Shown here: positions 1 through 64,000 of the stretch, in pieces
Numbering within the stretch: the stretch's first letter is position 1
How the letters are laid out: every line of letters starts with the position of its first letter
NCBI GenBank assembly: GCA_022841465.1
Contig: JALHRL010000016.1
Coordinates: forward strand, 1-64,000
Source: Bacteroidia bacterium
Lineage (GTDB): Bacteria > Bacteroidota > Bacteroidia > B-17B0 > Aurantibacillaceae
Direction: 5' to 3'
Length of the DNA stretch: 64,000 nt
Program-made: the position numbers and the translations under genes
The notes under the pieces: model-generated
The model's input: the letters and a program-made list of their open reading frames with translations, nothing else
Databases searched by the model: none
Told to the model about the DNA's origin: nothing

Positions 1-14
1 TGCTCTTCCGATCT
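1..14. other. Illumina adapter remnant at contig end
   Basis: The first 14 bases (TGCTCTTCCGATCT) are identical to the 3' end of the standard Illumina read-2 adapter. They are followed directly by ordinary AT-rich sequence. This is best explained as untrimmed adapter at an assembly edge and not genomic DNA. The remaining bases up to about 150 are AT-rich with no recognisable gene. Confidence 0.9.
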
Positions 15-156
15 GTTTTCAAACTAGCTGTAAAATACTGAATATAAATAAGATATAAAGAGATAAAACTAAGTTTAAAATATTTAATGCAGTAGTGTTT
101 AAAATTACATTAATTAAGTAAAAAAGTTTACAAACAATTCATCACATTTACTTTCT

Positions 157-1194
157 ATGCAATTAACCATTAAGCCTTATCAATTGGAATATAAATTTCC
201 ATTTGGGGTTTCATCAAACACACGCACACATACGCAAAGTATTTTTATAAAAATTAGCTGGGATGGTTTTGAAGGTTACGGAGAAGCGTGCATACCACCT
301 TACTTAGGCGAAACGTTAGAAGAAAGCTTACAATTTTTTGAAAAAGCGAAACCCATTTTAAAGCAACAAAGTTACCCTTGTTCTATTGCAGAAATAATTA
401 TGGAACTGGACGAACTGGACGAAAATTGCAATGCTGCAAAAGCAGCAATTGATATTGCCTTACATGATTTAAAAGGGAAAATTGAAAACAAAACAGTTAG
501 TGAATTGTACCGATTACAAACAAAAGAAGAATTTTCAACTGCTTGCACCATTGGAATTGACACAGTAGAAAACATTGAACAAAAAATAAATGAAGCAAAA
601 GAATTTTCTATTTTAAAAATTAAAGCCGGTACCAAGGATGATAAAGCATTAATAAATTTAATTAGAAAATTTACCGACAAACCCCTTTACGTAGATGCAA
701 ACCAGGGTTGGAAGGATAAATTTTTGGCGGTGGATATGATTGCCTGGATGAAAGAACAAAATGTGTTGCTGGTTGAACAACCTATGCCTGTTAACATGTT
801 AGAAGAGATGGCATGGCTTACGCAAAATAGTAAACTGCCAATTATTGCCGATGAAAGCGTAAAACGATTAGTAGATATTGAAAAAATAAAAGGTGCTTTT
901 TCCGGAATAAATATTAAACTAATGAAATGTACCGGAATAAAAGAAGCCTTTCAAATGATAGAATTATGCAAACTACACGAGTTAAAAATATTTTTAGGCT
1001 GTATGGCCGAAAGTACTTGCGGAACAAGTGCTATGGCTCAATTAATTTCTTGCGCAGATTACATAGACTTAGATGCACCGCACTTATTAAAAAACGACCC
1101 ATTTTCGGGAATTAATTATAAAAACGGAAAAATTATTTTACCAAACGCTCCTGGAATTGGTGTTCAACCAAAAAGAGAATTGGTTGCTATTTAA
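157..1194 (+). CDS. L-Ala-D/L-Glu dipeptide epimerase (enolase superfamily)
   Basis: This 345-residue cytoplasmic protein has the mandelate-racemase/muconate-lactonising-enzyme fold. Visible catalytic elements are the KxK pair (K154-I-K156), metal ligands D180 (in YVDANQGW), E207 (in VEQPMP) and D232 (in IADES), and the opposite-face lysine K254 (in INIKLMK). The DLDAP motif near residue 306 is typical of dipeptide epimerases. The family epimerises L-Ala-D-Glu to L-Ala-L-Glu during recycling of murein peptides. Length is normal. Its stop codon abuts the stop of the convergent cytidine deaminase gene. Exact dipeptide specificity cannot be read from the sequence; other dipeptide substrates are known in this subfamily. 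Confidence 0.88.
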   Translation: MQLTIKPYQLEYKFPFGVSSNTRTHTQSIFIKISWDGFEGYGEACIPPYLGETLEESLQFFEKAKPILKQQSYPCSIAEIIMELDELDENCNAAKAAIDIALHDLKGKIENKTVSELYRLQTKEEFSTACTIGIDTVENIEQKINEAKEFSILKIKAGTKDDKALINLIRKFTDKPLYVDANQGWKDKFLAVDMIAWMKEQNVLLVEQPMPVNMLEEMAWLTQNSKLPIIADESVKRLVDIEKIKGAFSGINIKLMKCTGIKEAFQMIELCKLHELKIFLGCMAESTCGTSAMAQLISCADYIDLDAPHLLKNDPFSGINYKNGKIILPNAPGIGVQPKRELVAI

Positions 1195-1686
1195 TTACAA
1201 CTGTTCTTTACCAAACAACAAAGGCAGCATGCTTTCAATACTTTCAGCAACGTAAATTTTATTTTCGCTGCTTCCCATAATTACCTTCATTTTATTTTTA
1301 CCGCGCTTTTCATATTCGGCTAAAACCTGACGACAAGCGCCACAGGGCGAAACAGGGCCTTTGTATTTTTTATTTTTTGATTTACTTACAATAGCAATTG
1401 CTTTTATTTTTATGTTTTTGTGCTGAGATGCTGCATAAAAAACAGCTGCCCTTTCAGCACAGGTTCCACTTGGGTATGCAGCATTCTCTTGATTATTACC
1501 CGAAAATATTTCTCCGTTTTCTAATAAAACCGCCGCTCCCACATTAAAATTAGAATAAGGGGCGTAAGCATTTTCAACTGCATACATCGCACTTTTTAAA
1601 AGTTCTTTATCCTCTTCGTTTAAATCTTTTTCGTTGTTGTATACTTTTATAGAAGTACTAATTTTTAATATTTTAGGTTTTGCCAT
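1195..1686 (-). CDS. cdd: Cytidine deaminase
   Basis: 163 residues. It hydrolytically deaminates cytidine and deoxycytidine to the uridine forms in pyrimidine salvage. The zinc site is complete: C76-A-E78 (in TCAERA, cysteine-type ligand plus catalytic Glu) and PCGAC with C115 and C118. The substrate-binding segment YAPYSNFNVGAA lies at residues 41-52. An N-terminal extension of about 25 residues precedes the core, as in many Bacteroidota homologues. It is the last gene of a minus-strand run (cytochrome, hflX, GNAT, cdd) with 1-6 bp gaps, so it is probably co-transcribed. Confidence 0.93.
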   Translation of the reverse strand: MAKPKILKISTSIKVYNNEKDLNEEDKELLKSAMYAVENAYAPYSNFNVGAAVLLENGEIFSGNNQENAAYPSGTCAERAAVFYAASQHKNIKIKAIAIVSKSKNKKYKGPVSPCGACRQVLAEYEKRGKNKMKVIMGSSENKIYVAESIESMLPLLFGKEQL

Positions 1687-1687
1687 A

Positions 1688-2185
1688 TTAGTTTATTCTT
1701 TTTCCAAGTATAATTAAATCTCTCTCTCTATCATCCATTTCAGCAATCTTTGGTAAATTTCCCCACAACTCGAACTTAAATTTATAAAATAAATGAAGGC
1801 TGGCTTGGTTGTGCCCGAAAATAAAACCCAAAACATTTTTTATTTTTCTGCTTTTTGCTTCCTCTAAAGCAAATTTTAAAGAAATATTTCCTAAACCTTT
1901 TCCTTGAAATTTATGATCTAAATAAATACTTAGCTCAATTGTATTTTCATAAGCGGGTCGCCCGTAAAAACTATTAAAACTTAACCAGCCGGCAATTTTT
2001 TCATCAGCCATTACTAACCACAATGGCCTGTTTTTTTGGTTGTGTGAATGAAACCAGTTTTCTTTACTTGCAACAGTTACCGGCTCTAAATCTGCGGTTG
2101 CTAAACGTCCGGGAATACTGGCATTGTAAATATTTACAATATGCGGTAAATCGCTGAACTCGGCATATTTAAAATCTACTTTCAT
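1688..2185 (-). CDS. GNAT N-acetyltransferase (phosphinothricin acetyltransferase-like)
   Basis: 165 residues with the GNAT fold. The start (YAEFSDLPHIVNIYNASI), the central YLDHKFQGKGLG acetyl-CoA loop (the Q/RxxGxG/A motif) and the NVLGFIFGHNQASLHLFYKFKFE segment match the Pat/MnaT subfamily. That subfamily acetylates amino groups of methionine derivatives, phosphinothricin or similar small amines; the real substrate here is unknown. The gene overlaps hflX by one base and precedes cdd by one base, which suggests translational coupling in one operon. Confidence 0.82.
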   Translation of the reverse strand: MKVDFKYAEFSDLPHIVNIYNASIPGRLATADLEPVTVASKENWFHSHNQKNRPLWLVMADEKIAGWLSFNSFYGRPAYENTIELSIYLDHKFQGKGLGNISLKFALEEAKSRKIKNVLGFIFGHNQASLHLFYKFKFELWGNLPKIAEMDDRERDLIILGKRIN

Positions 2186-3384
2186 TAATACAATAAATTG
2201 TTGTAGGGGTAACGCTTTACATGCATTTCTTTTACCATGTTGTAAAGCAATTTTTTAAACTCATCCACATTATGCTTTTTACCCGCACTAATAAATACAC
2301 AATTTTTATTCATGTGTCGCATCCAAGTTTTTTTTATTTCTTCTAATGATAAATTTTCACGTGTTGTTGGAGTTAAATCATCATCTTCTTTTGGTATGTA
2401 AGTAAATGCATCTATTTTATTAAACACCATTAATACTTGCTTATCACCTGCACCAATATCGTGCAAGGTTTGGTTCACCACGTTCACATGGTCTTCAAAA
2501 TTTTTATGTGATACATCTACTACGTGTACTAAAATGTCTGCTTCACGAACTTCATCTAAAGTACTTTTAAAACTTTCTACCAATTGTGTTGGTAGTTTTC
2601 TTATAAATCCAACGGTATCACTTAATAAAAAGAAAATATTATCTATGGTTACTTTTCTAACGGTAGTATCTAATGTTGCAAACAATTTATTTTCGGCTAA
2701 TACTTCACTTTTGCTTAGCATATTCATAATGGTGCTTTTTCCAACATTGGTATAACCCACTAAAGCCACACGTATCATTTCACCTCTGCTTTTACGCTGG
2801 GTTGCCATTTGCTTATCAATTTCACGCAAACGCTCTTTTAATAAAGCTATTTTATCACGTACAATCCTTCTATCTGTTTCAATTTCTTTTTCGCCGGCAC
2901 CTCCACGAGTTCCTGTTCCACCACGTTGACGTTCTAAGTGAGTCCACATACCGGTTAAACGCGGCAGCATATATTGGTATTGGGCTAATTGAACTTGTGT
3001 TTTAGCATGTGCCGTTTGGGCACGCTGTTCAAATATTTCCAGAATTAAAGTGGTTCTGTCGAGAATTTTCTTTCCAAGTACTTTTTCTAAATTTCGTTGT
3101 TGTGAAGGGGAAAGTTCATCGTCGAAAATTACAACATCCACATTTCTTTCTTTCACATATTTATGAATTTCTTCTAATTTACCTTTGCCTATAAAGGTTG
3201 ATTTATCTGGCTTTTCAAGCTTTTGGGTAAATATTTTAACGGTAGTTAAATTGTAGGTGCTTGCTAAAAATTGAAGCTCTTCTAAAAACTCTTTGGCTTG
3301 ATCTTCTTCCTGCAGTTTAAGAATTACACCAATTAAAACACAAGTAAGTTCGGGGCGTGCGGTACTAAGCAGTTTTTCTTTCAT
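2185..3384 (-). CDS. hflX: Ribosome-associated GTPase HflX
   Basis: 399 residues. HflX binds the large ribosomal subunit and splits stalled ribosomes under stress. An N-terminal HflX domain (about 1-140) contains FIGKGKLEEI and FDDELSPSQQRNLE. The glycine-rich linker RGGTGTRGGAGE is at 154-165. The GTPase domain has the P-loop GYTNVGKST (210-218), the DTVGF switch and the NKID G4 motif. Length is normal. The preceding gene on the same strand ends 6 bp upstream of the start. Confidence 0.95.
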   Translation of the reverse strand: MKEKLLSTARPELTCVLIGVILKLQEEDQAKEFLEELQFLASTYNLTTVKIFTQKLEKPDKSTFIGKGKLEEIHKYVKERNVDVVIFDDELSPSQQRNLEKVLGKKILDRTTLILEIFEQRAQTAHAKTQVQLAQYQYMLPRLTGMWTHLERQRGGTGTRGGAGEKEIETDRRIVRDKIALLKERLREIDKQMATQRKSRGEMIRVALVGYTNVGKSTIMNMLSKSEVLAENKLFATLDTTVRKVTIDNIFFLLSDTVGFIRKLPTQLVESFKSTLDEVREADILVHVVDVSHKNFEDHVNVVNQTLHDIGAGDKQVLMVFNKIDAFTYIPKEDDDLTPTTRENLSLEEIKKTWMRHMNKNCVFISAGKKHNVDEFKKLLYNMVKEMHVKRYPYNNLLY

Positions 3385-3390
3385 TCACTA

Positions 3391-4008
3391 TTACTTGCCT
3401 TTAATATTTCCTGCAACATAATCTGCAATTGCTTGTGCTTGTGTTTCGTCTAAATTAGTAGCAGGCATCGCACCTTTTCCGTGCAAAATCACCTCTTTTA
3501 TCTGTGCAATATCCATTGCTGAAGCGCTAATATCTTTAGCTCCTGCCATTCCTAATTTACCATTATCGCCATGGCAAAGATTACAATTCTTTTCATAAAG
3601 CGCTTTTCCGTCGTTTGTGGCAATTCCGGTATTATCTGTAATTGCCTTTTTCTTATGATATACTTCTGCTAAACCATAACTACCGGTTATTAATAATAAA
3701 CTTAAAGCAGCTAAAATTTTATTCCCTTTCTTAAATCCAATAATAGCGATTGGTATAGAAGCAAAAACCATTGCTATTTTAATCCAAAATAAGTGATCGT
3801 ACTGGCCTCCAAAAGGCAATTGTGTTGCTAAATAAATTCCTGTAATTAAAAACAATGCGCTAATAATCATTTCAGGTACTTTAACCATTTTGGTGAATTT
3901 TCCTAAAACATCATTTTTGTTGCTTAACAATAAAATAGTTTTAATTACATAAATTAAGAAAAACAGAGTAACTACTAATGTGTGTGTGTGTAAAATTCCT
4001 TTATACAT
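3391..4008 (-). CDS. SirB-like membrane protein fused to cytochrome c domain
   Basis: 205 residues. Residues 1-118 carry about four hydrophobic segments (around 5-26, 45-62, 73-92 and 97-115) resembling the SirB family. After a short linker comes a periplasmic class-I cytochrome c domain with a heme site C142-N-L-C145-H146 and a likely axial methionine in GAMPA (M181). It is probably a membrane-anchored electron carrier. The first gene of the minus-strand run toward cdd, it is divergent from the amidohydrolase gene. The redox partner is unknown. Confidence 0.85.
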   Translation of the reverse strand: MYKGILHTHTLVVTLFFLIYVIKTILLLSNKNDVLGKFTKMVKVPEMIISALFLITGIYLATQLPFGGQYDHLFWIKIAMVFASIPIAIIGFKKGNKILAALSLLLITGSYGLAEVYHKKKAITDNTGIATNDGKALYEKNCNLCHGDNGKLGMAGAKDISASAMDIAQIKEVILHGKGAMPATNLDETQAQAIADYVAGNIKGK

Positions 4009-4092
4009 GTTTTATAATATTTGCTAGTAAAATTAACAAAAAATGCCCGAATATTTGTATACAAAATCAATAGGAAATCATCATAATCTCAT

Positions 4093-4100
4093 TAAATTTG
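4093..4100 (+). promoter_or_regulatory. Candidate -7 promoter element for the amidohydrolase pair
   Basis: TAAATTTG matches the Bacteroidota -7 consensus TAnnTTTG and lies 16 bases before the chosen ATG. I see no TTG at the right distance upstream, so only half of the promoter is supported. Confidence 0.45.
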
Positions 4101-4116
4101 ATGCCTATTGAGTAAA

Positions 4117-7100
4117 ATGAAGAAAATAGTATCGCTAATAGCCTTATTTAGTGTAAGTTTTTTACAGGGGCAAGTTACATTTCCTGTAAATGGAGCCACT
4201 AATCCCTTACACACAACCTACGCTTTTATTAATGCCATCATACACGTTAATGAGGATGTTATTATTAATAACGGAATTTTATTAGTTAAAGACGGTAAAA
4301 TTATTGAAGCTGCAGAAAAAGTTGCACTTCCCAAAGATGCAGTTGTTACCAATTTAAACGGAAAACATATTTATGCATCGTTTATCGATTTATATTCCAA
4401 TTACGGTATACCTGATAGTAAAAAAGAAAGAATAGGATTTGCTCCTCAAATGGAAAGCAAAATAAAAGGGGCTTATGGCTGGAATGAAGCGATAAAAGCA
4501 GATATGGAGGCCTATAAAATTTTTGTACATAATAAAGAACAAGCAGATATTTACAAAAAAGCAGGATTTGGAGTGGTTCTAACATCTTCTAAAGATGGTA
4601 TTGTAAGAGGTAGCGGTACTTTGGTACATTTAAATAACACCAAAGAAAACGAAAGTTTTATTAAAGATAAATGTGCTGCATTTTATTCCTTTAACAAAGG
4701 CAGTTCTACACAAGACTATCCCAGCGCACTGGTTGGAGCCATTGCTTTACTCCGTCAAACCTATTATGATGCACAATGGTACAAACAAAGTGGAGATAAA
4801 ACCGAATACAACATAAGCTTAGACGCCTTTAATCAACTGCAAACTTTTCCTTCTATTTTTGAAAGCAATGATAAATTCAACAATCAGCGTGCTGCAATAA
4901 TTGGTAAAGAATTTAATGTTAACTACATTTTAAAAACAGGTAATAATGATTACCAGCGTATTGAAGATTTGAAAAAAACCGGATTAAAATGCATTGTACC
5001 CGTTAATTTTCCGGAGAACTATGATGTAGAAGACCCCTTTGATGCGGAAAATATTTCTCTGGCAGATTTAAAACATTGGGAAATGGCTCCAAGCAACCCT
5101 GCTGCTTTTGAAAAAAATAATATTTTGTTTTGTTTTACTTCAGCAGATTTAAAAGATAAAAAAACTTTTTTATTAAACATCAGAAAAGCCATTCAGTATG
5201 GTTTGTCAGAAAAAATGGCTTTAAAAGCGCTTACCACCAATCCGGCAACATTTATTCAACAACAAAATTTAATAGGCGCCTTAAAAAAAGGCATGTATGC
5301 AAACTTTTTTATTTCTAACAAAAATATTTTTGAAGACGATGCAACCATTATCGAACATTGGGTAAATGGTGAACAAAACAAATTTAGCGAACTTGAAATG
5401 CCTGATGTTAGAGGAAATTATGAAATTACAACTGATAAACAAAAATACTCGCTTACAATTACAGGTGATATATACAAACCAAAGGCTGCCGTAAAAATGG
5501 ACACTTCAAAAGTAAACGCAAGCTTTAACTTTAATAATCCCTTGGCTACCTTAAGTTTTGTATACGATAGTTTAAAAACCGTTCGCTTTTCTCTATCGTA
5601 CGACAATAAAACAAAAAACTTTATCGGAACCGGTTTTTGGAATGAAGGAAACAAATTTAACAGTACCATAAATTTTATTTCTGCGGCAGAACCTGTAAAA
5701 TCAACAAGTGTAAGCGCCAAAAAAACTCCAACTATAGGTAATTTACTGTATCCCTTCTCTTCTTATGGTGTTGAAACTTTTGCCCCCACAGCAAAAGAAG
5801 TTATTTTTATAAAAGGCGCAACCGTTTGGACCAATGAAAATGACAGTATTATTGAAAACTGCGATGTCCTAATTACAAACGGAAAAATTACAAATGTTGG
5901 AAAAGGCTTAACTGCACCTACCGGAACAAACGTTAAAGTAATTGATGGAAAAGGAAAACATGTAAGTGCCGGTATTATAGACGAACATTCTCACATAGCA
6001 TTAACACAAGGTGTAAACGAAGGTACCCAAGCCAGTAGCGCTGAAGTAAGAATGGGCGATGCCATTAACCCGGAAGATATAAATATTTACCGTCAGCTTG
6101 CAGGAGGTGTTACTACTTCACAATTATTACATGGTTCTGCTAATCCAATTGGAGGACAAAGTGCTATTATTAAATTGCGTTGGGGCCAAAATGCCGAGGG
6201 CATGAAATTTGAAAATGCAGATGGGTTTATAAAATTTGCCTTAGGTGAAAACGTAAAGCAAAGTAATTGGGGCGATTTTAATTCTGTTCGATTCCCGCAA
6301 TCACGAATGGGTGTTGAGCAAGTTTACATGGATTATTTTACACGCGCTGCAGAATATTCTAAAACAATGGAAGCATTATCAAAACCTACAGGAAAACAAG
6401 CTGCCGGAAAAACACCTGCATTCAGAAAAGATTTAGAGTTAGAAGCATTGGCTGAAATAATAAACAAAAAAAGATTTATTACTTGCCACAGTTATGTGCA
6501 AAGTGAAATAAACATGTTAATGCACGTGGCAGACTCTTTTAATTTTAAGGTAAACACCTTCACTCATATTTTAGAAGGTTACAAGGTTGCCGATAAAATG
6601 AAAGCACACGGCGTTCATGCCTCTACCTTTGCAGATTGGTGGGCATACAAAAACGAAGTAATGGAAGCAATCCCGTACAATGCTGCAATTTTAACTAAAA
6701 TGGGGGTTAACACTTCTATAAATTCTGATGACGCTGAAATGGGAAGGCGTTTAAACCAAGAAGCAGCAAAATCAATTAAGTATGGTGAATTAACGGAAGT
6801 GCAAGCGTTAAAATTAGTAACATTAAATCCTGCAAAAATGTTACACATAGATGATAAAGTAGGAAGTATAAAAACAGGCAAATCTGCAGATATTGTTATT
6901 TGGTCAGATAATCCATTAAGCATTTATGCTAAAGTAGAAAACACAATAATTGACGGTAAAATATATTTCGACAGAGAACTTCATCAAAAAGCAAGTGAAT
7001 ACGTAAAAACTGAAAAAGCAAGAATAATTGCAAAACTATTGGCTGAAAAACAAAAAGGGGCTGCGGTTGTAAAACACCGTTCTAAAAAAAGACAGTTATA

Positions 7101-7152
7101 CCATTGCAATACTATTGAAGGTGTAAGTGAAGAAGAAACAGGTAAAAGATAA
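4117..7152 (+). CDS. Exported two-module amidohydrolase family protein
   Basis: About 1011 residues from the ATG at 4117; a TTG three codons upstream is a worse start because it leaves almost no leader after the promoter box. A signal peptide (MKKIVSLIALFSVSFLQGQ) indicates export. The first half resembles an amidohydrolase/imidazolonepropionase fold, but its metal strand reads SFIDLYSNYG, lacking the HxH pair. The second half, from about residue 560, keeps H624-S-H626 (in DEHSHIA), later histidines in TCHSY and FTHIL, and the aspartate in NSDDAEMG, so it is probably the active metal hydrolase module. The product of the next gene has the same fold. Substrate unknown; exported members are often annotated as cyclic-amide hydrolases or dipeptidases. 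Confidence 0.82.
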   Translation: MKKIVSLIALFSVSFLQGQVTFPVNGATNPLHTTYAFINAIIHVNEDVIINNGILLVKDGKIIEAAEKVALPKDAVVTNLNGKHIYASFIDLYSNYGIPDSKKERIGFAPQMESKIKGAYGWNEAIKADMEAYKIFVHNKEQADIYKKAGFGVVLTSSKDGIVRGSGTLVHLNNTKENESFIKDKCAAFYSFNKGSSTQDYPSALVGAIALLRQTYYDAQWYKQSGDKTEYNISLDAFNQLQTFPSIFESNDKFNNQRAAIIGKEFNVNYILKTGNNDYQRIEDLKKTGLKCIVPVNFPENYDVEDPFDAENISLADLKHWEMAPSNPAAFEKNNILFCFTSADLKDKKTFLLNIRKAIQYGLSEKMALKALTTNPATFIQQQNLIGALKKGMYANFFISNKNIFEDDATIIEHWVNGEQNKFSELEMPDVRGNYEITTDKQKYSLTITGDIYKPKAAVKMDTSKVNASFNFNNPLATLSFVYDSLKTVRFSLSYDNKTKNFIGTGFWNEGNKFNSTINFISAAEPVKSTSVSAKKTPTIGNLLYPFSSYGVETFAPTAKEVIFIKGATVWTNENDSIIENCDVLITNGKITNVGKGLTAPTGTNVKVIDGKGKHVSAGIIDEHSHIALTQGVNEGTQASSAEVRMGDAINPEDINIYRQLAGGVTTSQLLHGSANPIGGQSAIIKLRWGQNAEGMKFENADGFIKFALGENVKQSNWGDFNSVRFPQSRMGVEQVYMDYFTRAAEYSKTMEALSKPTGKQAAGKTPAFRKDLELEALAEIINKKRFITCHSYVQSEINMLMHVADSFNFKVNTFTHILEGYKVADKMKAHGVHASTFADWWAYKNEVMEAIPYNAAILTKMGVNTSINSDDAEMGRRLNQEAAKSIKYGELTEVQALKLVTLNPAKMLHIDDKVGSIKTGKSADIVIWSDNPLSIYAKVENTIIDGKIYFDRELHQKASEYVKTEKARIIAKLLAEKQKGAAVVKHRSKKRQLYHCNTIEGVSEEETGKR

Positions 7153-7158
7153 TTGACA

Positions 7159-8481
7159 ATGAAAACAAACTATTTTATATATAACTTAAAACTAGCAACA
7201 CTGCTTGTTACGTTTTTATCTTTTAACTGTTATAAGCTTAATGCTCAAACAGTAAAAAATTACACGGCTTTTATTAATTGCATTGCACATATTGGAAATG
7301 GCGAAGTGGTTGATCCGGCAATTATTTCAGTGAAAGGAAATAAAATTGAATCAGTTCAAAATGCAAAAGGAATTAGATTAAACCATACTGCCTTTGATAC
7401 CGTAATAGATTTAGAAGGAAAACATGTTTATCCTGCATTAATAAATGCCAATAATGTGCTTGGTTTACACGATGCGTTTTCTGTAAGAGCAACAAGAGAT
7501 TTAAATGATGTTGGAAATATTAATCCTCATATCAGATCACTGATTGCCTATAATTCCGATAATAAAATCACTCCTACTATTAAAACCAATGGAATTTTAT
7601 ACACCCAAGTAACGCCACGCGGTGGTATGGTAAGTGGGAATTCATCTATAATGGCATTGGAAGGTTGGAATTGGGAGGATGCCGTTTTATTGGAAGACGA
7701 TGGTATCCATATAAACTTTCCGGCTTTAAGCGAAAGATTACAAAACGAAGAAGGCGGAGAGGATAAAGCGAAAAAAAGATACGAGGAAGAATTAACTTCT
7801 CTAAATAATTTTTTCATAGACGCATTGGCTTACTATAACAATGCAAATGTTTCAGAAAAAAACATTCGTTTAGAAAGTATGAAAGGTGTTTTTGCAGGAA
7901 CAAAAAACTTATACATACACACCGATAAAGCTAAAGATATTTTAACCAGTTTATATTTTATTAAAAAGCATGAAATTAAAAAGCCGGTATTAGTTGGCGC
8001 CAAAGAATGTTACAAGGTTTTAAAAGAAATTAAAAACGCAAATGTTCCTGTAATGCTGGTGCGTGTGCACGATTTACCGGAAAGAACAGATGATGATATT
8101 GATGCAGTATACAACCTACCTTCTATTTTACAAAAGGAAAACATACTGTATTGTTTACAAACTGCAGGCGACTCAGAAATGGAAGCGATGAACAGTAGAA
8201 ACTTACCATTTTTAGCCGGTAGTGCTGTTGCTTACGGCTTAACACAAGAACAAGCAATAAGTGCCATTACTATGAATGTTGCAAAAATAATTGGAGTTGA
8301 TAAATTAATTGGAAGTTTAGAGGATAATAAATTAGCAAGTTTTGTGGTAAGCACCGGCGATATATTAGATATGAAATCAAGCAATATTGTTCTAGCATAC
8401 ATTGGCGGCAAACCGGTAAACTTAAACAACCAACAAACAGAACTTTATTTAAAATACAAAAACAAATACGGTATTAAATAA
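7159..8481 (+). CDS. Exported amidohydrolase-like protein lacking the HxH motif
   Basis: About 440 residues from the ATG at 7159 (an in-frame TTG lies two codons earlier). It starts 6 bp after the previous amidohydrolase gene, so the two are an operon. There is a signal peptide-like N-terminus ending near LNAQ. The fold signature (GKHVYPALINANNVLG, then NVAKIIGVDKLIGSLE and a composite-domain C-terminus) is amidohydrolase-like. The position of the HxH metal ligands reads INANN, so it is probably not catalytic by itself and may partner the upstream protein. This partner role is inference. Confidence 0.75.
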   Translation: MKTNYFIYNLKLATLLVTFLSFNCYKLNAQTVKNYTAFINCIAHIGNGEVVDPAIISVKGNKIESVQNAKGIRLNHTAFDTVIDLEGKHVYPALINANNVLGLHDAFSVRATRDLNDVGNINPHIRSLIAYNSDNKITPTIKTNGILYTQVTPRGGMVSGNSSIMALEGWNWEDAVLLEDDGIHINFPALSERLQNEEGGEDKAKKRYEEELTSLNNFFIDALAYYNNANVSEKNIRLESMKGVFAGTKNLYIHTDKAKDILTSLYFIKKHEIKKPVLVGAKECYKVLKEIKNANVPVMLVRVHDLPERTDDDIDAVYNLPSILQKENILYCLQTAGDSEMEAMNSRNLPFLAGSAVAYGLTQEQAISAITMNVAKIIGVDKLIGSLEDNKLASFVVSTGDILDMKSSNIVLAYIGGKPVNLNNQQTELYLKYKNKYGIK

Positions 8482-8483
8482 TT

Positions 8484-9536
8484 ATGAGCGATAATAAAAT
8501 AACAGTTGGTATTTCGCAAGGCGATATTAACGGAATAGGATTAGAAGTTATTCTTAAAACATTTTTAGAACCCGGAATTAGCGAAATTTGTACCCCGGTT
8601 TTATTTAGCTCGCAAAAAACGGTGAGTTATTACAGGAAAGTTTTAGGCTTAGAAGAATTTAATTTTCATCCTATTAAAGACTTTAGTCAGTTAAACGCCA
8701 AAAAAGTAAACGTATTTGTTTGTTATGAAGAAGAAGTAAATATTGAAATGGGTAAGCCCAGTGATGTTGGCGGTAAATACGCAGCTATATCACTAGAAAA
8801 AGCAGCAGAAGCTTTACTAGCTAACAAAGTAGATGTGTTGCTAACGGCTCCTATAAACAAACACACTATTAAAAGCAGCACCTTTAATTTTGTTGGACAT
8901 ACTGATTATTTAGCTCATAAATTAAACGGCAAACCCCTAATGTTGCTTTGCACTTTAAATGGATTGCGTGTTGCGTTGGCAACCGACCATATTCCTTTAA
9001 AAGATGTTGCTTCAAAAATAACTTCAGAAGTAATTACTCAAAAATTAGATGTTCTTTACAATACTCTTAAACGCGATTTTAATATCAGCAAACCAAAAAT
9101 TGCAGTTTTAGGATTAAATCCACATGCCGGTGATAATGGAGTAATTGGCGATGAGGAAAAAAATAGTATTAAACCTGCAATAGATAATTACAAAGGAAAT
9201 AAATTAATTTATGGTCCTTATAGCGCCGATAGTTTTTTTGGAAGCGATGCCTACAAACAATTTGATGGTATTTTAGCCATGTACCACGATCAAGGATTAA
9301 TTCCTTTTAAAACATTAGCATTTAATGAGGGAATAAACTTTACTGCCGGATTAAATTTTGTAAGAACCAGTCCAGATCATGGAACTGCTTTTGAAATAGC
9401 CGGCAAAAACATTGCCAACGAACAATCCTTTAAAAATGCTTTGTACTTAGCTTTAGATATTTACAAGAACCGTAAATTATACGATGAAGTAAATGCTAAC
9501 CCATTGGCTTTTGCAAACATTAAAAAAGAAAGATAA
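8484..9536 (+). CDS. pdxA: 4-hydroxythreonine-4-phosphate dehydrogenase
   Basis: 350 residues. PdxA oxidises 4-phosphohydroxy-L-threonine in the DXP-dependent pyridoxal phosphate pathway. The metal-binding histidines are visible as H169 (TDHIPL), H214 (NPHAGDNG) and H268 (YHDQGLIPFK). GISQGDINGIGLE at the N-terminus and TAPINKHT near 121-128 are family signatures. It follows the amidohydrolase-like gene by 2 bp, so it is probably translated from the same message although functionally unrelated. Length is normal. Confidence 0.95.
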   Translation: MSDNKITVGISQGDINGIGLEVILKTFLEPGISEICTPVLFSSQKTVSYYRKVLGLEEFNFHPIKDFSQLNAKKVNVFVCYEEEVNIEMGKPSDVGGKYAAISLEKAAEALLANKVDVLLTAPINKHTIKSSTFNFVGHTDYLAHKLNGKPLMLLCTLNGLRVALATDHIPLKDVASKITSEVITQKLDVLYNTLKRDFNISKPKIAVLGLNPHAGDNGVIGDEEKNSIKPAIDNYKGNKLIYGPYSADSFFGSDAYKQFDGILAMYHDQGLIPFKTLAFNEGINFTAGLNFVRTSPDHGTAFEIAGKNIANEQSFKNALYLALDIYKNRKLYDEVNANPLAFANIKKER

Positions 9537-9542
9537 TTTTCT

Positions 9543-11957
9543 TTAAAACTTAAAGGTAATACCTCCCATAAAATGCAATGGTGCAGCAGGAGCCAAGAAA
9601 ACCTTTTCTGTTTTTACTCCGCCCCAAATGTAAGAATAGGTGTAACCATTGGTTTCGTAAACGGTATTGGTTAAATTGTAAATGCTAAACATAAAACCTA
9701 TTTCCTCTGAAGATTTAAATTTATACACATAATTAAATCTTAATTCTGTAACATTATAAGGTTTTATTGCACGATTATCATTTTGTGTATTATCTAAATA
9801 TTGTTTGCCAACCTGTTTATTAATCAAAGCCATTTCAAAACCCTTAAATGGTTTAATTATGAATGAAAGAGACGAAATTAAATTTGGCGAAAAAGAAATA
9901 TCTGTGTTTTTAAACAAAGTATCCTTTTGAACTCCTAAATCGTAATCATCTATAAATTCTTTATACTCCGCAATTTTATTTTTTGATACAGTAACATTTC
10001 CGGCAATGGAAATAAATTTATTTGGACTATATGCCGCTTCTAATTCTACCCCTTGCCTGTAACTATTTGGAACATTAATTCTGTTGTATGCACCCACATC
10101 GTTAACCTCTCCATTTAAAACCAATTGGTTTTTATATTGCATGTGATAAATATTTGCTTGCACCATAAATAGTTTTGATGCATATCGCGAACCCATTTCA
10201 ACATCTGTTAACTGTTCCGATTTTGGTCTGCTTTCAGGCGTAGAATTTACATAATCATTTCTATTTGGTTCTTTGTTTCCAATGGCGAATGAAGAATAAA
10301 CATTTAGCTTTTGAGTAATTTGGTAACTAATACCCGCTTTTGGATTGAAAAAAGACAAAGACGCTTTTTGCCTTGTGCTGTTTAAATTTATATCATATCC
10401 CATAAAAGAATAGTTTACTAACCTGTTTTGTAAATCTAAAAACAAATATAATTTTTCAATAGGATTATAGTTTATCTTTAAATATACGTTGGCATCTTGT
10501 TTATAAGCCGTGTTTCGGTAATATTCATAATCTATTTCTGCATTAGAAGCATATTGTGCCCACATTACTCTTCCAAAATGACCACCACTGTATTCATTAA
10601 AACCCCCACCTAGGGTTATTGCCAAATTTGAAACAGGCGTATAATTTAAATTAAATATTCCACCAACAAAATCATTGTTCAACCATAATCTGCGTATTAA
10701 ATCGGTTGAAGTAATAGTATCGCCTCCTGCAGTAACAGCATTATTTATTCCATACTCGGCAAAAGTTTCTCCTTGTTTATACTGCTCGTAATAACCACGT
10801 CCTTTGGTATAATGAGCAATTATATTAAAGTTTAAATTGTTATTTATTGTGCGCGCATAATGTAATTGGTAATTATCTTGCTGGTAATTATCTGTTTCAT
10901 TTTTATAATAACGAGGGTTGCCATTTGCATCAAAATACAAACCGGCAGGATTATCGGTTCTATTTCCTTTCTTAATTGAATCTGCATCTACATAATACCA
11001 AGCCTGATATGTTTTTTCTTTGCCTGTGAATCCAATAAATTTTAATACATCTTTTTTACCATAATATGCGGCAGATAAATACAAAGAACCCAATCTGCTT
11101 GTTGCCCTATCAATATATCCATCTGAATTAATCATAGAGGCACGTGCATCTAATGCAAATTTGTTATTTAATAAACCCGTTCCGGCTGCCAAGGTATTTT
11201 TGTAGGTATTAAATGAGCCCGCACTAGATGCAATAAAACCGTAAGCCTTAGGTTTTAAAGTATTTGTTTGAAAATTAATAGTTCCGCCAAAAGCACCGGC
11301 ACCATTAGAAGAAGCACCTACACCACGTTGAACTTGTACGTTATCTACACTGGAAATAAAATCGGGCATGTTTACAAAAAAGGTTCCTTGACTTTCAGCG
11401 TCGTTTACAGGCACTCCATTAATGGTTACATTAATTCTTGTTTGATCAGAACCGCGAATTCTAATTCCCGTATACCCCACTCCATTGCCTGCATCAGAAT
11501 TTACAACCACCGAAGGCATTTGATCTAATAAAATCAATGCGTCTTTTCCTAAATTTGTTTTTGAAAGTTCATCGCCTGTTAAATTACTAAACGCAATTCC
11601 TGTATTAGAATTAACGCGAGTTGTATTTACAATAACTTCATCTAATTGCTTGCTATCCGTTTTTAAGGTGTAATTTCTTTCTGTGTTGTTATTAATTTCA
11701 AGGGTATCCCAAACAGTAATGCAACCCAAACACTTTACTTGTACAATGTATTTGCCGGTACTTAAATTTCTAAAAACAACTTCTCCGGCTGAATTGCTTA
11801 ATGCTGCTAAATAAGTGTCTTTTATAATTACGGACGCATTAGCTAAAGGCTTTTTATTTTCATCAACCAATACACTTTTAAAGGTAAACTGTGCTTTTAC
11901 ACTAACGGTGGTTGTTAACAACAAAAACAACACATGAGTTAAACTCATTTTTTTCAT
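9543..11957 (-). CDS. TonB-dependent outer-membrane receptor under TPP riboswitch control
   Basis: 804 residues. There is a signal peptide (to about VKAQ, residue 22), a carboxypeptidase-regulatory-like domain (about 23-105), a TonB plug domain (about 115-230, with IRIRGSDQTRINVTINGVP) and a 22-strand-type barrel ending in an aromatic residue (GGITFKF). TonB receptors import bulky scarce nutrients across the outer membrane. The TPP riboswitch in its leader makes thiamine, its phosphates or a precursor the most likely cargo; Bacteroides species have TPP-riboswitch-controlled receptors of this kind. The start at 11957 gives a good signal peptide; a second ATG lies at codon 4. Confidence 0.88.
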   Translation of the reverse strand: MKKMSLTHVLFLLLTTTVSVKAQFTFKSVLVDENKKPLANASVIIKDTYLAALSNSAGEVVFRNLSTGKYIVQVKCLGCITVWDTLEINNNTERNYTLKTDSKQLDEVIVNTTRVNSNTGIAFSNLTGDELSKTNLGKDALILLDQMPSVVVNSDAGNGVGYTGIRIRGSDQTRINVTINGVPVNDAESQGTFFVNMPDFISSVDNVQVQRGVGASSNGAGAFGGTINFQTNTLKPKAYGFIASSAGSFNTYKNTLAAGTGLLNNKFALDARASMINSDGYIDRATSRLGSLYLSAAYYGKKDVLKFIGFTGKEKTYQAWYYVDADSIKKGNRTDNPAGLYFDANGNPRYYKNETDNYQQDNYQLHYARTINNNLNFNIIAHYTKGRGYYEQYKQGETFAEYGINNAVTAGGDTITSTDLIRRLWLNNDFVGGIFNLNYTPVSNLAITLGGGFNEYSGGHFGRVMWAQYASNAEIDYEYYRNTAYKQDANVYLKINYNPIEKLYLFLDLQNRLVNYSFMGYDINLNSTRQKASLSFFNPKAGISYQITQKLNVYSSFAIGNKEPNRNDYVNSTPESRPKSEQLTDVEMGSRYASKLFMVQANIYHMQYKNQLVLNGEVNDVGAYNRINVPNSYRQGVELEAAYSPNKFISIAGNVTVSKNKIAEYKEFIDDYDLGVQKDTLFKNTDISFSPNLISSLSFIIKPFKGFEMALINKQVGKQYLDNTQNDNRAIKPYNVTELRFNYVYKFKSSEEIGFMFSIYNLTNTVYETNGYTYSYIWGGVKTEKVFLAPAAPLHFMGGITFKF

Positions 11958-12010
11958 ATTTTTTATTTTAAATTAAACTAACCTTTGCAAGGGGGTTGCA
12001 TTGGTTTTTT

Positions 12011-12148
12011 AATTTTCCCTACGCAGGCATTATCCTGTTCAGGTGCACAAACAAGGCTTTTAGTAGCTCTTGCTTGTTGGGTATAATCTCAGCCTTCAGT
12101 AGTGTTGAGTTTTTAGTATTTAGTTATTACTAGTTGAACCCTATTAAT
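12011..12148 (-). promoter_or_regulatory. TPP riboswitch (THI element)
   Basis: On the minus strand the leader contains the conserved core GGCTGAGATTATACCC followed by ACCTGAACAGGATAATGCC and TGCGTAGGGA, which are the diagnostic P2/P3/P4/P5 segments of the thiamine-pyrophosphate aptamer. The 5' GGGT (complement of about 12138-12141) pairs with the ATACCC of P2, and TTAAT/ATTAA can close P1. An extended P3a arm explains the larger size. Between aptamer and start codon, a possible expression-platform hairpin (AACC, GCAA, five C, TTGC, GGTT; plus coordinates about 11980-12006) could switch expression of the receptor. The stretch from 12150 to 12276 holds nothing else I recognise. Confidence 0.93.
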
Positions 12149-12276
12149 AACTTAAAACTAATGACTAACAACTTTAAAAGAAAGCACCCCTTAAGACAGA
12201 GCAAACCTAATCATAAAAACTTAACCAACAAAAAAATCTTTTAAAAGCACATTGTATTTTGTAGTATTTTTATTGC

Positions 12277-13266
12277 ATGAAACCGAGTTTATTAAAATTT
12301 AGCGTATTTCTGGTATTACTTTTTGTGAGTAATTTGTTGAATGCGCAAAATGATATTATTAATACCCTTAAAGGCGAACAAATTATTTGCAACATTACAA
12401 AAGAAGATAGTATTAAAGTTTATTTTAAAATTGGTGGAAATATAACCGGTATTGAAGCTTCCATTTTAAGAAAAGAAATAAAATCAATTGAATATGCTCA
12501 AATAAAACAAGAAGCTCCACAGCTAATTGCAGACCCTGGATCTGAAACCATAAGTGTAGAAAAAGTTGATTATGTAAATTCAGAAAATATTATTGTTAAC
12601 CCTACAAAAGATTCCTTCACGAAAAATGGTGTATTTTTAGCAATAGGAAATGCATTACCCTTAGGAAAATTTGCAAAACAAAAATTAGACACCAATGAAA
12701 TTGGTCCGGGTAATTCCGGATACGTGGTAGGTATAGGATTTGTGCATTATACAAAAAATAATTTAGGTTTTGATATGCGTGCCTGCTATGCCAATAATGA
12801 GTTAAATGCAGCTCCCATTGCAAGTAAGTACCAGTACCATACCGACTCTGTTTGGAGTCCGGAAAAATCAAACTGGCAATCTTACAGTTTAAATATTGGA
12901 ATACTTTATCAGAAAAAATTTAAATATTTTGGGGCTTTTGCAAGATTGAGTGCAGGATTTACAACACTTAAATATCCGGATTTAAAATTAAGCATCAGTT
13001 CTAAAAATTACATACAATTTCAATCTGTAAATGCCGATGCAATAAGTTTTGGAATTGGCGGTGGTCTTTCTTACGAAGTGTTAGAAAATTTGGAAGTGAT
13101 TTTAAATGTAGATTATAATCACGCCAAATTTAAATACAGTGAAGTTTTATTTATTGGTGAAACACCAAGCGGATTAAGCACAAAAAGAATTTCAGGAACT
13201 AAAAGAGATGTAATACAAGTTTATCAAAACCTTTTTACTACACTAGGTGTTTGTTTCTGGTTTTAA
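12277..13266 (+). CDS. Putative outer-membrane beta-barrel protein
   Basis: 329 residues. A signal peptide ends near LLNAQ (residue 24). Residues 25-75 form a small domain of the kind seen in Bacteroidota surface proteins (NTLKGEQIICNITKEDSIKVYFK). From about residue 115 the sequence alternates polar and hydrophobic residues with glycines (FLAIGNALPLGKF, GFVHYTKNNLGFDMRA, FGAFARLSAGF, ISFGIGGGLSYEV) and ends in an aromatic pair (GVCFWF), typical of an 8-10-stranded outer-membrane barrel. Function unknown. It sits divergent to the riboswitch-controlled receptor and convergent with the kinase gene, overlapping that gene's end by 24 bp. Confidence 0.7.
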   Translation: MKPSLLKFSVFLVLLFVSNLLNAQNDIINTLKGEQIICNITKEDSIKVYFKIGGNITGIEASILRKEIKSIEYAQIKQEAPQLIADPGSETISVEKVDYVNSENIIVNPTKDSFTKNGVFLAIGNALPLGKFAKQKLDTNEIGPGNSGYVVGIGFVHYTKNNLGFDMRACYANNELNAAPIASKYQYHTDSVWSPEKSNWQSYSLNIGILYQKKFKYFGAFARLSAGFTTLKYPDLKLSISSKNYIQFQSVNADAISFGIGGGLSYEVLENLEVILNVDYNHAKFKYSEVLFIGETPSGLSTKRISGTKRDVIQVYQNLFTTLGVCFWF

Positions 13267-13788
13267 AAATTCGTTAACTAATTTAATTGCATTTTGTAAT
13301 CGGTTTTCGTTGAAGCCACTCACTATTTTGTAATTAGCATTTAATTGTTTTAAAAGCTGTTGATGCATTTCAAATATTTGCATTCTATCTTTTTCATTTT
13401 TTCTTTGTTCATCCTTTACCCACGCAATATCCACATCGCAAAGTAAATATAAGTTGTAATGTTGTTTTGCTAAATTATCCTCAATAAAATCAGGGGTTTT
13501 TTTAAATACAATTTCGCACCAAATTTTTCCACTTATTAATGCTGTATCACAAAACACGAATGACTTATTTTTTGCGTTCAAATTATTTTCGTGAAGCAAT
13601 TGATTTTTATAAATATCGGCAACCTGTTCTATGGTGTAATTAGAAATATCTTCTCTTTCAAAATAGGTTCTGGCAAATTCCGGAACAAACACCGTATTAA
13701 AGTGCGTTGCCAATTGCTCGCACAAAGTAGTTTTTCCGGTACTTTCAGGACCAACCAATGCAATTTTTATACTTTTCCTTTCTTCCAT
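13243..13788 (-). CDS. NadR-like P-loop kinase/ATPase (AAA_28 type)
   Basis: 181 residues. The P-loop is GPESTGKT (13-20), close to that of the ribosylnicotinamide kinase domain of NadR. Further features are VPEFARTYFE, a FCDTALISGKIWCE segment and LCDVDIAWVKDEQR, all typical of the NadR kinase-like family that is often encoded beside PnuC transporters. It overlaps pnuC by 22 bp and is the last gene of the operon. The family phosphorylates imported nicotinamide riboside to NMN. Because of the ThiE-like and TPP-riboswitch neighbours, phosphorylation of an imported thiamine-related compound is a possible alternative; this is inference. Confidence 0.8.
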   Translation of the reverse strand: MEERKSIKIALVGPESTGKTTLCEQLATHFNTVFVPEFARTYFEREDISNYTIEQVADIYKNQLLHENNLNAKNKSFVFCDTALISGKIWCEIVFKKTPDFIEDNLAKQHYNLYLLCDVDIAWVKDEQRKNEKDRMQIFEMHQQLLKQLNANYKIVSGFNENRLQNAIKLVNEFLKPETNT

Positions 13789-14312
13789 TCAAAAAATCCG
13801 TAAGCTGCCATTGTTGTAAAAAACACATTTAACACAGCAAATAACCACATATCTTTTTGTATATACAAAATTACATAAGCCAAATCTATTATTACCCAGG
13901 TTAGCCAGTTTTCAAGCCATTTGCGAGTCATCATGTACGTAGCTGATACACTTAGTGCTGTTAAAATAGCATCAAAAATAATTTTATCTCCTTTAAATTT
14001 TTTAAGTAAAAAATAATAAATCAGAAACTGAACAGCACTTGCAAAAATTAAAATTAAAATCCATTTAAGCGGAATGTGGCTCACTTTAAATTCGGTTAAA
14101 CTTTCTTTTTTCCAAAACCACCAACCATAAATGGCTGCAAAAAAATAAAAAACCTGCAAGGCCATATCGCCATACAAGCGTTCGTTATAAAATTCTATTA
14201 TTGATGCAACAACGCTAATAATTGCAAAGGGCCAACACCAAACGTTTTGTTTAATGGTAAATAAAACTCCCAATATTCCAAAAACGAGGGCAACAAAACC
14301 TAGTTCATTCAT
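13767..14312 (-). CDS. pnuC: PnuC-family vitamin transporter (NR or thiamine)
   Basis: 181 residues with about 7 hydrophobic segments. PnuC signatures are the WCWPFAI segment near residue 26 and YGDMALQ followed by AIYGWWFWKK around 48-70. PnuC members transport nicotinamide riboside by facilitated diffusion with metabolic trapping; the close relative PnuT transports thiamine. The start codon overlaps the stop of the upstream ThiE-like gene (TAATG), and the end overlaps the kinase gene. The location beside a TPP-riboswitch receptor favours a thiamine-type substrate, but the sequence alone does not decide this. Confidence 0.85.
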   Translation of the reverse strand: MNELGFVALVFGILGVLFTIKQNVWCWPFAIISVVASIIEFYNERLYGDMALQVFYFFAAIYGWWFWKKESLTEFKVSHIPLKWILILIFASAVQFLIYYFLLKKFKGDKIIFDAILTALSVSATYMMTRKWLENWLTWVIIDLAYVILYIQKDMWLFAVLNVFFTTMAAYGFFEWKKGKV

Positions 14313-14944
14313 TACTCAATTGGAATATTCAGTTCGTTGAATTTTCTTATAATATTTAAAAACTGATTACATGGGCTTTCAGCATCCCATATATAAGAAT
14401 TAAAGGCAAGTCCATGAAAACCATACTTATTACATTTTTCTATGGCTTTATCTGTAACTCCGCCTCGTGCCACTAATTTTTTGTTAGTTGATTTAATACC
14501 GGCAATTAATGATTCTTCATAAAACCCACCGTAAAGTTCGCCGGTTAAATTATTAAACACAGTGCCAATTAGATAATAATCAAAATCATGTTCCTCATTT
14601 TTATGAATATCGCCAAGGCGTTTGTAGGATCGGGTTTTAAATAACTTCCCAAATTTTAATCGCAACCTTAATCTGGTGAAAAAATATTTCCACTTTTTTG
14701 CCAAGTGGGTTCCGGTAAAATGTATTCCTTTTAAATTATACTTAGCAGCTAAAATGTGGTGAGAGTGAACTATAATTCTGTTGTGATAATGCACCGGAAT
14801 CTCATCAATATAATCACGCATTTCTTGTGTTGTTAAACGTGGTTTACGCAAGTGCAAAGTCATTAAGCCATCCTCAAACATTTTTGTAACCATGCTTGGT
14901 TCATCGGTAATAGCTTTAGAACCCGTTATAACAATTAACTTCAT
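14312..14944 (-). CDS. ThiE/TenI-like (thiamine phosphate synthase family) protein
   Basis: 210 residues with the TIM-barrel pattern of the ThiE/TenI family: LHLRKP at 30-35 (the R-x-K phosphate/pyrophosphate-binding strand), GIHFTGTHL where canonical ThiE has a G.HLGQ.D-type motif, DYYLIGTVFNNLTGE, and VARGGVTDKAIEKC for the final phosphate loop. The divergence at the GQxD position leaves open whether it makes thiamine phosphate from HMP-PP and THZ-P, or is a TenI-type or other variant. It overlaps the GGGP synthase gene by 4 bp (ATGA type) and pnuC by 1 bp, so it is in one operon. Confidence 0.72.
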   Translation of the reverse strand: MKLIVITGSKAITDEPSMVTKMFEDGLMTLHLRKPRLTTQEMRDYIDEIPVHYHNRIIVHSHHILAAKYNLKGIHFTGTHLAKKWKYFFTRLRLRLKFGKLFKTRSYKRLGDIHKNEEHDFDYYLIGTVFNNLTGELYGGFYEESLIAGIKSTNKKLVARGGVTDKAIEKCNKYGFHGLAFNSYIWDAESPCNQFLNIIRKFNELNIPIE

Positions 14945-15657
14945 TTGTTTACTTTGAAATTTACGGCCAATTTATTTAACAATAATACGTTTTTTTCTAA
15001 AGCATTCCCAACAACAATAACATTTGCACCAGCTTCTAATAGACTTTTAACTTTTTCAGCAACTTTTATTCCGCCACCCACCATAACAGGTATATCAATG
15101 TTTTTAGATACTGCACTCACCACCCTTTCAGGTACATTTTGTTTTGAACCACTTCCTGCTTCTAAATAAACTGCTTTAAAGCCTAGTTGTTCTGCAGCTA
15201 AAGCGGTGTTTACAATGTTTAAAATATTATTAGCAGATAATGGTTTTGTGTGTGTAACCTTTTGCGTTTCGCTAATGCTTCCACCTTCTATTAGTAAATA
15301 TGCAACCGGAAAAGTAGTTAAGCCAAGTTGTTTAATTTTTGATGCAGCTTTTACATGTTTCTCAATTAGGTATTCCGGATTTCTTCCGGAAAGCAAACTC
15401 AACACCAATAAACCATCTGCCTCAGCGCACAATTGTGTTTCATCTCCCGGAAATAATAATACAGGGATTTTACTTATTTGTTTTATTAATCTAACTGTGG
15501 TAGTAATGTTTCCACTATATAGTTTGCTTCCACCCACTAAAAAAAAAGAAACATTGCACGTTTCTGCCATTTTAATTAACTCCGGATTAAATTTATCGGG
15601 ATCAATTAAAACAGCAAGTTTCTGTTTTTTTTTACTTATTAGTTTTTTAATTTTCAT
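14941..15657 (-). CDS. Geranylgeranylglyceryl phosphate synthase family protein (PcrB/GGGPS)
   Basis: 238 residues. The TIM-barrel prenyl-glyceryl-phosphate synthase family is recognised by VLIDPDK (17-22), FLVGGSKLYSG, the LLIEGGSISETQ segment, YLEAGSGSK and the phosphate-binding VMVGGGIK and VIVVGNALE loops. The family joins a polyprenyl diphosphate to sn-glycerol-1-phosphate, the first step of archaeal-type ether lipids. Bacteroidota carry a group II GGGPS whose physiological role is not clear to me. The gene overlaps the upstream phosphopantetheinyl transferase by 11 bp and the downstream ThiE-like gene by 4 bp. Confidence 0.88.
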   Translation of the reverse strand: MKIKKLISKKKQKLAVLIDPDKFNPELIKMAETCNVSFFLVGGSKLYSGNITTTVRLIKQISKIPVLLFPGDETQLCAEADGLLVLSLLSGRNPEYLIEKHVKAASKIKQLGLTTFPVAYLLIEGGSISETQKVTHTKPLSANNILNIVNTALAAEQLGFKAVYLEAGSGSKQNVPERVVSAVSKNIDIPVMVGGGIKVAEKVKSLLEAGANVIVVGNALEKNVLLLNKLAVNFKVNK

Positions 15658-16228
15658 TTATTACAAATGCTAATACATAAGGTAATTGTTTCCTAAAAAA
15701 AAGTTGGAAATTTTTCATCGCATCTTTATTCTCAATTTTCCCGTTAATAATACCTTCATTCGTATCTTCAAAAGGATTAATAGAAATATGAGAACTAAAC
15801 TCTACTCCCCTTTTTCCGTTTGCTTTATATATCGCCTCTTTAGCCGCCCACAAAATTGTAAGTATTTCTAAATTATTACCCGCAAAATTTAATTCCTCTT
15901 CACTTAAAAACTTAAACTTAATATTCTGAATTTTTTCTTTCACCATCTCAATATCAACACCCGCTTCATATTGAGTATTTAAATTCACCACTAACCATTT
16001 GTGCGAATGTGAAATAGAAATTTTTTCAATTTCTCCTTCTAAATAAGGCTTATTTACCTCATTATAACACAATTTAAATTCCTTATTTTTTAGCATTTCG
16101 CCTATTAAAAAAAGTGCTCCTTTTTGCTCTAAATCTCTTTTTTCTGTAACTGAATTTTTTAACGAAAATAGCTCTAAATCAAGCATCCCCAGCCTTATTC
16201 CCTCTCTTATTTCTTCTATTTTTAACAA
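15647..16228 (-). CDS. 4'-phosphopantetheinyl transferase superfamily protein
   Basis: 193 residues. It transfers the phosphopantetheine arm from CoA to carrier proteins. The Sfp/AcpT signatures are SISHSHKWLVV (about 71-81), the magnesium motif GVDIEM (D92, E94) and WAAKEAIYK (W127, K130, E131). Length matches the short Sfp-like forms. It is the first gene of a minus-strand operon that continues through GGGPS, ThiE-like, PnuC and kinase genes. It is divergent from ahcY across a 76-bp promoter region. Confidence 0.87.
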   Translation of the reverse strand: MLKIEEIREGIRLGMLDLELFSLKNSVTEKRDLEQKGALFLIGEMLKNKEFKLCYNEVNKPYLEGEIEKISISHSHKWLVVNLNTQYEAGVDIEMVKEKIQNIKFKFLSEEELNFAGNNLEILTILWAAKEAIYKANGKRGVEFSSHISINPFEDTNEGIINGKIENKDAMKNFQLFFRKQLPYVLAFVINEN

Positions 16229-16240
16229 GGTTCTCTTTTT

Positions 16241-16271
16241 TTGAGTATTACAAACTTATAACTTATCTTTG
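16241..16271 (+). promoter_or_regulatory. Promoter of ahcY
   Basis: TTG at 16241-16243, 20 bp, then TATCTTTG at 16264-16271, a full match to the Bacteroidota -33/-7 consensus. Transcription would start a few bases after 16271, giving a leader of roughly 25-30 nt before the ATG at 16305. Confidence 0.8.
16251..16258 (-). promoter_or_regulatory. Candidate -7 element for the phosphopantetheinyl transferase operon
   Basis: On the minus strand 16258-16251 reads TAAGTTTG, matching TAnnTTTG. It sits inside the spacer of the divergent ahcY promoter, so the two promoters would compete for the same DNA. No good minus-strand -33 TTG is visible at the expected distance. Confidence 0.45.
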
Positions 16272-16304
16272 TAACTTAATCATAAATAATAAAATAACAA
16301 GAAA

Positions 16305-17621
16305 ATGGGAACCGCAACAAAAAATTTCGTTAAATACAAAGTAAAAGATATTTCGTTGGCAGAATGGGGCCGCAAAGAAATTAAATTGGCAGAAGAAGAA
16401 ATGCCCGGATTAATGTCGTTACGTAAAGAATACGGAGATAGCAAACCTTTAAAGGGTGCGCGTATTGCAGGTTGTTTACACATGACTATTCAAACAGCTG
16501 TTTTAATTGAAACATTAACTGCTTTAGGCGCAGAAGTTACCTGGAGTTCATGTAATATTTTCTCTACACAAGATCATGCTGCTGCTGCAATTGCTGCTGC
16601 AGGTATTTCGGTTTATGCTTGGAAAGGCATGAGCGCTGAAGAATTTGACTGGTGTATTGAACAAACACTATTTTTTGGCGAAAAGCAAGAGCCATTAAAT
16701 ATGATTTTAGATGACGGTGGTGATTTAACGAATATGGTGTTTGATAAATATCCTGAATTAGCTGCGGGAATTAAAGGATTATCGGAAGAAACAACTACCG
16801 GTGTTCACCGTTTATATGAGCGTATGAAAAAAGGCACTTTAATGGTTCCTGCAATAAACATTAACGACTCTGTTACAAAATCTAAATTTGATAATAAATA
16901 CGGTTGCCGCGAATCATTGGTTGATGCTATCCGTCGTGCAACTGATATTATGATGGCAGGTAAAGTTGCTGTTGTTGCAGGTTATGGCGATGTTGGAAAA
17001 GGTTCAGCTCAATCACTTTCATCGCAAGGTGTACGTGTAATTGTTACGGAAATTGATCCTATTTGTGCTTTACAAGCTGCAATGGATGGTTACCAAGTTC
17101 AAAAAATGGACAATGCAGTTAAAATTGCGGATATTATTGTTACTACAACCGGTAATAAAGATATTGTTGTTGGACGTCATTTTGAATCAATGAAACATGG
17201 TGCAATTGTTTGTAACATTGGCCACTTTGATACTGAAATTGATATGGCTTGGTTAAACAAAAATTACGGTAACACTAAAGATGTAATTAAACCACAAGTA
17301 GATAAATACACTATTAAAGGGAAAGATATTATTGTATTAGCTGAAGGCCGTTTAGTTAACTTAGGTTGCGCTACAGGTCACCCAAGTTTTGTAATGAGTA
17401 ACTCTTTTACAAACCAAACTTTAGCTCAATTAGAATTATGGACCAACACAGCAGCTTACGAGAAAAAAGTGTATGTATTACCAAAAATTTTAGATGAAAA
17501 AGTTGCTCGCTTGCATTTAGGTAAAATAGGTGTTGAGTTAGATACTTTAAACCAAGAACAAGCAGATTATATTGGCGTAAAAGTTGAAGGTCCGTTTAAA
17601 TCGGATGCTTACAGATACTAA
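16305..17621 (+). CDS. ahcY: S-adenosylhomocysteine hydrolase
   Basis: 438 residues. This cytosolic NAD-dependent enzyme splits S-adenosylhomocysteine into homocysteine and adenosine, removing the product of methylations. The sequence shows [44 protein letters not shown], the NAD-binding loop AGYGDVGKG (225-233) and the C-terminal KSDAYRY tail with its conserved Lys and Tyr that complete the neighbouring active site. Length is typical. A promoter lies upstream and a strong terminator follows, so it is probably monocistronic. The codon choice is more uniform than in its neighbours, consistent with high expression. Confidence 0.97.
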
Positions 17622-17648
17622 GAGTCAAGAATCAAAAAAATAAGATAC

Positions 17649-17679
17649 AAAACCCCGACCAAAATGGTTGGGGTTTTTT
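17649..17679 (+). terminator. Rho-independent terminator of ahcY
   Basis: A 13-bp stem (AAAACCCCGACCA with TGGTTGGGGTTTT, one G-T pair) and a 3-nt loop run into a T tract. It lies 27 bp after the ahcY stop. Confidence 0.9.
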
Positions 17680-17689
17680 ATTTCGCAGT

Positions 17690-17790
17690 CTGCGTTTATG
17701 AAAGGTTGGGTGCCCCCTTCGGCCTGGCTTTTCGATCCAATTCCCGCATAAAAAAATGCGGGAGATTTTCGCTGAAATCCCTGTAGATTT
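17690..17790. repeat. GC-richer intergenic element with hairpin, possible dispersed repeat
   Basis: Between the ahcY terminator and the next gene is a stretch clearly richer in G and C than its surroundings (TGCCCCCTTCGGCCTGGC). It is followed by a perfect 8-bp hairpin (TCCCGCAT at 17742-17749, ATGCGGGA at 17756-17763) and a GAAATCCCTGTAGATTTGTGG tail region. It has no ORF. It could be a dispersed intergenic repeat or a structured RNA; only one copy lies in this window. The rest of the gap to 17947 is AT-rich with nothing recognisable. Confidence 0.4.
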
Positions 17791-17947
17791 GTGGCATTAA
17801 ATACATCAAGGTAATTATAGCTTTCTAGCGCTATTCTATACTAATATTATACTTCTATACTTCAGCAAGTTAAACTAACTAGAAAAAAACTTTTATGGAA
17901 AATAAGTAGCTTTTGCATCTAAATAATAAATACCAAAAACTAAAGTT

Positions 17948-18670
17948 ATGAAACCGCAAACCATAAAAATAAACATTGAAAAACCCTGCCACGAGAATTG
18001 GGATAAAATGTTACAAGAAGAAAAAGGAAAGTTTTGCCAAGCCTGCGAAAAAAGTGTAGTTGATTTTTCTAGAATGGGTAATGCAGAAATAATAGATTTT
18101 TTAAATAAGGCAAACGGAAAAGTTTGTGGAAGAATTAGTAAATACCAACTTAATACTCCTATTAGCAATTATGTGCCTGTAAAATCACCCTTTTTTAATA
18201 AATACATTGCAGGTGTATTAATGGCATTGGGTTTATATTCACCAGCTCATTCACAAACTAAACCCGTTGCTCCCAAAGATATTGAAGTAACCATGGGAAC
18301 TGCAGTAGTATACAGAGAGCCTATTGGTGTTGGAACCTTAACTATAAACGGTAAATTAATTGATAGTAAAACAAAAAAGCCGATTGTATTTGCAAACATT
18401 AGTATTCAGGGCTCACATATTAGTGTTAACAGCGATAAAAATGGGAAATACACCATTAAAGTTCCTTCAGAATACAGAAATGCAGATTTAACTTTAATTG
18501 TTTCGCATAGCGGCCACGATGAGTTATACTTAAATAATTTTGATACCGGTAAAGATGTAATTGCTATTACTTCTAAAATGAAATCAGAAACTGAATTTAT
18601 TAAAGGAGATATGATGATAATGGGTGAAGTAGCTATTGACCCAAAAGAAAAAAATTGTAATAAAAAATAA
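17948..18670 (+). CDS. Membrane protein with N-terminal Cys motif and carboxypeptidase-regulatory-like domain
   Basis: 240 residues. The N-terminus has a conserved-looking cysteine arrangement: C14 in EKPCHENWDKM, C30-x2-C33 in KFCQACEKSVVDFS and C60 in KVCGRI. This could bind a metal such as zinc. One hydrophobic segment follows (YIAGVLMALGLYS, about residue 80-92). The C-terminal half (about 110-200) is a carboxypeptidase-regulatory-like beta-sandwich (KLIDSKTKKPIVFANISIQG, DKNGKYTIKVP). I recognise the architecture from other Bacteroidota but know no function. The N-terminal part would be cytoplasmic and the sandwich periplasmic. Confidence 0.72.
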   Translation: MKPQTIKINIEKPCHENWDKMLQEEKGKFCQACEKSVVDFSRMGNAEIIDFLNKANGKVCGRISKYQLNTPISNYVPVKSPFFNKYIAGVLMALGLYSPAHSQTKPVAPKDIEVTMGTAVVYREPIGVGTLTINGKLIDSKTKKPIVFANISIQGSHISVNSDKNGKYTIKVPSEYRNADLTLIVSHSGHDELYLNNFDTGKDVIAITSKMKSETEFIKGDMMIMGEVAIDPKEKNCNKK

Positions 18671-18675
18671 ATGTT

Positions 18676-19830
18676 CTACTTCTTAAATGAAATTACATTA
18701 ATTTCAACACGTCTGTTTCTTTCCATTTCATATTCATTGGTAGCGTCAGGATAAAGCATCACGTCGGCACCATAGCCTTTGATTGAAAGTCGGTTTTTAT
18801 CAATACCTTTTTCAACTAAATAATTGTAAACTATTTTAGCGCGTTCTTCAGATAACCATTGATTAAACTTAGCGTATGTCATTCCAGGAGGTACGTACTT
18901 ATCTGATTTCGTTTTTTTCAAGTTTGGGTTTCCCCAACCTGTTGGATAATTTACATGGCCTTCAATTCTAATAACTAAAGATGTATTCTTCTTCATTAAT
19001 TTATACAAGGCCTCTAATGATGGTTTTGATTTATCTAATAACTGCGAGGTATCGCCCACAAAATTAAAATTCTCTAAAGTGTATTTGTTTCCATCTTTTA
19101 GCTTAGGCAAAATAGTTTTAATATTATTTCCGATTGGTTTTTTGTTCGTTGCATTCACTATTCGTGAACTAATAAACGATTCATCATCGTAAATAATAAG
19201 GTTGTAATCGTCAACCGTGTTTACATTGGCCTTTAATAAATATTTTCCCTTGTTATCAGTAATGGTGTTTGCTACCTCTGTACCGGTTTTGTCATTTAAA
19301 GTTACCTCAGCAATTACAGGTTTTCCGTTTTCATCAAAAACCACACCTGTAATAGAAAACTCAACATAACGTACATTAAGATTTGAATTATCTTCTTTTA
19401 CTGCCTCTTTGTTTTCTTTTGAAAGAGTTTCTTCTAAAATAAATTCAAGTTCTACCCTTCTGTTTAAAGCTCTTTCCTGTTCATTTTCGTTTTTATTTAT
19501 AGAATATCTTTTACCTAATGCTTTAATTACTATTTGCTCTTCTTTCACTTTTTTTGACAGTAAATACTTCTTCACTTCATTAACTCGATTAATAGAAAGC
19601 TTATCGTTATAACTATTGCTTCCAATAGAGTCGCAATGACCTTGTAAATAAATTTTTTTGAACTTTAAATTTGTTATTGAGCTATCTATATGCTGCTTTG
19701 AAGTATTGGTTAATTCAAACGAATTAAAACCAAAATAAACATTTGAAGAAATATTTTTCTGCCCTATTATGGAAAAAACAGACAAAGAAAACAAGAAACT
19801 AAACACTATTTTATATGAATTTTTTCTCAT
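18676..19830 (-). CDS. Envelope protein with two OmpA domains around a regulatory-like domain
   Basis: 384 residues. A signal peptide (about 1-23) is followed by a first OmpA/MotB-like peptidoglycan-binding domain (about 25-132: QGHCDSIGSNSYNDKLS, then ALNRRVELEF). A carboxypeptidase-regulatory-like sandwich comes next (about 155-235: GVVFDENGKPVIAEV). A second OmpA-like domain (about 240-384) has RIEGHVNYPTG, LSEERAKIVYNYL and ERNRRVEINV. The protein probably links outer-membrane or periplasmic structures to peptidoglycan; carrying two such domains is unusual. It is convergent with the Cys-motif gene, and 60 bp separate it from gldG. Confidence 0.83.
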   Translation of the reverse strand: MRKNSYKIVFSFLFSLSVFSIIGQKNISSNVYFGFNSFELTNTSKQHIDSSITNLKFKKIYLQGHCDSIGSNSYNDKLSINRVNEVKKYLLSKKVKEEQIVIKALGKRYSINKNENEQERALNRRVELEFILEETLSKENKEAVKEDNSNLNVRYVEFSITGVVFDENGKPVIAEVTLNDKTGTEVANTITDNKGKYLLKANVNTVDDYNLIIYDDESFISSRIVNATNKKPIGNNIKTILPKLKDGNKYTLENFNFVGDTSQLLDKSKPSLEALYKLMKKNTSLVIRIEGHVNYPTGWGNPNLKKTKSDKYVPPGMTYAKFNQWLSEERAKIVYNYLVEKGIDKNRLSIKGYGADVMLYPDATNEYEMERNRRVEINVISFKK

Positions 19831-19890
19831 TACAATAAATCTAATTTAATAAAATAAAGCGGGAAATAAAAAAATATTACTTTCTTTAAA

Positions 19891-21591
19891 TTAGGCAGCG
19901 AACTTTCTTTTACGCAAGTAAAATTGTAAAAAGCCAAATCCAAAAATAATAATAACCGGTAAACCTACATTTACAAACTGCCATTTACTGCGTTGCATTT
20001 CGGTTTTCTTTTTATCCAATAAACGTAATTTTACTTCGCGCGAGCGCAACTGCAATAAACCCTCATCATCTAACAGATAGTTTACGCTATTAAGTAAAAA
20101 GGTTTTATTAGCAAAAGTTTGTTGCGTAAACTTATCGTATCCTAAAGGCATTATGCTGGCCGTTTTAAACTGAAAATCATTAATGGCAATATCGCCATCT
20201 GCCACAACAATCATTTTTGTAGCTTTTCCATGGTCGATATATTTAAACTGCGGGTCATTCAATAATTTTGCAGGTAACCTGTATTCTACCACACTGTTAA
20301 ACTCACCTTCCAGCAATACTGCTAAAGGCTGATAAGAATCTCTGAACTGTTGCTCTTTAGGTTTTTTCATGGCCAATCCTAGGGCTATGCGTGCCGGTGT
20401 TGGTTGAACTTTTGTGTTTTTAGATGATTTTAATAAAATGGTTTTCTTAATTCCTTTAGCGGTAATGGTATCTATGGTACTTACGTAATCCATTTTTATT
20501 AAATCCAGATTTTTAACAATAGGATGGTTTCCATCGGGCAAAACTAACAACGAATAAAACCAAGGGAATAATTTAAAGTTAGATTCGCCCCTTTTTACAG
20601 CAATATTAATGGGTACTACCCCACTTTGAAAATCTTGCAGTAAAACCGGATTTAATCTAACACCGTATTTAAACAACATATCTTCAATATTATATTGCTG
20701 AGAAAAACCCAATGTAAAACCTTTTAACCGTAAAGTGTCCATATCCATCCAAACCGGATCAATTAACCACAATACCTTTCCACCATTCATAATATACTGG
20801 TCAATAATAAATTTATCTTTATCAGAAAAGCTTGAGTCTGGTTTTGTAATTACAATGGCATCAGCATCCTTTAATGCTCCTAATTTTCCGTTTATTTCAA
20901 TTCTGTTTACCGTATAATATTCAGCCAAAGAACGCATAAAATCCATTTGTTGAATGGTATCTGCCTCACTGTGCCCTTCTATAAATGAAATTTCTTTTGG
21001 TTTTTTTTGTTTTAACTTTCTAATTACATTGGTTAAACCATATTCTAAATCTTGAACACTGTTATTAATAGATTTTTCTTCTTCAATACCTAACTGGCGT
21101 TTGTATATTTGCCAAGGTGTTACTTTGTTTTTATAAGTAACAATTGCGCCCGGCCAAATCCAACCTTGCGAAACTTTTTCTTTTGAACTGGTTGTAATTT
21201 GTTCAGGTATTAATCCCTTTTCATACAATTGTTTTTCAATGTTTATTGCTTCTTCTTGCGTAACACCTTCGTAAATGTTTATAAATTCATACTCTATATT
21301 CCCATTAGAATACGCTCTAAATTCATCTAATATTTCTTTAGCTTCGTTCTTTAAACGTGCAAAACCGGGTTTAAAATCGCCCTGCAAATAAACTTTTAAA
21401 AACACTACATCATCTAATTCGCTTAATAATTTTTTAGTTGATGCAGCAAGCGTATATCTTTTTTCAGAAGTTAAATCAAAGCGTTTAAAAACAAAGGAGC
21501 CCGAAAAGTTAATTAAAAAAACAATTACAAGTAATGCAACAAGAGTGGCAATATCTTTTCGTTTATTTCTATTTGCCTTAATGTTTACCAT
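19891..21591 (-). CDS. gldG: Gliding-associated ABC transporter substrate-binding component GldG
   Basis: 566 residues. An N-terminal transmembrane helix (IATLVALLVIVFLINFSGS, about 14-32) precedes a large extracytoplasmic region with the GldG/ABC_transp_aux pattern (FKRFDLTSEKRYTLAAST, KPKEISFIEGHSEADT). A C-terminal membrane helix (about 540-558) ends in a basic tail. In gliding Bacteroidota GldA, GldF and GldG form an ABC complex required for motility; many non-gliding relatives also have the genes. The start overlaps the end of gldF by 7 bp. The ATPase GldA is not in this window. Confidence 0.92.
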   Translation of the reverse strand: MVNIKANRNKRKDIATLVALLVIVFLINFSGSFVFKRFDLTSEKRYTLAASTKKLLSELDDVVFLKVYLQGDFKPGFARLKNEAKEILDEFRAYSNGNIEYEFINIYEGVTQEEAINIEKQLYEKGLIPEQITTSSKEKVSQGWIWPGAIVTYKNKVTPWQIYKRQLGIEEEKSINNSVQDLEYGLTNVIRKLKQKKPKEISFIEGHSEADTIQQMDFMRSLAEYYTVNRIEINGKLGALKDADAIVITKPDSSFSDKDKFIIDQYIMNGGKVLWLIDPVWMDMDTLRLKGFTLGFSQQYNIEDMLFKYGVRLNPVLLQDFQSGVVPINIAVKRGESNFKLFPWFYSLLVLPDGNHPIVKNLDLIKMDYVSTIDTITAKGIKKTILLKSSKNTKVQPTPARIALGLAMKKPKEQQFRDSYQPLAVLLEGEFNSVVEYRLPAKLLNDPQFKYIDHGKATKMIVVADGDIAINDFQFKTASIMPLGYDKFTQQTFANKTFLLNSVNYLLDDEGLLQLRSREVKLRLLDKKKTEMQRSKWQFVNVGLPVIIIFGFGFLQFYLRKRKFAA

Positions 21592-22325
21592 TTTCTGCTT
21601 TCTAAAACCAAACGGGTTAATAAATTAAAAAAAGCAATTACACTAATAAAGTAAATTACATCTCTGGTATCAACAACTCCTCTGCTCATACTAATGTAGT
21701 GATCATTAATTCCTAAAGATTTTATAAATGCGCTTGATTTCTCAAAAATTCCGCTTTGCGAAATAAAATCAAATCCAATGTAACAAAAGAAACAAAGCAA
21801 CAAGGCTATAATAAAAGCTATTACCTGATTTTCAGAAATAGCAGAAGCAAAAATGCCAATTCCAACAAAACCCGCACCTAAAAAAAGTAAGCCAATATAG
21901 GAACCCCACATACCGCCTGTATCAATATTTCCCTTTGGCGATCCTAACACATGAACAGAATAATAGTAAATTAAAGTTGGTAATAACGAAATGGCAACTA
22001 ATGTAAAACCGGCCAAGTATTTTGCCATTACAATTTGTAAATCGGTAATGGGTCGCGTTAAGAGCAATTCAATTGTACCCGACTTTTTTTCTTCAGAAAA
22101 ACTGCGCATGGTAATTGCCGGAATTAAAAATAAATATACCCAGGGTGCAATGGTAAAAAGAGGATCTATATTTGCAAAATTATTATCTAAAATGTTTGCT
22201 CCGCCTGCCTCTGTTGGAATTATCCATAAAAAAATACCAATTAAAGTAATAAAAACACCAATTGCTATATAGCCAATAAGTGAACTTAAAAAACTTCGTA
22301 TTTCCTTAAAATAAAGTACCAGCAT
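21585..22325 (-). CDS. gldF: Gliding-associated ABC transporter permease GldF
   Basis: 246 residues with six predicted membrane segments. The N-terminus (MLVLYFKEIRSFLSSLIGY) and PEAGGANILDN-like loop, the FSEEKKSGTIELLLTRPITD cytoplasmic motif and the GNIDTGGMWGSYIGLLFLGA segment are typical of GldF. It overlaps gldG by 7 bp, indicating coupled expression. A TAnnTTTG promoter box lies only 7 bases upstream of the ATG, so the mRNA leader may be very short or absent. Confidence 0.93.
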   Translation of the reverse strand: MLVLYFKEIRSFLSSLIGYIAIGVFITLIGIFLWIIPTEAGGANILDNNFANIDPLFTIAPWVYLFLIPAITMRSFSEEKKSGTIELLLTRPITDLQIVMAKYLAGFTLVAISLLPTLIYYYSVHVLGSPKGNIDTGGMWGSYIGLLFLGAGFVGIGIFASAISENQVIAFIIALLLCFFCYIGFDFISQSGIFEKSSAFIKSLGINDHYISMSRGVVDTRDVIYFISVIAFFNLLTRLVLESRKW

Positions 22326-22332
22326 GCCCTTG

Positions 22333-22340
22333 CAAAAATA
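22333..22340 (-). promoter_or_regulatory. Promoter element of gldFG
   Basis: Read on the minus strand this is TATTTTTG (TAnnTTTG). A minus-strand TTG (complement of 22364-22366) lies 23 bp upstream. The box ends 7 bases before the gldF ATG. Confidence 0.5.
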
Positions 22341-22411
22341 AAAGATTAATTAAAACCCTTAAACAATTTAAGTTATTTTAAAAAATACTTACAAACAGTA
22401 CTTTGGTAATC

Positions 22412-23560
22412 TTACTCTTCAAAACCGACTAATGAATCGGCCATTAGGCGGTTATCTAAAATTTCGTACACACGGTAAGTATGATAGGCCGTTTTATTTA
22501 ACTGATTGCTTAAAACTACAATGGTAATTTTATCTTTTAAACGGCGGTGAAAAGCCGTTCGGTAACCGTGCCACCACCCATTATGAAACACTTCTTTCTT
22601 AACAGTATCTTTATGGTCTTTTAATCGCCAACCCAAACCATAGTTGTTTTGTTTTTGATCAGGGCTATATGCCTTATACGCCATTTTTTGGGTTTCTTCG
22701 GAAAGAAGTTTATGATTATACATTGCTTCGCTAAACAAAAAAAGATCGTATGGTGTTGAAAAGATACTCTTATCTCCTAAAATAAAATCACTTCCATCAA
22801 TATTTTCGGTTTTCCATTTTTCGTTGTATGCGCGTGCAATTCGGGTTGAATCAATATCATTAATGGTACAGGTGTGGCGCATACCCAATGGGCCAAAAAT
22901 TTCGTTCTTTAAAAAATCTTCATAGGGAGTACCGGTAACTTTTTCTATTAATAACGCTAACAAAGCATAATTAGTATTGCAATAATTAAAACGTTTGTTG
23001 GGCTTTAAATAAGGTGCCGGTGCTTTAAAACACATTAAATCATACATATCACTGTTACTTAAACGCAATGAAGAATTTCCCAATTCTGAATTTAAAAAAT
23101 AAATGTAGTTAGGTAAGCCTGAACGGTGATTTAAAAGTTGTTTTACCGTTATTCCTCCATAGGTAAAATCGGGGAAATACTTTTGCAATGGCTGTTCAAT
23201 ATCAATAAGTTTCTTTTCGTGCAATTTTAAAATAGCAGTAGCCGTAATTACTTTTGATACAGAAGCCAATTGAAACATGGTAGAATCGTTTAAAGGAATA
23301 TTTCCCTCTTTGTAAGCTAAACCATAACTTTTTTGCAATAGTATTTTTCCTTCGCGAGCAACTAATACGCTGCCGTTAAAACTTTTTAATTCGTTCCATT
23401 TACTAAACATTGAATCAAGACGCTCTGCCGTTCGGGCGTCCTTATCCTGTGGAAGTTTTTCAGGTTTCTGCATTTTTGTATCTACATTATCTGTTTTAAA
23501 ATAGTTACCACAACTAATTACAGTTAATATAAACAATAATATAAGTGCCGATTTTTTCAA
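22412..23560 (-). CDS. Serine hydrolase lipoprotein (class C beta-lactamase/esterase fold)
   Basis: 382 residues. A lipoprotein signal with lipobox LTVISC (C17) predicts membrane anchoring on the periplasmic side. The beta-lactamase-related (AmpC/PBP4*) fold shows S100-V-S-K103 (SxxK), Y193-C-N195 (YxN) and an HNG motif near the C-terminus (FHNGWWHGYR). It could be a D-Ala-D-Ala carboxypeptidase, an esterase or similar; resistance function cannot be claimed. It follows mtgA by 3 bp, and the pairing with a peptidoglycan glycosyltransferase favours a cell-wall role. Confidence 0.85.
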   Translation of the reverse strand: MKKSALILLFILTVISCGNYFKTDNVDTKMQKPEKLPQDKDARTAERLDSMFSKWNELKSFNGSVLVAREGKILLQKSYGLAYKEGNIPLNDSTMFQLASVSKVITATAILKLHEKKLIDIEQPLQKYFPDFTYGGITVKQLLNHRSGLPNYIYFLNSELGNSSLRLSNSDMYDLMCFKAPAPYLKPNKRFNYCNTNYALLALLIEKVTGTPYEDFLKNEIFGPLGMRHTCTINDIDSTRIARAYNEKWKTENIDGSDFILGDKSIFSTPYDLFLFSEAMYNHKLLSEETQKMAYKAYSPDQKQNNYGLGWRLKDHKDTVKKEVFHNGWWHGYRTAFHRRLKDKITIVVLSNQLNKTAYHTYRVYEILDNRLMADSLVGFEE

Positions 23561-23563
23561 AAT

Positions 23564-24283
23564 TTAATCTTCTTTTTCAATTACATCATCTTTATCATAA
23601 TCCAACTCATTTCCCCAAAAATTCATTTGTTGCTTTATCCAAACTTTTCTTTTCGCAACATAAGGACCGGGTGGATTTGCTTTATACTCTCGAGGATTTG
23701 GCAATATAGCAGCAATTGCAGCTGCTTCATCTTTATTTAGTTTTATTGCCCGTTTTTTAAACCAAAATTGCGAAGCTGCCTCGGCGCCATAAATTCCATC
23801 GCCCATTTCAATGCTGTTTAGGTAAACCTCCATAATTCTTTCTTTACTCCAAATTAATTCTATTAAAAATGTAAAATATGCTTCCAATCCTTTTCTTATA
23901 TAACTTCTTCCCGGCCATAAAAAAACATTTTTAGCCGTTTGCTGCGAAATGGTGCTCCCTCCCCTTATCCGTTTACCTTTTTTATTTTGCTTCATAGCTT
24001 TTTGAATGGCTCCCCAATCAAAGCCACTATGGCGTAAATAATTTTGATCTTCGCTACACACTACCGCTAACTGTAATCGTTCATTAATTTCTTCTAGTGG
24101 TACCCAATCGTGTTTTAAACGCATGTCTTTATCCTCTTGCTTTTGCTCTACACACCTAATTATCATTAAAGGCGTAATTGGAACCGGCACCCACCTAAAT
24201 ACAATAGTACTAACTACAGAAACAATTAAAAACCAGAGTATTGTTTTTAATATCCACCTAAATATGTTTAAAACTAAAATCAC
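23564..24283 (-). CDS. mtgA: Monofunctional biosynthetic peptidoglycan transglycosylase
   Basis: 239 residues. One N-terminal membrane helix (about 6-28) anchors a GT51 domain that polymerises lipid II into glycan strands. GT51 motifs in order are VVCSEDQNYLRHSGFDW (catalytic E78), RGGSTISQQTAKN, the KGLEAYFT helix with RIMEVYLNSIEMGDGIYG, and AAAIAAILPNP. Length is normal for MtgA. It is the first gene of a two-gene operon with the serine hydrolase and has its own promoter immediately upstream. Confidence 0.95.
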   Translation of the reverse strand: MILVLNIFRWILKTILWFLIVSVVSTIVFRWVPVPITPLMIIRCVEQKQEDKDMRLKHDWVPLEEINERLQLAVVCSEDQNYLRHSGFDWGAIQKAMKQNKKGKRIRGGSTISQQTAKNVFLWPGRSYIRKGLEAYFTFLIELIWSKERIMEVYLNSIEMGDGIYGAEAASQFWFKKRAIKLNKDEAAAIAAILPNPREYKANPPGPYVAKRKVWIKQQMNFWGNELDYDKDDVIEKED

Positions 24284-24291
24284 TTAACTGG

Positions 24292-24321
24292 CAAATCTAA
24301 TTTGTAAATTTGTGTAAACAA
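24292..24321 (-). promoter_or_regulatory. Promoter of mtgA and the serine hydrolase gene
   Basis: On the minus strand TTG (complement of 24319-24321), 19 bp and TAGATTTG (complement of 24292-24299) form a full Bacteroidota promoter. Only 8 bases separate the -7 box from the mtgA ATG, so the leader is at most a few nucleotides. Confidence 0.75.
24305..24312 (+). promoter_or_regulatory. Candidate -7 element for the thioredoxin-like gene
   Basis: TAAATTTG matches the -7 consensus and lies inside the spacer of the divergent mtgA promoter. No -33 TTG is visible at the expected place. The leader would be about 45 nt. Confidence 0.4.
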
Positions 24322-24363
24322 ACACTTATTCAAATATTCAATTAACTACCCATTCTTAATATC

Positions 24364-24855
24364 ATGCCAAAAAAATACATCAATATAATTTTAATTGCCC
24401 TAATAATACTAGGTGCGTTTTACCTCTACAACAAATACAAAGTAGCCCCTAAAATAGATTTTCAAAAACTAGAGCTATTAGACATGGAAGGAAATGCCTT
24501 TAATTTTGAATCATTGAAAGGAAAAAAAACAATTGTTAGTCTTGGCGCATCGTGGTGCCCCAACTGCATTAGTGAAATGAATGCACTTGCTAAAATTAAG
24601 GATACCGAACTAAGTGACGTAACAATTGTAATAATTGATGATGAACCATTAGAGAAAGTAATTGCCTTTAAGGAGCGTAAAAACTACTCGTTTTTGTTTT
24701 TAAAGTTAAATAGTTCTTTTCCTGAAATTGGCATTCATTCTATTCCGGTAAATTACTTTTTTAATAAAAATTTAGAGCTTAAAAAGCAACAGGTTGGCGA
24801 AATTGAATGGAACGACCCCAGCACCCGCGAACATTACAAAAAGCTAATGGAATAA
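24364..24855 (+). CDS. TlpA/ResA-like membrane-anchored thioredoxin
   Basis: 163 residues. An N-terminal membrane anchor (about 5-22) is followed by a periplasmic redoxin domain with the active site SWCPNC (C65, C68) and a cis-proline region HSIPVNYFF. The family reduces or oxidises disulfides in exported proteins, for example apo-cytochromes c. No cytochrome maturation genes are adjacent, so the partner is unknown. Confidence 0.87.
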   Translation: MPKKYINIILIALIILGAFYLYNKYKVAPKIDFQKLELLDMEGNAFNFESLKGKKTIVSLGASWCPNCISEMNALAKIKDTELSDVTIVIIDDEPLEKVIAFKERKNYSFLFLKLNSSFPEIGIHSIPVNYFFNKNLELKKQQVGEIEWNDPSTREHYKKLME

Positions 24856-24930
24856 TCAACAATTCTATTGTTATAAGATTTCTCTTATACACTCATAAAA
24901 CCTCAACTAATCATTTACCTTTCAAATTAA

Positions 24931-25638
24931 ATGAACGGTAAATTATTTGTGGTGCCAACTCCTATTGGCAATTTAGAAGACATTACCTTAAGAGCTATTA
25001 AAACGCTTAAGGAGGTTGATTTAATTTTAGCCGAAGATACACGTACATCCGGGATTCTTTTAAAACATCTACAAATAGATAAATTTTTAAAATCGTATCA
25101 TCAACATAATGAGCATAAAGTTTTAGAAGAAATTATTACCCTTATACATTCAGGAAAAAACATTGCACTCATTTCTGATGCGGGAACTCCCGGCATAAGC
25201 GACCCGGGATTTTTATTAATACGTGAATGCCTTACAAACAACATTGAAGTAAGTGTTTTACCGGGACCTACTGCTTTTGTTCCGGCACTTGTGGCCAGCG
25301 GGTTTCCATGTGATACTTTTGCTTATTATGGATTTTTGCCGCAAAAAAAAGGGAGACAAACAAAATTAAAATTACTTGCTACAGAAACTAAAACATTTAT
25401 ACTTTATGAATCTCCTTTTCGCTTAGTAAAGTTATTAGAAGAGCTTTCCACTTTCTTAGGAAAAGAAAGAAAAGCCTGTGTTTCCAGAGAAATTAGTAAA
25501 CTGTTTGAAGAAAACAAACGCGGAACAATGGAAGAATTAATTAAATATTTTACTTCAAAAACAGTGAAAGGTGAAATTGTAGTGGTAGTAGAAGGAAGCA
25601 ACACAAAAAACGCAGCTACTAGTGATGATGAAGAATAA
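24931..25638 (+). CDS. rsmI: 16S rRNA (cytidine(1402)-2'-O)-methyltransferase
   Basis: 235 residues. RsmI methylates C1402 of 16S rRNA in the decoding centre. Family signatures are VPTPIGNLEDITLRA (8-22), AEDTRTSG, LKSYHQHNE, ISDAGTPGISDPG, LPGPTAFVPALVASG and YESPFRLVKLLEEL. The protein is shorter at the C-terminus than the E. coli enzyme, as is common in Bacteroidota. Its last codons overlap the start of corA. Confidence 0.96.
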   Translation: MNGKLFVVPTPIGNLEDITLRAIKTLKEVDLILAEDTRTSGILLKHLQIDKFLKSYHQHNEHKVLEEIITLIHSGKNIALISDAGTPGISDPGFLLIRECLTNNIEVSVLPGPTAFVPALVASGFPCDTFAYYGFLPQKKGRQTKLKLLATETKTFILYESPFRLVKLLEELSTFLGKERKACVSREISKLFEENKRGTMEELIKYFTSKTVKGEIVVVVEGSNTKNAATSDDEE

Positions 25639-26671
25639 ATCAAATATTGGTTTACCGCCCGGCACATTGGTATATACCGGAAAAGCTACGCAAGAGCGTA
25701 TAAAAATTACGCTAATTGAATACAACGAAAAAGATTTTCAGGAAAAAGAATATTTTGATTTATCGGAATGTTTGATGGATGTTAAAGAAGGGATGGTAAA
25801 ATGGATAGATGTGGATGGCGTTCATAAAACAGAATTAATTGAAGCCATTGGCAAGGCTTACGATATACATCCTTTAACCATGGAGGACATTGTTCACATT
25901 GATCAGCGCCCTAAATTTGAAGAATACGATAACTATGTATTGGCAATTATGAAAATGATTGGCTATTCTAAACGAATTGAAGCAGAACAACTTTCTATAT
26001 TACTTTTTAAAAATACCGTTATTTCTTTTCAAGAACCCAACAAAAATGATGCCTTTGATATTATTAGATTGCGTTTACGGCAAGGAAAAGGTAGGGTTAG
26101 AAAGCTTGGGGCTGATTATTTGTTTTATGCTTTAATGGATGCGATAGTTGATGGATACTTTCATGTGCTGGAAAAAATTGGAGATGAAGTGGAAGAAGTG
26201 GAAGAAGAAATAATGAATAATAATTCTAAAAATTCATTGAAACGATTATATACATTAAAACGCGAATTAATTTTTTTAAGACGTCAAGTATGGCCAATAC
26301 GAGATTTAATTAGTAATATGATTCGTTCAGAATCTGAATACATCACCGATAATACACAGCTTTTTTTACGCGATTTACAAGATCACAGCATAAGAATAAT
26401 TGATTCTATTGAAACCTATCGCGATTTATTAAGCGGAATAATGGATGTTCACTACAGTAATACTTCTAATAAAATGAATGAGGTGATGAAGGTGCTCACC
26501 ATTATGTCAAGCATTTTTATTCCGGTTACATTTGTGGCAGGTGTATACGGAATGAATTTTGAATTTATGCCCGAACTAAAATCTCCATACGGATATATTG
26601 GTACTTGGGTTGTAATGATTTTAATGATGCTCGGGCAAATAGTTTTCTTCAAAAAGAAAAAATGGCTTTAA
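25625..26671 (+). CDS. corA: CorA-type magnesium/cobalt transporter
   Basis: About 348 residues; three consecutive candidate starts (GTG 25622, ATG 25625, ATG 25628) overlap the end of rsmI, so translation is probably coupled. The long cytoplasmic N-terminal region contains the TMEDIVHIDQRPKFEEY segment. Two C-terminal membrane helices follow, with the YGMNF pore signature in the loop (VAGVYGMNFEFMPEL) and a basic tail (FFKKKKWL). It is a pentameric magnesium channel at the inner membrane. Its stop shares a TTAA with the stop of the convergent gene. Confidence 0.95.
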   Translation: MMKNKSNIGLPPGTLVYTGKATQERIKITLIEYNEKDFQEKEYFDLSECLMDVKEGMVKWIDVDGVHKTELIEAIGKAYDIHPLTMEDIVHIDQRPKFEEYDNYVLAIMKMIGYSKRIEAEQLSILLFKNTVISFQEPNKNDAFDIIRLRLRQGKGRVRKLGADYLFYALMDAIVDGYFHVLEKIGDEVEEVEEEIMNNNSKNSLKRLYTLKRELIFLRRQVWPIRDLISNMIRSESEYITDNTQLFLRDLQDHSIRIIDSIETYRDLLSGIMDVHYSNTSNKMNEVMKVLTIMSSIFIPVTFVAGVYGMNFEFMPELKSPYGYIGTWVVMILMMLGQIVFFKKKKWL

Positions 26672-28680
26672 AGCAAAGTAAACGTTCCTTTTAATTGAAT
26701 GTATTCCCCTCTTGAATTTTTAAAATCTATCAAATAAACATATACATCATTTGGTGCGCCATTCCCAGTCCATCCTTCATTAAAATCATTGGTGCTAAAC
26801 AATAAATTTCCCCAACGATTATAAATCCTTAAGATATAATCACTTTTATCTACAAAATGTGTTACAGGTTTCCAAACTTTGTTTACACCTTTTGGCGCAA
26901 ATGCCGTAGGAATAAAAACGTCAGCTTCTATATACGCAGTTGCTTTATTGCTGTTTGCATTTTCTAAAATACCATAAATATTTGTTGCACCTTCAACAGC
27001 ACTTACAATGTATTCAATTTTCGATCCTTCGGGTGCGGCCTCCTCTAAATTATCAGTATACTCGTTAATTGCCCCATTTGTATATCCTGTGGGAAACAAG
27101 GGAAACTCGTCGTTAACCACTCTGTAAATATTATACCCTGCAATTCCACCGGAAAAGCCAAGATAATTATTCCAAGTTAAATGCTTTTGAAAAAAATTGC
27201 TTTTATTGTTGGTTACACGCAACAAAATACTTTGTGCAGTATTACTTGTAGTTCTATCGTTTCCGCAACTGTCTTTTACTACTGCATAATAGTAATATGA
27301 TTTTTCTTTTGTTTTTAAATCAGAATCGGAATAACTGTAATTTCCTACTCCGTTAGCTGCAACAAATCCAATTTTTGCAAAACTTAAACCATCTTCACTT
27401 CGGTAAATATCAAATCCGTTTCCGGTTTTAGTAGAATCAACGAAAAATCGCAAAGCAACATTTTCATCATCCATTACAGAAACAGTTCTTAAATAAATAA
27501 AACTAGGAGCCGGTGTTTGAAAAGTAAAAAAGAAAACACGGTTAGAAGAAGACGTTACACTTTTAGTTGCATTAAATGCTCGCACATAATACGAAACATT
27601 TGCAGATGGATTTACATTGGTATGGACAAATGAAGTGCCGGTGGTAGTGGCTACTTGTAAATAATTGCTTCCATTTACTGAGTAATAAATTCTGTACTCA
27701 GAAACTCCTCCCTTCATCCCAACATATGCATTCCATTTTAAAGATGTTTCGTATTTACATTTATCATACGTATACTGTAAATACATGGTTTTGTGCGGAG
27801 TATTAAGTATTCCTTTATTTCCGCAACTATCAAAAGGAGCATTTAATAATTCTACCGGCTCTGTATTGGCAGTGGTTGGTGTATACGTGTAAAGAGTTGT
27901 GTTTTTGCCGGGAACAGAATCTATTTGAGCATTTAAAAAATTAATTACTTTGTAAATGTAATATCCCGAGCAATCTGTAGAGGGTGATGTTGGATAACCT
28001 AATATTGTTTGGCCATTTGGCAATACACTTATTGAATCAATATCGGAAGTAAAGGGCCCTGTTTTATCTTGAAACAAACCTCCTTTTATATTGGAAGTAG
28101 AAGTACATCCACTATTATCGCCAATTAAAATTCGGTAATTAATAGTGGCTGTGCAAACACTAATGGTATCATTATATCCCAACCCTCCGGTTATTTTAAA
28201 ATTACTCCAAACGCCTGCCGGAAATTCTTTTAAAATGGTATAACTGGATGATGTTGTAGACAAAGGAGGTAATTTTAAAGCATTGTACGTTACGCCAACA
28301 ATTCCCGGTCCCGGATTTACAAGATTTAAAAATAGAGTTCTTAATGTATCGGAAGGACTAGAGTTTATTGTTCCGGTAGGCCCCGATTTTGTAATTACAT
28401 AATAAAACCTGCTTTGTATATCGGCACCCGCCCCTACATGCGTAAATGTATTTACTCCAATAGGTGTAACGGTTCCTATGGTTGTATAGGGTCCGGTTTT
28501 TACTGTAGCATAAAAAATTTCGTAAGCAAAAAATTGAGAAGAGGGGTCGGAAGGAGGTAACCATGTTAAAGTTACATCACCTATGGTGTTAGTGGATAGG
28601 CATTTTAATTGGGGCGCCAAAACCTGACCAAAAGTGGTTTGAAACAAAAAAATAAAATATATAAACCCAACCCTCAACAT
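26668..28680 (-). CDS. Secreted fibronectin-type-III-like protein with T9SS type B (gliding motility-associated) C-terminus
   Basis: 670 residues. A signal peptide (to about TFGQ, residue 19) is followed by several fibronectin-type-III-like beta-sandwich repeats (for example about 24-115, 315-385, 395-490 and 495-590, each with a YxIYR/YSV-type strand followed by Y.VRA or Y.V-type strands). The C-terminal about 80 residues (VFIPTAFAPKGVN, DYILRIYNRWGNLLF, WTGNGAPNDVYVYLIDF) match the CHU_C gliding-associated sorting domain used for T9SS export. Probably a surface adhesin-like or structural protein; ligand unknown. Confidence 0.88.
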   Translation of the reverse strand: MLRVGFIYFIFLFQTTFGQVLAPQLKCLSTNTIGDVTLTWLPPSDPSSQFFAYEIFYATVKTGPYTTIGTVTPIGVNTFTHVGAGADIQSRFYYVITKSGPTGTINSSPSDTLRTLFLNLVNPGPGIVGVTYNALKLPPLSTTSSSYTILKEFPAGVWSNFKITGGLGYNDTISVCTATINYRILIGDNSGCTSTSNIKGGLFQDKTGPFTSDIDSISVLPNGQTILGYPTSPSTDCSGYYIYKVINFLNAQIDSVPGKNTTLYTYTPTTANTEPVELLNAPFDSCGNKGILNTPHKTMYLQYTYDKCKYETSLKWNAYVGMKGGVSEYRIYYSVNGSNYLQVATTTGTSFVHTNVNPSANVSYYVRAFNATKSVTSSSNRVFFFTFQTPAPSFIYLRTVSVMDDENVALRFFVDSTKTGNGFDIYRSEDGLSFAKIGFVAANGVGNYSYSDSDLKTKEKSYYYYAVVKDSCGNDRTTSNTAQSILLRVTNNKSNFFQKHLTWNNYLGFSGGIAGYNIYRVVNDEFPLFPTGYTNGAINEYTDNLEEAAPEGSKIEYIVSAVEGATNIYGILENANSNKATAYIEADVFIPTAFAPKGVNKVWKPVTHFVDKSDYILRIYNRWGNLLFSTNDFNEGWTGNGAPNDVYVYLIDFKNSRGEYIQLKGTFTLL

Positions 28681-28725
28681 AGGCTATAACGTATAAAGTT
28701 AAGAAAAATTGCACGGAAAACCTTT

Positions 28726-28756
28726 TTGGCAGTGTAATCAAAAATTGATAAATTTG
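28726..28756 (+). promoter_or_regulatory. Promoter of the T9SS-sorted protein at 28773
   Basis: TTG at 28726-28728, 20 bp, then TAAATTTG at 28749-28756. Only 16 bases separate the box from the ATG at 28773, implying a leader of about 10 nt. Confidence 0.75.
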
Positions 28757-28772
28757 ATAAAACCTTTAAAAC

Positions 28773-29720
28773 ATGAAGAAAACCTTACTTTTAATCTGTA
28801 CCATTTTAACAATTGGTGCTAACTCTCAAACCTTTAATCCGGATGTTAATTTTGATGGAACCTGGATAACTAACTCTAACTACCCTGCTCCTGAACCTTT
28901 GGGCTGGATAAGTACAAATGTTTTAACAAACTCATTTGCAAGTTCATCTAACCCGGTATCGGTAACGCAATCCACTAACAATTGTTTTGGTGGTTCATCT
29001 ATGCGTATTGAAACCAAAAAATTTACTTTAGGTGCATTAACGGGGTTTTTGCCTGATACTTGTGGATTTGCAATGACAGGTACTGTTGTTATTTCGTTTT
29101 CAGGTGCAAGATTAGTAGACGGTTATCCTTTTACAAGCAGACCAACATACTTAACCTATTGCTACCAAGCAGAACCACAACCAGGTGATACATGCGGGCT
29201 TGGTGTATTATTTTGGAAATGGAATGGTTCTACCAGAACTATAATTGGCGGAGGTCTTAATCAGTATTCAACTTCCAATTCTTCTATGACCAACGCAACC
29301 TTAAACATTGTTTATACCAGCACCATAACGCCTGATAGTATGGCAATATATGCCGGCTCTAGTTACAAGTTTCCAACAACCGGCACCTCTATCAGAAAAG
29401 GAGCAAAAGAAGGAAGTATCTTTTATGTAGATAATATTTTTTATCCGGGTGTGGGTGTTGGAGAACAAAATATTTTTGATATAAAATTATCTGTATTCCC
29501 TGTTCCTGCTACAAACGTATTAAAAGTAGTTGCTGATAATAACGATGCAAAAAACATGGTTATAACTGATTTATCAGGAAAAACAATTGAAAAAGTAATG
29601 TTTGAGAATAATACCTTAAATATTCCGGTAACGAATTATCAAAATGGTGTTTACTTGTACACTGTAATTGGCTCACAAGGACAAACACTAAAAACAGGTA
29701 AGTTTACTGTTAACCGATAA
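28773..29720 (+). CDS. Secreted protein with T9SS type A sorting domain
   Basis: 315 residues. A signal peptide (to about GANSQ, residue 19) precedes an exported region of about 205 residues, rich in Ser, Thr, Gly and aromatic residues, that looks like a carbohydrate-binding or choice-of-anchor-type beta sandwich (VNFDGTWITN... and GSIFYVDNIFY). The last about 75 residues are a typical type A sorting domain (LSVFPVPATNVLKVVAD, MVITDLSGKTIEKV, YLYTVIGSQGQTLKTGKF). It has its own promoter and is followed by a terminator. Function of the passenger is unknown. Confidence 0.85.
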   Translation: MKKTLLLICTILTIGANSQTFNPDVNFDGTWITNSNYPAPEPLGWISTNVLTNSFASSSNPVSVTQSTNNCFGGSSMRIETKKFTLGALTGFLPDTCGFAMTGTVVISFSGARLVDGYPFTSRPTYLTYCYQAEPQPGDTCGLGVLFWKWNGSTRTIIGGGLNQYSTSNSSMTNATLNIVYTSTITPDSMAIYAGSSYKFPTTGTSIRKGAKEGSIFYVDNIFYPGVGVGEQNIFDIKLSVFPVPATNVLKVVADNNDAKNMVITDLSGKTIEKVMFENNTLNIPVTNYQNGVYLYTVIGSQGQTLKTGKFTVNR

Positions 29721-29738
29721 AAGAAATTCTTTAACTTT

Positions 29739-29768
29739 AAACCACCTTGGAAACAGGGTGGTTTTTTT
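29739..29768 (+). terminator. Rho-independent terminator
   Basis: AAACCACC (29739-29746) pairs with GGTGGTTT (29757-29764), followed by a run of T. It ends the transcript of the T9SS protein and shows that the next gene does not start at the upstream in-frame ATG (29747), which lies inside the hairpin. Confidence 0.85.
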
Positions 29769-29791
29769 ATTTAAATACAAAATATGCACCT

Positions 29792-30232
29792 ATGAATATT
29801 GAAGAAAAAATAAACAACGACATTAAAACTGCAATGCTTGCAAAGGATTCTAAAAAACTGGAAGCTTTACGCGCCATTAAATCATCTATACTCCTTTTGA
29901 AAACTTCGCCTGAAGGATTAACAGAAGAAAGCGCCATGAAATCAATTCAAAAGGAGGTTAAAAAGCGTAAAGAAAGTTTTGATTTATACGTTCAACAAAA
30001 CCGACAAGATTTGGCTGAAGTAGAAAAGTTTCAGGCAGAAATTATGGAAGAATATTTACCAAAACAGTTAAGCGAAGATGAAATTAAAACAGAGCTTCAG
30101 AAAATTATTTCATCTGTTGGTGCAAGCGGACCCGGAGATATGGGAAAAGTAATGGGCGCTGCCTCTAAACATTTTGCAGGAAAAGCCGATAATAAAATTG
30201 TATCGCAATTGCTTAAACAGTTGTTAGGGTAA
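29792..30232 (+). CDS. YqeY/GatB C-terminal-like domain protein
   Basis: 146 residues from the ATG at 29792, chosen because the longer reading frame begins inside the terminator and lacks similarity to the family N-terminus (NIEEKINNDIKTAMLAKD). The YqeY pattern is clear: KLEALRAIKSSILL, IQKEVKKRKES, YLPKQLSEDEI and GDMGKVMGAASKHFAGKAD. It resembles the tRNA-binding tail domain of the GatB amidotransferase subunit; the role of free YqeY proteins is not established. Cytoplasmic. Confidence 0.92.
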   Translation: MNIEEKINNDIKTAMLAKDSKKLEALRAIKSSILLLKTSPEGLTEESAMKSIQKEVKKRKESFDLYVQQNRQDLAEVEKFQAEIMEEYLPKQLSEDEIKTELQKIISSVGASGPGDMGKVMGAASKHFAGKADNKIVSQLLKQLLG

Positions 30233-30234
30233 AC

Positions 30235-30924
30235 CTACTCCCTTATTATTGTTTTCTTTTCGGTAAATGCTTTTTGCCAACCGGCAGGAAAAATAATAGA
30301 ATTTTGTTCGCTCATCTTTTCCATTATTGAAATTACTTCTGTTTGTAGAGAATTAGGTAATTCATAAAATGCTTTATCTAATTGTATTCCTCGCTCAAAA
30401 TCAAGTGACCCACTTTGATGCCGGATTGCGTATTTTTTGTCTTTATAAACGGTTATTAATTTCACCCTACCGTCTTCTAATCCGTTTGAAGCAAGGGTGC
30501 CATAAACAACTATCGGATCAATCTGTCCATCATTATCTACATCATTTAACTGAACATACTTTGTAAAAAACCAAATATTACTTTCCTCTTTTTTAGGCAG
30601 AATAAAATCTTTAATGGTATTTAAAAGAAATAATTGATTGTTTTTTAAATTAAAAAGAAAGGCCTTTATGGTGTCATTTTTAATCTTTAAAGAATCCTTT
30701 AAATAATCTCTTTCGGTTAAAACTAAATAATTACTTCCAGTATTATCAATGTATTCATAAATTCTGAACACCTTAAATTTAATAGCAAATTTAGCTTTTA
30801 CCGTTTCGTTAAAAATTTCTTTCGACTCTTGTTCTGATAAAGTTCTGGATGACACGGATTTATTCTGTGAAACAGAAACATTTACCAAACAGATAAATAT
30901 TATTAAATTAAAATATTTCTTCAT
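30235..30924 (-). CDS. Uncharacterised exported protein (M949_RS01915-like)
   Basis: 229 residues. A signal peptide (about 1-19, ending VSVSQ) precedes a periplasmic domain with YLVLTERDYL, the calcium-loop-like LNDVDNDGQIDPIVVYG and IRHQSGSLDFERG. From memory this resembles a Bacteroidota family labelled M949_RS01915, linked by name to surface polysaccharide biosynthesis, but I cannot confirm that function here. The start abuts the stop of the polytopic membrane protein upstream (sharing one base), so the two are co-transcribed. Confidence 0.6.
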   Translation of the reverse strand: MKKYFNLIIFICLVNVSVSQNKSVSSRTLSEQESKEIFNETVKAKFAIKFKVFRIYEYIDNTGSNYLVLTERDYLKDSLKIKNDTIKAFLFNLKNNQLFLLNTIKDFILPKKEESNIWFFTKYVQLNDVDNDGQIDPIVVYGTLASNGLEDGRVKLITVYKDKKYAIRHQSGSLDFERGIQLDKAFYELPNSLQTEVISIMEKMSEQNSIIFPAGWQKAFTEKKTIIRE

Positions 30925-31892
30925 TAACTTTTAGCCTTCGCCAATCCAAATAATTCCTTGCCAATTCCGGTTATGGAAACAAAATTTAAAGGAAACTCTA
31001 AAAACACATGCAAGAAGCTTAAAAAGAATAAAACTTTTAAACCTTTTGTGTAATCAATTGCGTAAAGTGCCACCGAAATAACCCAAATTACCAAAGTGCC
31101 AATTAAAACATTTTTTGGAACCTGATGCCATTTAATAACAGATGTTTTAGAAAACCAATTTAAATAATGATAGGTGTAAGCAAATGCAATAAAACGCATA
31201 ATTACAAATCCACTGTTAGTGCTGTATATTTCTCCCAGGCTATTTAATTGTTGCAAATTAAATAATTCAATTAATCTAAAATTTAATTCAGCAAACAAAT
31301 TATAGCTTTTTTGAACGTACCCGCTAACTGCATAATTTAAATTATCGGGCTGAAAAACAAAAAAAGTACTTGCACAAAGTATTAAAACAATTACTGAAAT
31401 TAAACCTTGCCACGATCGTTCTTTTAAAACACCATAAAGCATAAATAACCACGTAAACACAAACACATGAATAATGGTTGGTAAAAATATTCCAAACCAA
31501 ATAAAATAATTGGGGGCATTGTTAATAAAAGCAACTGAAATAATGGCTAATATTAAAAGTAAAATTCTGTACAACCAATCTTTAATAAAAACAAAAACTG
31601 CTGACGCAAAAAGTGAGAAGGTAATAATATTAGTGATTAAATCGCCATCTTTTTTTGAAGGATTAAAATTATAATACACTAAAATTACGCAGGCAATCCC
31701 TAAAAATAAAAAATCGTATTTACCCTTTGTAAAATAATTTTTTTTATGAAGCCAGCCAATTTCTGTAAGATAGTGCAAAGGACCTAAAACTCCATACGAA
31801 AAAAGAAACAATTCAAACGGTACAAAAAAGGCAATTAAACAACTTAATATAATTAATCCGGTATTTAAATGGTGTATGGTTGCAGACTTCAT
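30924..31892 (-). CDS. Polytopic inner-membrane protein of unknown function
   Basis: 322 residues with about 9-10 hydrophobic segments. Polar residues in membrane regions include GPLHYLTEIGWLH near the N-terminus and FAYTYHYLNWFSKTSVIKWH around residues 235-255, which could form an active or metal site, but I recognise no family. The downstream gene (exported protein) overlaps by one base and the upstream gene (tandem thioredoxin) ends 6 bp before it, suggesting a three-gene operon. Confidence 0.7.
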   Translation of the reverse strand: MKSATIHHLNTGLIILSCLIAFFVPFELFLFSYGVLGPLHYLTEIGWLHKKNYFTKGKYDFLFLGIACVILVYYNFNPSKKDGDLITNIITFSLFASAVFVFIKDWLYRILLLILAIISVAFINNAPNYFIWFGIFLPTIIHVFVFTWLFMLYGVLKERSWQGLISVIVLILCASTFFVFQPDNLNYAVSGYVQKSYNLFAELNFRLIELFNLQQLNSLGEIYSTNSGFVIMRFIAFAYTYHYLNWFSKTSVIKWHQVPKNVLIGTLVIWVISVALYAIDYTKGLKVLFFLSFLHVFLEFPLNFVSITGIGKELFGLAKAKS

Positions 31893-31898
31893 AATTCC

Positions 31899-32918
31899 TT
31901 ATTTTTTCACTTTATCGGTATATTCTTTATAAAACTCGGGCCACTTTTTTGTTTTAAAATGGTTGTCACCATAAAACAATAAAACAGGCTTTAATGTTTC
32001 AGGTGAATAATAAAAATTTAGAACATCTATTGTATTCATTTGTTCATCTAAAAAACATAAGCTTGGTAATGAAAACCGGTTGTTTGATAATTTAAAAGCT
32101 AATGTGTGCATTGGGAAATTATTGATAAGTGCTTTAAAATGCTTTTCTCCTTTAAAACTAATAGTATCTCCCATTTCAACATTAAATTCAACCAAGTAAA
32201 ATTTTTCATTTATTATTTTAGCAACAGCACTGTCAACAAAAGTAGTTTTCTGCATTACCTTTCCCGAATTACAAAAACTACTTGAAATATGGAACAATAC
32301 TTTTTTTGGCTTTTTTTTCTGCAATTTTTCTACTTCCTGAAAAGTGTATAATTTAACCGGCTTTTTGCTAAAAACCGTATCGTAAAATGTGCGCGTAAAA
32401 TTCTTATTAAAATCATCAAAAGTAATAGTTCTCCAAACATTCTCTACCATAAACACCAGTAATGGCTCCAGCTTCTTCTCCTCCATATAGCCCTGAGAAA
32501 GCAAAGTGTATTCAAAATTATTAGTTACAAATATGGTAGAAGGATAACTTAGTTGTTGCCCTAACATTTTTAATGCAAATTCATGTGGGGTTTTGGGCTC
32601 TCTTGAAATAGGTTTGTAAACTTTTCCATTATACTCTATGGTATCTTTCCCCTCTGCATTAAATTTTATCGGATAAAAATTTTGGTTTATATAAGCAGCA
32701 ATGTTTGGATTTGAATAGGTAGTTCGCATCATGTGTTTACACCAGCCACACCAATCGGTGTAAAAATCAAATAAAAATGGTTTTTGAGCGGTTTTGTTTA
32801 ACTCCTGTGCCTCTTTTATTGAAATCCAATTTACCAAGCCATTTGTTTCATTTTGACCAAATACATTTAGGGAAATGAATGCAGTAAGAATGAAGCTAAA
32901 TATTTTGAATCTTAACAT
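31899..32918 (-). CDS. Exported tandem thioredoxin-fold protein
   Basis: About 339 residues from the ATG at 32918, which gives a clean signal peptide (MLRFKIFSFILTAFISLNVFGQ). The longer frame to 33023 would read through the neighbouring promoter region and lacks a signal. The first thioredoxin-7-type domain has the active site DWCGWCKH. The second copy has SSFCNSGK at the same place, so only one cysteine. The two halves also share DTIxxxGKxxxK and HxFALKMxxxxxSxPSxxF patterns, showing an internal duplication. It probably acts in periplasmic thiol-disulfide exchange. Confidence 0.82.
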   Translation of the reverse strand: MLRFKIFSFILTAFISLNVFGQNETNGLVNWISIKEAQELNKTAQKPFLFDFYTDWCGWCKHMMRTTYSNPNIAAYINQNFYPIKFNAEGKDTIEYNGKVYKPISREPKTPHEFALKMLGQQLSYPSTIFVTNNFEYTLLSQGYMEEKKLEPLLVFMVENVWRTITFDDFNKNFTRTFYDTVFSKKPVKLYTFQEVEKLQKKKPKKVLFHISSSFCNSGKVMQKTTFVDSAVAKIINEKFYLVEFNVEMGDTISFKGEKHFKALINNFPMHTLAFKLSNNRFSLPSLCFLDEQMNTIDVLNFYYSPETLKPVLLFYGDNHFKTKKWPEFYKEYTDKVKK

Positions 32919-32949
32919 TTTATTAATGCCCCAGTTGAAGCTAAAATTG

Positions 32950-32957
32950 TAAATTTG
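32950..32957 (+). promoter_or_regulatory. Candidate -7 element for the T9SS protein at 32980
   Basis: TAAATTTG matches the consensus. The nearest upstream TTG (32935-32937) is only 12 bp away, so the -33 half is not supported. Confidence 0.4.
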
Positions 32958-32979
32958 TATAAAATTAAAACATATTATC

Positions 32980-33930
32980 ATGATTAAAAAATTACTTTCA
33001 TTCAGTCTGATTTTTATCATCAATCAATCTATTAATGCGCAAGCTTTTAATGGAATGTACCATTTTACAGGTGTTATGACCGGTAGTGCTAGCACAGGAA
33101 CAGTAGATCCTACACCTCCTCCAACTGCCAATGGTGTTACTTTTGGTGCTTTTACCGCTAATGGTTTTACCGCCTCACCTTCTGCGAATGGTGTATTTGC
33201 ATGGAGTGCTTGGCCTTTAGGTGCCACTAACGGAGATGACATGAATTTTAGCGGTGCCATAGATCCGGCAAGATATTTTGAAGTTACTTTAACTCCAAAC
33301 GGTGGAAATACTGTAACAATTAACTCTATTAATTTTAACATGTCTCGTTCTGCTACAGGTCCAAGAAATTGGGCTGTTAGAGGAAATGCTGATACCTATG
33401 CCGCTAACCTACAAGCAAGTATCGTTACATCTAATACCAATATTACCACACAAGCCGCAAACCAGTTTTTCTGGGCACTTGATTCGTATACAGTAACAGG
33501 AGGTAAACAAGAAGTTGGCTCATCCATTTCTCCAGGTACTTCTTACGCAGGGCAAACAAACCCTATGACTTTCCGTTTTTATGCATGGAATGCTGAAGGT
33601 AATGCCGGTACTTTTAGAATTGATACCGTTGTGTTTAATGGTTTTACTAGTGTAATTGCAGGAACAAAAAAAATTGACTATGATTTAAATTCTGCGTTCA
33701 AAATTTTTCCTAACCCAAGCAAAGATGGTGCGGTAACTATAAAATCTAATAATATAACCTTTCAAGCAGTAGAGGTTTACAATGCTTTAGGGCAGTTGGT
33801 TACTAGAAGAAAAAATGAAGGTAACTACCAATTTAAATTAGATGTTTCTGAATTTTCTAAAGGTGCTTATTTCATTAAAATTATTTCAGATGAAAAGGTT
33901 TTCACCGAGCGTATTATAATTACCGAATAG
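32980..33930 (+). CDS. Secreted protein with T9SS type A sorting domain
   Basis: 316 residues. A signal peptide (about 1-20, ending SINAQ) precedes an exported domain of about 220 residues with repeated Gly/Thr/Ala/Asn-rich strands (TVDPTPPPTANGVTFG, NTVTINSINFNMSRS, NPMTFRFYAWNAEGNAGTF), like surface beta-sandwich proteins with PEP-type anchors. The C-terminus is a type A sorting domain (FKIFPNPSKDGAVTIKS, AVEVYNALGQLVTRR, AYFIKIISDEKVFTERI). Passenger function unknown. Confidence 0.85.
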   Translation: MIKKLLSFSLIFIINQSINAQAFNGMYHFTGVMTGSASTGTVDPTPPPTANGVTFGAFTANGFTASPSANGVFAWSAWPLGATNGDDMNFSGAIDPARYFEVTLTPNGGNTVTINSINFNMSRSATGPRNWAVRGNADTYAANLQASIVTSNTNITTQAANQFFWALDSYTVTGGKQEVGSSISPGTSYAGQTNPMTFRFYAWNAEGNAGTFRIDTVVFNGFTSVIAGTKKIDYDLNSAFKIFPNPSKDGAVTIKSNNITFQAVEVYNALGQLVTRRKNEGNYQFKLDVSEFSKGAYFIKIISDEKVFTERIIITE

Positions 33931-33940
33931 CAAAACATTA

Positions 33941-33985
33941 TTCAATAAAAAAGCCCTGATAAATTATCAGGGCTTTTTTATTGAA
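33941..33985. terminator. Bidirectional terminator formed by a perfect 22-bp inverted repeat
   Basis: 33941-33962 and 33964-33985 are exact reverse complements with a single base between them (arms contain AAGCCCTGATAA and TTATCAGGGCTT, flanked by A6/T6). It can terminate the T9SS gene on the plus strand and the glycosyltransferase gene on the minus strand, whose stop codon and last two codons (positions 33978-33985) lie inside the right arm. Confidence 0.9.
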
Positions 33986-34970
33986 TACTTTTTAAACAAG
34001 CTAACAAATTATTTTCTTTTGCTACAATAGTACCAAATTTTGTGTTCCAGTATTCTGCTAAATATTCCTGCTCTGTTTGTCCTTTGGTGGGCACTAAAAT
34101 AATGTTCTTTTTTTCTAATGTGTACAAATCCATTAAAGTACTATAACCACTTCTGCAAATAATAAGCTCAGAAGAACAAATAATTTCGTTCAGAATTTTT
34201 AATTCCGGTAAGTAAAAAACAGTTACATTTTTGTTCTTCACCAATTTATCTTTACTGCTTGTAACAATAGCAATATTATTCTCAGTTAGCTCAGGTAAAA
34301 AATTAATTATCCGGTTTAGTAAGTTTTCCTGAAAAGGTTCAGGGCCGGATAAAAGAAAAAGTAAATCATACTTTTTACTTACGTTTTGCAAACAAAATCT
34401 ACTTTGTGGGCCAATATACTTAAGCTTCAAATTAAATGCGTTCTCACCAAGTTCTCCTGACAATCGTTTTGTTTTATCTTCATAATCTGGCACCCAAACC
34501 TCAGTAAAGTTTTTTAATAATTTTAAATGAACTTTGTTTATATAATAATTTAAAAAGGGTGTTTTTAAATTAATTTGATGACAAATAATAACAGCATCCA
34601 TTTTAGGATGAACTAATCCATATCTGTTATCACTAATAATTAAATTAATATGGTTTTCAATAATAATTTTTTTTAATGCTTCCTTTTCCTTTTTAATTGT
34701 TCTTTTAAAAGATGGATAGTGAAAAAGTAATTTTAACCACAAAGGTAAAATTGTGCTATATGAAATATTATACTCCGGTAAAAAAACTTTTTTTAAATGC
34801 GGAAACTCCTTTTCAAGTATTTTTGATGTTAGGCTAGTAAGCCCTAGTACAACTTGATTATTATTGTTTAGTAATTTTTTAATTATCGGTACACACCTAG
34901 TGGCATGACCCAAGCCCCAATCTAAAGGTGCAACAAAAATAATTTTATTTTCAACCTCTTCGGGAAACAA
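33978..34970 (-). CDS. MurG/GT28-like glycosyltransferase
   Basis: 330 residues of the GT-B fold. The N-terminal Rossmann domain starts with FVAPLDWGLGHATRCVPIIK, in which GLGHATR is the glycine-rich acceptor loop of GT28-type enzymes. The C-terminal domain has LFLLSGPEPFQENL and the sugar-nucleotide-binding SSELIICRSGYSTLMDL and ILVPTKGQTEQEYLAEY segments. It probably transfers a sugar from a nucleotide donor to a surface glycan or lipid; the donor and acceptor are not evident. It follows the M16 protease gene directly (one base apart). Confidence 0.82.
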   Translation of the reverse strand: MFPEEVENKIIFVAPLDWGLGHATRCVPIIKKLLNNNNQVVLGLTSLTSKILEKEFPHLKKVFLPEYNISYSTILPLWLKLLFHYPSFKRTIKKEKEALKKIIIENHINLIISDNRYGLVHPKMDAVIICHQINLKTPFLNYYINKVHLKLLKNFTEVWVPDYEDKTKRLSGELGENAFNLKLKYIGPQSRFCLQNVSKKYDLLFLLSGPEPFQENLLNRIINFLPELTENNIAIVTSSKDKLVKNKNVTVFYLPELKILNEIICSSELIICRSGYSTLMDLYTLEKKNIILVPTKGQTEQEYLAEYWNTKFGTIVAKENNLLACLKSIQ

Positions 34971-37769
34971 TTACTTTTCTGGATTTAAAATAAACTGCTT
35001 TAATTCTTTATCTAATAAATACTTATTAGCAAAATTTTTAAAATCCTCCTTTTTTAATCCATTTACCCAAGCATTAAATGTATCAATACCATCGTAACTT
35101 TCGTTATAAGTATCGCAGCCAATAATATATGTAAGCCAGAAGTTATTTTCCTTTAATTGTAATTCACGCTCTTTTAAAAATCCTTCTTTTACTTTAATTA
35201 AATTTTCGTCGTTACTTCCGTTCTTTTTTACAGCATTAACTTCGTCAATTGCTGCGCTAATTAATTTATCTACATTTTCAGGGGCACAAGCAAATGAACA
35301 TATCAATTTTAAACCCGGCTTAGGAACTGCTGCCATGCTCGGATAAATTCCAACTCCATATACTCCCCCTTTATCTTCTCTTAAATTTTCTCTTAACGTA
35401 ATGTTTAATAATTTTAATAATGCATACACTTCCATCCTGTTTTGACGGTTGTATTCAAAAGGAGCTGACCAAGTAAGATTTACCCTACTTCGTGGTTCAT
35501 TTCCTTTCTTAAATACTTTTTTTACATTTCCTTTAGGTGGAGATATTCCCAAATCTATAAATGTTTCTTTTTTTGTTGAAGCTGATATTCCACCTAAATA
35601 CGTTTCTAACAATGGCTTAATTTCTTCTAGTTTAAAACTTCCAACAAAATAAAATGTAAAATCTGTTGGGTCAGAAAATCTTTCCTTAAATATTTCATTG
35701 CAACGTTTTTGATTTACTTGATTTAGTTCATTTTCAGCTAATGGCTTTGCTGTGTAATGGTAACCCGACATAAAATAATACATAGAGTCATAAAACACCT
35801 GATCGGGATCACTACCACGGTTTTCAAGAAATGCTTTTTGCTTATCAATTGTGGTAATAAAAGCACTAGAATCTTTTCGCGGTTTGGTAAAAATTAAGTG
35901 AACTAATTGCAACATGGTTTCCAAATCAGCTTTACTTGAATTGCCATTTAAAGTTTCTTCATATAAGCCAACACCAGTATATACTCTGCATGTTTTATCT
36001 TGCATGTACTTCTCTAATGAAACAGCATCAAACTTTCCATACCCCGATTCATCTTGAACACTGTTTGAAAAATCGGCGTTTAAATAATCCTTTCTATCAT
36101 ACAAACTTGTACCACCTTTACTTGTAGCAGAAAAAATTACTTCATCGTTTTTAAAATCGGTTGGCTTCACCAAAACTCTAACGCCATTTCCTAAAGTCCA
36201 TTCCGTAACGCCATAACCTTTATCAACTGTTTTAAATGCTTTTTGTGGTGTTGGCTTTTTAGGCAATAAAGCCTCGTTTATTACCTTGTCAACGTAAGCA
36301 ATGATCTCTTTGTTTTCTTGCGCTGCTTTAAAGGTATTTTTTATTGCTTCTTCCGTTGGGATTTTGGCTCCTTCTTTTTCAGTTAACATCATTACAGCAG
36401 CCACATTTTCTCCGTTACTTATCCATTTTTTTGCCAATGCGTTAATAGATTCAAGTGTAATAGTTGGAAGAATTTCTTTGTAATATTTATAATCAAATTC
36501 TACTCCGGTATAAACATCTCCGGTTAAAAAATATTGCACGTATTGATTTATAATCTGTTTCGATTCAGTTTTATCGCGTTCATTATACTGCTTTTCTATA
36601 CCGGTTAAGAGTTGTTTCTTCTGCCTATCTAATTCTGTTTGTGTAAAACCATGCCTCTTTACCCTTTCGTTTTCTGTTACTACTGCATTTAACGCCGCTT
36701 CTTCTTTACCGTTAGGAACAATGGCAAAACTTCCATAAATATCTTTGTTTCTTATAAAAGAAAAATAGCCTGAATATGCGAACATAAAAGGCGCATTTGG
36801 TTGCTTAGATACTTCACTCATACGAGCATTTATCATTCCGTTGTACAATTCGTTTTTTAATGATTCTTTATAATCTCCAAAATTGCTATAATCTAAAAGT
36901 TCTTTTTGCATAAATGCCAACTGTACCATGTTGTAAGAAGACTCTTTATCACTTGCAATGGCCACACGCATATCTTTTTGATCAGGCACATTCCATTTTT
37001 GAATTGGTTTTGGATTTACAGGTTTTGGAATATCAGAAAACACCTCTTTAATTTGTTTCTCCATTTCATCCACATTAATATCTCCTACAATAATTATGGC
37101 TTGTAAATCGGGACGATACCAATCTTTATAAAATTGCTTTAATAAACGTTGCGGACAATTTTTCAAAACTTCGGGTTTACCAATAGGCAATCTTTCAGCG
37201 TAACGAGAATCTTTAAATAAAACCGGCCATGTTTTTCTGTTCATTCTTTCCATGGCACCTTGGCCTAAACGCCACTCTTCCATCACCACACCGCGTTCTT
37301 TTTCTATTTCTAAACTATCAAAAGTTAAGTTGCATGCCCAATCTTTTAAAATTAAAATTCCTTTGTCCAAAATATCTTTTTTATCAGTAGGGATTTGCAA
37401 CATGTAAACTGTTTCATCAAAACTGGTGTAAGCATTTAAATCGGGGCCAAATTTGGTTCCAATACTTTCTAAATAATTCACCAAATCGTTTTTCTTAAAG
37501 TTTTTAGAACCATTAAAGGCCATGTGCTCTACAAAGTGTGCTAATCCTTGTTGATCGTTGTTCTCCATAGTACTTCCGGCATTTACGGCTAAACGTAATT
37601 CGGCTCTGTTTTCCGGCTTTTTATTTTGTTCTATGTAATATGTTAATCCATTACTCAGCTTTCCGCTTCTAACTTTTGGGTTTAATGGTAAAGGTTTTTT
37701 ATCATCAATGGGCGTTTGCGCAACCAGTGCGTAACTCAATAAAATCAATAAACTCAAAAATTTCTTCAT
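34971..37769 (-). CDS. M16 family zinc metallopeptidase (PqqL-like, double domain)
   Basis: 932 residues. A signal peptide (about 1-18) indicates a periplasmic or membrane-associated protein. The active N-terminal half has the inverted zinc motif H78-F-V-E81-H82 and the downstream glutamate in RGVVMEEWRLG. The C-terminal half, from about residue 510, is a second, non-catalytic M16 domain (GNGVRVLVKPTDFKNDEVIF, ALLKLLNITLRENLREDKGGVYG, the latter with the R/Y substrate-binding motif). It probably degrades periplasmic peptides. The glycosyltransferase gene follows without a gap. Confidence 0.93.
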   Translation of the reverse strand: MKKFLSLLILLSYALVAQTPIDDKKPLPLNPKVRSGKLSNGLTYYIEQNKKPENRAELRLAVNAGSTMENNDQQGLAHFVEHMAFNGSKNFKKNDLVNYLESIGTKFGPDLNAYTSFDETVYMLQIPTDKKDILDKGILILKDWACNLTFDSLEIEKERGVVMEEWRLGQGAMERMNRKTWPVLFKDSRYAERLPIGKPEVLKNCPQRLLKQFYKDWYRPDLQAIIIVGDINVDEMEKQIKEVFSDIPKPVNPKPIQKWNVPDQKDMRVAIASDKESSYNMVQLAFMQKELLDYSNFGDYKESLKNELYNGMINARMSEVSKQPNAPFMFAYSGYFSFIRNKDIYGSFAIVPNGKEEAALNAVVTENERVKRHGFTQTELDRQKKQLLTGIEKQYNERDKTESKQIINQYVQYFLTGDVYTGVEFDYKYYKEILPTITLESINALAKKWISNGENVAAVMMLTEKEGAKIPTEEAIKNTFKAAQENKEIIAYVDKVINEALLPKKPTPQKAFKTVDKGYGVTEWTLGNGVRVLVKPTDFKNDEVIFSATSKGGTSLYDRKDYLNADFSNSVQDESGYGKFDAVSLEKYMQDKTCRVYTGVGLYEETLNGNSSKADLETMLQLVHLIFTKPRKDSSAFITTIDKQKAFLENRGSDPDQVFYDSMYYFMSGYHYTAKPLAENELNQVNQKRCNEIFKERFSDPTDFTFYFVGSFKLEEIKPLLETYLGGISASTKKETFIDLGISPPKGNVKKVFKKGNEPRSRVNLTWSAPFEYNRQNRMEVYALLKLLNITLRENLREDKGGVYGVGIYPSMAAVPKPGLKLICSFACAPENVDKLISAAIDEVNAVKKNGSNDENLIKVKEGFLKERELQLKENNFWLTYIIGCDTYNESYDGIDTFNAWVNGLKKEDFKNFANKYLLDKELKQFILNPEK

Positions 37770-37858
37770 GATGTATTTTTTAATAATTAAGTAAATATAT
37801 TAATAAAATGATTAAAAGATAAGGAATATCTATTCTTAACAATTTATACATTTATAGC

Positions 37859-39661
37859 ATGAGCGAAAGCTTGTTAAATCACATAAACAGCCTACTAAAA
37901 GTATTGCCGGAAACTCCGGGGGTTTATCAATATTTTGATACGGAAAACAATTTACTTTACGTTGGTAAAGCAAAAAACTTAAAGAAACGAGTAAGCAGTT
38001 ATTTTACAAAAGAGCACGATACGGCACGTTTAAATTTATTGGTAAAAAAAATTGCCGATATAAAAACCATAAAAGTAGAAAGTGAATTGGATGCACTTTT
38101 ATTGGAGAATAATTTAATTAAAAGCTTAAAGCCAAAATACAACATTAATTTAAGAGATGATAAAACCTATCCGTGGATTATCATAAAAAACGAGCGATTT
38201 CCAAGAATATTTTATACACGAAAAAAACTAAAAGATGGTTCTGAATATTTTGGTCCTTATGCAAATGTAAGAGTTATTAAAGCGCTATTAGATTTAGTAA
38301 AGCAACTATTTCCGTTAAGAAATTGTGCTTACGATTTAAAAGAAGAGAATATTAAAAACAAAAAATACAGAGAGTGTTTAGAATTTCATATTGGAAAATG
38401 TAAGGCGCCTTGTACCGGAAGGCAAAGCGAAGGCGATTATAACAACGGTATAAAAAGGATTAAAGAAATTATTAAAGGGGATTTACCCTTTGTAATTCGG
38501 GATTTGCGAAAAGAGATGGAATTGTTTGCTGAAAAACTGGAGTTTGAGAAGGCAGATGAATTAAAACAGAAAATAGAATTATTGGAAGCTTTTCAAAGTA
38601 AATCTACCATTGTACACCCAACCATTACCAATGTAGATGTGTTTAATATAGTGAGCGATGAAAAAACCGCCTACATCAATTATTTTAAAATAAAAGAAGG
38701 TGCTATTATACAAGGACAAGTTTTAGAATTAAAGAAAAAATTAGAAGAACGTGATGAAGAATTGTTGGTGTTTGCAATGGTAGAATTCAGACAACGATTT
38801 AATTCCGCTAACAAAGAAATTATTTTACCCTTTATACCCGAAATTAAATTACCGGATTGTGAATATGTTGTTCCTAAAATAGGTGATAAAAAGAAACTAT
38901 TAGATTTAGCCTATAAAAATGCAATAGAATTTAAACTCGAAAAAGATAAGCAAATTTCTATCCTTGATCCGGAAAAACACACCGAAAGAATAATGGAGCA
39001 AATGAAAAAAGATTTGCGCCTAAAAGAACAACCGCGAAGAATTGAAGGGTTTGATAATAGTAATATTCAAGGGAATTACGCGGTAAGTGCAATGCCTGTA
39101 TTTATTGACGGGAAACCAGCCAAAAAAGAATACCGGCATTTTAATATAAAAACAGTTGAAGGCCCCGATGATTTTGCAAGCATGGAAGAAGTTATTTACA
39201 GAAGATATGCACGCGTATTAGAAGAAAAGCAAATTTTGCCACAGTTAATTGTGATTGATGGTGGCAAAGGACAATTAAGTGCGGCTGTGAAGAGCTTGCA
39301 GAAATTAAATTTGTTTGGTAAAGTGGCCATTATTGGAATTGCTAAAAAGCTGGAAGAAATTTACTTTCCGGGCGATTCCATTCCGCTTTATTTAGATAAA
39401 AGAAGTGAAACATTAAAAGTAATTCAGCACATACGCGATGAAGCACATCGTTTCGGTATTACGCATCATAGAAATAAAAGAAGCAGAGAAACATTTAAAT
39501 CAGAGTTGAGCGAAATAAAAGGAATAAGCGATGCCACTGCAACAAAACTACTCACACAATTAAAATCTGTAAGCAATATTAAATCCAGCTCGTTGGAAGA
39601 ATTAAGCGCTATTGTTGGCACAAGTAAAGCTAAATTGGTATTTAACCATTTTCATATTTAA
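37859..39661 (+). CDS. uvrC: Excinuclease ABC subunit C
   Basis: 600 residues. UvrC makes both incisions in nucleotide excision repair. The N-terminal GIY-YIG nuclease (GVYQYFDTENNLLYVGKAKNLKKR, about 21-44) is followed by the UVR motif (about 208-240, FAEKLEFEKADELKQKIELL), the UvrC RNase H-like endonuclease (RIEGFDNSNIQGNYAVSAMPVF, VIDGGKGQL, DEAHRFGITHHRN) and C-terminal helix-hairpin-helix motifs (EIKGISDATATKLL). The protein is complete. The second cysteine-rich segment (RECLEFHIGKCKAPC) is present. Confidence 0.97.
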   Translation: MSESLLNHINSLLKVLPETPGVYQYFDTENNLLYVGKAKNLKKRVSSYFTKEHDTARLNLLVKKIADIKTIKVESELDALLLENNLIKSLKPKYNINLRDDKTYPWIIIKNERFPRIFYTRKKLKDGSEYFGPYANVRVIKALLDLVKQLFPLRNCAYDLKEENIKNKKYRECLEFHIGKCKAPCTGRQSEGDYNNGIKRIKEIIKGDLPFVIRDLRKEMELFAEKLEFEKADELKQKIELLEAFQSKSTIVHPTITNVDVFNIVSDEKTAYINYFKIKEGAIIQGQVLELKKKLEERDEELLVFAMVEFRQRFNSANKEIILPFIPEIKLPDCEYVVPKIGDKKKLLDLAYKNAIEFKLEKDKQISILDPEKHTERIMEQMKKDLRLKEQPRRIEGFDNSNIQGNYAVSAMPVFIDGKPAKKEYRHFNIKTVEGPDDFASMEEVIYRRYARVLEEKQILPQLIVIDGGKGQLSAAVKSLQKLNLFGKVAIIGIAKKLEEIYFPGDSIPLYLDKRSETLKVIQHIRDEAHRFGITHHRNKRSRETFKSELSEIKGISDATATKLLTQLKSVSNIKSSSLEELSAIVGTSKAKLVFNHFHI

Positions 39662-39710
39662 TTTTATTAATATGATTATCAATGCTTTATGAATTTTAAC
39701 GTTAATAATT

Positions 39711-39741
39711 TTGGTTTATATTATAAACTACTTTACGTTTG
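39711..39741 (+). promoter_or_regulatory. Promoter of the 39761 operon
   Basis: TTG at 39711-39713, 20 bp, TACGTTTG at 39734-39741. It lies downstream of the earliest in-frame ATG at 39689 and therefore fixes the real start of the membrane protein at 39761. Confidence 0.8.
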
Positions 39742-39760
39742 TATCATCAAATTTAAAAAC

Positions 39761-40345
39761 ATGGAAGAAAAAGAATTAAATCCGATAGAAAGTTTACAGC
39801 TCATTTCAAAAATGGTAAACACCGCAAAAAACAAATTAGCCGATGATGGCTTCCTACTCATTATGTGGGGTTGGTTGGTTTTTATTGCCGCAAGCGTAAA
39901 CTATATTTCAATCAAACTAAATTTACCTTTTGGTGAATATGCTTGGGGCCTTATGCCATTGGGTGGAATTTTTTCGGCTATTTACGGTATAAAGCAATCG
40001 AAAAAAGAAAAAGTAAAAACATATATAGACACTTATTTAGGATATTTATGGGGCGCTTTTGGTATTGCATTGGTAGCAACACTTGTATTTATGCCAACAC
40101 ACGGCATTAAAACAAGCTACTTCTTTTTAATGTTGTTATACGGCATTGCTACTTTTATTTCAGGGGGATTACTCAATTTTAAACCGCTGGTTTATGGGAG
40201 TCTCGTTTCATTTGCATGTGCAATTGCTTCTGTATTTTTAAATGAAACTGACCAGTTAATGATTATTTCAATTGCCATTTTATGCAGTTACATTATTCCT
40301 GGACATATGCTTCGTAAAACATTTAAATCACAAACAAATGTTTAA
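39761..40345 (+). CDS. Small polytopic membrane protein paired with a winged-helix regulator
   Basis: About 194 residues from ATG 39761, the first start after the promoter. A soluble N-terminus (NPIESLQLISKMVNTAKNKL) is followed by five or six hydrophobic segments. I recognise the type: in Bacteroidota such proteins are encoded just upstream of a small winged-helix protein. Function unknown; sensing or sequestering the regulator is plausible but is inference. Its stop overlaps the start of the regulator gene (8-bp overlap, ATGTTTAA). Confidence 0.7.
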   Translation: MEEKELNPIESLQLISKMVNTAKNKLADDGFLLIMWGWLVFIAASVNYISIKLNLPFGEYAWGLMPLGGIFSAIYGIKQSKKEKVKTYIDTYLGYLWGAFGIALVATLVFMPTHGIKTSYFFLMLLYGIATFISGGLLNFKPLVYGSLVSFACAIASVFLNETDQLMIISIAILCSYIIPGHMLRKTFKSQTNV

Positions 40346-40628
40346 AGAACTTGATCCTATACTCCACTCGCAATTACGCTTGGCAATTGTTTCCTTACTG
40401 GTATCTGTTAAAGAAGCGGAATTTACCTTTTTAAAGGAAAAAACAAATGCTACTGCCGGAAACTTAAGTGTTCAGTTGCAAAAGTTAAAAGATGCAGGTT
40501 ATATAGAAATAGAAAAAAAGTTTAAAGACAATTACCCTCAAACTATTTGCAAAATTACACCACAAGGTATTCAGGCATTTGAAACGTATTTTAAAAATAT
40601 TCAAGAATATTTAAAACCAAAAAAGTAA
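40338..40628 (+). CDS. Winged-helix transcriptional regulator
   Basis: 96 residues from ATG 40338; the longer frame starting at 40272 lies inside the upstream gene and does not match the family start (FKELDPILHSQLRLAIVSLL). A winged-helix DNA-binding domain covers nearly the whole protein (FTFLKEKTNATAGNLSVQLQKLKDAGYIEIEKKF, a MarR/PadR-like recognition helix and wing). It probably represses its own operon, which also encodes two membrane proteins and a barrel protein. Confidence 0.85.
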   Translation: MFKELDPILHSQLRLAIVSLLVSVKEAEFTFLKEKTNATAGNLSVQLQKLKDAGYIEIEKKFKDNYPQTICKITPQGIQAFETYFKNIQEYLKPKK

Positions 40629-40632
40629 AGAA

Positions 40633-41346
40633 ATGAAAACAAAATTTAAACTTGGTATTTGTTTTATAACTTTTATTAGCTCAACAGGCTTCTATTATAC
40701 TCAAAACAAAGAAAAGGTAAAAAACCAAATTTACGGTGGCTTCGGTTACATGAGTTACTCAGGAGCTTACCTAAACCAGGCATCATTTAATTCGGCCATA
40801 TCTGCAAAAAATTACACTACACTAAATCCTTTTCAACACGGTTTTGGAGGAGGTGGAGGATTTTGCATAAACAATATTTACTTGGGTGGAGAAGGTGGAG
40901 GTTTTGTAAAAAACAAATTATTCAATCAAACAAATAATATGACCATTGAAAGCGGCTATGGCTTTTTTAATTTGGGGTATGTATACTCTATAAAAAAACG
41001 TTCGTTCATTACTCCTCTTATAGGCATTGGAACCGGTGGTTATGTTATAAATATAAAAGACAAAACCTCCATCTCCTCGTTTGAAGACCAAATTAGTAGG
41101 CCTTCTAATGTTAGTGAGATGGAATGTGGTGGCTTGCTTTTACAAGCAAAATTTGCGTACCAGTATTTTATTTCCGCTAATCACTCTTCCGGATTGTTTT
41201 TTGGAATAATGGCAGGGTACAGATATAATCCAGCTAACTGGACAATGAAAATAAATAACCAAGCGGTAAACGGACCTCAATTAAACATGAACGGAATTCA
41301 CCTTAGTATTATACTGGGTGGTGGTTCATTAACTAATAAAAACTAA
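40633..41346 (+). CDS. Putative outer-membrane protein, Gly-rich
   Basis: 237 residues. An N-terminal hydrophobic segment could be a signal peptide (about 1-20). The rest has glycine-rich strands (GGFGYMSYSGAYLNQ, HGFGGGGGFCINNIYLGGEG, LIGIGTGGYVINI, GLFFGIMAGYRYNPANW) typical of outer-membrane beta barrels. It starts 4 bp after the regulator gene, so it belongs to the same operon. Function unknown. Confidence 0.65.
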   Translation: MKTKFKLGICFITFISSTGFYYTQNKEKVKNQIYGGFGYMSYSGAYLNQASFNSAISAKNYTTLNPFQHGFGGGGGFCINNIYLGGEGGGFVKNKLFNQTNNMTIESGYGFFNLGYVYSIKKRSFITPLIGIGTGGYVINIKDKTSISSFEDQISRPSNVSEMECGGLLLQAKFAYQYFISANHSSGLFFGIMAGYRYNPANWTMKINNQAVNGPQLNMNGIHLSIILGGGSLTNKN

Positions 41347-41353
41347 TAATAAA

Positions 41354-41644
41354 ATGGAAACAATTCAATCAGAAAAAGAAAAAATGCTTTGGAAAGAAGC
41401 AAAAAAAAGAGTGGAGTTTAAAAATCATCTTTATACTTATTTAATTATTAACTCGTTGCTTTGGACTATATGGCTTATAGGCGAATGGAGGGAAGAGAAC
41501 TCTAGTTTTCCTTGGCCATTATACTCAACACTTGGATGGGGTATTGGTGTGTTTTTTAATTACATTGGCGCGTACCATTCGAAAAATAAATTAGATAAAG
41601 TAGAAGAAGAATATCAAAAGCTGTTAAGAAAAAATAATGTGTAA
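41354..41644 (+). CDS. 2TM domain protein
   Basis: 96 residues. The 2TM domain is recognised by ARKRVE-like WKEAKKRVEFKNHLYTYL, first membrane helix IINSLLWTIWLI, the PWPLYSTLGWGIGVFFNYIGAY second helix and a charged C-terminal coiled tail. Last gene of the four-gene operon. Such domains often accompany histidine kinases or regulators in Bacteroidota; here the partner is likely the winged-helix protein. Role unknown. Confidence 0.88.
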   Translation: METIQSEKEKMLWKEAKKRVEFKNHLYTYLIINSLLWTIWLIGEWREENSSFPWPLYSTLGWGIGVFFNYIGAYHSKNKLDKVEEEYQKLLRKNNV

Positions 41645-41727
41645 ACTATTTTCTTTTTAAGTTTATAGAATTGTTTACTCCATTATTTATTACCATTAAA
41701 CTACAATAATTGTACGAGAAAAATAAA

Positions 41728-41751
41728 AAAAGCCGGAGTTAACCGGCTTTT
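41728..41751. terminator. Bidirectional terminator
   Basis: AAAAGCCGG and CCGGCTTTT form a 9-bp stem with a 6-nt loop between the convergent 2TM gene and the small lipoprotein gene. A and T tracts flank both sides, so it can act in both directions. Confidence 0.85.
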
Positions 41752-41761
41752 AGATATTCAA

Positions 41762-41968
41762 TTATTCTATTTCACATTTCGTATAAACCGTACTGCCCTT
41801 CGCTTTGTTTTCGCATTCCGATTTTGCATCTGCTTCTTTTCCTTTAATATCAAAATGCTCATCGCCTCCGGCAGCTTTATCGCAATGACATTCATACGTT
41901 TTTTTACATGATGTATTTAAAAATACAACTAAGCCTAATAAGGCTACGATTCTGATTGTTTTTTTCAT
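41762..41968 (-). CDS. Small Cys-containing lipoprotein
   Basis: 68 residues. A lipoprotein signal (lipobox NTSC, C21) leaves a mature peptide of about 48 residues with cysteines in YECHCDKA, a SECEN and TKCEIE, plus an acidic/His patch (GGDEHFD). Two disulfides or a metal site are possible. It is the last gene of the TonB-receptor operon (21 bp after the previous lipoprotein gene). Function unknown. Confidence 0.7.
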   Translation of the reverse strand: MKKTIRIVALLGLVVFLNTSCKKTYECHCDKAAGGDEHFDIKGKEADAKSECENKAKGSTVYTKCEIE

Positions 41969-41989
41969 ATTATTTTGTTTTTAGGTTAA

Positions 41990-42439
41990 TTAATCTTCTC
42001 TTTCCATTTTAAGTACAACTTTTTTTCCGGGGAAACCAAAAGCTGCAAAAGTTTCAAATTCCATTCGTTTACGTTTGCTAACTAAAACTTTGTAAATACC
42101 GCTAAAGGCAATACATTGTTCAGCAGCTTTAACATCTTCTATACCATGTGCGTGATCGGCCTGGTTATTAAACTCCAATATTTTTCCCTTATCTCTTATT
42201 TGCCAGGCAAAGCCGCTGTGTCCTTCTTCTCCCAAATACCAAAGTCCCTTACATGACTCCTTGTAAATTTCACATTCACTGAATTTAAATCGCGGCAATT
42301 CCATTTGGTTAACCCCATCAACAGATAACTCCGCTACTTTCCATTTCTGCCCATCTAAACGATTGCTTACTGTTTTGGTTTTGTTACAAGAAGCCATTGC
42401 TAATAAAAGTCCCGTAATAAATAGAATTTTCTTAATCAT
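41990..42439 (-). CDS. Lipoprotein of unknown function in the TonB operon
   Basis: 149 residues. Lipobox MASC (C18). The mature part begins with a lipocalin-like DGQKWKVAELSVDGV strand and contains SECEIYKESCKGLWYL, AEQCIAF and a His-containing NQADHAHGIED. A small beta-barrel that binds a ligand or metal is plausible. It lies 5 bp downstream of the next lipoprotein gene of the same operon. I do not recognise a named family. Confidence 0.65.
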   Translation of the reverse strand: MIKKILFITGLLLAMASCNKTKTVSNRLDGQKWKVAELSVDGVNQMELPRFKFSECEIYKESCKGLWYLGEEGHSGFAWQIRDKGKILEFNNQADHAHGIEDVKAAEQCIAFSGIYKVLVSKRKRMEFETFAAFGFPGKKVVLKMERED

Positions 42440-42444
42440 AATTA

Positions 42445-43002
42445 TTAGTTTAATTTAGTTTGAAATAATACTTCCACATCCGTTTCACCGGGCGTAATGG
42501 TTCCGTTCTTGGTTCCTGCCTGATGCTTTAAGGTAATTTTACTTGTTCCGTTAGACGCAGAGCCTGTGCGCCATTTAGTACTTAAACCAACCGGTAAACT
42601 TTTAGTATCTACATCCAAGTAAAGTGTTTGAATAGTTACTCCGCTATGTTGAAAGAAAAACATATGCTCATCACGTTCCTCCCAAATTTCTTTAGACACT
42701 GTGTCAACCGGATTTTTCGTTTGATCAAACAACAATAAATTAACCAAGTACGTTTTATTGGGCTGTAATTTTATCGAATCAAATTGTACAGGAGCATTCC
42801 CTCCCGGACCATCCGGGTCATTAAAATAAGCGGTTAACACAGTAGATGTGTTTGCCGAATCGGTAAACAATAATTTCAAACTGGTAATTAATTCAGGAGA
42901 ATTAGTTAAAGGAGGCGGTAAAGGCTGTAAATCTTTATCCTTTTTACATGCAGCAAAAAGAATCAGAACTGAAACTATTGCTGCCATCATTTTATTTTTC
43001 AT
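42445..43002 (-). CDS. Lipoprotein encoded directly after the TonB receptor
   Basis: 185 residues. Lipobox FAAC (C19) followed by a Pro-rich linker (LQPLPPPLTNSPE). The remainder is a beta-rich domain (LLFTDSANTSTVLTAYFNDPDG, FDSIKLQPNKTYLVNLLLFD, a DEHMFFFQ segment, TDVEVLFQTKLN). Such lipoproteins commonly sit next to metal-type TonB receptors in Bacteroidota and may capture the substrate at the cell surface (inference). The start overlaps the receptor gene's end by 11 bp, indicating translational coupling. Confidence 0.72.
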   Translation of the reverse strand: MKNKMMAAIVSVLILFAACKKDKDLQPLPPPLTNSPELITSLKLLFTDSANTSTVLTAYFNDPDGPGGNAPVQFDSIKLQPNKTYLVNLLLFDQTKNPVDTVSKEIWEERDEHMFFFQHSGVTIQTLYLDVDTKSLPVGLSTKWRTGSASNGTSKITLKHQAGTKNGTITPGETDVEVLFQTKLN

Positions 43003-45331
43003 TTTTCATTTTAGTTTTAGGTTTATAAATTATTAAAGGCATTTTTATTCTTAATTGTATGTTTCGTCCGGCTGCATCTGTATAATAGCGGAAACGATCG
43101 AGGTAATCGCGGTATACCGTATTTAATAAATTATTAGCGGCAATACTTATATTTAAACTTTGTTTTCCTAACTTAAATAAGGAGCCTATTTCTGCAGCAA
43201 CCAAACCAAACGCTTCGGGTGGCGGAGCAAAATCTGTTTGTGCAGGTACACGCCATTGTTTATTTACATACTGATAACCTGCTGCTACAAAATAACGATT
43301 ACCCGATACTTTAAATTGATAGCGCGCATTTAGTTCAAATCTATCTGAAGGCATATAAATTAAATAATCGTTAATAGTATAATTCCATGCTCTTAACAAC
43401 ATGGCTTTTGCCATTAAATTCCAATGATGGTTAATTACAAAAGTTGATTTTATATCTAAACCACTAATTCGGGCTTTAGCTTGCTCAAATGTAAAAACCG
43501 GGAAAGCCCCTTTAATGGTTAGTTCAGGATTAAGAGCCGGGTTCATGTAAATAAAATTTTGAAACTGATTATGATATGCAGTTACTTCAGCCTGAATTTT
43601 TTCGGTTTGAAAAATGCCGCTTAAAGTTGCATTTATAACTTTTTCAGGATTTAAACTTTCTCTTCCACGTTCAATAGCTCCCACCCCGTGATGAATTCCA
43701 TTACTATACAATTCATTAGGCGCCGGCGCCCTCCAAGCAGATCCAATGTTTGCGAAAGCATTAAAGTGTTTATTAGGTTTATAAATTGCTCCCACGTTCC
43801 AGCTAACATTATTAAACTTTAAATTAGGAGAATACAATTCATTGTTCTTATAAAAATAAGACTGCAAATATTTTTCATCGTAACGAACTCCTGCTTCAAA
43901 TTCAATATGTTGTTTAACGAATCGTTCTGTTGCAAACAAACCCCAAGTTTGACTGATATAATTAGGAATAAAAAATCTTCCCAAGTAATTATTAAACTGA
44001 TGCATGTAACTACCGCCAAACTGCCCTCTGAACGATTTGATATTATCGTGCTCCACAACTAAATCTGCAGTTTGCGTTTGAATACGGTAATCTAGCTCAG
44101 GCAAATTAAGCGCAGCCAGGGAGTCATTTAGTGGTTTATGTTTATCAAACTCTAAGCGTTTATTGTATTGATAAGCATATTGAAAGTTTAATCGCCATTT
44201 ATTTGTTAAATGAAAGTGGGTTTTACTTTTTATCAACTCATGTTCTATTTGCTGATTAGGCCTACCTATTTGATACGAAAATTCTGCCAAACTATCGGCG
44301 GGTTTTTTTAGCTCTAGTGCGTTTTTAAGGTCGGTTAAATTATGAATATGTGCGCTACTAAAAACACCCACTTTTGTATTAAACTGCGAATAATATACCT
44401 CCGTACCCCAATTTTTACGATGGTATGCCAAGGCGTAAGAAAAATTATATTCTTCTACTCCTGTATTCTTCATATAATAATTAGGAGTATGAATTGAACC
44501 TGCCTTTCTATACGTTCCTTGGGCTCGCCAACTGAAATTTTTTAATTTTTCAAATTTGCCTTGTAAAATTGCAGAGGCAATTCCCGATCGTCCATTGCTT
44601 GCCCCTACCATATTCACCTCTCCGGTTACTCCAGTGGTGTCGGGTAATTCAGGGGCTTCTACCAATACCACGCCACCAATGGCATCGCTACCATAGCGTA
44701 CAGCGTTAGCGCCTTTTATTACAGATAAGCGTGTGGCAATAAATGGGTCCACTTCCGGGGCATGCTCATTACCCCATTGCTGTCCTTCGTGTCTCACGCC
44801 ATTATTCACAATTAAAACTCTATAACCCTGCATGCCGTGAATCATTGGTTTTGAAATAGTACCTCCAGTATTTAAACTTGTAACACCTGAAACATTTTTT
44901 AAGGCCTCGCCTAAAGTAAGGCCGCGTGTTTTATCCAATTCTTCTCCGGTAATATCTGAACGCATTTGTGTTTGTTTCATTTCAATTCGTTTATCCATTA
45001 CATCTACTTCTTTTAACTCAAAGGCGCTATGCGGCAATTTAATTTTTACAAAAACATTTTTTATGAGATTCACTTTTATTAATGTGTCGCTGCAACCAAT
45101 GTGCTGAACAAATAATGAATAATTTGTGCTGCACAAATCACTAAAAACAAACTGACCATGACTATCGGTAGTTACAACTTTATTCATTGGCAAAAGTGTT
45201 ATTGCACAATCGGCCAGCTCGCTTCCGTCGTCTAAATCAATCACCTGCCCGCTTATTTTTAACGAACATTGCGATAATGTAATATGTGTAATTGCCACAA
45301 ATAGCAGCAACATGAAATGCTTTAAACGCAT
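42992..45331 (-). CDS. TonB-dependent receptor, probable metal uptake
   Basis: 779 residues. A signal peptide (about 1-20), a carboxypeptidase-regulatory-like domain (about 24-105), a plug domain (about 120-235: GLTLGEALKNVSGVTSL, IHGMQGYRVLIVNNGVRHEG, GANAVRYGSDAIGGVVLVE) and a complete barrel. The plug, with its HEGQQWGNEHAPEVDPF segment, resembles zinc or copper receptors of the ZnuD type. Flanking His/Cys-rich and Cys-containing lipoprotein genes in the same operon support a metal cargo. The exact metal is not determined. Confidence 0.85.
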   Translation of the reverse strand: MRLKHFMLLLFVAITHITLSQCSLKISGQVIDLDDGSELADCAITLLPMNKVVTTDSHGQFVFSDLCSTNYSLFVQHIGCSDTLIKVNLIKNVFVKIKLPHSAFELKEVDVMDKRIEMKQTQMRSDITGEELDKTRGLTLGEALKNVSGVTSLNTGGTISKPMIHGMQGYRVLIVNNGVRHEGQQWGNEHAPEVDPFIATRLSVIKGANAVRYGSDAIGGVVLVEAPELPDTTGVTGEVNMVGASNGRSGIASAILQGKFEKLKNFSWRAQGTYRKAGSIHTPNYYMKNTGVEEYNFSYALAYHRKNWGTEVYYSQFNTKVGVFSSAHIHNLTDLKNALELKKPADSLAEFSYQIGRPNQQIEHELIKSKTHFHLTNKWRLNFQYAYQYNKRLEFDKHKPLNDSLAALNLPELDYRIQTQTADLVVEHDNIKSFRGQFGGSYMHQFNNYLGRFFIPNYISQTWGLFATERFVKQHIEFEAGVRYDEKYLQSYFYKNNELYSPNLKFNNVSWNVGAIYKPNKHFNAFANIGSAWRAPAPNELYSNGIHHGVGAIERGRESLNPEKVINATLSGIFQTEKIQAEVTAYHNQFQNFIYMNPALNPELTIKGAFPVFTFEQAKARISGLDIKSTFVINHHWNLMAKAMLLRAWNYTINDYLIYMPSDRFELNARYQFKVSGNRYFVAAGYQYVNKQWRVPAQTDFAPPPEAFGLVAAEIGSLFKLGKQSLNISIAANNLLNTVYRDYLDRFRYYTDAAGRNIQLRIKMPLIIYKPKTKMKNEK

Positions 45332-45374
45332 TTTGCTTTTTAAAATAAATTAAATAGAAGGTTGGTAGTTAAGA

Positions 45375-45722
45375 TTAAGCTACAACCGGGGGTGCTCGGG
45401 AAGGAAGATTACATACAGAGAATGAGCATTCTTTGTTTTCATTTATTGGAAGTAAACTTGTAGAAACCGTAGCTACAATTTGCGTAATTAATACTAAATC
45501 GGGTATAAAATAAACCGGTGTATTTATATCAAGAATATCACAATTTATATGCGCCTCTTCTACGTGAGTTCCAAGATGCGCGTGGTTTACAAGGCAATAA
45601 TTATCTGCGGTGTCGTTATGATCGGCAAACAAATCATGCATCGTGTGAACAGGTACCATCACCCATCCAAAAACAAGAAGCATTAAACCTGCAAGATATT
45701 TATTAAAAGATTTCAATTCCAC
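45375..45722 (-). CDS. Small His/Cys-rich membrane-anchored protein (HYC_CC_PP-like)
   Basis: 115 residues from a GTG at 45722; the start is uncertain because a TAAATTTG box overlaps it, and an in-frame ATG at 45683 is possible. One N-terminal hydrophobic segment (LAGLMLLVFGWVMV) is followed by a His/Asp/Cys-rich stretch (HTMHDLFADHNDTADNYC, NHAHLGTHVEEAHINC) and a tail with CSFSVC and RAPP. The layout resembles small Bacteroidota proteins called HYC_CC_PP that precede TonB receptors. It probably binds a transition metal in the periplasm. It starts the operon that leads to the receptor. Confidence 0.65.
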   Translation of the reverse strand: MELKSFNKYLAGLMLLVFGWVMVPVHTMHDLFADHNDTADNYCLVNHAHLGTHVEEAHINCDILDINTPVYFIPDLVLITQIVATVSTSLLPINENKECSFSVCNLPSRAPPVVA

Positions 45723-45772
45723 AAATTTAAACTAAAAAACAATTATCACATTAAATTGTTGTGATTTTAACA

Positions 45773-45802
45773 TTGAAACACTGTTTTGCAACCATATCTT
45801 TG
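45773..45802 (+). promoter_or_regulatory. Promoter of the SDR gene, overlapping an imperfect palindrome
   Basis: TTG at 45773-45775, 19 bp, TATCTTTG at 45795-45802. The leader to the ATG at 45889 is about 80 nt. TTGAAAC (45773-45779) and GTTTTGCAA (45783-45791) form an imperfect inverted repeat inside it that could bind a regulator. Confidence 0.7.
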
Positions 45803-45888
45803 GTTTAAAAGCAGCATCTTAATGCCTACAAAGTAAAATAAACCTATAATTTCTTACTGAATTTAACTATTTAAAACAATATTAAAAA

Positions 45889-46662
45889 ATGAAAACAGCA
45901 TTAATAACCGGTGCAAGCAATGGAATTGGACTTGAATTGGCTAAACAATTTGCAGAGAACAAGATTAATTTAGTTTTAGTTGCGCGTAATGGAATTAAAC
46001 TTCATGAAATTTCGAATGAATTATCCAAAACCTTTAACGTTAAATGTTTTGTTATTGCAATAGATTTAAGTGATTACAATAATGCTGAAGAAATTTTCAA
46101 AATTTGTAAAAATGAAAATATTCAAATAGATTATCTCATCAACAATGCAGGCTTTGGTGACTATGGCTTTTTTTATGAAAGCGATTGGAAAAAACAATTA
46201 GAAATGATTAACCTTAACATTACTTCATTAACTTATTTAACGCATTTGTTTTTACCGGATATGGTTAAAAATAAAAATGGCCGTATTTTAAATGTTGCTT
46301 CTATTGCAGCTTTTTTACCCGGACCACTAATGAGTGTATATTATGCAACCAAAGCCTTTGTTCTAAGCTTTTCAGAAGCTCTAAGCAACGAACTAAAAGA
46401 TAAAAATATTACTGTTACAACTTTATGCCCCGGACCAACTGAAAGTAACTTTTTTAAACGGGCAGATATGGTTGATAGCAAATTTGTAAAAGGAAGGAAA
46501 TTACCGAGTTCCTCAGAAGTTGCCATTTATGGGTATAATCAAATGATGAAAGGAAAAAGAATTGCAATTCCTGGAATACTGAACAATTTAATGATAAATA
46601 TTTCTCGTTTTATGCCTCGCGGTTTAGTTTTAAAAACTGTAAGGATAGCGCAATCAAAATAA
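45889..46662 (+). CDS. Short-chain dehydrogenase/reductase
   Basis: 257 residues of the classical SDR family. The NAD(P)-binding motif TGASNGIG is at 7-14, NNAG lies near 86-89, the catalytic serine in NVASIAAF and the YxxxK motif in YYATKAF. The C-terminal part (GYNQMMKGKRIAIPG, RFMPRGLVLK) resembles the DltE/YqjQ-like subgroup. It probably reduces a carbonyl or oxidises an alcohol; the substrate is unknown. The gene stands alone with its own promoter. Confidence 0.88.
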   Translation: MKTALITGASNGIGLELAKQFAENKINLVLVARNGIKLHEISNELSKTFNVKCFVIAIDLSDYNNAEEIFKICKNENIQIDYLINNAGFGDYGFFYESDWKKQLEMINLNITSLTYLTHLFLPDMVKNKNGRILNVASIAAFLPGPLMSVYYATKAFVLSFSEALSNELKDKNITVTTLCPGPTESNFFKRADMVDSKFVKGRKLPSSSEVAIYGYNQMMKGKRIAIPGILNNLMINISRFMPRGLVLKTVRIAQSK

Positions 46663-46668
46663 CGTTAA

Positions 46669-46701
46669 CAAAAAAACCTTGAGGAATTAATCCCCAAGGT
46701 T
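46669..46701 (-). terminator. Terminator of the PUR-domain gene
   Basis: AACCTTG (46675-46681) pairs with CAAGGTT (46695-46701), with an inner GG/CC pair. On the minus strand the stem is followed by a T run (the A run at 46669-46676), so it mainly serves the minus-strand gene. Confidence 0.75.
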
Positions 46702-46747
46702 AATTAAATTAATTTCAACTTTTAATTAATTTCGAAAATATAAAATT

Positions 46748-47083
46748 CTAACTTCCTAAATCTTCAAAATTAACATCGGTTGATGAACTGCTGTTGCCTT
46801 CGTTTACCGGATGCTCAATTACTGGCGAATTTTCTTTTATATAATCTATCGCCTCATTAAATCCTTCTGTAAATTTTTCAAAGTCTTCTTTGTACAAAAA
46901 GATTTTGTGTTTTTCGTAAAAGAATTTACCATCAGCTCCAAATCTTTTTTTGCTTTCGGTAATGGTTAAGTAATACTCGCTACCTTTAGTGCTTTTCACA
47001 TCAAAAAAATAGGTACGCTTACCTGCTCTAACTGATTTTGAGAACAAATCTTCTCTGTCATTTTTTTCTACTTCGTCCGACAT
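46748..47083 (-). CDS. PUR-family (DUF3276) nucleic-acid-binding protein
   Basis: 111 residues. The single PUR repeat is recognised by FSKSVRAGKRTYFFDVKSTKGSEYYLTITESKKRF and the C-terminal EDFEKFTEGFNEAIDYI helix. The acidic tail (EHPVNEG... to DLGS) is typical. PUR-alpha-like proteins bind single-stranded DNA or RNA; this bacterial group is widespread in Bacteroidota and Spirochaetes without a settled role. Own transcription unit. Confidence 0.93.
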   Translation of the reverse strand: MSDEVEKNDREDLFSKSVRAGKRTYFFDVKSTKGSEYYLTITESKKRFGADGKFFYEKHKIFLYKEDFEKFTEGFNEAIDYIKENSPVIEHPVNEGNSSSSTDVNFEDLGS

Positions 47084-47219
47084 AGTTGCCTGTGTTTTAT
47101 TTCCGTAAATATTATAAAAAATAGATTAATTATTTCACTTGTTAATAATTCGTTTGTTTTGTTAATACCGTAAAAAGGTGAAAAATGCCTTCATTAAAAG
47201 AAAATGATAAAAATAAATT

Positions 47220-47942
47220 TTACTTACTTGCCCTGTAAATAGCTGCTATTCCGAAACTCAGACTTTGGTATGCCGCATCTTTAAAACCCAGTCTATCAAG
47301 AATTTCTACAAACTTCTCGTTATCAGGGAAGGCCTTTACGCTTTCGGGTAAATACGTATAGGCTCGTACATCTTTAGAGAAAATACGGCCAATAAAAGGG
47401 GTTACTTTGTTAAAATAAAAATAATACAGGCTTTTAATGAACCCGTTTCTTGGATTAGAAAACTCTAAAACCACTAATTTACCACCGGGTTTTAAAACTC
47501 TTTTTAAATTAACTAATCCTTTTTCCAGGTTTTCAAAATTTCTAACACCAAAGCCTACTACAATTGCATCAAAATAATCAGAAGCAAGTGTTAATGTTTC
47601 TGCATCGCCATACTCTAATGTGATGAGCTTTTCTAGTTGAGCCTTTTTAATTTTTTCTCGTCCAAACTTCATCATCCCTTCGCTAATATCAACACCAATT
47701 ATTTGCTTGGGTTTTAATTTGGCGCATTCCATTGCAAAGTCGGCAGTTCCGGTAGCAACATCTAAAATAGTTTTGGGTTTATGTGGAATTAAAAGCTTAA
47801 CACATTTTTTTCTCCAGCCTTTATGAATTCCCAAAGAAAGCAAGGAGTTTAAAAAATCATAACGGTAAGCAATGTTATCAAACATTTGCGCAACCTGCTC
47901 TTTTTTTGATTCTTCTGTTTGATACGGGGTAACTATTTTCAT
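47220..47942 (-). CDS. menG: Demethylmenaquinone methyltransferase
   Basis: 240 residues of the UbiE/MenG family. It methylates demethylmenaquinone to menaquinone with S-adenosylmethionine. Motifs are QMFDNIAYRYDFLNSLLSLG, the SAM-binding DVATGTADFA (about 62-71), LEYGDAETL and VVGFGVRNFENLEKGL, and RVLKPGGKLVVLEFS. Bacteroidota use menaquinone, so MenG is the better label; UbiE is its name in ubiquinone producers. It lies 41 bp downstream of the heptose kinase gene. Confidence 0.95.
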   Translation of the reverse strand: MKIVTPYQTEESKKEQVAQMFDNIAYRYDFLNSLLSLGIHKGWRKKCVKLLIPHKPKTILDVATGTADFAMECAKLKPKQIIGVDISEGMMKFGREKIKKAQLEKLITLEYGDAETLTLASDYFDAIVVGFGVRNFENLEKGLVNLKRVLKPGGKLVVLEFSNPRNGFIKSLYYFYFNKVTPFIGRIFSKDVRAYTYLPESVKAFPDNEKFVEILDRLGFKDAAYQSLSFGIAAIYRASK

Positions 47943-47983
47943 TCCTTTCCTCTGCTTTCTTTCCTCTGTTGCTTCAAAAAAAA

Positions 47984-49003
47984 TTAATGCTTAATAAAAT
48001 CTAACTTTAGTGCTTCTTCCAATAATAACTCTTTATCAATTGGCACCACACCAACTTGCTCACACACCAAACCGCCAGATAAATTTGCCAAAGCAGCGGT
48101 TAACACATCTTTACACTCTAAGGCTCTACACAAGGCAGCTACGCTAATTACGGTATCGCCGGCACCGCTAACATCGGCAATACTTCTTATATGTGCCGGA
48201 ATGTGTTCTTTTATTTTTCGGGAATTGGTAATTACGCCTTTTTCAGCCAAGGTAACCAAAGCTGTTTCAAATTTTTGCTTCACTCTAAAACTACTTATGG
48301 CTCTTTGCAACTCATTTATATTATCGGTAGAAATATCAATTTTTAAACCTTCTCTTAATTCTTTTAAGTTGGGCTTAAATAAACTAACACCTTTATAAGC
48401 ATTAAAGTTTTTCTTTTTTGGATCAACGCACGTTGGAATTCCTTTTTGTTTAGACAGCTCAACCACTTTTGCAATTAATTTTGGTGTAATTAAACCTTTA
48501 TTATAATCTTCAAAAATAATTACATCAATTTTTTCGTGTTGAATGATATAGGAAATTAAAGTAAGTAATTGACTTGTTTCTGCCTGGGTAATATCTTCTT
48601 CGGTTTCTTCATCAATACGTAACAATTGTGCTTTGTTTCCAATTACACGTGTTTTAACGGTTGTTGCTCTGTCTCTAATTTTTAATATTCCTTTTTGAGA
48701 GAGACGTTGCTTTTTTAATAAATCTAAAAAACTTTGCCCTTCTGCATCTACACCAACTACCGAACATAAAATTGGATTAGCGCCAAGTGCTTGAATGTTT
48801 AATGCAACGTTTGCAGCTCCGCCTAATCTAATTTCTTTTCCGGTTACAGAAACAATAGGAACAGGGGCTTCAGGAGAAATACGATTTACTTTTCCCCATA
48901 AATAACTATCTATCATTACATCGCCAATAATTAAAACATTTAAGTTGTTAAACGATTTAAATATTTCGCGGATGTGTTCTTTTTTAACGGAAAGTCTTTT
49001 CAT
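47984..49003 (-). CDS. rfaE1: D-glycero-beta-D-manno-heptose-7-phosphate kinase (RfaE1-type)
   Basis: 339 residues of the PfkB/ribokinase family. The N-terminal LIIGDVMIDSYLWGKVNRISPEAPVPIV segment, GGAANVALNIQALGA and the C-terminal SGAGDTVISV signature (catalytic Asp) identify the RfaE domain I kinase, which phosphorylates heptose-7-phosphate at C1 for ADP-heptose and LPS core synthesis. The nucleotidyltransferase half of the bifunctional HldE is absent here, as in many Bacteroidota. The aminotransferase gene upstream ends 13 bp before it. Confidence 0.9.
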   Translation of the reverse strand: MKRLSVKKEHIREIFKSFNNLNVLIIGDVMIDSYLWGKVNRISPEAPVPIVSVTGKEIRLGGAANVALNIQALGANPILCSVVGVDAEGQSFLDLLKKQRLSQKGILKIRDRATTVKTRVIGNKAQLLRIDEETEEDITQAETSQLLTLISYIIQHEKIDVIIFEDYNKGLITPKLIAKVVELSKQKGIPTCVDPKKKNFNAYKGVSLFKPNLKELREGLKIDISTDNINELQRAISSFRVKQKFETALVTLAEKGVITNSRKIKEHIPAHIRSIADVSGAGDTVISVAALCRALECKDVLTAALANLSGGLVCEQVGVVPIDKELLLEEALKLDFIKH

Positions 49004-49016
49004 CTGTCAAATAAAG

Positions 49017-50210
49017 TTAAGCTAGTTTTGCCAATGCTTCTTTCATGCGCTTTAACGCTTCGGTTAATTTTTCTTCGCTGGTGGCATATGAAAAACGGAT
49101 GTATTTATCATCACCAAAAGCAGCTCCGGGAACTAAAGCAACGTGTGCCTCATCTACTAAAAATAAAGATAGGTCGGTTGCATTTTTAATAGTATAATTT
49201 TTATACTTTTTTCCAAAATAATAACTCACTTCGGGGTAAACATAAAATGCTCCTTGTGGAACATTGGTTTTTAATCCGGGAATTTCTTTCATTAATTTTA
49301 AAACTAAATCACGTCGTTTTAAAAACGCCTGTTGCATGGGCTTAATGTAGGTATCAAAATCAAGCTCCATTGCTTTGTGCATTGCTTTTTGTGTAATGCT
49401 TGAAGTTGCCGATGTAAATTGCCCTTGCATTTTATCACAAGCCTGAGCAATCCATTTTGGTGCAGCTAAAATTCCTCCTCGCCATCCGGTCATTGCAAAT
49501 CCTTTTGATACTCCGTTAATCGTAATTACTCTATCCTTTATAAAATCAAACTGAGCAAAACTTTCATGTTTTCCAACAAAATTTATATGCTCATATATTT
49601 CATCACTTAAAATATAAAGTTCATCATGTTTTACTATTTCTTCTGCCAATGCTTTTAACTCACTTTTTGAATAAACACTTCCTGTTGGATTACACGGTGT
49701 GCTTAACATGATTAATCGTGTTTTTGGGGTAATAGCATTTGCTAATTGTTTAGGTGTAATTTTAAAATCAGCGTCAATTTCAGTATCAACAACCACTGGT
49801 ATACCGCCTGCTAGTTTTAAAATCTCTAAATAGCTTACCCAATAAGGGGATGGAACAATAACTTCATCTCCCGGATTGATTAAACATAATACAACATTGG
49901 CAATACTTTGTTTAGCTCCTGTTGAAACTACAATTTCTTCTGGTGTGTAAGTTAATTCGTTATCACGTTTAAACTTTTCGCAAATTGCTTGACGCAATTC
50001 AAGGTAGCCTGACACGTGAGTGTAGTAACTAAAGTTTCCATCTACAGCGTCTTTAGCTGCCTTTTTAATAATATCCGGTGTAGGAAAATCAGGTTCTCCC
50101 AAACTTAAACTAATGATGTCTATTCCTTGTGCTTTTAATTCACGGCTCTTTCTGGCCATTGCAATTGTTTGCGACTCGGAAATACTATTTACTCTATCAG
50201 ATAAACGCAT
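49017..50210 (-). CDS. Aspartate aminotransferase-type class I PLP aminotransferase
   Basis: 397 residues, fold type I. Motifs are SLGEPDFPTPD, YTHVSGYLELRQAI, STGAKQSIANV, STPCNPTGSVYS, LSDEIYEHINF, the PLP lysine in NGVSKGFAMTGWR and the substrate arginine in YIRFSYATSEEKL. This matches the Iγ aspartate aminotransferase group (AspC/AspB of gram-positive type). It transfers the amino group between aspartate and 2-oxoglutarate; some members also act as prephenate aminotransferases. Confidence 0.93.
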   Translation of the reverse strand: MRLSDRVNSISESQTIAMARKSRELKAQGIDIISLSLGEPDFPTPDIIKKAAKDAVDGNFSYYTHVSGYLELRQAICEKFKRDNELTYTPEEIVVSTGAKQSIANVVLCLINPGDEVIVPSPYWVSYLEILKLAGGIPVVVDTEIDADFKITPKQLANAITPKTRLIMLSTPCNPTGSVYSKSELKALAEEIVKHDELYILSDEIYEHINFVGKHESFAQFDFIKDRVITINGVSKGFAMTGWRGGILAAPKWIAQACDKMQGQFTSATSSITQKAMHKAMELDFDTYIKPMQQAFLKRRDLVLKLMKEIPGLKTNVPQGAFYVYPEVSYYFGKKYKNYTIKNATDLSLFLVDEAHVALVPGAAFGDDKYIRFSYATSEEKLTEALKRMKEALAKLA

Positions 50211-50223
50211 AATTAATAGATAA

Positions 50224-50231
50224 CAAATCTA
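50224..50231 (-). promoter_or_regulatory. Candidate -7 element of the aminotransferase gene
   Basis: The minus strand reads TAGATTTG, matching TAnnTTTG, 13 bases before the ATG at 50210. No -33 TTG at the expected distance. Confidence 0.45.
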
Positions 50232-50266
50232 ACAACAATTTTACTCTTTTTATCGCTAATATCAAT

Positions 50267-50298
50267 AAAAAATCCGCCCATGTGGAGGCGGATTTTTT
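50267..50298 (-). terminator. Terminator of the choice-of-anchor protein gene
   Basis: AAAAAATCCGCC (50267-50278) pairs exactly with GGCGGATTTTTT (50287-50298); the minus strand ends in a T run. It lies just after the stop of the gene that ends at 50317 on the minus strand. Confidence 0.9.
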
Positions 50299-50316
50299 GA
50301 TTAATCAAACTTAAAA

Positions 50317-51147
50317 CTATTGAATAGATATTAATTTTTGTAAAACCTGTTTACCATTTACGGATGTCTTTAAAAAATACACACCAGGGCTAACAGCAGA
50401 TGGAATTTTAACTACCTTCTTATTCAGCCCTTCATTTTGTTTTTCATCGTAAAAATTAGTGATTAATTGACCATTAATACTATATAAATCTAATGAAACC
50501 GATCCTGATTCTTGTAAATTATATGATAAATTCAAAATATCTTTGGTTGGATTCGGAAAAAAGTTGAATTCAACTAATTCCAATTTATTTTCATTTAAAC
50601 TACTAACAGTAGGAGAAGTTAAAGCAAGTGTTGCAGAAACAGGTAAATCGCCAGAAGTATTTCCATTTAAATTAACAGCGTTGCCGGCAGCGTAAATATT
50701 TACAGCTCCGGTTGATGGCGCAACCCATTCAAAAGAAAAAGAAGCAAAGCCAGTACCTGCCTTTGCAATTGTATGTACTGCATTTTGGCGACCATTTCCT
50801 GCCGTCATAAATTTCACTCCTGCTCCAGGATTTTGGATTGTACCAGCATTTGAATTACTGCTGTTTAATATTTCGCAACCAAATCCAAAATTATTAAATC
50901 CAATTGCCCCAACTATTACATTAACTGTATAAGTTTGACCAGGAATATAAGTGCTATTAGTAAATCCGGGAATGGCAGTAATTGTAGCTCCTGAAGCTAT
51001 GCTTACGCCACCAGAGTGACATTGATTACATGTTTGCTCACCGGGTGAACCAGTTTGTCCGGGAACGCCCGTGCTGGTAATAATAAAAGCAGTTCCGGTT
51101 AAAAACACAACAACTGCAGAAATCAATAAAAGTAGTTTTTTGTTCAT
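50317..51147 (-). CDS. Exported T9SS-sorted protein with a CxxCH motif (choice-of-anchor V-like)
   Basis: 276 residues. A signal peptide (about 1-24) precedes GSPGEQTCNQCHSGG (about 31-45). This CNQCH is a canonical c-type heme-binding motif; the same segment opens the choice-of-anchor V family. A Reelin-like beta sandwich follows (about 55-175: YIPGQTYTVNVIV, ASFSFEWVAPSTGAVNIYAAG). The C-terminal about 75 residues are a T9SS type A sorting domain (FNFFPNPTKDILNLSYN, LDLYSINGQLI, VYFLKTSVNGKQVLQK). It is probably displayed on the surface; whether heme is bound is unknown. Confidence 0.85.
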   Translation of the reverse strand: MNKKLLLLISAVVVFLTGTAFIITSTGVPGQTGSPGEQTCNQCHSGGVSIASGATITAIPGFTNSTYIPGQTYTVNVIVGAIGFNNFGFGCEILNSSNSNAGTIQNPGAGVKFMTAGNGRQNAVHTIAKAGTGFASFSFEWVAPSTGAVNIYAAGNAVNLNGNTSGDLPVSATLALTSPTVSSLNENKLELVEFNFFPNPTKDILNLSYNLQESGSVSLDLYSINGQLITNFYDEKQNEGLNKKVVKIPSAVSPGVYFLKTSVNGKQVLQKLISIQ

Positions 51148-51203
51148 AGTTTTAATTTTAAAGTAAATTTAACAATTCAATCTCTTATAACAAAACAAAT
51201 AAT

Positions 51204-51211
51204 TAAATTTG
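51204..51211 (+). promoter_or_regulatory. Candidate -7 element almost touching a start codon
   Basis: TAAATTTG matches the consensus and ends 3 bases before the ATG at 51215. If used, the message would be leaderless or start inside the gene. Confidence 0.35.
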
Positions 51212-51214
51212 TCT

Positions 51215-51949
51215 ATGATATATCTTAAAAACAATATCCGTTCAGCTTTGTTTTTTATCATGCTACCTTGTGTAATGTTAAGTCAAAACCCCACAGATAG
51301 TAAAACAAAAAAAGAATCAAAAAGTTCAGGTGTAGAGTTTGAAATGAAAAACTATAAGGGAGAACCTTCTGATAGAATTATACTGGAAGTAAATCATACC
51401 GGTTGGCTGAATATTCCTTCTAATATAAAAATGAGCTGGAAAAGTGTTGGTTTTAACGTTGCACTTATGTTTGATAAGCCTCTAGGAAAATCTAATTTTA
51501 GTTTGGGGTATGGCATTGGCTTATACAGTCATAATTTTCACAGTAATGCAGATTTTGTATACAGATACGACAGCATAAAAAAACACAACGTTACCGATAT
51601 GATTCCCAGAACAACGAATTATAATATCAACCGTTTTGGTCAAAAAATATTAGAAATACCCTTAGAATTAAGATTCAGAACAAAAACGCTTTATAAATTT
51701 AAAGTAATGTTAGGCGGAAAGTTTGGTTATGTAATTCAAGATTTTAGAAAGGTATTTGATGATACCGGAAAATTTAAAATTTACGACACTAAAAACATGA
51801 ACTACCTGCGTTATGGTGTAGTGTTAAGAATAGGTGTTGAACAAGTTTGTTTTACTGCATCTTATTATTTTAGTGAAGTTTTTAATAAAAATAGAGGTGT
51901 TAACGGAATTACGCCTTACTCTTTTGGAATTGCCATTATTCCTTATTAA
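51215..51949 (+). CDS. Putative outer-membrane beta-barrel protein
   Basis: About 244 residues from ATG 51215 (a TTG two codons earlier overlaps the promoter box). A signal peptide ends near VMLSQ. The middle and C-terminal parts have short alternating strands (VGFNVALMFDKPLGKSNFSLGYGIGLYSHNF, KFKVMLGGKFGYVIQDF, LRYGVVLRIGVEQVCFTASYYFSEVF) as in PorT/outer-membrane-barrel 2 proteins of Bacteroidota. The stop is 2 bp before the next gene. Function unknown. Confidence 0.72.
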   Translation: MIYLKNNIRSALFFIMLPCVMLSQNPTDSKTKKESKSSGVEFEMKNYKGEPSDRIILEVNHTGWLNIPSNIKMSWKSVGFNVALMFDKPLGKSNFSLGYGIGLYSHNFHSNADFVYRYDSIKKHNVTDMIPRTTNYNINRFGQKILEIPLELRFRTKTLYKFKVMLGGKFGYVIQDFRKVFDDTGKFKIYDTKNMNYLRYGVVLRIGVEQVCFTASYYFSEVFNKNRGVNGITPYSFGIAIIPY

Positions 51950-51951
51950 CT

Positions 51952-52689
51952 ATGAGATTAAAAGGAATTGATATTAAAGAAAAATTGATTCATCAAAAAA
52001 CTAAACTCAACAAACCGGATGAAGCGGTTATTGATGAGGTTTACAAGATTTTGAATAACGATTTACTTCACGAAAAAAAAATTCTGGACAACCTAAAGTA
52101 CTATCAAAAATCATTTTCTAAAATTGATGAAGAGGATATCAGCGATAAAAGTTTAATTTTTAAACCCACTGAAATAAAAACACTTTGTATTAAATACCGA
52201 TTAAAGTTTTTAGAATCAAAGTTTTTTAAACCGGAATTACCGTATGAATCGGTTTTAAAAATTAAAGACTTAAATAAATTTTATCGGAAAGATTTAAAAG
52301 ATTTTAAAATTTTATCGCACCCTAATTCTTTTAAAAACGCAGAAACAACAGAAAACAGCTTGTTGTTTGCGCCTACTAATCATGGCAATTATTACCTTAT
52401 TCATAGTTGGGGAAACCCACTTAAATGGAATCGAAAATTTCTTTCTTTACCAATGCGTAGCTTCGAATCTATTTTTATAACGGTTGCCATTATTTCCGCC
52501 ATAATTGCTTTTAGCTTACCAACTCGACTAATTTGGTTGCCGCAAGGGGCAGATTGGTGGGGAGGTTACCGTTTTGGCGCCTTGTTTCACATTTTTATTT
52601 TTAATATGGGTATAACGGCCTATGTTACCTTTGCTTTTTCCAAAAACTTTAGTTCCAGCAATTGGAATTCGTACGAAGATTTTGGATAA
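51952..52689 (+). CDS. Uncharacterised membrane protein
   Basis: 245 residues. A long charged, helical N-terminal part (1-165; for example KTKLNKPDEAVIDEVYKILNN and PTEIKTLCIKYRLKFLESKFF) is followed by two hydrophobic segments (about 177-197 FITVAIISAIIAFSLPT and 211-231 HIFIFNMGITAYVTFAF). I recognise no family. Starts 2 bp after the barrel gene, so they are co-transcribed. Confidence 0.6.
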   Translation: MRLKGIDIKEKLIHQKTKLNKPDEAVIDEVYKILNNDLLHEKKILDNLKYYQKSFSKIDEEDISDKSLIFKPTEIKTLCIKYRLKFLESKFFKPELPYESVLKIKDLNKFYRKDLKDFKILSHPNSFKNAETTENSLLFAPTNHGNYYLIHSWGNPLKWNRKFLSLPMRSFESIFITVAIISAIIAFSLPTRLIWLPQGADWWGGYRFGALFHIFIFNMGITAYVTFAFSKNFSSSNWNSYEDFG

Positions 52690-52718
52690 AAAAAAACCGC
52701 TAACCTTTAGGAAAGCGG
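52688..52718 (-). terminator. Terminator of rpmH
   Basis: CCGCT (52697-52701) pairs with AGCGG (52714-52718), with an inner CC/GG pair. On the minus strand it ends in a run of nine T. The plus-strand gene ends inside this element at 52689. Confidence 0.8.
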
Positions 52719-52741
52719 ATTAATAAAGCTTATAACTACTA

Positions 52742-52897
52742 TTATTTATGCGTTTTTTCGCTACTTACAGTTAATTTCTTACGTCCTCTTTTTCTGCGTG
52801 CCGCCACTACTCTGCGTCCGTTTGGAGATGCCATACGCTCTCTGAAACCATGTTTGTTAATTCTCTTACGTCTCGATGGTTGAAAAGTCCTTTTCAT
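52742..52897 (-). CDS. rpmH: 50S ribosomal protein L34
   Basis: 51 residues, too short for many ORF filters. The sequence [18 protein letters not shown], then [20 protein letters not shown] and [13 protein letters not shown], is a textbook L34 with the conserved KRTFQPS start and R/K-rich body. Normal length for Bacteroidota. In many bacteria rpmH adjoins rnpA and dnaA, but those are not here. It has its own promoter and terminator. Confidence 0.97.
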
Positions 52898-52932
52898 TGT
52901 ATATCGGTTTTATTAAATTTTAAAATGGATTG

Positions 52933-52961
52933 CAAATATAGGGAATTATTTTAATTGCCAA
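52933..52961 (-). promoter_or_regulatory. Promoter of rpmH
   Basis: On the minus strand TTG (complement of 52959-52961), 18 bp, TATATTTG (complement of 52933-52940). A second TTG at spacing 22 (complement of 52963-52965) would also fit. The leader is about 30 nt. Confidence 0.65.
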
Positions 52962-53037
52962 ACAAATTTTCCTGAATTTAAGGCCAAAATGGTTAATTTC
53001 ATTACAATTATATGACATGAAAAGCCCTAAAAATGAG

Positions 53038-53045
53038 TAATTTTG
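53038..53045 (+). promoter_or_regulatory. Candidate -7 element of the ABC exporter gene
   Basis: TAATTTTG fits TAnnTTTG, 19 bases before the ATG at 53065. No -33 TTG at the expected distance. Confidence 0.4.
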
Positions 53046-53064
53046 CCCAAATTTTTAGAAAACT

Positions 53065-54891
53065 ATGGCAAAAGGCCGCAGAGGACAAGGATCAGACACA
53101 GATGAGCTACCAAAAGCTAAATTAAGCATTGCCAATCTTAAAAAATCGTTGCGTTTATTTGGTTATTTAAAGAGGGAGAAATGGAAGTTTGCCGTGGGCA
53201 TGTTCTTTTTAATTGGAACAGCATCTGTTGGATTACTCTTTCCCTTAAAATCAGGCTCTTTATTTGGCTTTTTTGGTTCCAGCGAAGGAAGTATGGAAGC
53301 TCAAAAAGAAAGCTTATACCAAGTTGGTTATTTGTTACTTATTATTCTTTTGATTCAGGGTGTTTTTTCGTTCGGGCGCGTTTACTTTTTTACGCAAATA
53401 ACCGAAAGTATTTTAAAGGGTTTAAGAAGCGATACGTTTAGTAGACTTATTCAAATGCCCATGCAGTTTTTTTCTAAAAACCAAGTGGCTGAATTAAGCA
53501 GCAGAATGGCAACCGATATTAATGTTATTTCTGAAGCTTTCACCATTAATATTGCAGAATTAATCAGGCAAAGTATTGTGGGTATTGGTGGCTTGGTGCT
53601 TATGATTGTGTATACCAAATGGGAAATTGCTAAGTGGTTTTTATTAATTATTCCGCCACTCACCATTGTATCCATTGTGTTCGCCAAAAAAATAAGAAGC
53701 TACAGCAAAACTTTTCAAGACAAAATTGCAGAAGCAAATGTAATTGTGGGCGAATCTTTAACCGGTATTACCAATGTAAAAACCTTTACAAATGAGGCTT
53801 ACGAAATTTCTCGCTACATCAATAAAGCAACCGAAATAAAAAACTTTGGAATTAAATACGGAATTTTCAGAGGTTCGTTTTTTGCATTTGTAATTACCTG
53901 TGTGTTTGGCGCTGTGTTTTTTATTTTGTTTTTAATGGTTGATTTAAAAATTGAAGGGAAAATTTCAGCAGAAGAATTCGGAAGATTTATGATGCTTGCA
54001 CTTTTTGTTGCAGGTTCGCTGGGTGGTTTGCCCGAACAAATTGCATCTATACAACGCGCATTGGGCGCTACCGATAGGGTTTTTGAATTAATTGACGGAC
54101 AAATAGAAGATATTAACTTAACAGTTAAAACCAAAGACCTACCTGGCAAAAGTGGCGAAATTGAATTTAAAAATGTTTCATTTAATTATCCAACGCGACC
54201 AGATTTTATTGTTTTAAAAGATATATCTTTTAAAGCAAATATTGGAGAAACCGTTGCGCTGGTGGGCTCAAGCGGTTCCGGAAAAAGCACCATTGCTTCA
54301 CTCATTTCAAGGTTTTACGACCCCATTAACGGACAAATATTGGTAGATGGAAAAGATTCCCGAGAATATTCTATTACCGAATTAAGAAATAAAATTGCAT
54401 TAGTGCCTCAAGATGTAATTCTGTTTGCAGGTTCTATTAAAGACAATATTGCTTACGGAAAACCAGATGCAAGCATGGAAGAAATTGAAGAAGCAGCTAA
54501 AAAAGCCAATGCCTTTGAATTTATTAATACTTTCCCTGATAAATTTAACACCCTAGTAGGTGAAAGGGGGATACAGTTATCAGGCGGCCAACGCCAACGT
54601 ATAGCTATTGCACGTGCTGTTTTAAAAAACCCAAGTATATTAATATTAGATGAAGCAACCAGTAGTTTAGATAGCGAAAGCGAACATTTAGTACAGGAAG
54701 CTTTAGAAAAACTAATGGTTGGTAGAACCAGTATAGTTATTGCACATCGCCTGTCTACCATAAGAAATGCAGATAAAATTGTTGTTTTACAAAAAGGATT
54801 TGTTTTAGAAAGCGGCAACCATTCTGAATTAATTAAAAACGAAGAAGGTCTATATTACAAACTAAGCAAAATGCAGTTTGAAATGACTTAG
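53065..54891 (+). CDS. MsbA-like ABC exporter (fused permease and ATPase)
   Basis: 608 residues, a half-transporter that acts as a dimer at the inner membrane. A hydrophilic N-terminus is followed by six membrane helices of the ABC type I exporter (about 35-320; coupling-helix segment KGLRSDTFSRLIQMPMQFF). The nucleotide-binding domain has Walker A GSSGSGKS (401-408), Q-loop PQDVILF, signature LSGGQRQR and Walker B ILILDEATSSLD, then the AHRLST switch. Such exporters flip lipids (MsbA) or export drugs or peptides; the Bacteroidota lipid A flippase is one candidate. Single gene unit. Confidence 0.92.
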   Translation: MAKGRRGQGSDTDELPKAKLSIANLKKSLRLFGYLKREKWKFAVGMFFLIGTASVGLLFPLKSGSLFGFFGSSEGSMEAQKESLYQVGYLLLIILLIQGVFSFGRVYFFTQITESILKGLRSDTFSRLIQMPMQFFSKNQVAELSSRMATDINVISEAFTINIAELIRQSIVGIGGLVLMIVYTKWEIAKWFLLIIPPLTIVSIVFAKKIRSYSKTFQDKIAEANVIVGESLTGITNVKTFTNEAYEISRYINKATEIKNFGIKYGIFRGSFFAFVITCVFGAVFFILFLMVDLKIEGKISAEEFGRFMMLALFVAGSLGGLPEQIASIQRALGATDRVFELIDGQIEDINLTVKTKDLPGKSGEIEFKNVSFNYPTRPDFIVLKDISFKANIGETVALVGSSGSGKSTIASLISRFYDPINGQILVDGKDSREYSITELRNKIALVPQDVILFAGSIKDNIAYGKPDASMEEIEEAAKKANAFEFINTFPDKFNTLVGERGIQLSGGQRQRIAIARAVLKNPSILILDEATSSLDSESEHLVQEALEKLMVGRTSIVIAHRLSTIRNADKIVVLQKGFVLESGNHSELIKNEEGLYYKLSKMQFEMT

Positions 54892-55011
54892 TGCCAAAGG
54901 GAAAGATAATTAAGCCAATTATTTTCCTTCGACATAAAAGCTTCTAATACATGTTCATTTTCCTTTAGGTCAATTCACAAATAAAGATGCTTTAAATTTT
55001 TAACCAAAAAT

Positions 55012-55042
55012 TTGCATAATTAAAACATTGCGCTTACATTTG
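55012..55042 (+). promoter_or_regulatory. Promoter of tRNA-Val
   Basis: TTG at 55012-55014, 20 bp, TACATTTG at 55035-55042, a full consensus match. Transcription would start about 25 bp before the tRNA. Confidence 0.8.
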
Positions 55043-55071
55043 TCGCCCAATCCTGAAAAATGGTTTGATAT

Positions 55072-55146
55072 GGGGGGTTAGCTCAGCTGGTTCAGAGCAC
55101 CTGCCTTACAAGCAGGGGGTCACTGGTTCGAACCCAGTACTCCCCA
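55072..55146 (+). tRNA. tRNA-Val (anticodon UAC)
   Basis: 75 nt. The acceptor GGGGGGT pairs with ACTCCCC (one G-U). The D arm is GCTC-AGCTGGTTCAGA-GAGC-like, the anticodon stem CTGCC/AGCAG region holds loop CTTACAA with anticodon TAC, and the T arm has GGTTCGAACCC. The CCA end is not encoded. The gene stands alone, with its own promoter and terminator, at the left edge of the accessory island. tRNA genes are common integration sites. Confidence 0.96.
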
Positions 55147-55155
55147 CTCAAAATC

Positions 55156-55195
55156 AAGGACTTACAAAGACTATTTTGGAAGTCCTTTTTTTTTG
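55156..55195 (+). terminator. Terminator of tRNA-Val
   Basis: AAGGACTT (55156-55163) pairs with AAGTCCTT (55180-55187), followed by a long T run. TTTGCATAAA occurs twice just behind it (55192 and 55203). The rest up to 55283 is AT-rich intergenic DNA. Confidence 0.8.
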
Positions 55196-55283
55196 CATAA
55201 AATTTGCATAAATCCAAGGTAATTGACTACTCTATCATTTTGTAATTTGTTTTGCCCATCCTTTATTTTATCTTTATTATCTG

Positions 55284-55967
55284 ATGAATGATTCCCTTCT
55301 AATTGACAAGCTTGATTCTTTAGGAAAGCAGTTAAAGCAGCTACAACATGAAAATGCAATGGATACGGGTATATCTAGAGAAAATTTATTTGTGTTTATG
55401 GGAGGAGTTCTATTATCATATTTAGTGTACTTATGGAATAAGAATAAAGAATTCCGAACAAAGCGTTGTGATATAGCGGGTGAAATTTTTTTGCTCCTCT
55501 TCGATTATAGAATTGCTCTAGTTAAACAAACCAAACATTGTATTCATTATTTAGCTAATAAAAGAATCGTAGAAATTATAACCAGCGAAGAATATCAATA
55601 TATAGAACAATTTGAAAAACAACCCCAAGACGACCCGACACCATATATTAAAGAAAGAGATAAGTCATTAAAGGGTATGGAAGAAGAACGGGAGAAATTG
55701 TTTCAATGTAGACGCAGTCTTTCAAAATTTATGGGTCAATATAAATTTTATTTATCAAAGGCAAATTTAGATGACTTTAGGTCCGCTGAAAAAGAATTCA
55801 ATAAACCTGAATTACCAACTTACACTTTTGCTGATCTTGACTCGATTGCTAATATTGAAAATAGGAGAAATGAACTTCTTGAAAATATTAGCGATGATTT
55901 AAGACACAGATTTCGAAATAAGTTTGTTCAACTAAACACTTTTCTTGAAGCTGATGTAGAATTTTGA
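55284..55967 (+). CDS. One-TM protein of the NACHT-nuclease cassette
   Basis: 227 residues. The N-terminal 28 residues are polar and helical (LLIDKLDSLGKQLKQLQHENA). One hydrophobic segment follows (about 32-51, LFVFMGGVLLSYLVYLW). The rest is charged and helical with coiled-coil potential (about 120-150: PYIKERDKSLKGMEEEREKLFQ). No enzyme motif is visible and I do not recognise the family. It starts the plus-strand cassette and lies 10 bp before the large NACHT-nuclease gene, so the two are made together. It may anchor or regulate the large protein; this is inference. Codon choice is less A/T-strict than that of the core genes. Confidence 0.75.
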   Translation: MNDSLLIDKLDSLGKQLKQLQHENAMDTGISRENLFVFMGGVLLSYLVYLWNKNKEFRTKRCDIAGEIFLLLFDYRIALVKQTKHCIHYLANKRIVEIITSEEYQYIEQFEKQPQDDPTPYIKERDKSLKGMEEEREKLFQCRRSLSKFMGQYKFYLSKANLDDFRSAEKEFNKPELPTYTFADLDSIANIENRRNELLENISDDLRHRFRNKFVQLNTFLEADVEF

Positions 55968-55977
55968 AATCATTAAA

Positions 55978-58900
55978 ATGGAAAAGTCTTATATTTTACC
56001 CTCAATCTTATATAGGGACTCAATACATGAACAGGAAGATTACATAAGGTCTGTTGAAATATTAGTTAAGGAAATAAGTGAACTGCACAACGGTAAGGAC
56101 CTCGTCATAGTTGCGGAGCCAGGTAATGGAAAGACTCGACTTCTAGAATACCTCATCGAAACAAATAAGGATGAAAATAATGTAATGATTTATTTGGATT
56201 TAAAATCGGTGACGTCGTTAAATCCGATTGATAAGGAGATAAGATCCAAATTAAGTTCAGAAATATGTTTAGAAGACTTTATAACAAAAGCTGAGAACGC
56301 TTCCAAGAAGTCCTTGACTATTTGCTGCGATGCCCTAGATGAGGTGAAAAAAGACGAGGTGTTAAACGTTATTAAATCAATATTAGCGTTAAAAGTTAAG
56401 TTTGGATTAGTTAGGATTGTTTTGTCATCTCGAACATACGTTTATAAAAATTACGAGAATATCCTCGCACAATTAAATGCACAGCTTTTAGAAGTTCGCC
56501 CATTTAGCCACTTCCAAATATCAAAGTACCTGAAAATTCATGAGTTTAATCAAGTTGAGATAGATCAAATTTTAAATCGCTTTCAAAGACAATACCAATT
56601 AGAAGTAATTAATTCGCCTAGAACACTTGAAATATTCGTTCAACTAAAACAATTGTATAGTGTTGAAAGTCTTATTTTAATGTCAAAAGCAGAGCTACTT
56701 GATCACTTTATATACTCTAAACTAGAAAAAGAAGCGCAGGAATGGGTTGAATATTCGGATTTGATAAAGAGAGTTCTCGAAAAGTTAGCTCTAACAATGC
56801 AAATCTATCAAACAAATGAGATATATCTTGACGAGTTACTCACTTTCTTAGACGACATAAATTCGAATTTAAGTCACTCGTTAACTTCAGTAGTGCCAAC
56901 AACGAAGATTGTAGAACGACTTCTTCTTATAAAGACTTTTGATGGTAAGAAAATAAAATTCCAGAACGCCGAGTTCCAAGAATACTTAGCAGCAAAAGAG
57001 TTACAACGATTTGAAAAAGTTGAGCAGGCTCTTTTTGATTTTACTGTAAATAAAAACACATTTCAAGTTTATCCAAAGTGGAATAATACAATCAAATACC
57101 TCGTCGAGTTAAATCCAAAATTGCTCCCAAGTCTAATAGATTTTACACTGAAAAATGAGAAAGGTATAAATATAGATTTTGCTATACATATATTGATAAG
57201 CCAATTCCTTTTAGCTTCAAGACTTGAAGAGGAAGAAAAAGATCAAATTTTCAAATTGTTCTTTGAAGTTCATTCAGAGCAGGATTGGATTTTAAGGTAC
57301 GACTTGAAGGATAAAATAGAGCTTTTCTATACGGAAAATACTGAGGACTACTTAAAATCTTTTACTGCTTTGGGGGAGGAAGGAAGTACACGAATAAATA
57401 CACTAATTGCTTCGACGGCTGGCGTAAAACAAGGCTTGTTTCATGATAGACAATATTGGAGACAATGGTTCCTGTCCTGCTATAAAAATAACTCAAAGGA
57501 AAACCACCTTCCAACATTAATTTATGCACTCGCAAGTTTTGGAGATTTAGACTTATTGCGGGATAACGTTAAAGCAGAAGGCTTCAACAATTCGTCAATG
57601 CATGCAATTCTATCGAGTGCAATCGATATTGATCCAAACAATCAATATACAATTGATTTAATTATTGAATCAATCAAAGGCAATCAGTATGACATCTATC
57701 CACGAAAAACTTTTGCTGAAGTAACGTCATCCGAAGGATTAACGTACTATTTGACAAAACTAATTGAAGACCCTTTACTTCTATATAAATTCACCGAAAA
57801 TTCATCCGAAACATTTTATTTAAATGAAATATTAAATAATTTAGATAATAAATTCAATTCTGAAATTGGCGAATTGTTGCTAAAGCTTATAACACTTTCT
57901 AATACTTTTTATGAACAGCACAATTTTATTTCTAATGTAACTAAGTTGCTTTACAAAAAGAATCCGAACTTTCTTATAGATTTAATAAACGTAATCTTAA
58001 AGAATGATGCATATATAAATAATCCGGTTCGATTTAATACTTTGCTAAGCGTAATAATAGAACCTAGTAACGTTAATACAGTATTGCAGAATTTAGGAAC
58101 GGGGAAATTCAGACATATTGTTGCCAACTTATTTTGGATTAATTTCAAAGACAAAGGCGACTCAACGAAAGATAAAATATTTGAACTCTCCAAATCGCAA
58201 TTCCAAGACATCTATTCAATTTATGAAAAGCAAGCAGAAGATTATAAAAAACTTTATGGAAATAAAGCTAATCTCTATGAGAATTTTAAGAAGAAACTTG
58301 GGACAACATGTGAGAATTACACAAGAGATCTTTTTTCTTTCTATAAATCTAATAGTGCTGATTTGTCTAAAATTATTACGACCGAAGATAAACTCAGAAT
58401 GAAAAGTATTTTACAAGATTGCGTATTAAATTATGATTTCTCTAAAGCTCATGTTACCTATCAAGATGTAAATGCAAGACGATATTCGCAATCTAACATT
58501 ATTTGGCTATTTGAGCATGCTTTACCATTATTTTCAGAATTTGGAATTGACTTACAATTACACAGAAAAATACTTATAGAATTTGTACCTTTTGCATTTA
58601 ACAACGACAGAAATAAATTTTTATTCTCAATCTTAGGAGATCTTAGTAAAGAAGAGTTGGATAAATGGTTTAGCTTCTATTCAACGCCAAGAAAGGACGA
58701 CACGACGAAGATATTTATTCATAATTTCTTTGATGTGTGCAAACGATATAAAGTAAAGCAGGCCTTACCTAAATTACGAGAAATACTATTCGATGCAAAC
58801 TTTGATTATAATGATCGAAAGCAGGCGCTTGACTCAATTAATACTATTTCTCCGTCTCCAACCTTCTTTAAAAATGCTTTTGAGATAATTAGCAAAAGAA

Positions 58901-59979
58901 AGGATAAAGATAATATTGCGTTGGCGAGGGATTTAAACAACTTCTTAATCCAAATCCCGAGTGAATTTCAAAGAGAGGCAGTCAAATGGAGAGTCAATCT
59001 CATAAAAAAGAAACCCCCTCATCCGAATCAAAAGTTCGACTCAATAAATTATGGAGAGTTTTCATATCGACTGACAGAGTTAACTACACCGTTAGGACTA
59101 GTTTCAGCAACAGGTTTCCTTGATTTATACATCGATCTTTTTAGGTTTGGTATCGAGTTAGCTGAAACCGATAAATTTAGTGACTACGCCCACGCTATAT
59201 GGGGTTTAATAATTAAATACGTTGACAACTTAAAAATTCATAACAACATAGAACCGCTTATTGAACTCGAAAAAGAAATTAATAAACATGGTAAGAAAAA
59301 AAGCTTTAAGGCTATAAATCGTAGCTTTCTTAATCTAAAGCTTATCTACACAGAAATTTTTGGAAAGCCAATGTCGATATCAGAATGTATCAAAATCTAC
59401 AATGGAGTAAAAGCTACAATATATAACAATGTAAAATCAGTTGAAGATTTTAAACTTATTATAGAAAAAGTTGTAGCAGAAGACATTGAGCGATGGATTC
59501 TTAAAGAAGGTGCTTATAAGTTCTTAAGTGATTCAAATCTTAATGAAACCATGCTTCAGAAAATATTAAAAACGCAGTTCCAGTATTTGCTGGGTAAGCG
59601 AGGATTAAGGGAATGTGAAGTTGATAGGGAAACACAATTAGACGACGACAAAAGAACAGATTTCATTATTTCCTATGGATTCTGTGGACGTATTCTTATA
59701 GAAATAAAATTATGCCATAATACTCAGGCTACAGCAAAAAAATATGTTAGAACGCTAACTCAATATATTGAGGGAACTAAATCACATTATGGTATCTATT
59801 TATTATTCCAAACAATTCCAAAGCCGACCTGGAAGAGTATGGAGCCAAAACTAATCGCTCTATATAAAGAACAAATTGAATCAAAAAAAATAAAGTTGTT
59901 TGGAATTGATTGCACGATGAATTCGATACCTATAAAAAAGCGTAAATCATCGAAAAAAAACATAAAGAAGAAAAGTTAA
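55978..59979 (+). CDS. NACHT/STAND-type NTPase with C-terminal PD-(D/E)XK nuclease
   Basis: 1333 residues. The NTPase lies at the N-terminus: Walker A AEPGNGKT (46-53), the Walker B of NACHT type LTICCDALDE (113-122, D118, D121, E122), and sensor SSRTY (150-154). A winged-helix/helical arm follows to about 330 (ending with FQNAEFQEYLAAKEL). Residues about 370-1180 are long and helical, likely alpha-solenoid repeats acting as sensor. The C-terminus has a PD-(D/E)XK-type core: D1228 in KRTDFII, E1242-I-K1244 in RILIEIKL, followed by a helix with LTQYIEG and a GIYLLF strand. The Lys-rich tail ends the protein. STAND proteins with nuclease effectors act in antiphage defence; no known family is assigned. 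The stop codon overlaps that of the opposite cassette. Confidence 0.82.
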   Translation: MEKSYILPSILYRDSIHEQEDYIRSVEILVKEISELHNGKDLVIVAEPGNGKTRLLEYLIETNKDENNVMIYLDLKSVTSLNPIDKEIRSKLSSEICLEDFITKAENASKKSLTICCDALDEVKKDEVLNVIKSILALKVKFGLVRIVLSSRTYVYKNYENILAQLNAQLLEVRPFSHFQISKYLKIHEFNQVEIDQILNRFQRQYQLEVINSPRTLEIFVQLKQLYSVESLILMSKAELLDHFIYSKLEKEAQEWVEYSDLIKRVLEKLALTMQIYQTNEIYLDELLTFLDDINSNLSHSLTSVVPTTKIVERLLLIKTFDGKKIKFQNAEFQEYLAAKELQRFEKVEQALFDFTVNKNTFQVYPKWNNTIKYLVELNPKLLPSLIDFTLKNEKGINIDFAIHILISQFLLASRLEEEEKDQIFKLFFEVHSEQDWILRYDLKDKIELFYTENTEDYLKSFTALGEEGSTRINTLIASTAGVKQGLFHDRQYWRQWFLSCYKNNSKENHLPTLIYALASFGDLDLLRDNVKAEGFNNSSMHAILSSAIDIDPNNQYTIDLIIESIKGNQYDIYPRKTFAEVTSSEGLTYYLTKLIEDPLLLYKFTENSSETFYLNEILNNLDNKFNSEIGELLLKLITLSNTFYEQHNFISNVTKLLYKKNPNFLIDLINVILKNDAYINNPVRFNTLLSVIIEPSNVNTVLQNLGTGKFRHIVANLFWINFKDKGDSTKDKIFELSKSQFQDIYSIYEKQAEDYKKLYGNKANLYENFKKKLGTTCENYTRDLFSFYKSNSADLSKIITTEDKLRMKSILQDCVLNYDFSKAHVTYQDVNARRYSQSNIIWLFEHALPLFSEFGIDLQLHRKILIEFVPFAFNNDRNKFLFSILGDLSKEELDKWFSFYSTPRKDDTTKIFIHNFFDVCKRYKVKQALPKLREILFDANFDYNDRKQALDSINTISPSPTFFKNAFEIISKRKDKDNIALARDLNNFLIQIPSEFQREAVKWRVNLIKKKPPHPNQKFDSINYGEFSYRLTELTTPLGLVSATGFLDLYIDLFRFGIELAETDKFSDYAHAIWGLIIKYVDNLKIHNNIEPLIELEKEINKHGKKKSFKAINRSFLNLKLIYTEIFGKPMSISECIKIYNGVKATIYNNVKSVEDFKLIIEKVVAEDIERWILKEGAYKFLSDSNLNETMLQKILKTQFQYLLGKRGLRECEVDRETQLDDDKRTDFIISYGFCGRILIEIKLCHNTQATAKKYVRTLTQYIEGTKSHYGIYLLFQTIPKPTWKSMEPKLIALYKEQIESKKIKLFGIDCTMNSIPIKKRKSSKKNIKKKS

Positions 59980-61244
59980 TTTGCTTCGATATGAAAATCT
60001 GCTCCAGTTTCAGATTCATTAGCAGTTTTAAATGCATAATATCGAATATAGCTAAATTCCATACCATTATAATCGCATACATACTCTATTCCAAAAGAGA
60101 AATTATAGTTTCGAAATGAGGTAGGGTTTGCACGAGCATATTCGATATACTTCGGAAAAATATGTTCGTTAATAAAATCAAAAGTCTGTATAGTAGAATT
60201 TCCATCAATCGGCTGGTTACATTCTTGGTCTAAGGAAACCGGCTGAGGTTTCCATGAATATGTATATCTAATTAACTTAAGAAGTGGCTCAAATTTCTCT
60301 TCATTATGCAATATTCCCAATTTTACTTTGCCATTTTCTTGATCCAAGTTGCCTTGCATATAGTTTAGAAAATAGAACTTCCCCCACGGCTTGATAAAGG
60401 TGAATGACAAATTAGGAAAAAATGGCACGCTATCTTTAGTATAAAATGATTCGCCAGAATTCTCAAAAAATGTTAGGTAATTAAATGTTTTGTTCTTAAA
60501 AATTTCAACTTGACTACTTTTCACATTAAAACAGTATAAACCTAATATGTACTTTTCCGCTTTAGAAAGAGAATTATAAAATACTTCATGGTAAAATAGT
60601 GAATCCGCTAATTTCAATTGAATGAGCTTTACTAGATGATAAATATTTTCATATAGCTGTTCAATATTTTCAATTTGAAATTGAAGTAATCTTAAAGGAT
60701 AATAGCCTCCATCTGATTTGTAAATAATTCCGTCAATTGCTGCTTTTTTAAACGATGCGGTTTCAGTTTTTAATGATTTATAATACCTAGTCAAACCTGC
60801 ATAGCCATTTAAATCACCAAATGTTAAGGAGTTCACAAGATTTCTGTGATTATCCAATAGTTGAAAATATGCTGACTCAGATGTTTGTATTTTTAAAGTC
60901 TCCGTTTGTTGCTTAAAATATTCGTTAGATTCCTTCATCTCTTGAATTTGATTTTTCAACTCCTGAGCTTGAAGATCAATGGATTGTTTTTGTTGATCGA
61001 TAGATTCTTGCTGTTGTTCAATGGTTCTTCGTTGCATTTCTAAATTCTCAAGAACAAAAAACAAGCTTGCTAAGCTGGCAAAAATTCCCGATGTCCCTCC
61101 AAGTATTGTTCCCAATTCTGAAATAGATGTTAGATGAAAAATAAACTGTGTTTTGTAATCCGCTAAAAAAACAAAAACACATAGAACGGACAGTAGGATA
61201 AATCCCCAGCCAGTTCTGTTATAATTATGTCTTTTACCTTCCAT
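59976..61244 (-). CDS. Putative phage abortive-infection protein (putAbiC-like)
   Basis: 422 residues. Two N-terminal membrane helices (about 13-30 and 44-67) are followed by a Gln/Glu-rich coiled coil (about 70-118) and a domain starting at about 123 with SAYFQLLDNHRNLVNSL, which fits the putAbiC (PF16872-type) pattern. The C-terminal half (FYTKDSVPFFPNL, FDFINEHIFPKYIEYARANP) is specific to this protein. Members are linked to abortive infection by homology only. It is the last gene of the minus cassette (10 bp after the 273-residue ORF). Confidence 0.75.
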   Translation of the reverse strand: MEGKRHNYNRTGWGFILLSVLCVFVFLADYKTQFIFHLTSISELGTILGGTSGIFASLASLFFVLENLEMQRRTIEQQQESIDQQKQSIDLQAQELKNQIQEMKESNEYFKQQTETLKIQTSESAYFQLLDNHRNLVNSLTFGDLNGYAGLTRYYKSLKTETASFKKAAIDGIIYKSDGGYYPLRLLQFQIENIEQLYENIYHLVKLIQLKLADSLFYHEVFYNSLSKAEKYILGLYCFNVKSSQVEIFKNKTFNYLTFFENSGESFYTKDSVPFFPNLSFTFIKPWGKFYFLNYMQGNLDQENGKVKLGILHNEEKFEPLLKLIRYTYSWKPQPVSLDQECNQPIDGNSTIQTFDFINEHIFPKYIEYARANPTSFRNYNFSFGIEYVCDYNGMEFSYIRYYAFKTANESETGADFHIEAN

Positions 61245-61254
61245 TATTATGTGC

Positions 61255-62076
61255 TTATTTTAGTATTCTGCAAACTTCCTGTAATAAATAATCAAGCTCA
61301 TTAGACACATCAAACTGCTCTTTTGTGGGTAAACTTTCTTTCTTTCTTATTTGTGAATGCATAACTCCGTCTGCAACGTGCTTAAAAAAATCATACATCC
61401 TCTTAATAGCGCCTCTAAAACTTTGAGAATTTTTTTCGGCTTTGTAATTTGATGCTACCTGCTCAAAGCTGTTATGTCCGAAGATTGGCGGAACATGATC
61501 ACATATAGAGCGAATTAATGCCGACTTAGCGTATCTTAAATCAGCTTTATGGGCTAGATTTAACTCTTCACATAAACGAATTAATTTTGTTAAATCAAAC
61601 TCCACATTTGTAATGCTTTTTAATTCTGCCATTCTTTCTTCAAAAACGAAATCCATAGAATTACGATTAGAAATTGAGGCCTTCGTGTTAATAAATTGCT
61701 CTGTTGTCGGTTCGCATTCCATAAAATATTTTACTCTAGAAATCGCTTTCTTTTCGTCATAGGAGTGAGAAACTTTCTTCATAAATAATCTAACTTCATC
61801 CTTTTTAAGTTTAGATGCAGAAACCCTAATAATTCTTATCATATCATGCTTAATATTCAAGCCATTAAACATTATTGAATGCCCAGAGTTAAAAGGTTCA
61901 ACGAAATTTATTATAAGGTTTTCGTATGATAAAAAAACTAGTGCATCTCGTTTTTCCTTTCCTTTATTATCATTAAAAGACAAATATAAGTTGTAAGATT
62001 TCATTTCGTCAGGTCGCTCTTGTATTAAGTCTAATCTTAAACCATAGTTAACTAAGCAATTATAAAGTTGAGTCAA
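61255..62076 (-). CDS. Uncharacterised defence-cassette protein with an RxxxxH motif
   Basis: 273 residues if it starts at a TTG (62076), but the same frame stays open without an ATG up to about 62173 and its translation (ESKRKRETEVTDGEVIE, RSYTQKTRVL) looks like real protein, so the true start or a frameshift is unresolved. The N-terminal half is mixed alpha/beta (DALVFLSYENLIINFVEPF). The C-terminal half, from about residue 160, is helical and contains R189-S-I-C-D-H194 before VPPIFGHNSF; this region resembles a domain I have seen in other defence islands and could be HEPN-like. Function unknown. Confidence 0.65.
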   Translation of the reverse strand: MTQLYNCLVNYGLRLDLIQERPDEMKSYNLYLSFNDNKGKEKRDALVFLSYENLIINFVEPFNSGHSIMFNGLNIKHDMIRIIRVSASKLKKDEVRLFMKKVSHSYDEKKAISRVKYFMECEPTTEQFINTKASISNRNSMDFVFEERMAELKSITNVEFDLTKLIRLCEELNLAHKADLRYAKSALIRSICDHVPPIFGHNSFEQVASNYKAEKNSQSFRGAIKRMYDFFKHVADGVMHSQIRKKESLPTKEQFDVSNELDYLLQEVCRILK

Positions 62077-62146
62077 TACTCTGGTCTTTTGAGTATATGA
62101 CCTTTCAATAACTTCTCCATCTGTTACCTCAGTTTCCCTCTTTCGT

Positions 62147-62521
62147 TTAGATTCTCGATTCGAGTATACTATTTAATAATACTTGATTCGTGTTAATAGA
62201 TTTAAGATTTCTTAAAGGATATACTTTGTCAAATTCATCCTCCTTTTGTTTCTTTAAATAAGCTTTAGTAATTAAATCGAACTCCCGTAATATTCTTTTA
62301 TCATAAATCACATTTCTCGCATGTTCAGATACTTTATATAACACAAGCGCTAATTCGTTAATATTTTTATAGTTTTTAATAGCCTCCAATTCTTTAATCA
62401 TACTTTGAATTTGCAAACTAGTTACTTTCTCGTTTCGTAAAAACAAATCCTTATAAAGCTCGATATTATGCTCACGAGGGTCGATTAGTTTTTGGGATAT
62501 TTCTTGTGAAGATTTGTTCAT
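62147..62521 (-). CDS. Small helical protein of the minus cassette
   Basis: 124 residues, all charged helices (EKVTSLQIQSMIKELEAIK, INELALVLYKVSEHARNVIYD). No family recognised. The gene begins 11 bp after the 266-residue gene. Its stop lies within the open frame of the next ORF, so the products may be translationally linked or parts of one split protein. Confidence 0.6.
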   Translation of the reverse strand: MNKSSQEISQKLIDPREHNIELYKDLFLRNEKVTSLQIQSMIKELEAIKNYKNINELALVLYKVSEHARNVIYDKRILREFDLITKAYLKKQKEDEFDKVYPLRNLKSINTNQVLLNSILESRI

Positions 62522-62532
62522 TTTTTTCTTGA

Positions 62533-63333
62533 TTATTTGTTTCTAATAAAGTCTAACAACTTCAATCCCATTTCAGAAATAATAATAATTCTTAAACCTG
62601 CAAACTTCCTAGCATCAGTTATATCGCTCAATAAACCTTTAGTAAGTAAATCTTGTATGAATACCTCATTTTCTAGAGTTAAGTACTTATAATATTCCGC
62701 ATTACTTTTTCTAATCTCTTCAGAAATTAATGGTTTATTTGTTTCAATTCTTTTCTCTACTATTTTTAAATTAGCTTTAAGCTTGACTCTGTTTTGTTTT
62801 GTTCCTTCGGCGAGTTTGTCAGTTAATTCCTTTAAAAGGTCAAAATCTTTTTGTTGTTGTTTTAAAATTTGACCTTGTTCTATTGGACGTTTTGCATAGT
62901 GCGCAAGAATCTCAATTTGTTTAGAATTAAGAACAGAAACTAAATGAAGAAACGACTCTGTTAAAGGATGAATTTCGCCAATATTTATTTTGTTTATTAC
63001 AATGGCTTTAAAATGATTTAATTTTTCCTCCTCTTTTGTTTCTACGACCCTTCTTATTACCATTTCAAAAAATTGCGCAAACTCTTCCGACCCTATAAAT
63101 TCCTCATTTATTTTCAAATTGCTTTTCTTTTCAAAATACTCCTTTAAAAGTTCCGTAAACTTCATAAAACGAGCCTGCTTAATATTACTATTAAGAGAAA
63201 GTCCTTCAGCAATAACATTTCCAACAAAGGGTATGCTTTCAGCTATTACTTGAATAACAGAATTTGCTATCTCTTTATTCTTAATACTGATTGCATTTGA
63301 TTTTTTAGTACAAAGCTTATTCTTGTTGGGCAT
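62533..63333 (-). CDS. Uncharacterised protein with a hydrophobic N-terminal segment
   Basis: 266 residues, first gene of the minus cassette. Residues about 22-45 (SVIQVIAESIPFVGNVIAEG) are hydrophobic with small residues and could form a membrane-inserting helix. The segment KFTELLKEYFEKK, then FFEMVIRRVVETKEEEKLNHF continues as helices. The C-terminal part (about 215-264) resembles a winged helix (LENEVFIQDLLTKGLL, IIIISEMGLKLLDFI). I have the impression of a widespread family of unnamed defence-associated proteins, but cannot name it. No enzyme motif seen. Confidence 0.6.
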   Translation of the reverse strand: MPNKNKLCTKKSNAISIKNKEIANSVIQVIAESIPFVGNVIAEGLSLNSNIKQARFMKFTELLKEYFEKKSNLKINEEFIGSEEFAQFFEMVIRRVVETKEEEKLNHFKAIVINKINIGEIHPLTESFLHLVSVLNSKQIEILAHYAKRPIEQGQILKQQQKDFDLLKELTDKLAEGTKQNRVKLKANLKIVEKRIETNKPLISEEIRKSNAEYYKYLTLENEVFIQDLLTKGLLSDITDARKFAGLRIIIISEMGLKLLDFIRNK

Positions 63334-63524
63334 TATTAGTATATTTAAATACTAAAGATAAATTATATTTGGGTATTATATTGCCATGTTTTATAGCATT
63401 CTTAAATGCAAAGACAACCGATTACAATAATAGCACTGTGGAAAATTCAATTTAAACGGCAAAATACTGCTATATAAACCCTTACTATTACTAAATTAGA
63501 ATCATCTTCATCTGATGCAAAGTA
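63334..63524. other. Intergenic right edge of the island
   Basis: 191 bp of AT-rich DNA between the minus cassette and the T9SS protein gene. A weak minus-strand -7-like box (TATCTTTA, complement of about 63353-63360) could start the cassette. ATGCAAAG occurs twice (63406-63413, 63515-63522), the inverted form of the TTTGCAT repeated beside the tRNA on the left edge. No tRNA fragment is seen. Confidence 0.4.
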
Positions 63525-64000
63525 TCAACCTCTCAAAATAACAAAACGCTTTCTTGCAATTTGTTTCCCGTTTTTGAGTTCTAGAATGTACGTTCCGTTT
63601 GGTATATTTTCAATATGTATAACTGCTTTGTTTTTATCAATTTCCAATTCATTTTGTTTTACAACATTCCCAAGTTCATTGTAAATTACATATTCATTAA
63701 ATTTATTTCTATTCCCTTTTACAAACTCTAATTTTAAAACCTCATCACTTGGGTTGGGGCTTAGTATAATATTATTGTTTTCGTTATTTATTTCTTTAAG
63801 GCCAACATCGCTAGAGTAAACTATAACAGTATCGTATTTAATATTTCCACACAAATCTTGCTTTACCATGTAGGTGTTTGTGGTGGCACCAACAAAAACA
63901 GTTATGCCCGCAGCAGTATCAATGGCGCTAGTGGTATTTGGTAATTTATACCAGGTACAGGCATCATCAAGCCCAATTTCTCGTGTTCTGCCAATATACA
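63525..64000 (-). CDS. T9SS-sorted exported protein, C-terminal fragment (cut by window end)
   Basis: Only the C-terminal about 158 residues are present; the frame stays open to the right edge of the window, so the apparent ATG at 63869 is internal. The visible passenger end (TREIGLDDACTWYKLPNT, GITVFVGATTNTYMVKQDLCG) resembles repeats in large Bacteroidota surface proteins. The C-terminus is a T9SS type A sorting domain (IILSPNPSDEVLKLEFV, YVIYNELGNVVKQNELE, TYILELKNGKQIARKRFVI). Core gene, marking the right side of the island. Confidence 0.85.
   Translation of the reverse strand, partial: YIGRTREIGLDDACTWYKLPNTTSAIDTAAGITVFVGATTNTYMVKQDLCGNIKYDTVIVYSSDVGLKEINNENNNIILSPNPSDEVLKLEFVKGNRNKFNEYVIYNELGNVVKQNELEIDKNKAVIHIENIPNGTYILELKNGKQIARKRFVILRG

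Follow-up and report, generated by a model that had tools for sequence, protein, structure and literature searches.

A NadR-type kinase as probable stand-in for thiamine pyrophosphokinase: a proposed thiamine scavenging route in Bacteroidia

The DNA analysed in this study, referred to as the window, is a whole stretch of 64,000 nucleotides from a Bacteroidia bacterium (contig JALHRL010000016.1, positions 1 to 64,000 of the forward strand). It contains a TonB-dependent receptor gene with a TPP riboswitch aptamer ahead of it and, close by, a series of overlapping genes that include those for a P-loop kinase and a PnuC-family transporter. The features are as follows, with the scores of the family models.

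9543..11957, minus strand: TonB-dependent receptor, probable thiamine receptor of the OMthi/omr1 type (PF00593, PF07715, PF13715)
11999..12201, minus strand: TPP riboswitch aptamer, 42 nt ahead of the receptor start and with a long insert in one arm
12277..13266, plus strand: outer-membrane barrel protein gene (PF13505, 26.5 bits, slightly below the cut-off of 28.7)
13243..13788, minus strand: standalone P-loop kinase of NadR-RNK-like type, proposed to be a thiamine kinase (PF13521, 111.7 bits)
13767..14312, minus strand: PnuC-family transporter, proposed PnuT for thiamine (PF04973, 173.1 bits, cut-off 27.3)
14312..14944, minus strand: ThiE/TenI-superfamily protein (PF02581, 36 bits)
14941..15657, minus strand: PcrB-family prenylglyceryl phosphate synthase (PF01884, 120.4 bits)
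15647..16228, minus strand: 4'-phosphopantetheinyl transferase (PF01648, 37.4 bits)
16305..17621, plus strand: adenosylhomocysteinase, flanking the cluster (TIGR00936, 639.9 bits)

The five genes from the kinase to the phosphopantetheinyl transferase overlap one another by 1 to 22 nt, and a distance of 1.29 kb separates the receptor start from the end of the kinase gene upstream of it, so that the initial annotation placed this overlapping operon correctly at about 1.3 kb from the receptor. Comparison of related loci reveals that the PcrB and phosphopantetheinyl transferase genes recur in the gene order and that adenosylhomocysteinase recurs alongside. The barrel gene, which lies between the kinase gene and the aptamer, is absent from the recurring order in these loci and is probably outside the route proposed below.

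The aptamer at 11999-12201 is missed by an Rfam scan of the window at the gathering score, since RF00059 gives the site only 31.8 bits (E 2.1e-4 in 551 nt) against a gathering score of 54.3, which is a curator's cut-off and not a biological feature; among the 138 class genomes with RF00059 matches, 91 have one above it. The core motifs GGGGTGC, CTGAGA, ACCTGA and GCGTAGGGA are nevertheless legible in that order, with a long insert in the arm following GGGGTGC. R1, a class-specific model made from 24 TPP sites, among them the second site of the same genome but not that of the window, scores the latter at 63.1 bits (E 2e-14), the sole match in the window at E ≤0.05. Judged by its sequence, the site is a genuine though atypical TPP riboswitch aptamer, and its earlier recognition ahead of the TonB receptor is borne out by the class model and the ordered motifs. 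The genome carries two TPP sites, each before a TonB receptor, and the second receptor is paralogous to that of the window. Neither the Rfam scan nor the R1 search of the window found an aptamer belonging to the PnuC-kinase operon itself. In a genome of the same family (G008), however, locus L079 has a TPP aptamer 18 nt ahead of a PnuC-kinase pair, followed by a TPP site and a receptor that is 52% identical to the one in the window. Locus L126, a TPP-receptor-PnuC-TPK operon, encodes a receptor that shares 42% identity with that of the window over 711 residues.

A check of the genome for ThiL, TPK, ThiC and ThiE found ThiL, encoded away from the window, while profile searches found no TPK, ThiC or true ThiE (ThiC was searched in this genome only). 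TPK, sought with TIGR01378, is absent from all 61 genomes of the family sample. The source organism thus appears, by its gene content, unable to make thiamine. The operon gene called ThiE-like in the initial annotation keeps its membership in the superfamily by its PF02581 score and loses its identity as ThiE by score and motifs: TIGR00693 gives it 32.6 bits, far below the cut-off of 145.1, and the IIND and GQKD of a true ThiE (that of G001, the sole one aligned), Asn/Asp motifs which we take to belong to the ThiE active site, read VHSH and TGTH. The protein is probably not a TMP synthase.

The kinase has 181 residues and consists of the kinase domain only, with AAA_28 as its sole Pfam match over cut-off. 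Its predicted structure (pLDDT 93.1) has NadR as the best solved matches (Z 20.4-23.1), NadR kinase domains being its nearest solved relatives and thymidylate kinases the next. It is not a complete NadR, as the curated model TIGR01526 scores 87.1 bits where 341.15 are needed and the NMN adenylyltransferase domain is absent, and it has no match to the TPK catalytic domain (PF04263/TIGR01378). In the tree the standalone kinases form a group separate from NadR (87/88), with two Bacteroidota kinases, L097 and L150, outside the main group. A candidate diagnostic residue after the conserved Asp was only suggestive: it is G in 4/4 NadR rows, and of the 72 rows for standalone Bacteroidota kinases 52 have P and 4 have G. 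No TPP site lies alongside five kinase loci that come from other phyla (L257, L260, L262, L263 and L221), and for this reason no claim is made for them.

Comparison of 149 genomes of the class shows that the standalone kinase and TPK nearly exclude each other: the kinase occurs in 74 genomes, TPK in 28 and both in only 2. These counts omit the two-domain NadR rows G074:C3, G158:C5, G197:C43 and G117:C22 (the last classed so by its 360-aa frame alone) as well as six matches scoring 30-35 bits, and count the kinases of G112 and G068, each in two pieces, as one row with summed bits. With ThiE scored as present at ≥91 bits (56 genomes, 48 over the curated cut-off and 8 under), 93 genomes are ThiE-less, of which 66 have the kinase only, 21 TPK only, none both and 6 neither, so that 87 of the 93 have exactly one of the two enzymes. 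With a kinase threshold of 180 instead of 60 bits there are still 0 ThiE-less genomes with both enzymes, but 15 rather than 6 with neither. The kinase is also linked to the loss of ThiE. In the seven families with both ThiE-less and ThiE-bearing members, it is found in 12/12 of the former and 0/12 of the latter; over the class it is also present in 8/56 ThiE-bearing genomes, one of them (G001) from the genus of the window. Fisher tests on such class counts ignore the relatedness of the genomes, and the class sample may overlap with the individually named loci, as L227 and G149 share the same kinase.

The same comparison connects the kinase with PnuC and with TPP control. PnuC, in a set excluding the partial match of G131 (23.7 bits), is present in 74/74 kinase genomes vs 3/49 genomes with neither kinase nor TPK. 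In at least 25 of the 74 kinase genomes the kinase has a TPP site no more than 5 kb away, where 0.23 would be expected, and in at least 7 of the 13 kinase genomes that have PnuC elsewhere the distance is at most 1 kb; at least 151 sites in at least 135 genomes were used, and that of the window was added separately. The fetched stretches, from which G131 and minor fragments in G018, G077 and G137 were left out, contain a TPP site in 20 of 59 searched kinase-PnuC loci, the aptamer-model search having covered L075-L174 and not L175-L179.

Our preferred reading, which we consider likely, is that the locus represents a form of the known OMthi-PnuT system in which an unrelated kinase of the NadR type takes the place of TPK, and serves as a thiamine scavenging route. 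The TPP-controlled TonB receptor would carry thiamine across the outer membrane and the PnuC-family protein, acting as PnuT, would let it pass the inner one. The standalone kinase would then use ATP to convert thiamine into thiamine monophosphate, trapping it, and ThiL would put on the second phosphate to give TPP, the two enzymes jointly covering the work of the missing TPK. We infer that thiamine is the substrate of all three proteins. The kinase product is probably the monophosphate, to be converted by ThiL, since the chemistry of the kinase family points there. The import-and-trap route put forward in the initial annotation gains support from the rarity of genomes with both enzymes, from the 87 ThiE-less genomes with exactly one, and from the G008 aptamer; its idea that the kinase replaces TPK agrees with the near-exclusion and is here refined to replacement by the kinase plus ThiL.

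An alternative that shares this thiamine route lets the kinase move pyrophosphate in one step as a full replacement of TPK, leaving ThiL to serve, for example, the salvage of external TMP. Such an activity would suit the one-for-one substitution in ThiE-less genomes, and ThiL is retained even with TPK and hence need not be tied to the kinase. However, NadR kinase domains and thymidylate kinases, the nearest solved relatives, transfer a single phosphate, and we regard one-step transfer as unlikely. The presence of ThiL was itself dropped as proof of a monokinase: ThiL is found in 146/149 genomes, including the 21 TPK-only ThiE-less ones, with only a weak match in the kinase genome G198.

Import and trapping of nicotinamide riboside by PnuC and the kinase, with the TPP-controlled receptor an unrelated neighbour, was the first candidate, since the close solved relatives are all nicotinamide enzymes or transporters and the family names point the same way. 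A two-domain NadR beside PnuC does exist in the class (L089, L147 and L172); the aptamer-model search found no TPP site near these three loci. This candidate was rejected, as it leaves unexplained both the near-exclusion of TPK and the link with ThiE loss, as well as the aptamer directly ahead of PnuC-kinase in L079. Moreover, G074, G117 and G197 keep a standalone kinase alongside a NadR-type protein (that of G117 judged by frame length only). The PnuC tree, which contains no proven PnuT and leaves the third NadR-adjacent PnuC unplaced, does not show the firm cluster with nicotinamide riboside transporters that would speak against thiamine: the window protein, the single PnuC of its genome by profile search, groups with same-family PnuCs, including that of L079, and E. 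coli PnuC groups apart from it with the NadR-adjacent L089 and L172, the deep branches being not resolved. We consider nicotinamide riboside quite improbable as the substrate. The thiamine context of the window PnuC consists of the kinase, the receptor and the TPP site nearby, with direct TPP control only in the same-family L079, and we propose from these sequence comparisons that it is PnuT, a thiamine transporter.

Import of a thiamine precursor such as HMP, followed by its phosphorylation by the kinase, would fit a ThiE-superfamily gene within the operon and the control of precursor transporters, too, by TPP riboswitches, but it is very unlikely and was set aside because neither ThiC nor a true ThiE for joining the halves was found in the genome, the ThiE-like protein of the operon being without true ThiE motifs; where the initial annotation left the choice between thiamine and a precursor, the gene content favours thiamine.

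Of known systems, the thiamine scavenging route most resembles the TPP-controlled OMthi-PnuT-tnr3 system of Bacteroides, as described in PMC5613172, in having a TPP aptamer, a homologous TonB receptor, an inner-membrane protein of the PnuC family and a gene for a kinase. It differs in that a NadR-RNK-like kinase stands in the place of TPK and in that the kinase operon, with its PcrB, phosphopantetheinyl transferase and ThiE-like genes, is apart from the aptamer (the same paper names YjbQ beside ThiE). With NadR (8x7f, 6gye, 1lw7) the window kinase shares the kinase-domain fold, the P-loop and a PnuC neighbour, whereas it has no adenylyltransferase domain, falls into its own tree group and tracks ThiE loss and TPK absence in its occurrence. 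The proposed logic, with a first phosphate from the kinase and a second from ThiL, is that of E. coli ThiK and ThiL; the window kinase, however, matches AAA_28 over cut-off, and ThiK belongs to another kinase family. Its proposed metabolic place, activation of imported thiamine, is that of TPK (TIGR01378/PF04263), to which it has no sequence match. In searches of an open-access library, annotation databases such as SEED or RegPrecise not included, we found no paper proposing that a NadR-type kinase replaces TPK in the OMthi-PnuT route.

We also lean towards the broader view that the standalone NadR-RNK-like group provides the thiamine kinase, so far unnamed, of most thiamine-dependent Bacteroidia, with an origin separate from those of TPK and E. 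coli ThiK, and that in Flavobacteriaceae it works beside, and is sometimes fused to, DUF4301, which has the predicted fold of UDP-sugar pyrophosphorylases. In PMC12236431, genomes of Flavobacteriales and Cytophagales that have ThiL together with omr1, a putative receptor, and lack key biosynthetic enzymes are read as salvagers; a kinase feeding ThiL would complete the salvage route of these genomes and fill a gap in surveys. Since family models score the genes as PnuC and NadR-like, annotation by name may assign nicotinamide riboside salvage to such loci, where salvage of vitamin B1 is more likely.

The kinase of this locus closes a run of five overlapping genes, which is separated from a TPP aptamer and a TonB receptor by a barrel-protein gene in the opposite orientation.

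16228 down to 13243, reverse strand: phosphopantetheinyl transferase, PcrB-family enzyme, ThiE/TenI-superfamily protein (14312-14944), PnuC-family transporter (13767-14312) and small P-loop kinase (13243-13788)
12277-13266, forward strand: barrel-protein gene
11999-12201, reverse strand: TPP aptamer
9543-11957, reverse strand: TonB receptor

The aptamer scores 31.8 with the Rfam model, below the gathering score of 54.3, and a long insert follows its GGGGTGC; a model built from 24 other TPP sites of the class detects it at 63.1 bits (E 2e-14) and matches nothing else in the window at E 0.05 or less. The receptor shares 42% identity with its counterpart in a TPP-receptor-PnuC-TPK operon. In the ThiE-like protein the Asn/Asp motifs are altered relative to the one true ThiE aligned, from the same-genus genome G001, and a superfamily member without ThiE motifs likewise lies between PcrB and PnuC in many other loci. 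The organism's own genome, whose completeness is given as 100, has no TPK by two models, no ThiC and no true ThiE, its sole full-length superfamily match being the window gene at 31-36 bits; it encodes one PnuC and a ThiL (322 bits), and a second TPP site on contig 1 precedes a paralogous TonB receptor. Judged from this gene content, the organism therefore looks dependent on external thiamine: it apparently has two receptors under TPP control and a single candidate transporter for the inner membrane, and no enzyme is recognised that would add the first phosphate. Near the second receptor lie CBASS-type genes (L006:1464-5424; PADLOC scores: E1-E2 498.8, JAB 177.5, SAVED-peptidase effector 452.9 bits).

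Among 149 genomes of the class, the standalone kinase, called by profile A1, occurs in 74, TPK in 28 and both in only two, G124 and G159; in these two the frame of the kinase is about 705 residues long, and that of G124 includes DUF4301. The 93 ThiE-less genomes comprise 66 with the kinase only, 21 with TPK only, none with both and six with neither (G085, of 0.5 Mb, G094, G147, 85% complete, G156, G162 and G189), while the 56 ThiE-bearing genomes comprise 43 with neither, six with the kinase, five with TPK and two with both. When ThiE-less genomes of 90% completeness or more are grouped by family, 26 families have the kinase only, nine TPK only, none both, four neither, and one is mixed. Fisher values for these class-wide counts ignore relatedness; the contrast within families is the better argument. 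Eleven families mix ThiE-bearing and ThiE-less genomes, and in seven of them (f2, f12, f21, f31, f38, f44, f45), with TPK in no member, the kinase is present in 12/12 ThiE-less and 0/12 ThiE-bearing genomes. The other four fit less well: all members of f1 have the kinase with or without ThiE, f36 has a ThiE-bearing member with TPK and two others with the kinase, and no member of f6 or f51 has either enzyme. PnuC is found in all 74 kinase genomes, 24/28 TPK genomes and 3/49 genomes with neither; one of the three is G158, where NadR adjoins PnuC.

PnuC adjoins the kinase in 61 of the 74 kinase genomes, and the recurring order, with losses, is phosphopantetheinyl transferase, PcrB, (ThiE-like), PnuC, kinase, [TPP], receptor, often flanked by adenosylhomocysteinase. 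Among sites listed, at least 25 of these genomes have a TPP site within 5 kb of the kinase, against 0.23 by chance, always downstream on the same strand (G008 has one upstream as well); where PnuC lies elsewhere, the kinase is within 1 kb of a listed site in at least 7/13 (G061, G068, G110, G112, G146, G148, G180). The same-family locus L079 reads TPP (56.3 bits, above the gathering score), PnuC, kinase, second TPP, receptor. In the stretches fetched for 50 named relatives of the kinase, PnuC occurs in 40 and a TPP site in 17, both together for example in Winogradskyella wandonensis and Flavobacterium orientale. Against the TPP link, however, a site was present in the fetched sequence of only 20 of the 59 kinase-PnuC loci searched. 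Two of three TPK-beside-PnuC loci (L098, L126) have the order TPP, receptor, PnuC, TPK, as reported for gut Bacteroidetes (PMC5613172). Two-domain NadR also adjoins PnuC in the class (L147:6948-8461 in G158, L089 in G074, L172 in G197), with a TPP site in 0/3 fetched stretches; the standalone kinase is additionally encoded elsewhere in G074 and G197. One PnuC preceded by TPP has a Flavo-1 RNA match (RF01705, 51.7 bits) roughly 3 kb away, at L133:10919-11075.

The predicted kinase model (pLDDT 93.1) best matches NadR kinase domains (Z 20.4-23.1, rmsd 2.4-2.8, 169-179 residues), followed by thymidylate kinase (Z 16.9). If it were a nicotinamide riboside kinase, its tracking of ThiE loss and avoidance of TPK would be unexpected. 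In the kinase tree a branch (87/88) sets 70/72 standalone kinases of Bacteroidota apart from NadR, relatives from other phyla and the long proteins of L097 and L150. In the PnuC tree, whose backbone is unresolved, the window protein groups with its own family, L079 included (100/99), and E. coli PnuC falls together (99/89) with two PnuCs encoded next to NadR and with a further one from a genome that has TPK; the third NadR-adjacent PnuC (L147) is unplaced.

Taking the observed parts, order, co-occurrence and predicted fold together, we propose that the receptor and PnuC would carry thiamine, the kinase would make TMP and ThiL would make TPP. The nearest kinase families transfer a single phosphate, and a single-phosphate step is suggested because of this chemistry and the available ThiL. 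ThiL alone is no proof of it: 146/149 genomes have it, the 21 ThiE-less genomes with TPK only among them, and in kinase genome G198 there is only a weak match.

In 13/50 named loci DUF4301 either stands between the kinase and the TPP-receptor or forms one protein with the kinase. Three DUF4301 positions are:

L230:6532-8085, DUF4301 (PF14134), W. wandonensis
L226:5980-8094, DUF4301 (PF14134), F. orientale
L121:7569-9689, DUF4301 (PF14134, 669.6 bits)

Its predicted model (pLDDT 87.1) resembles the structure of UDP-glucose pyrophosphorylase (3r2w; Z 21.2, rmsd 3.4, 332 residues); DUF4301 may be a partner of the kinase that is similar to nucleotidyltransferases and as yet uncharacterised.

TPP-controlled OMthi-PnuT-TPK is already known (PMC5613172), and what PnuC-like transporters carry has been deduced from the riboswitch that precedes them (PMC7749635). 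Searches of an open-access library, which covers few subscription papers, gave no report of TPK replacement by a NadR-type kinase. Such a replacement, as the initial annotation had suggested, is well supported by genome comparison and directly testable. Because the two outlying kinases and the six genomes with neither enzyme leave room, we regard it as rather likely, and not more, that the standalone NadR-RNK-like group is the thiamine kinase of most thiamine-dependent Bacteroidia, with an origin separate from TPK and E. coli ThiK, and that in Flavobacteriaceae it stands beside, or is sometimes fused to, DUF4301 with its predicted UDP-sugar pyrophosphorylase fold.
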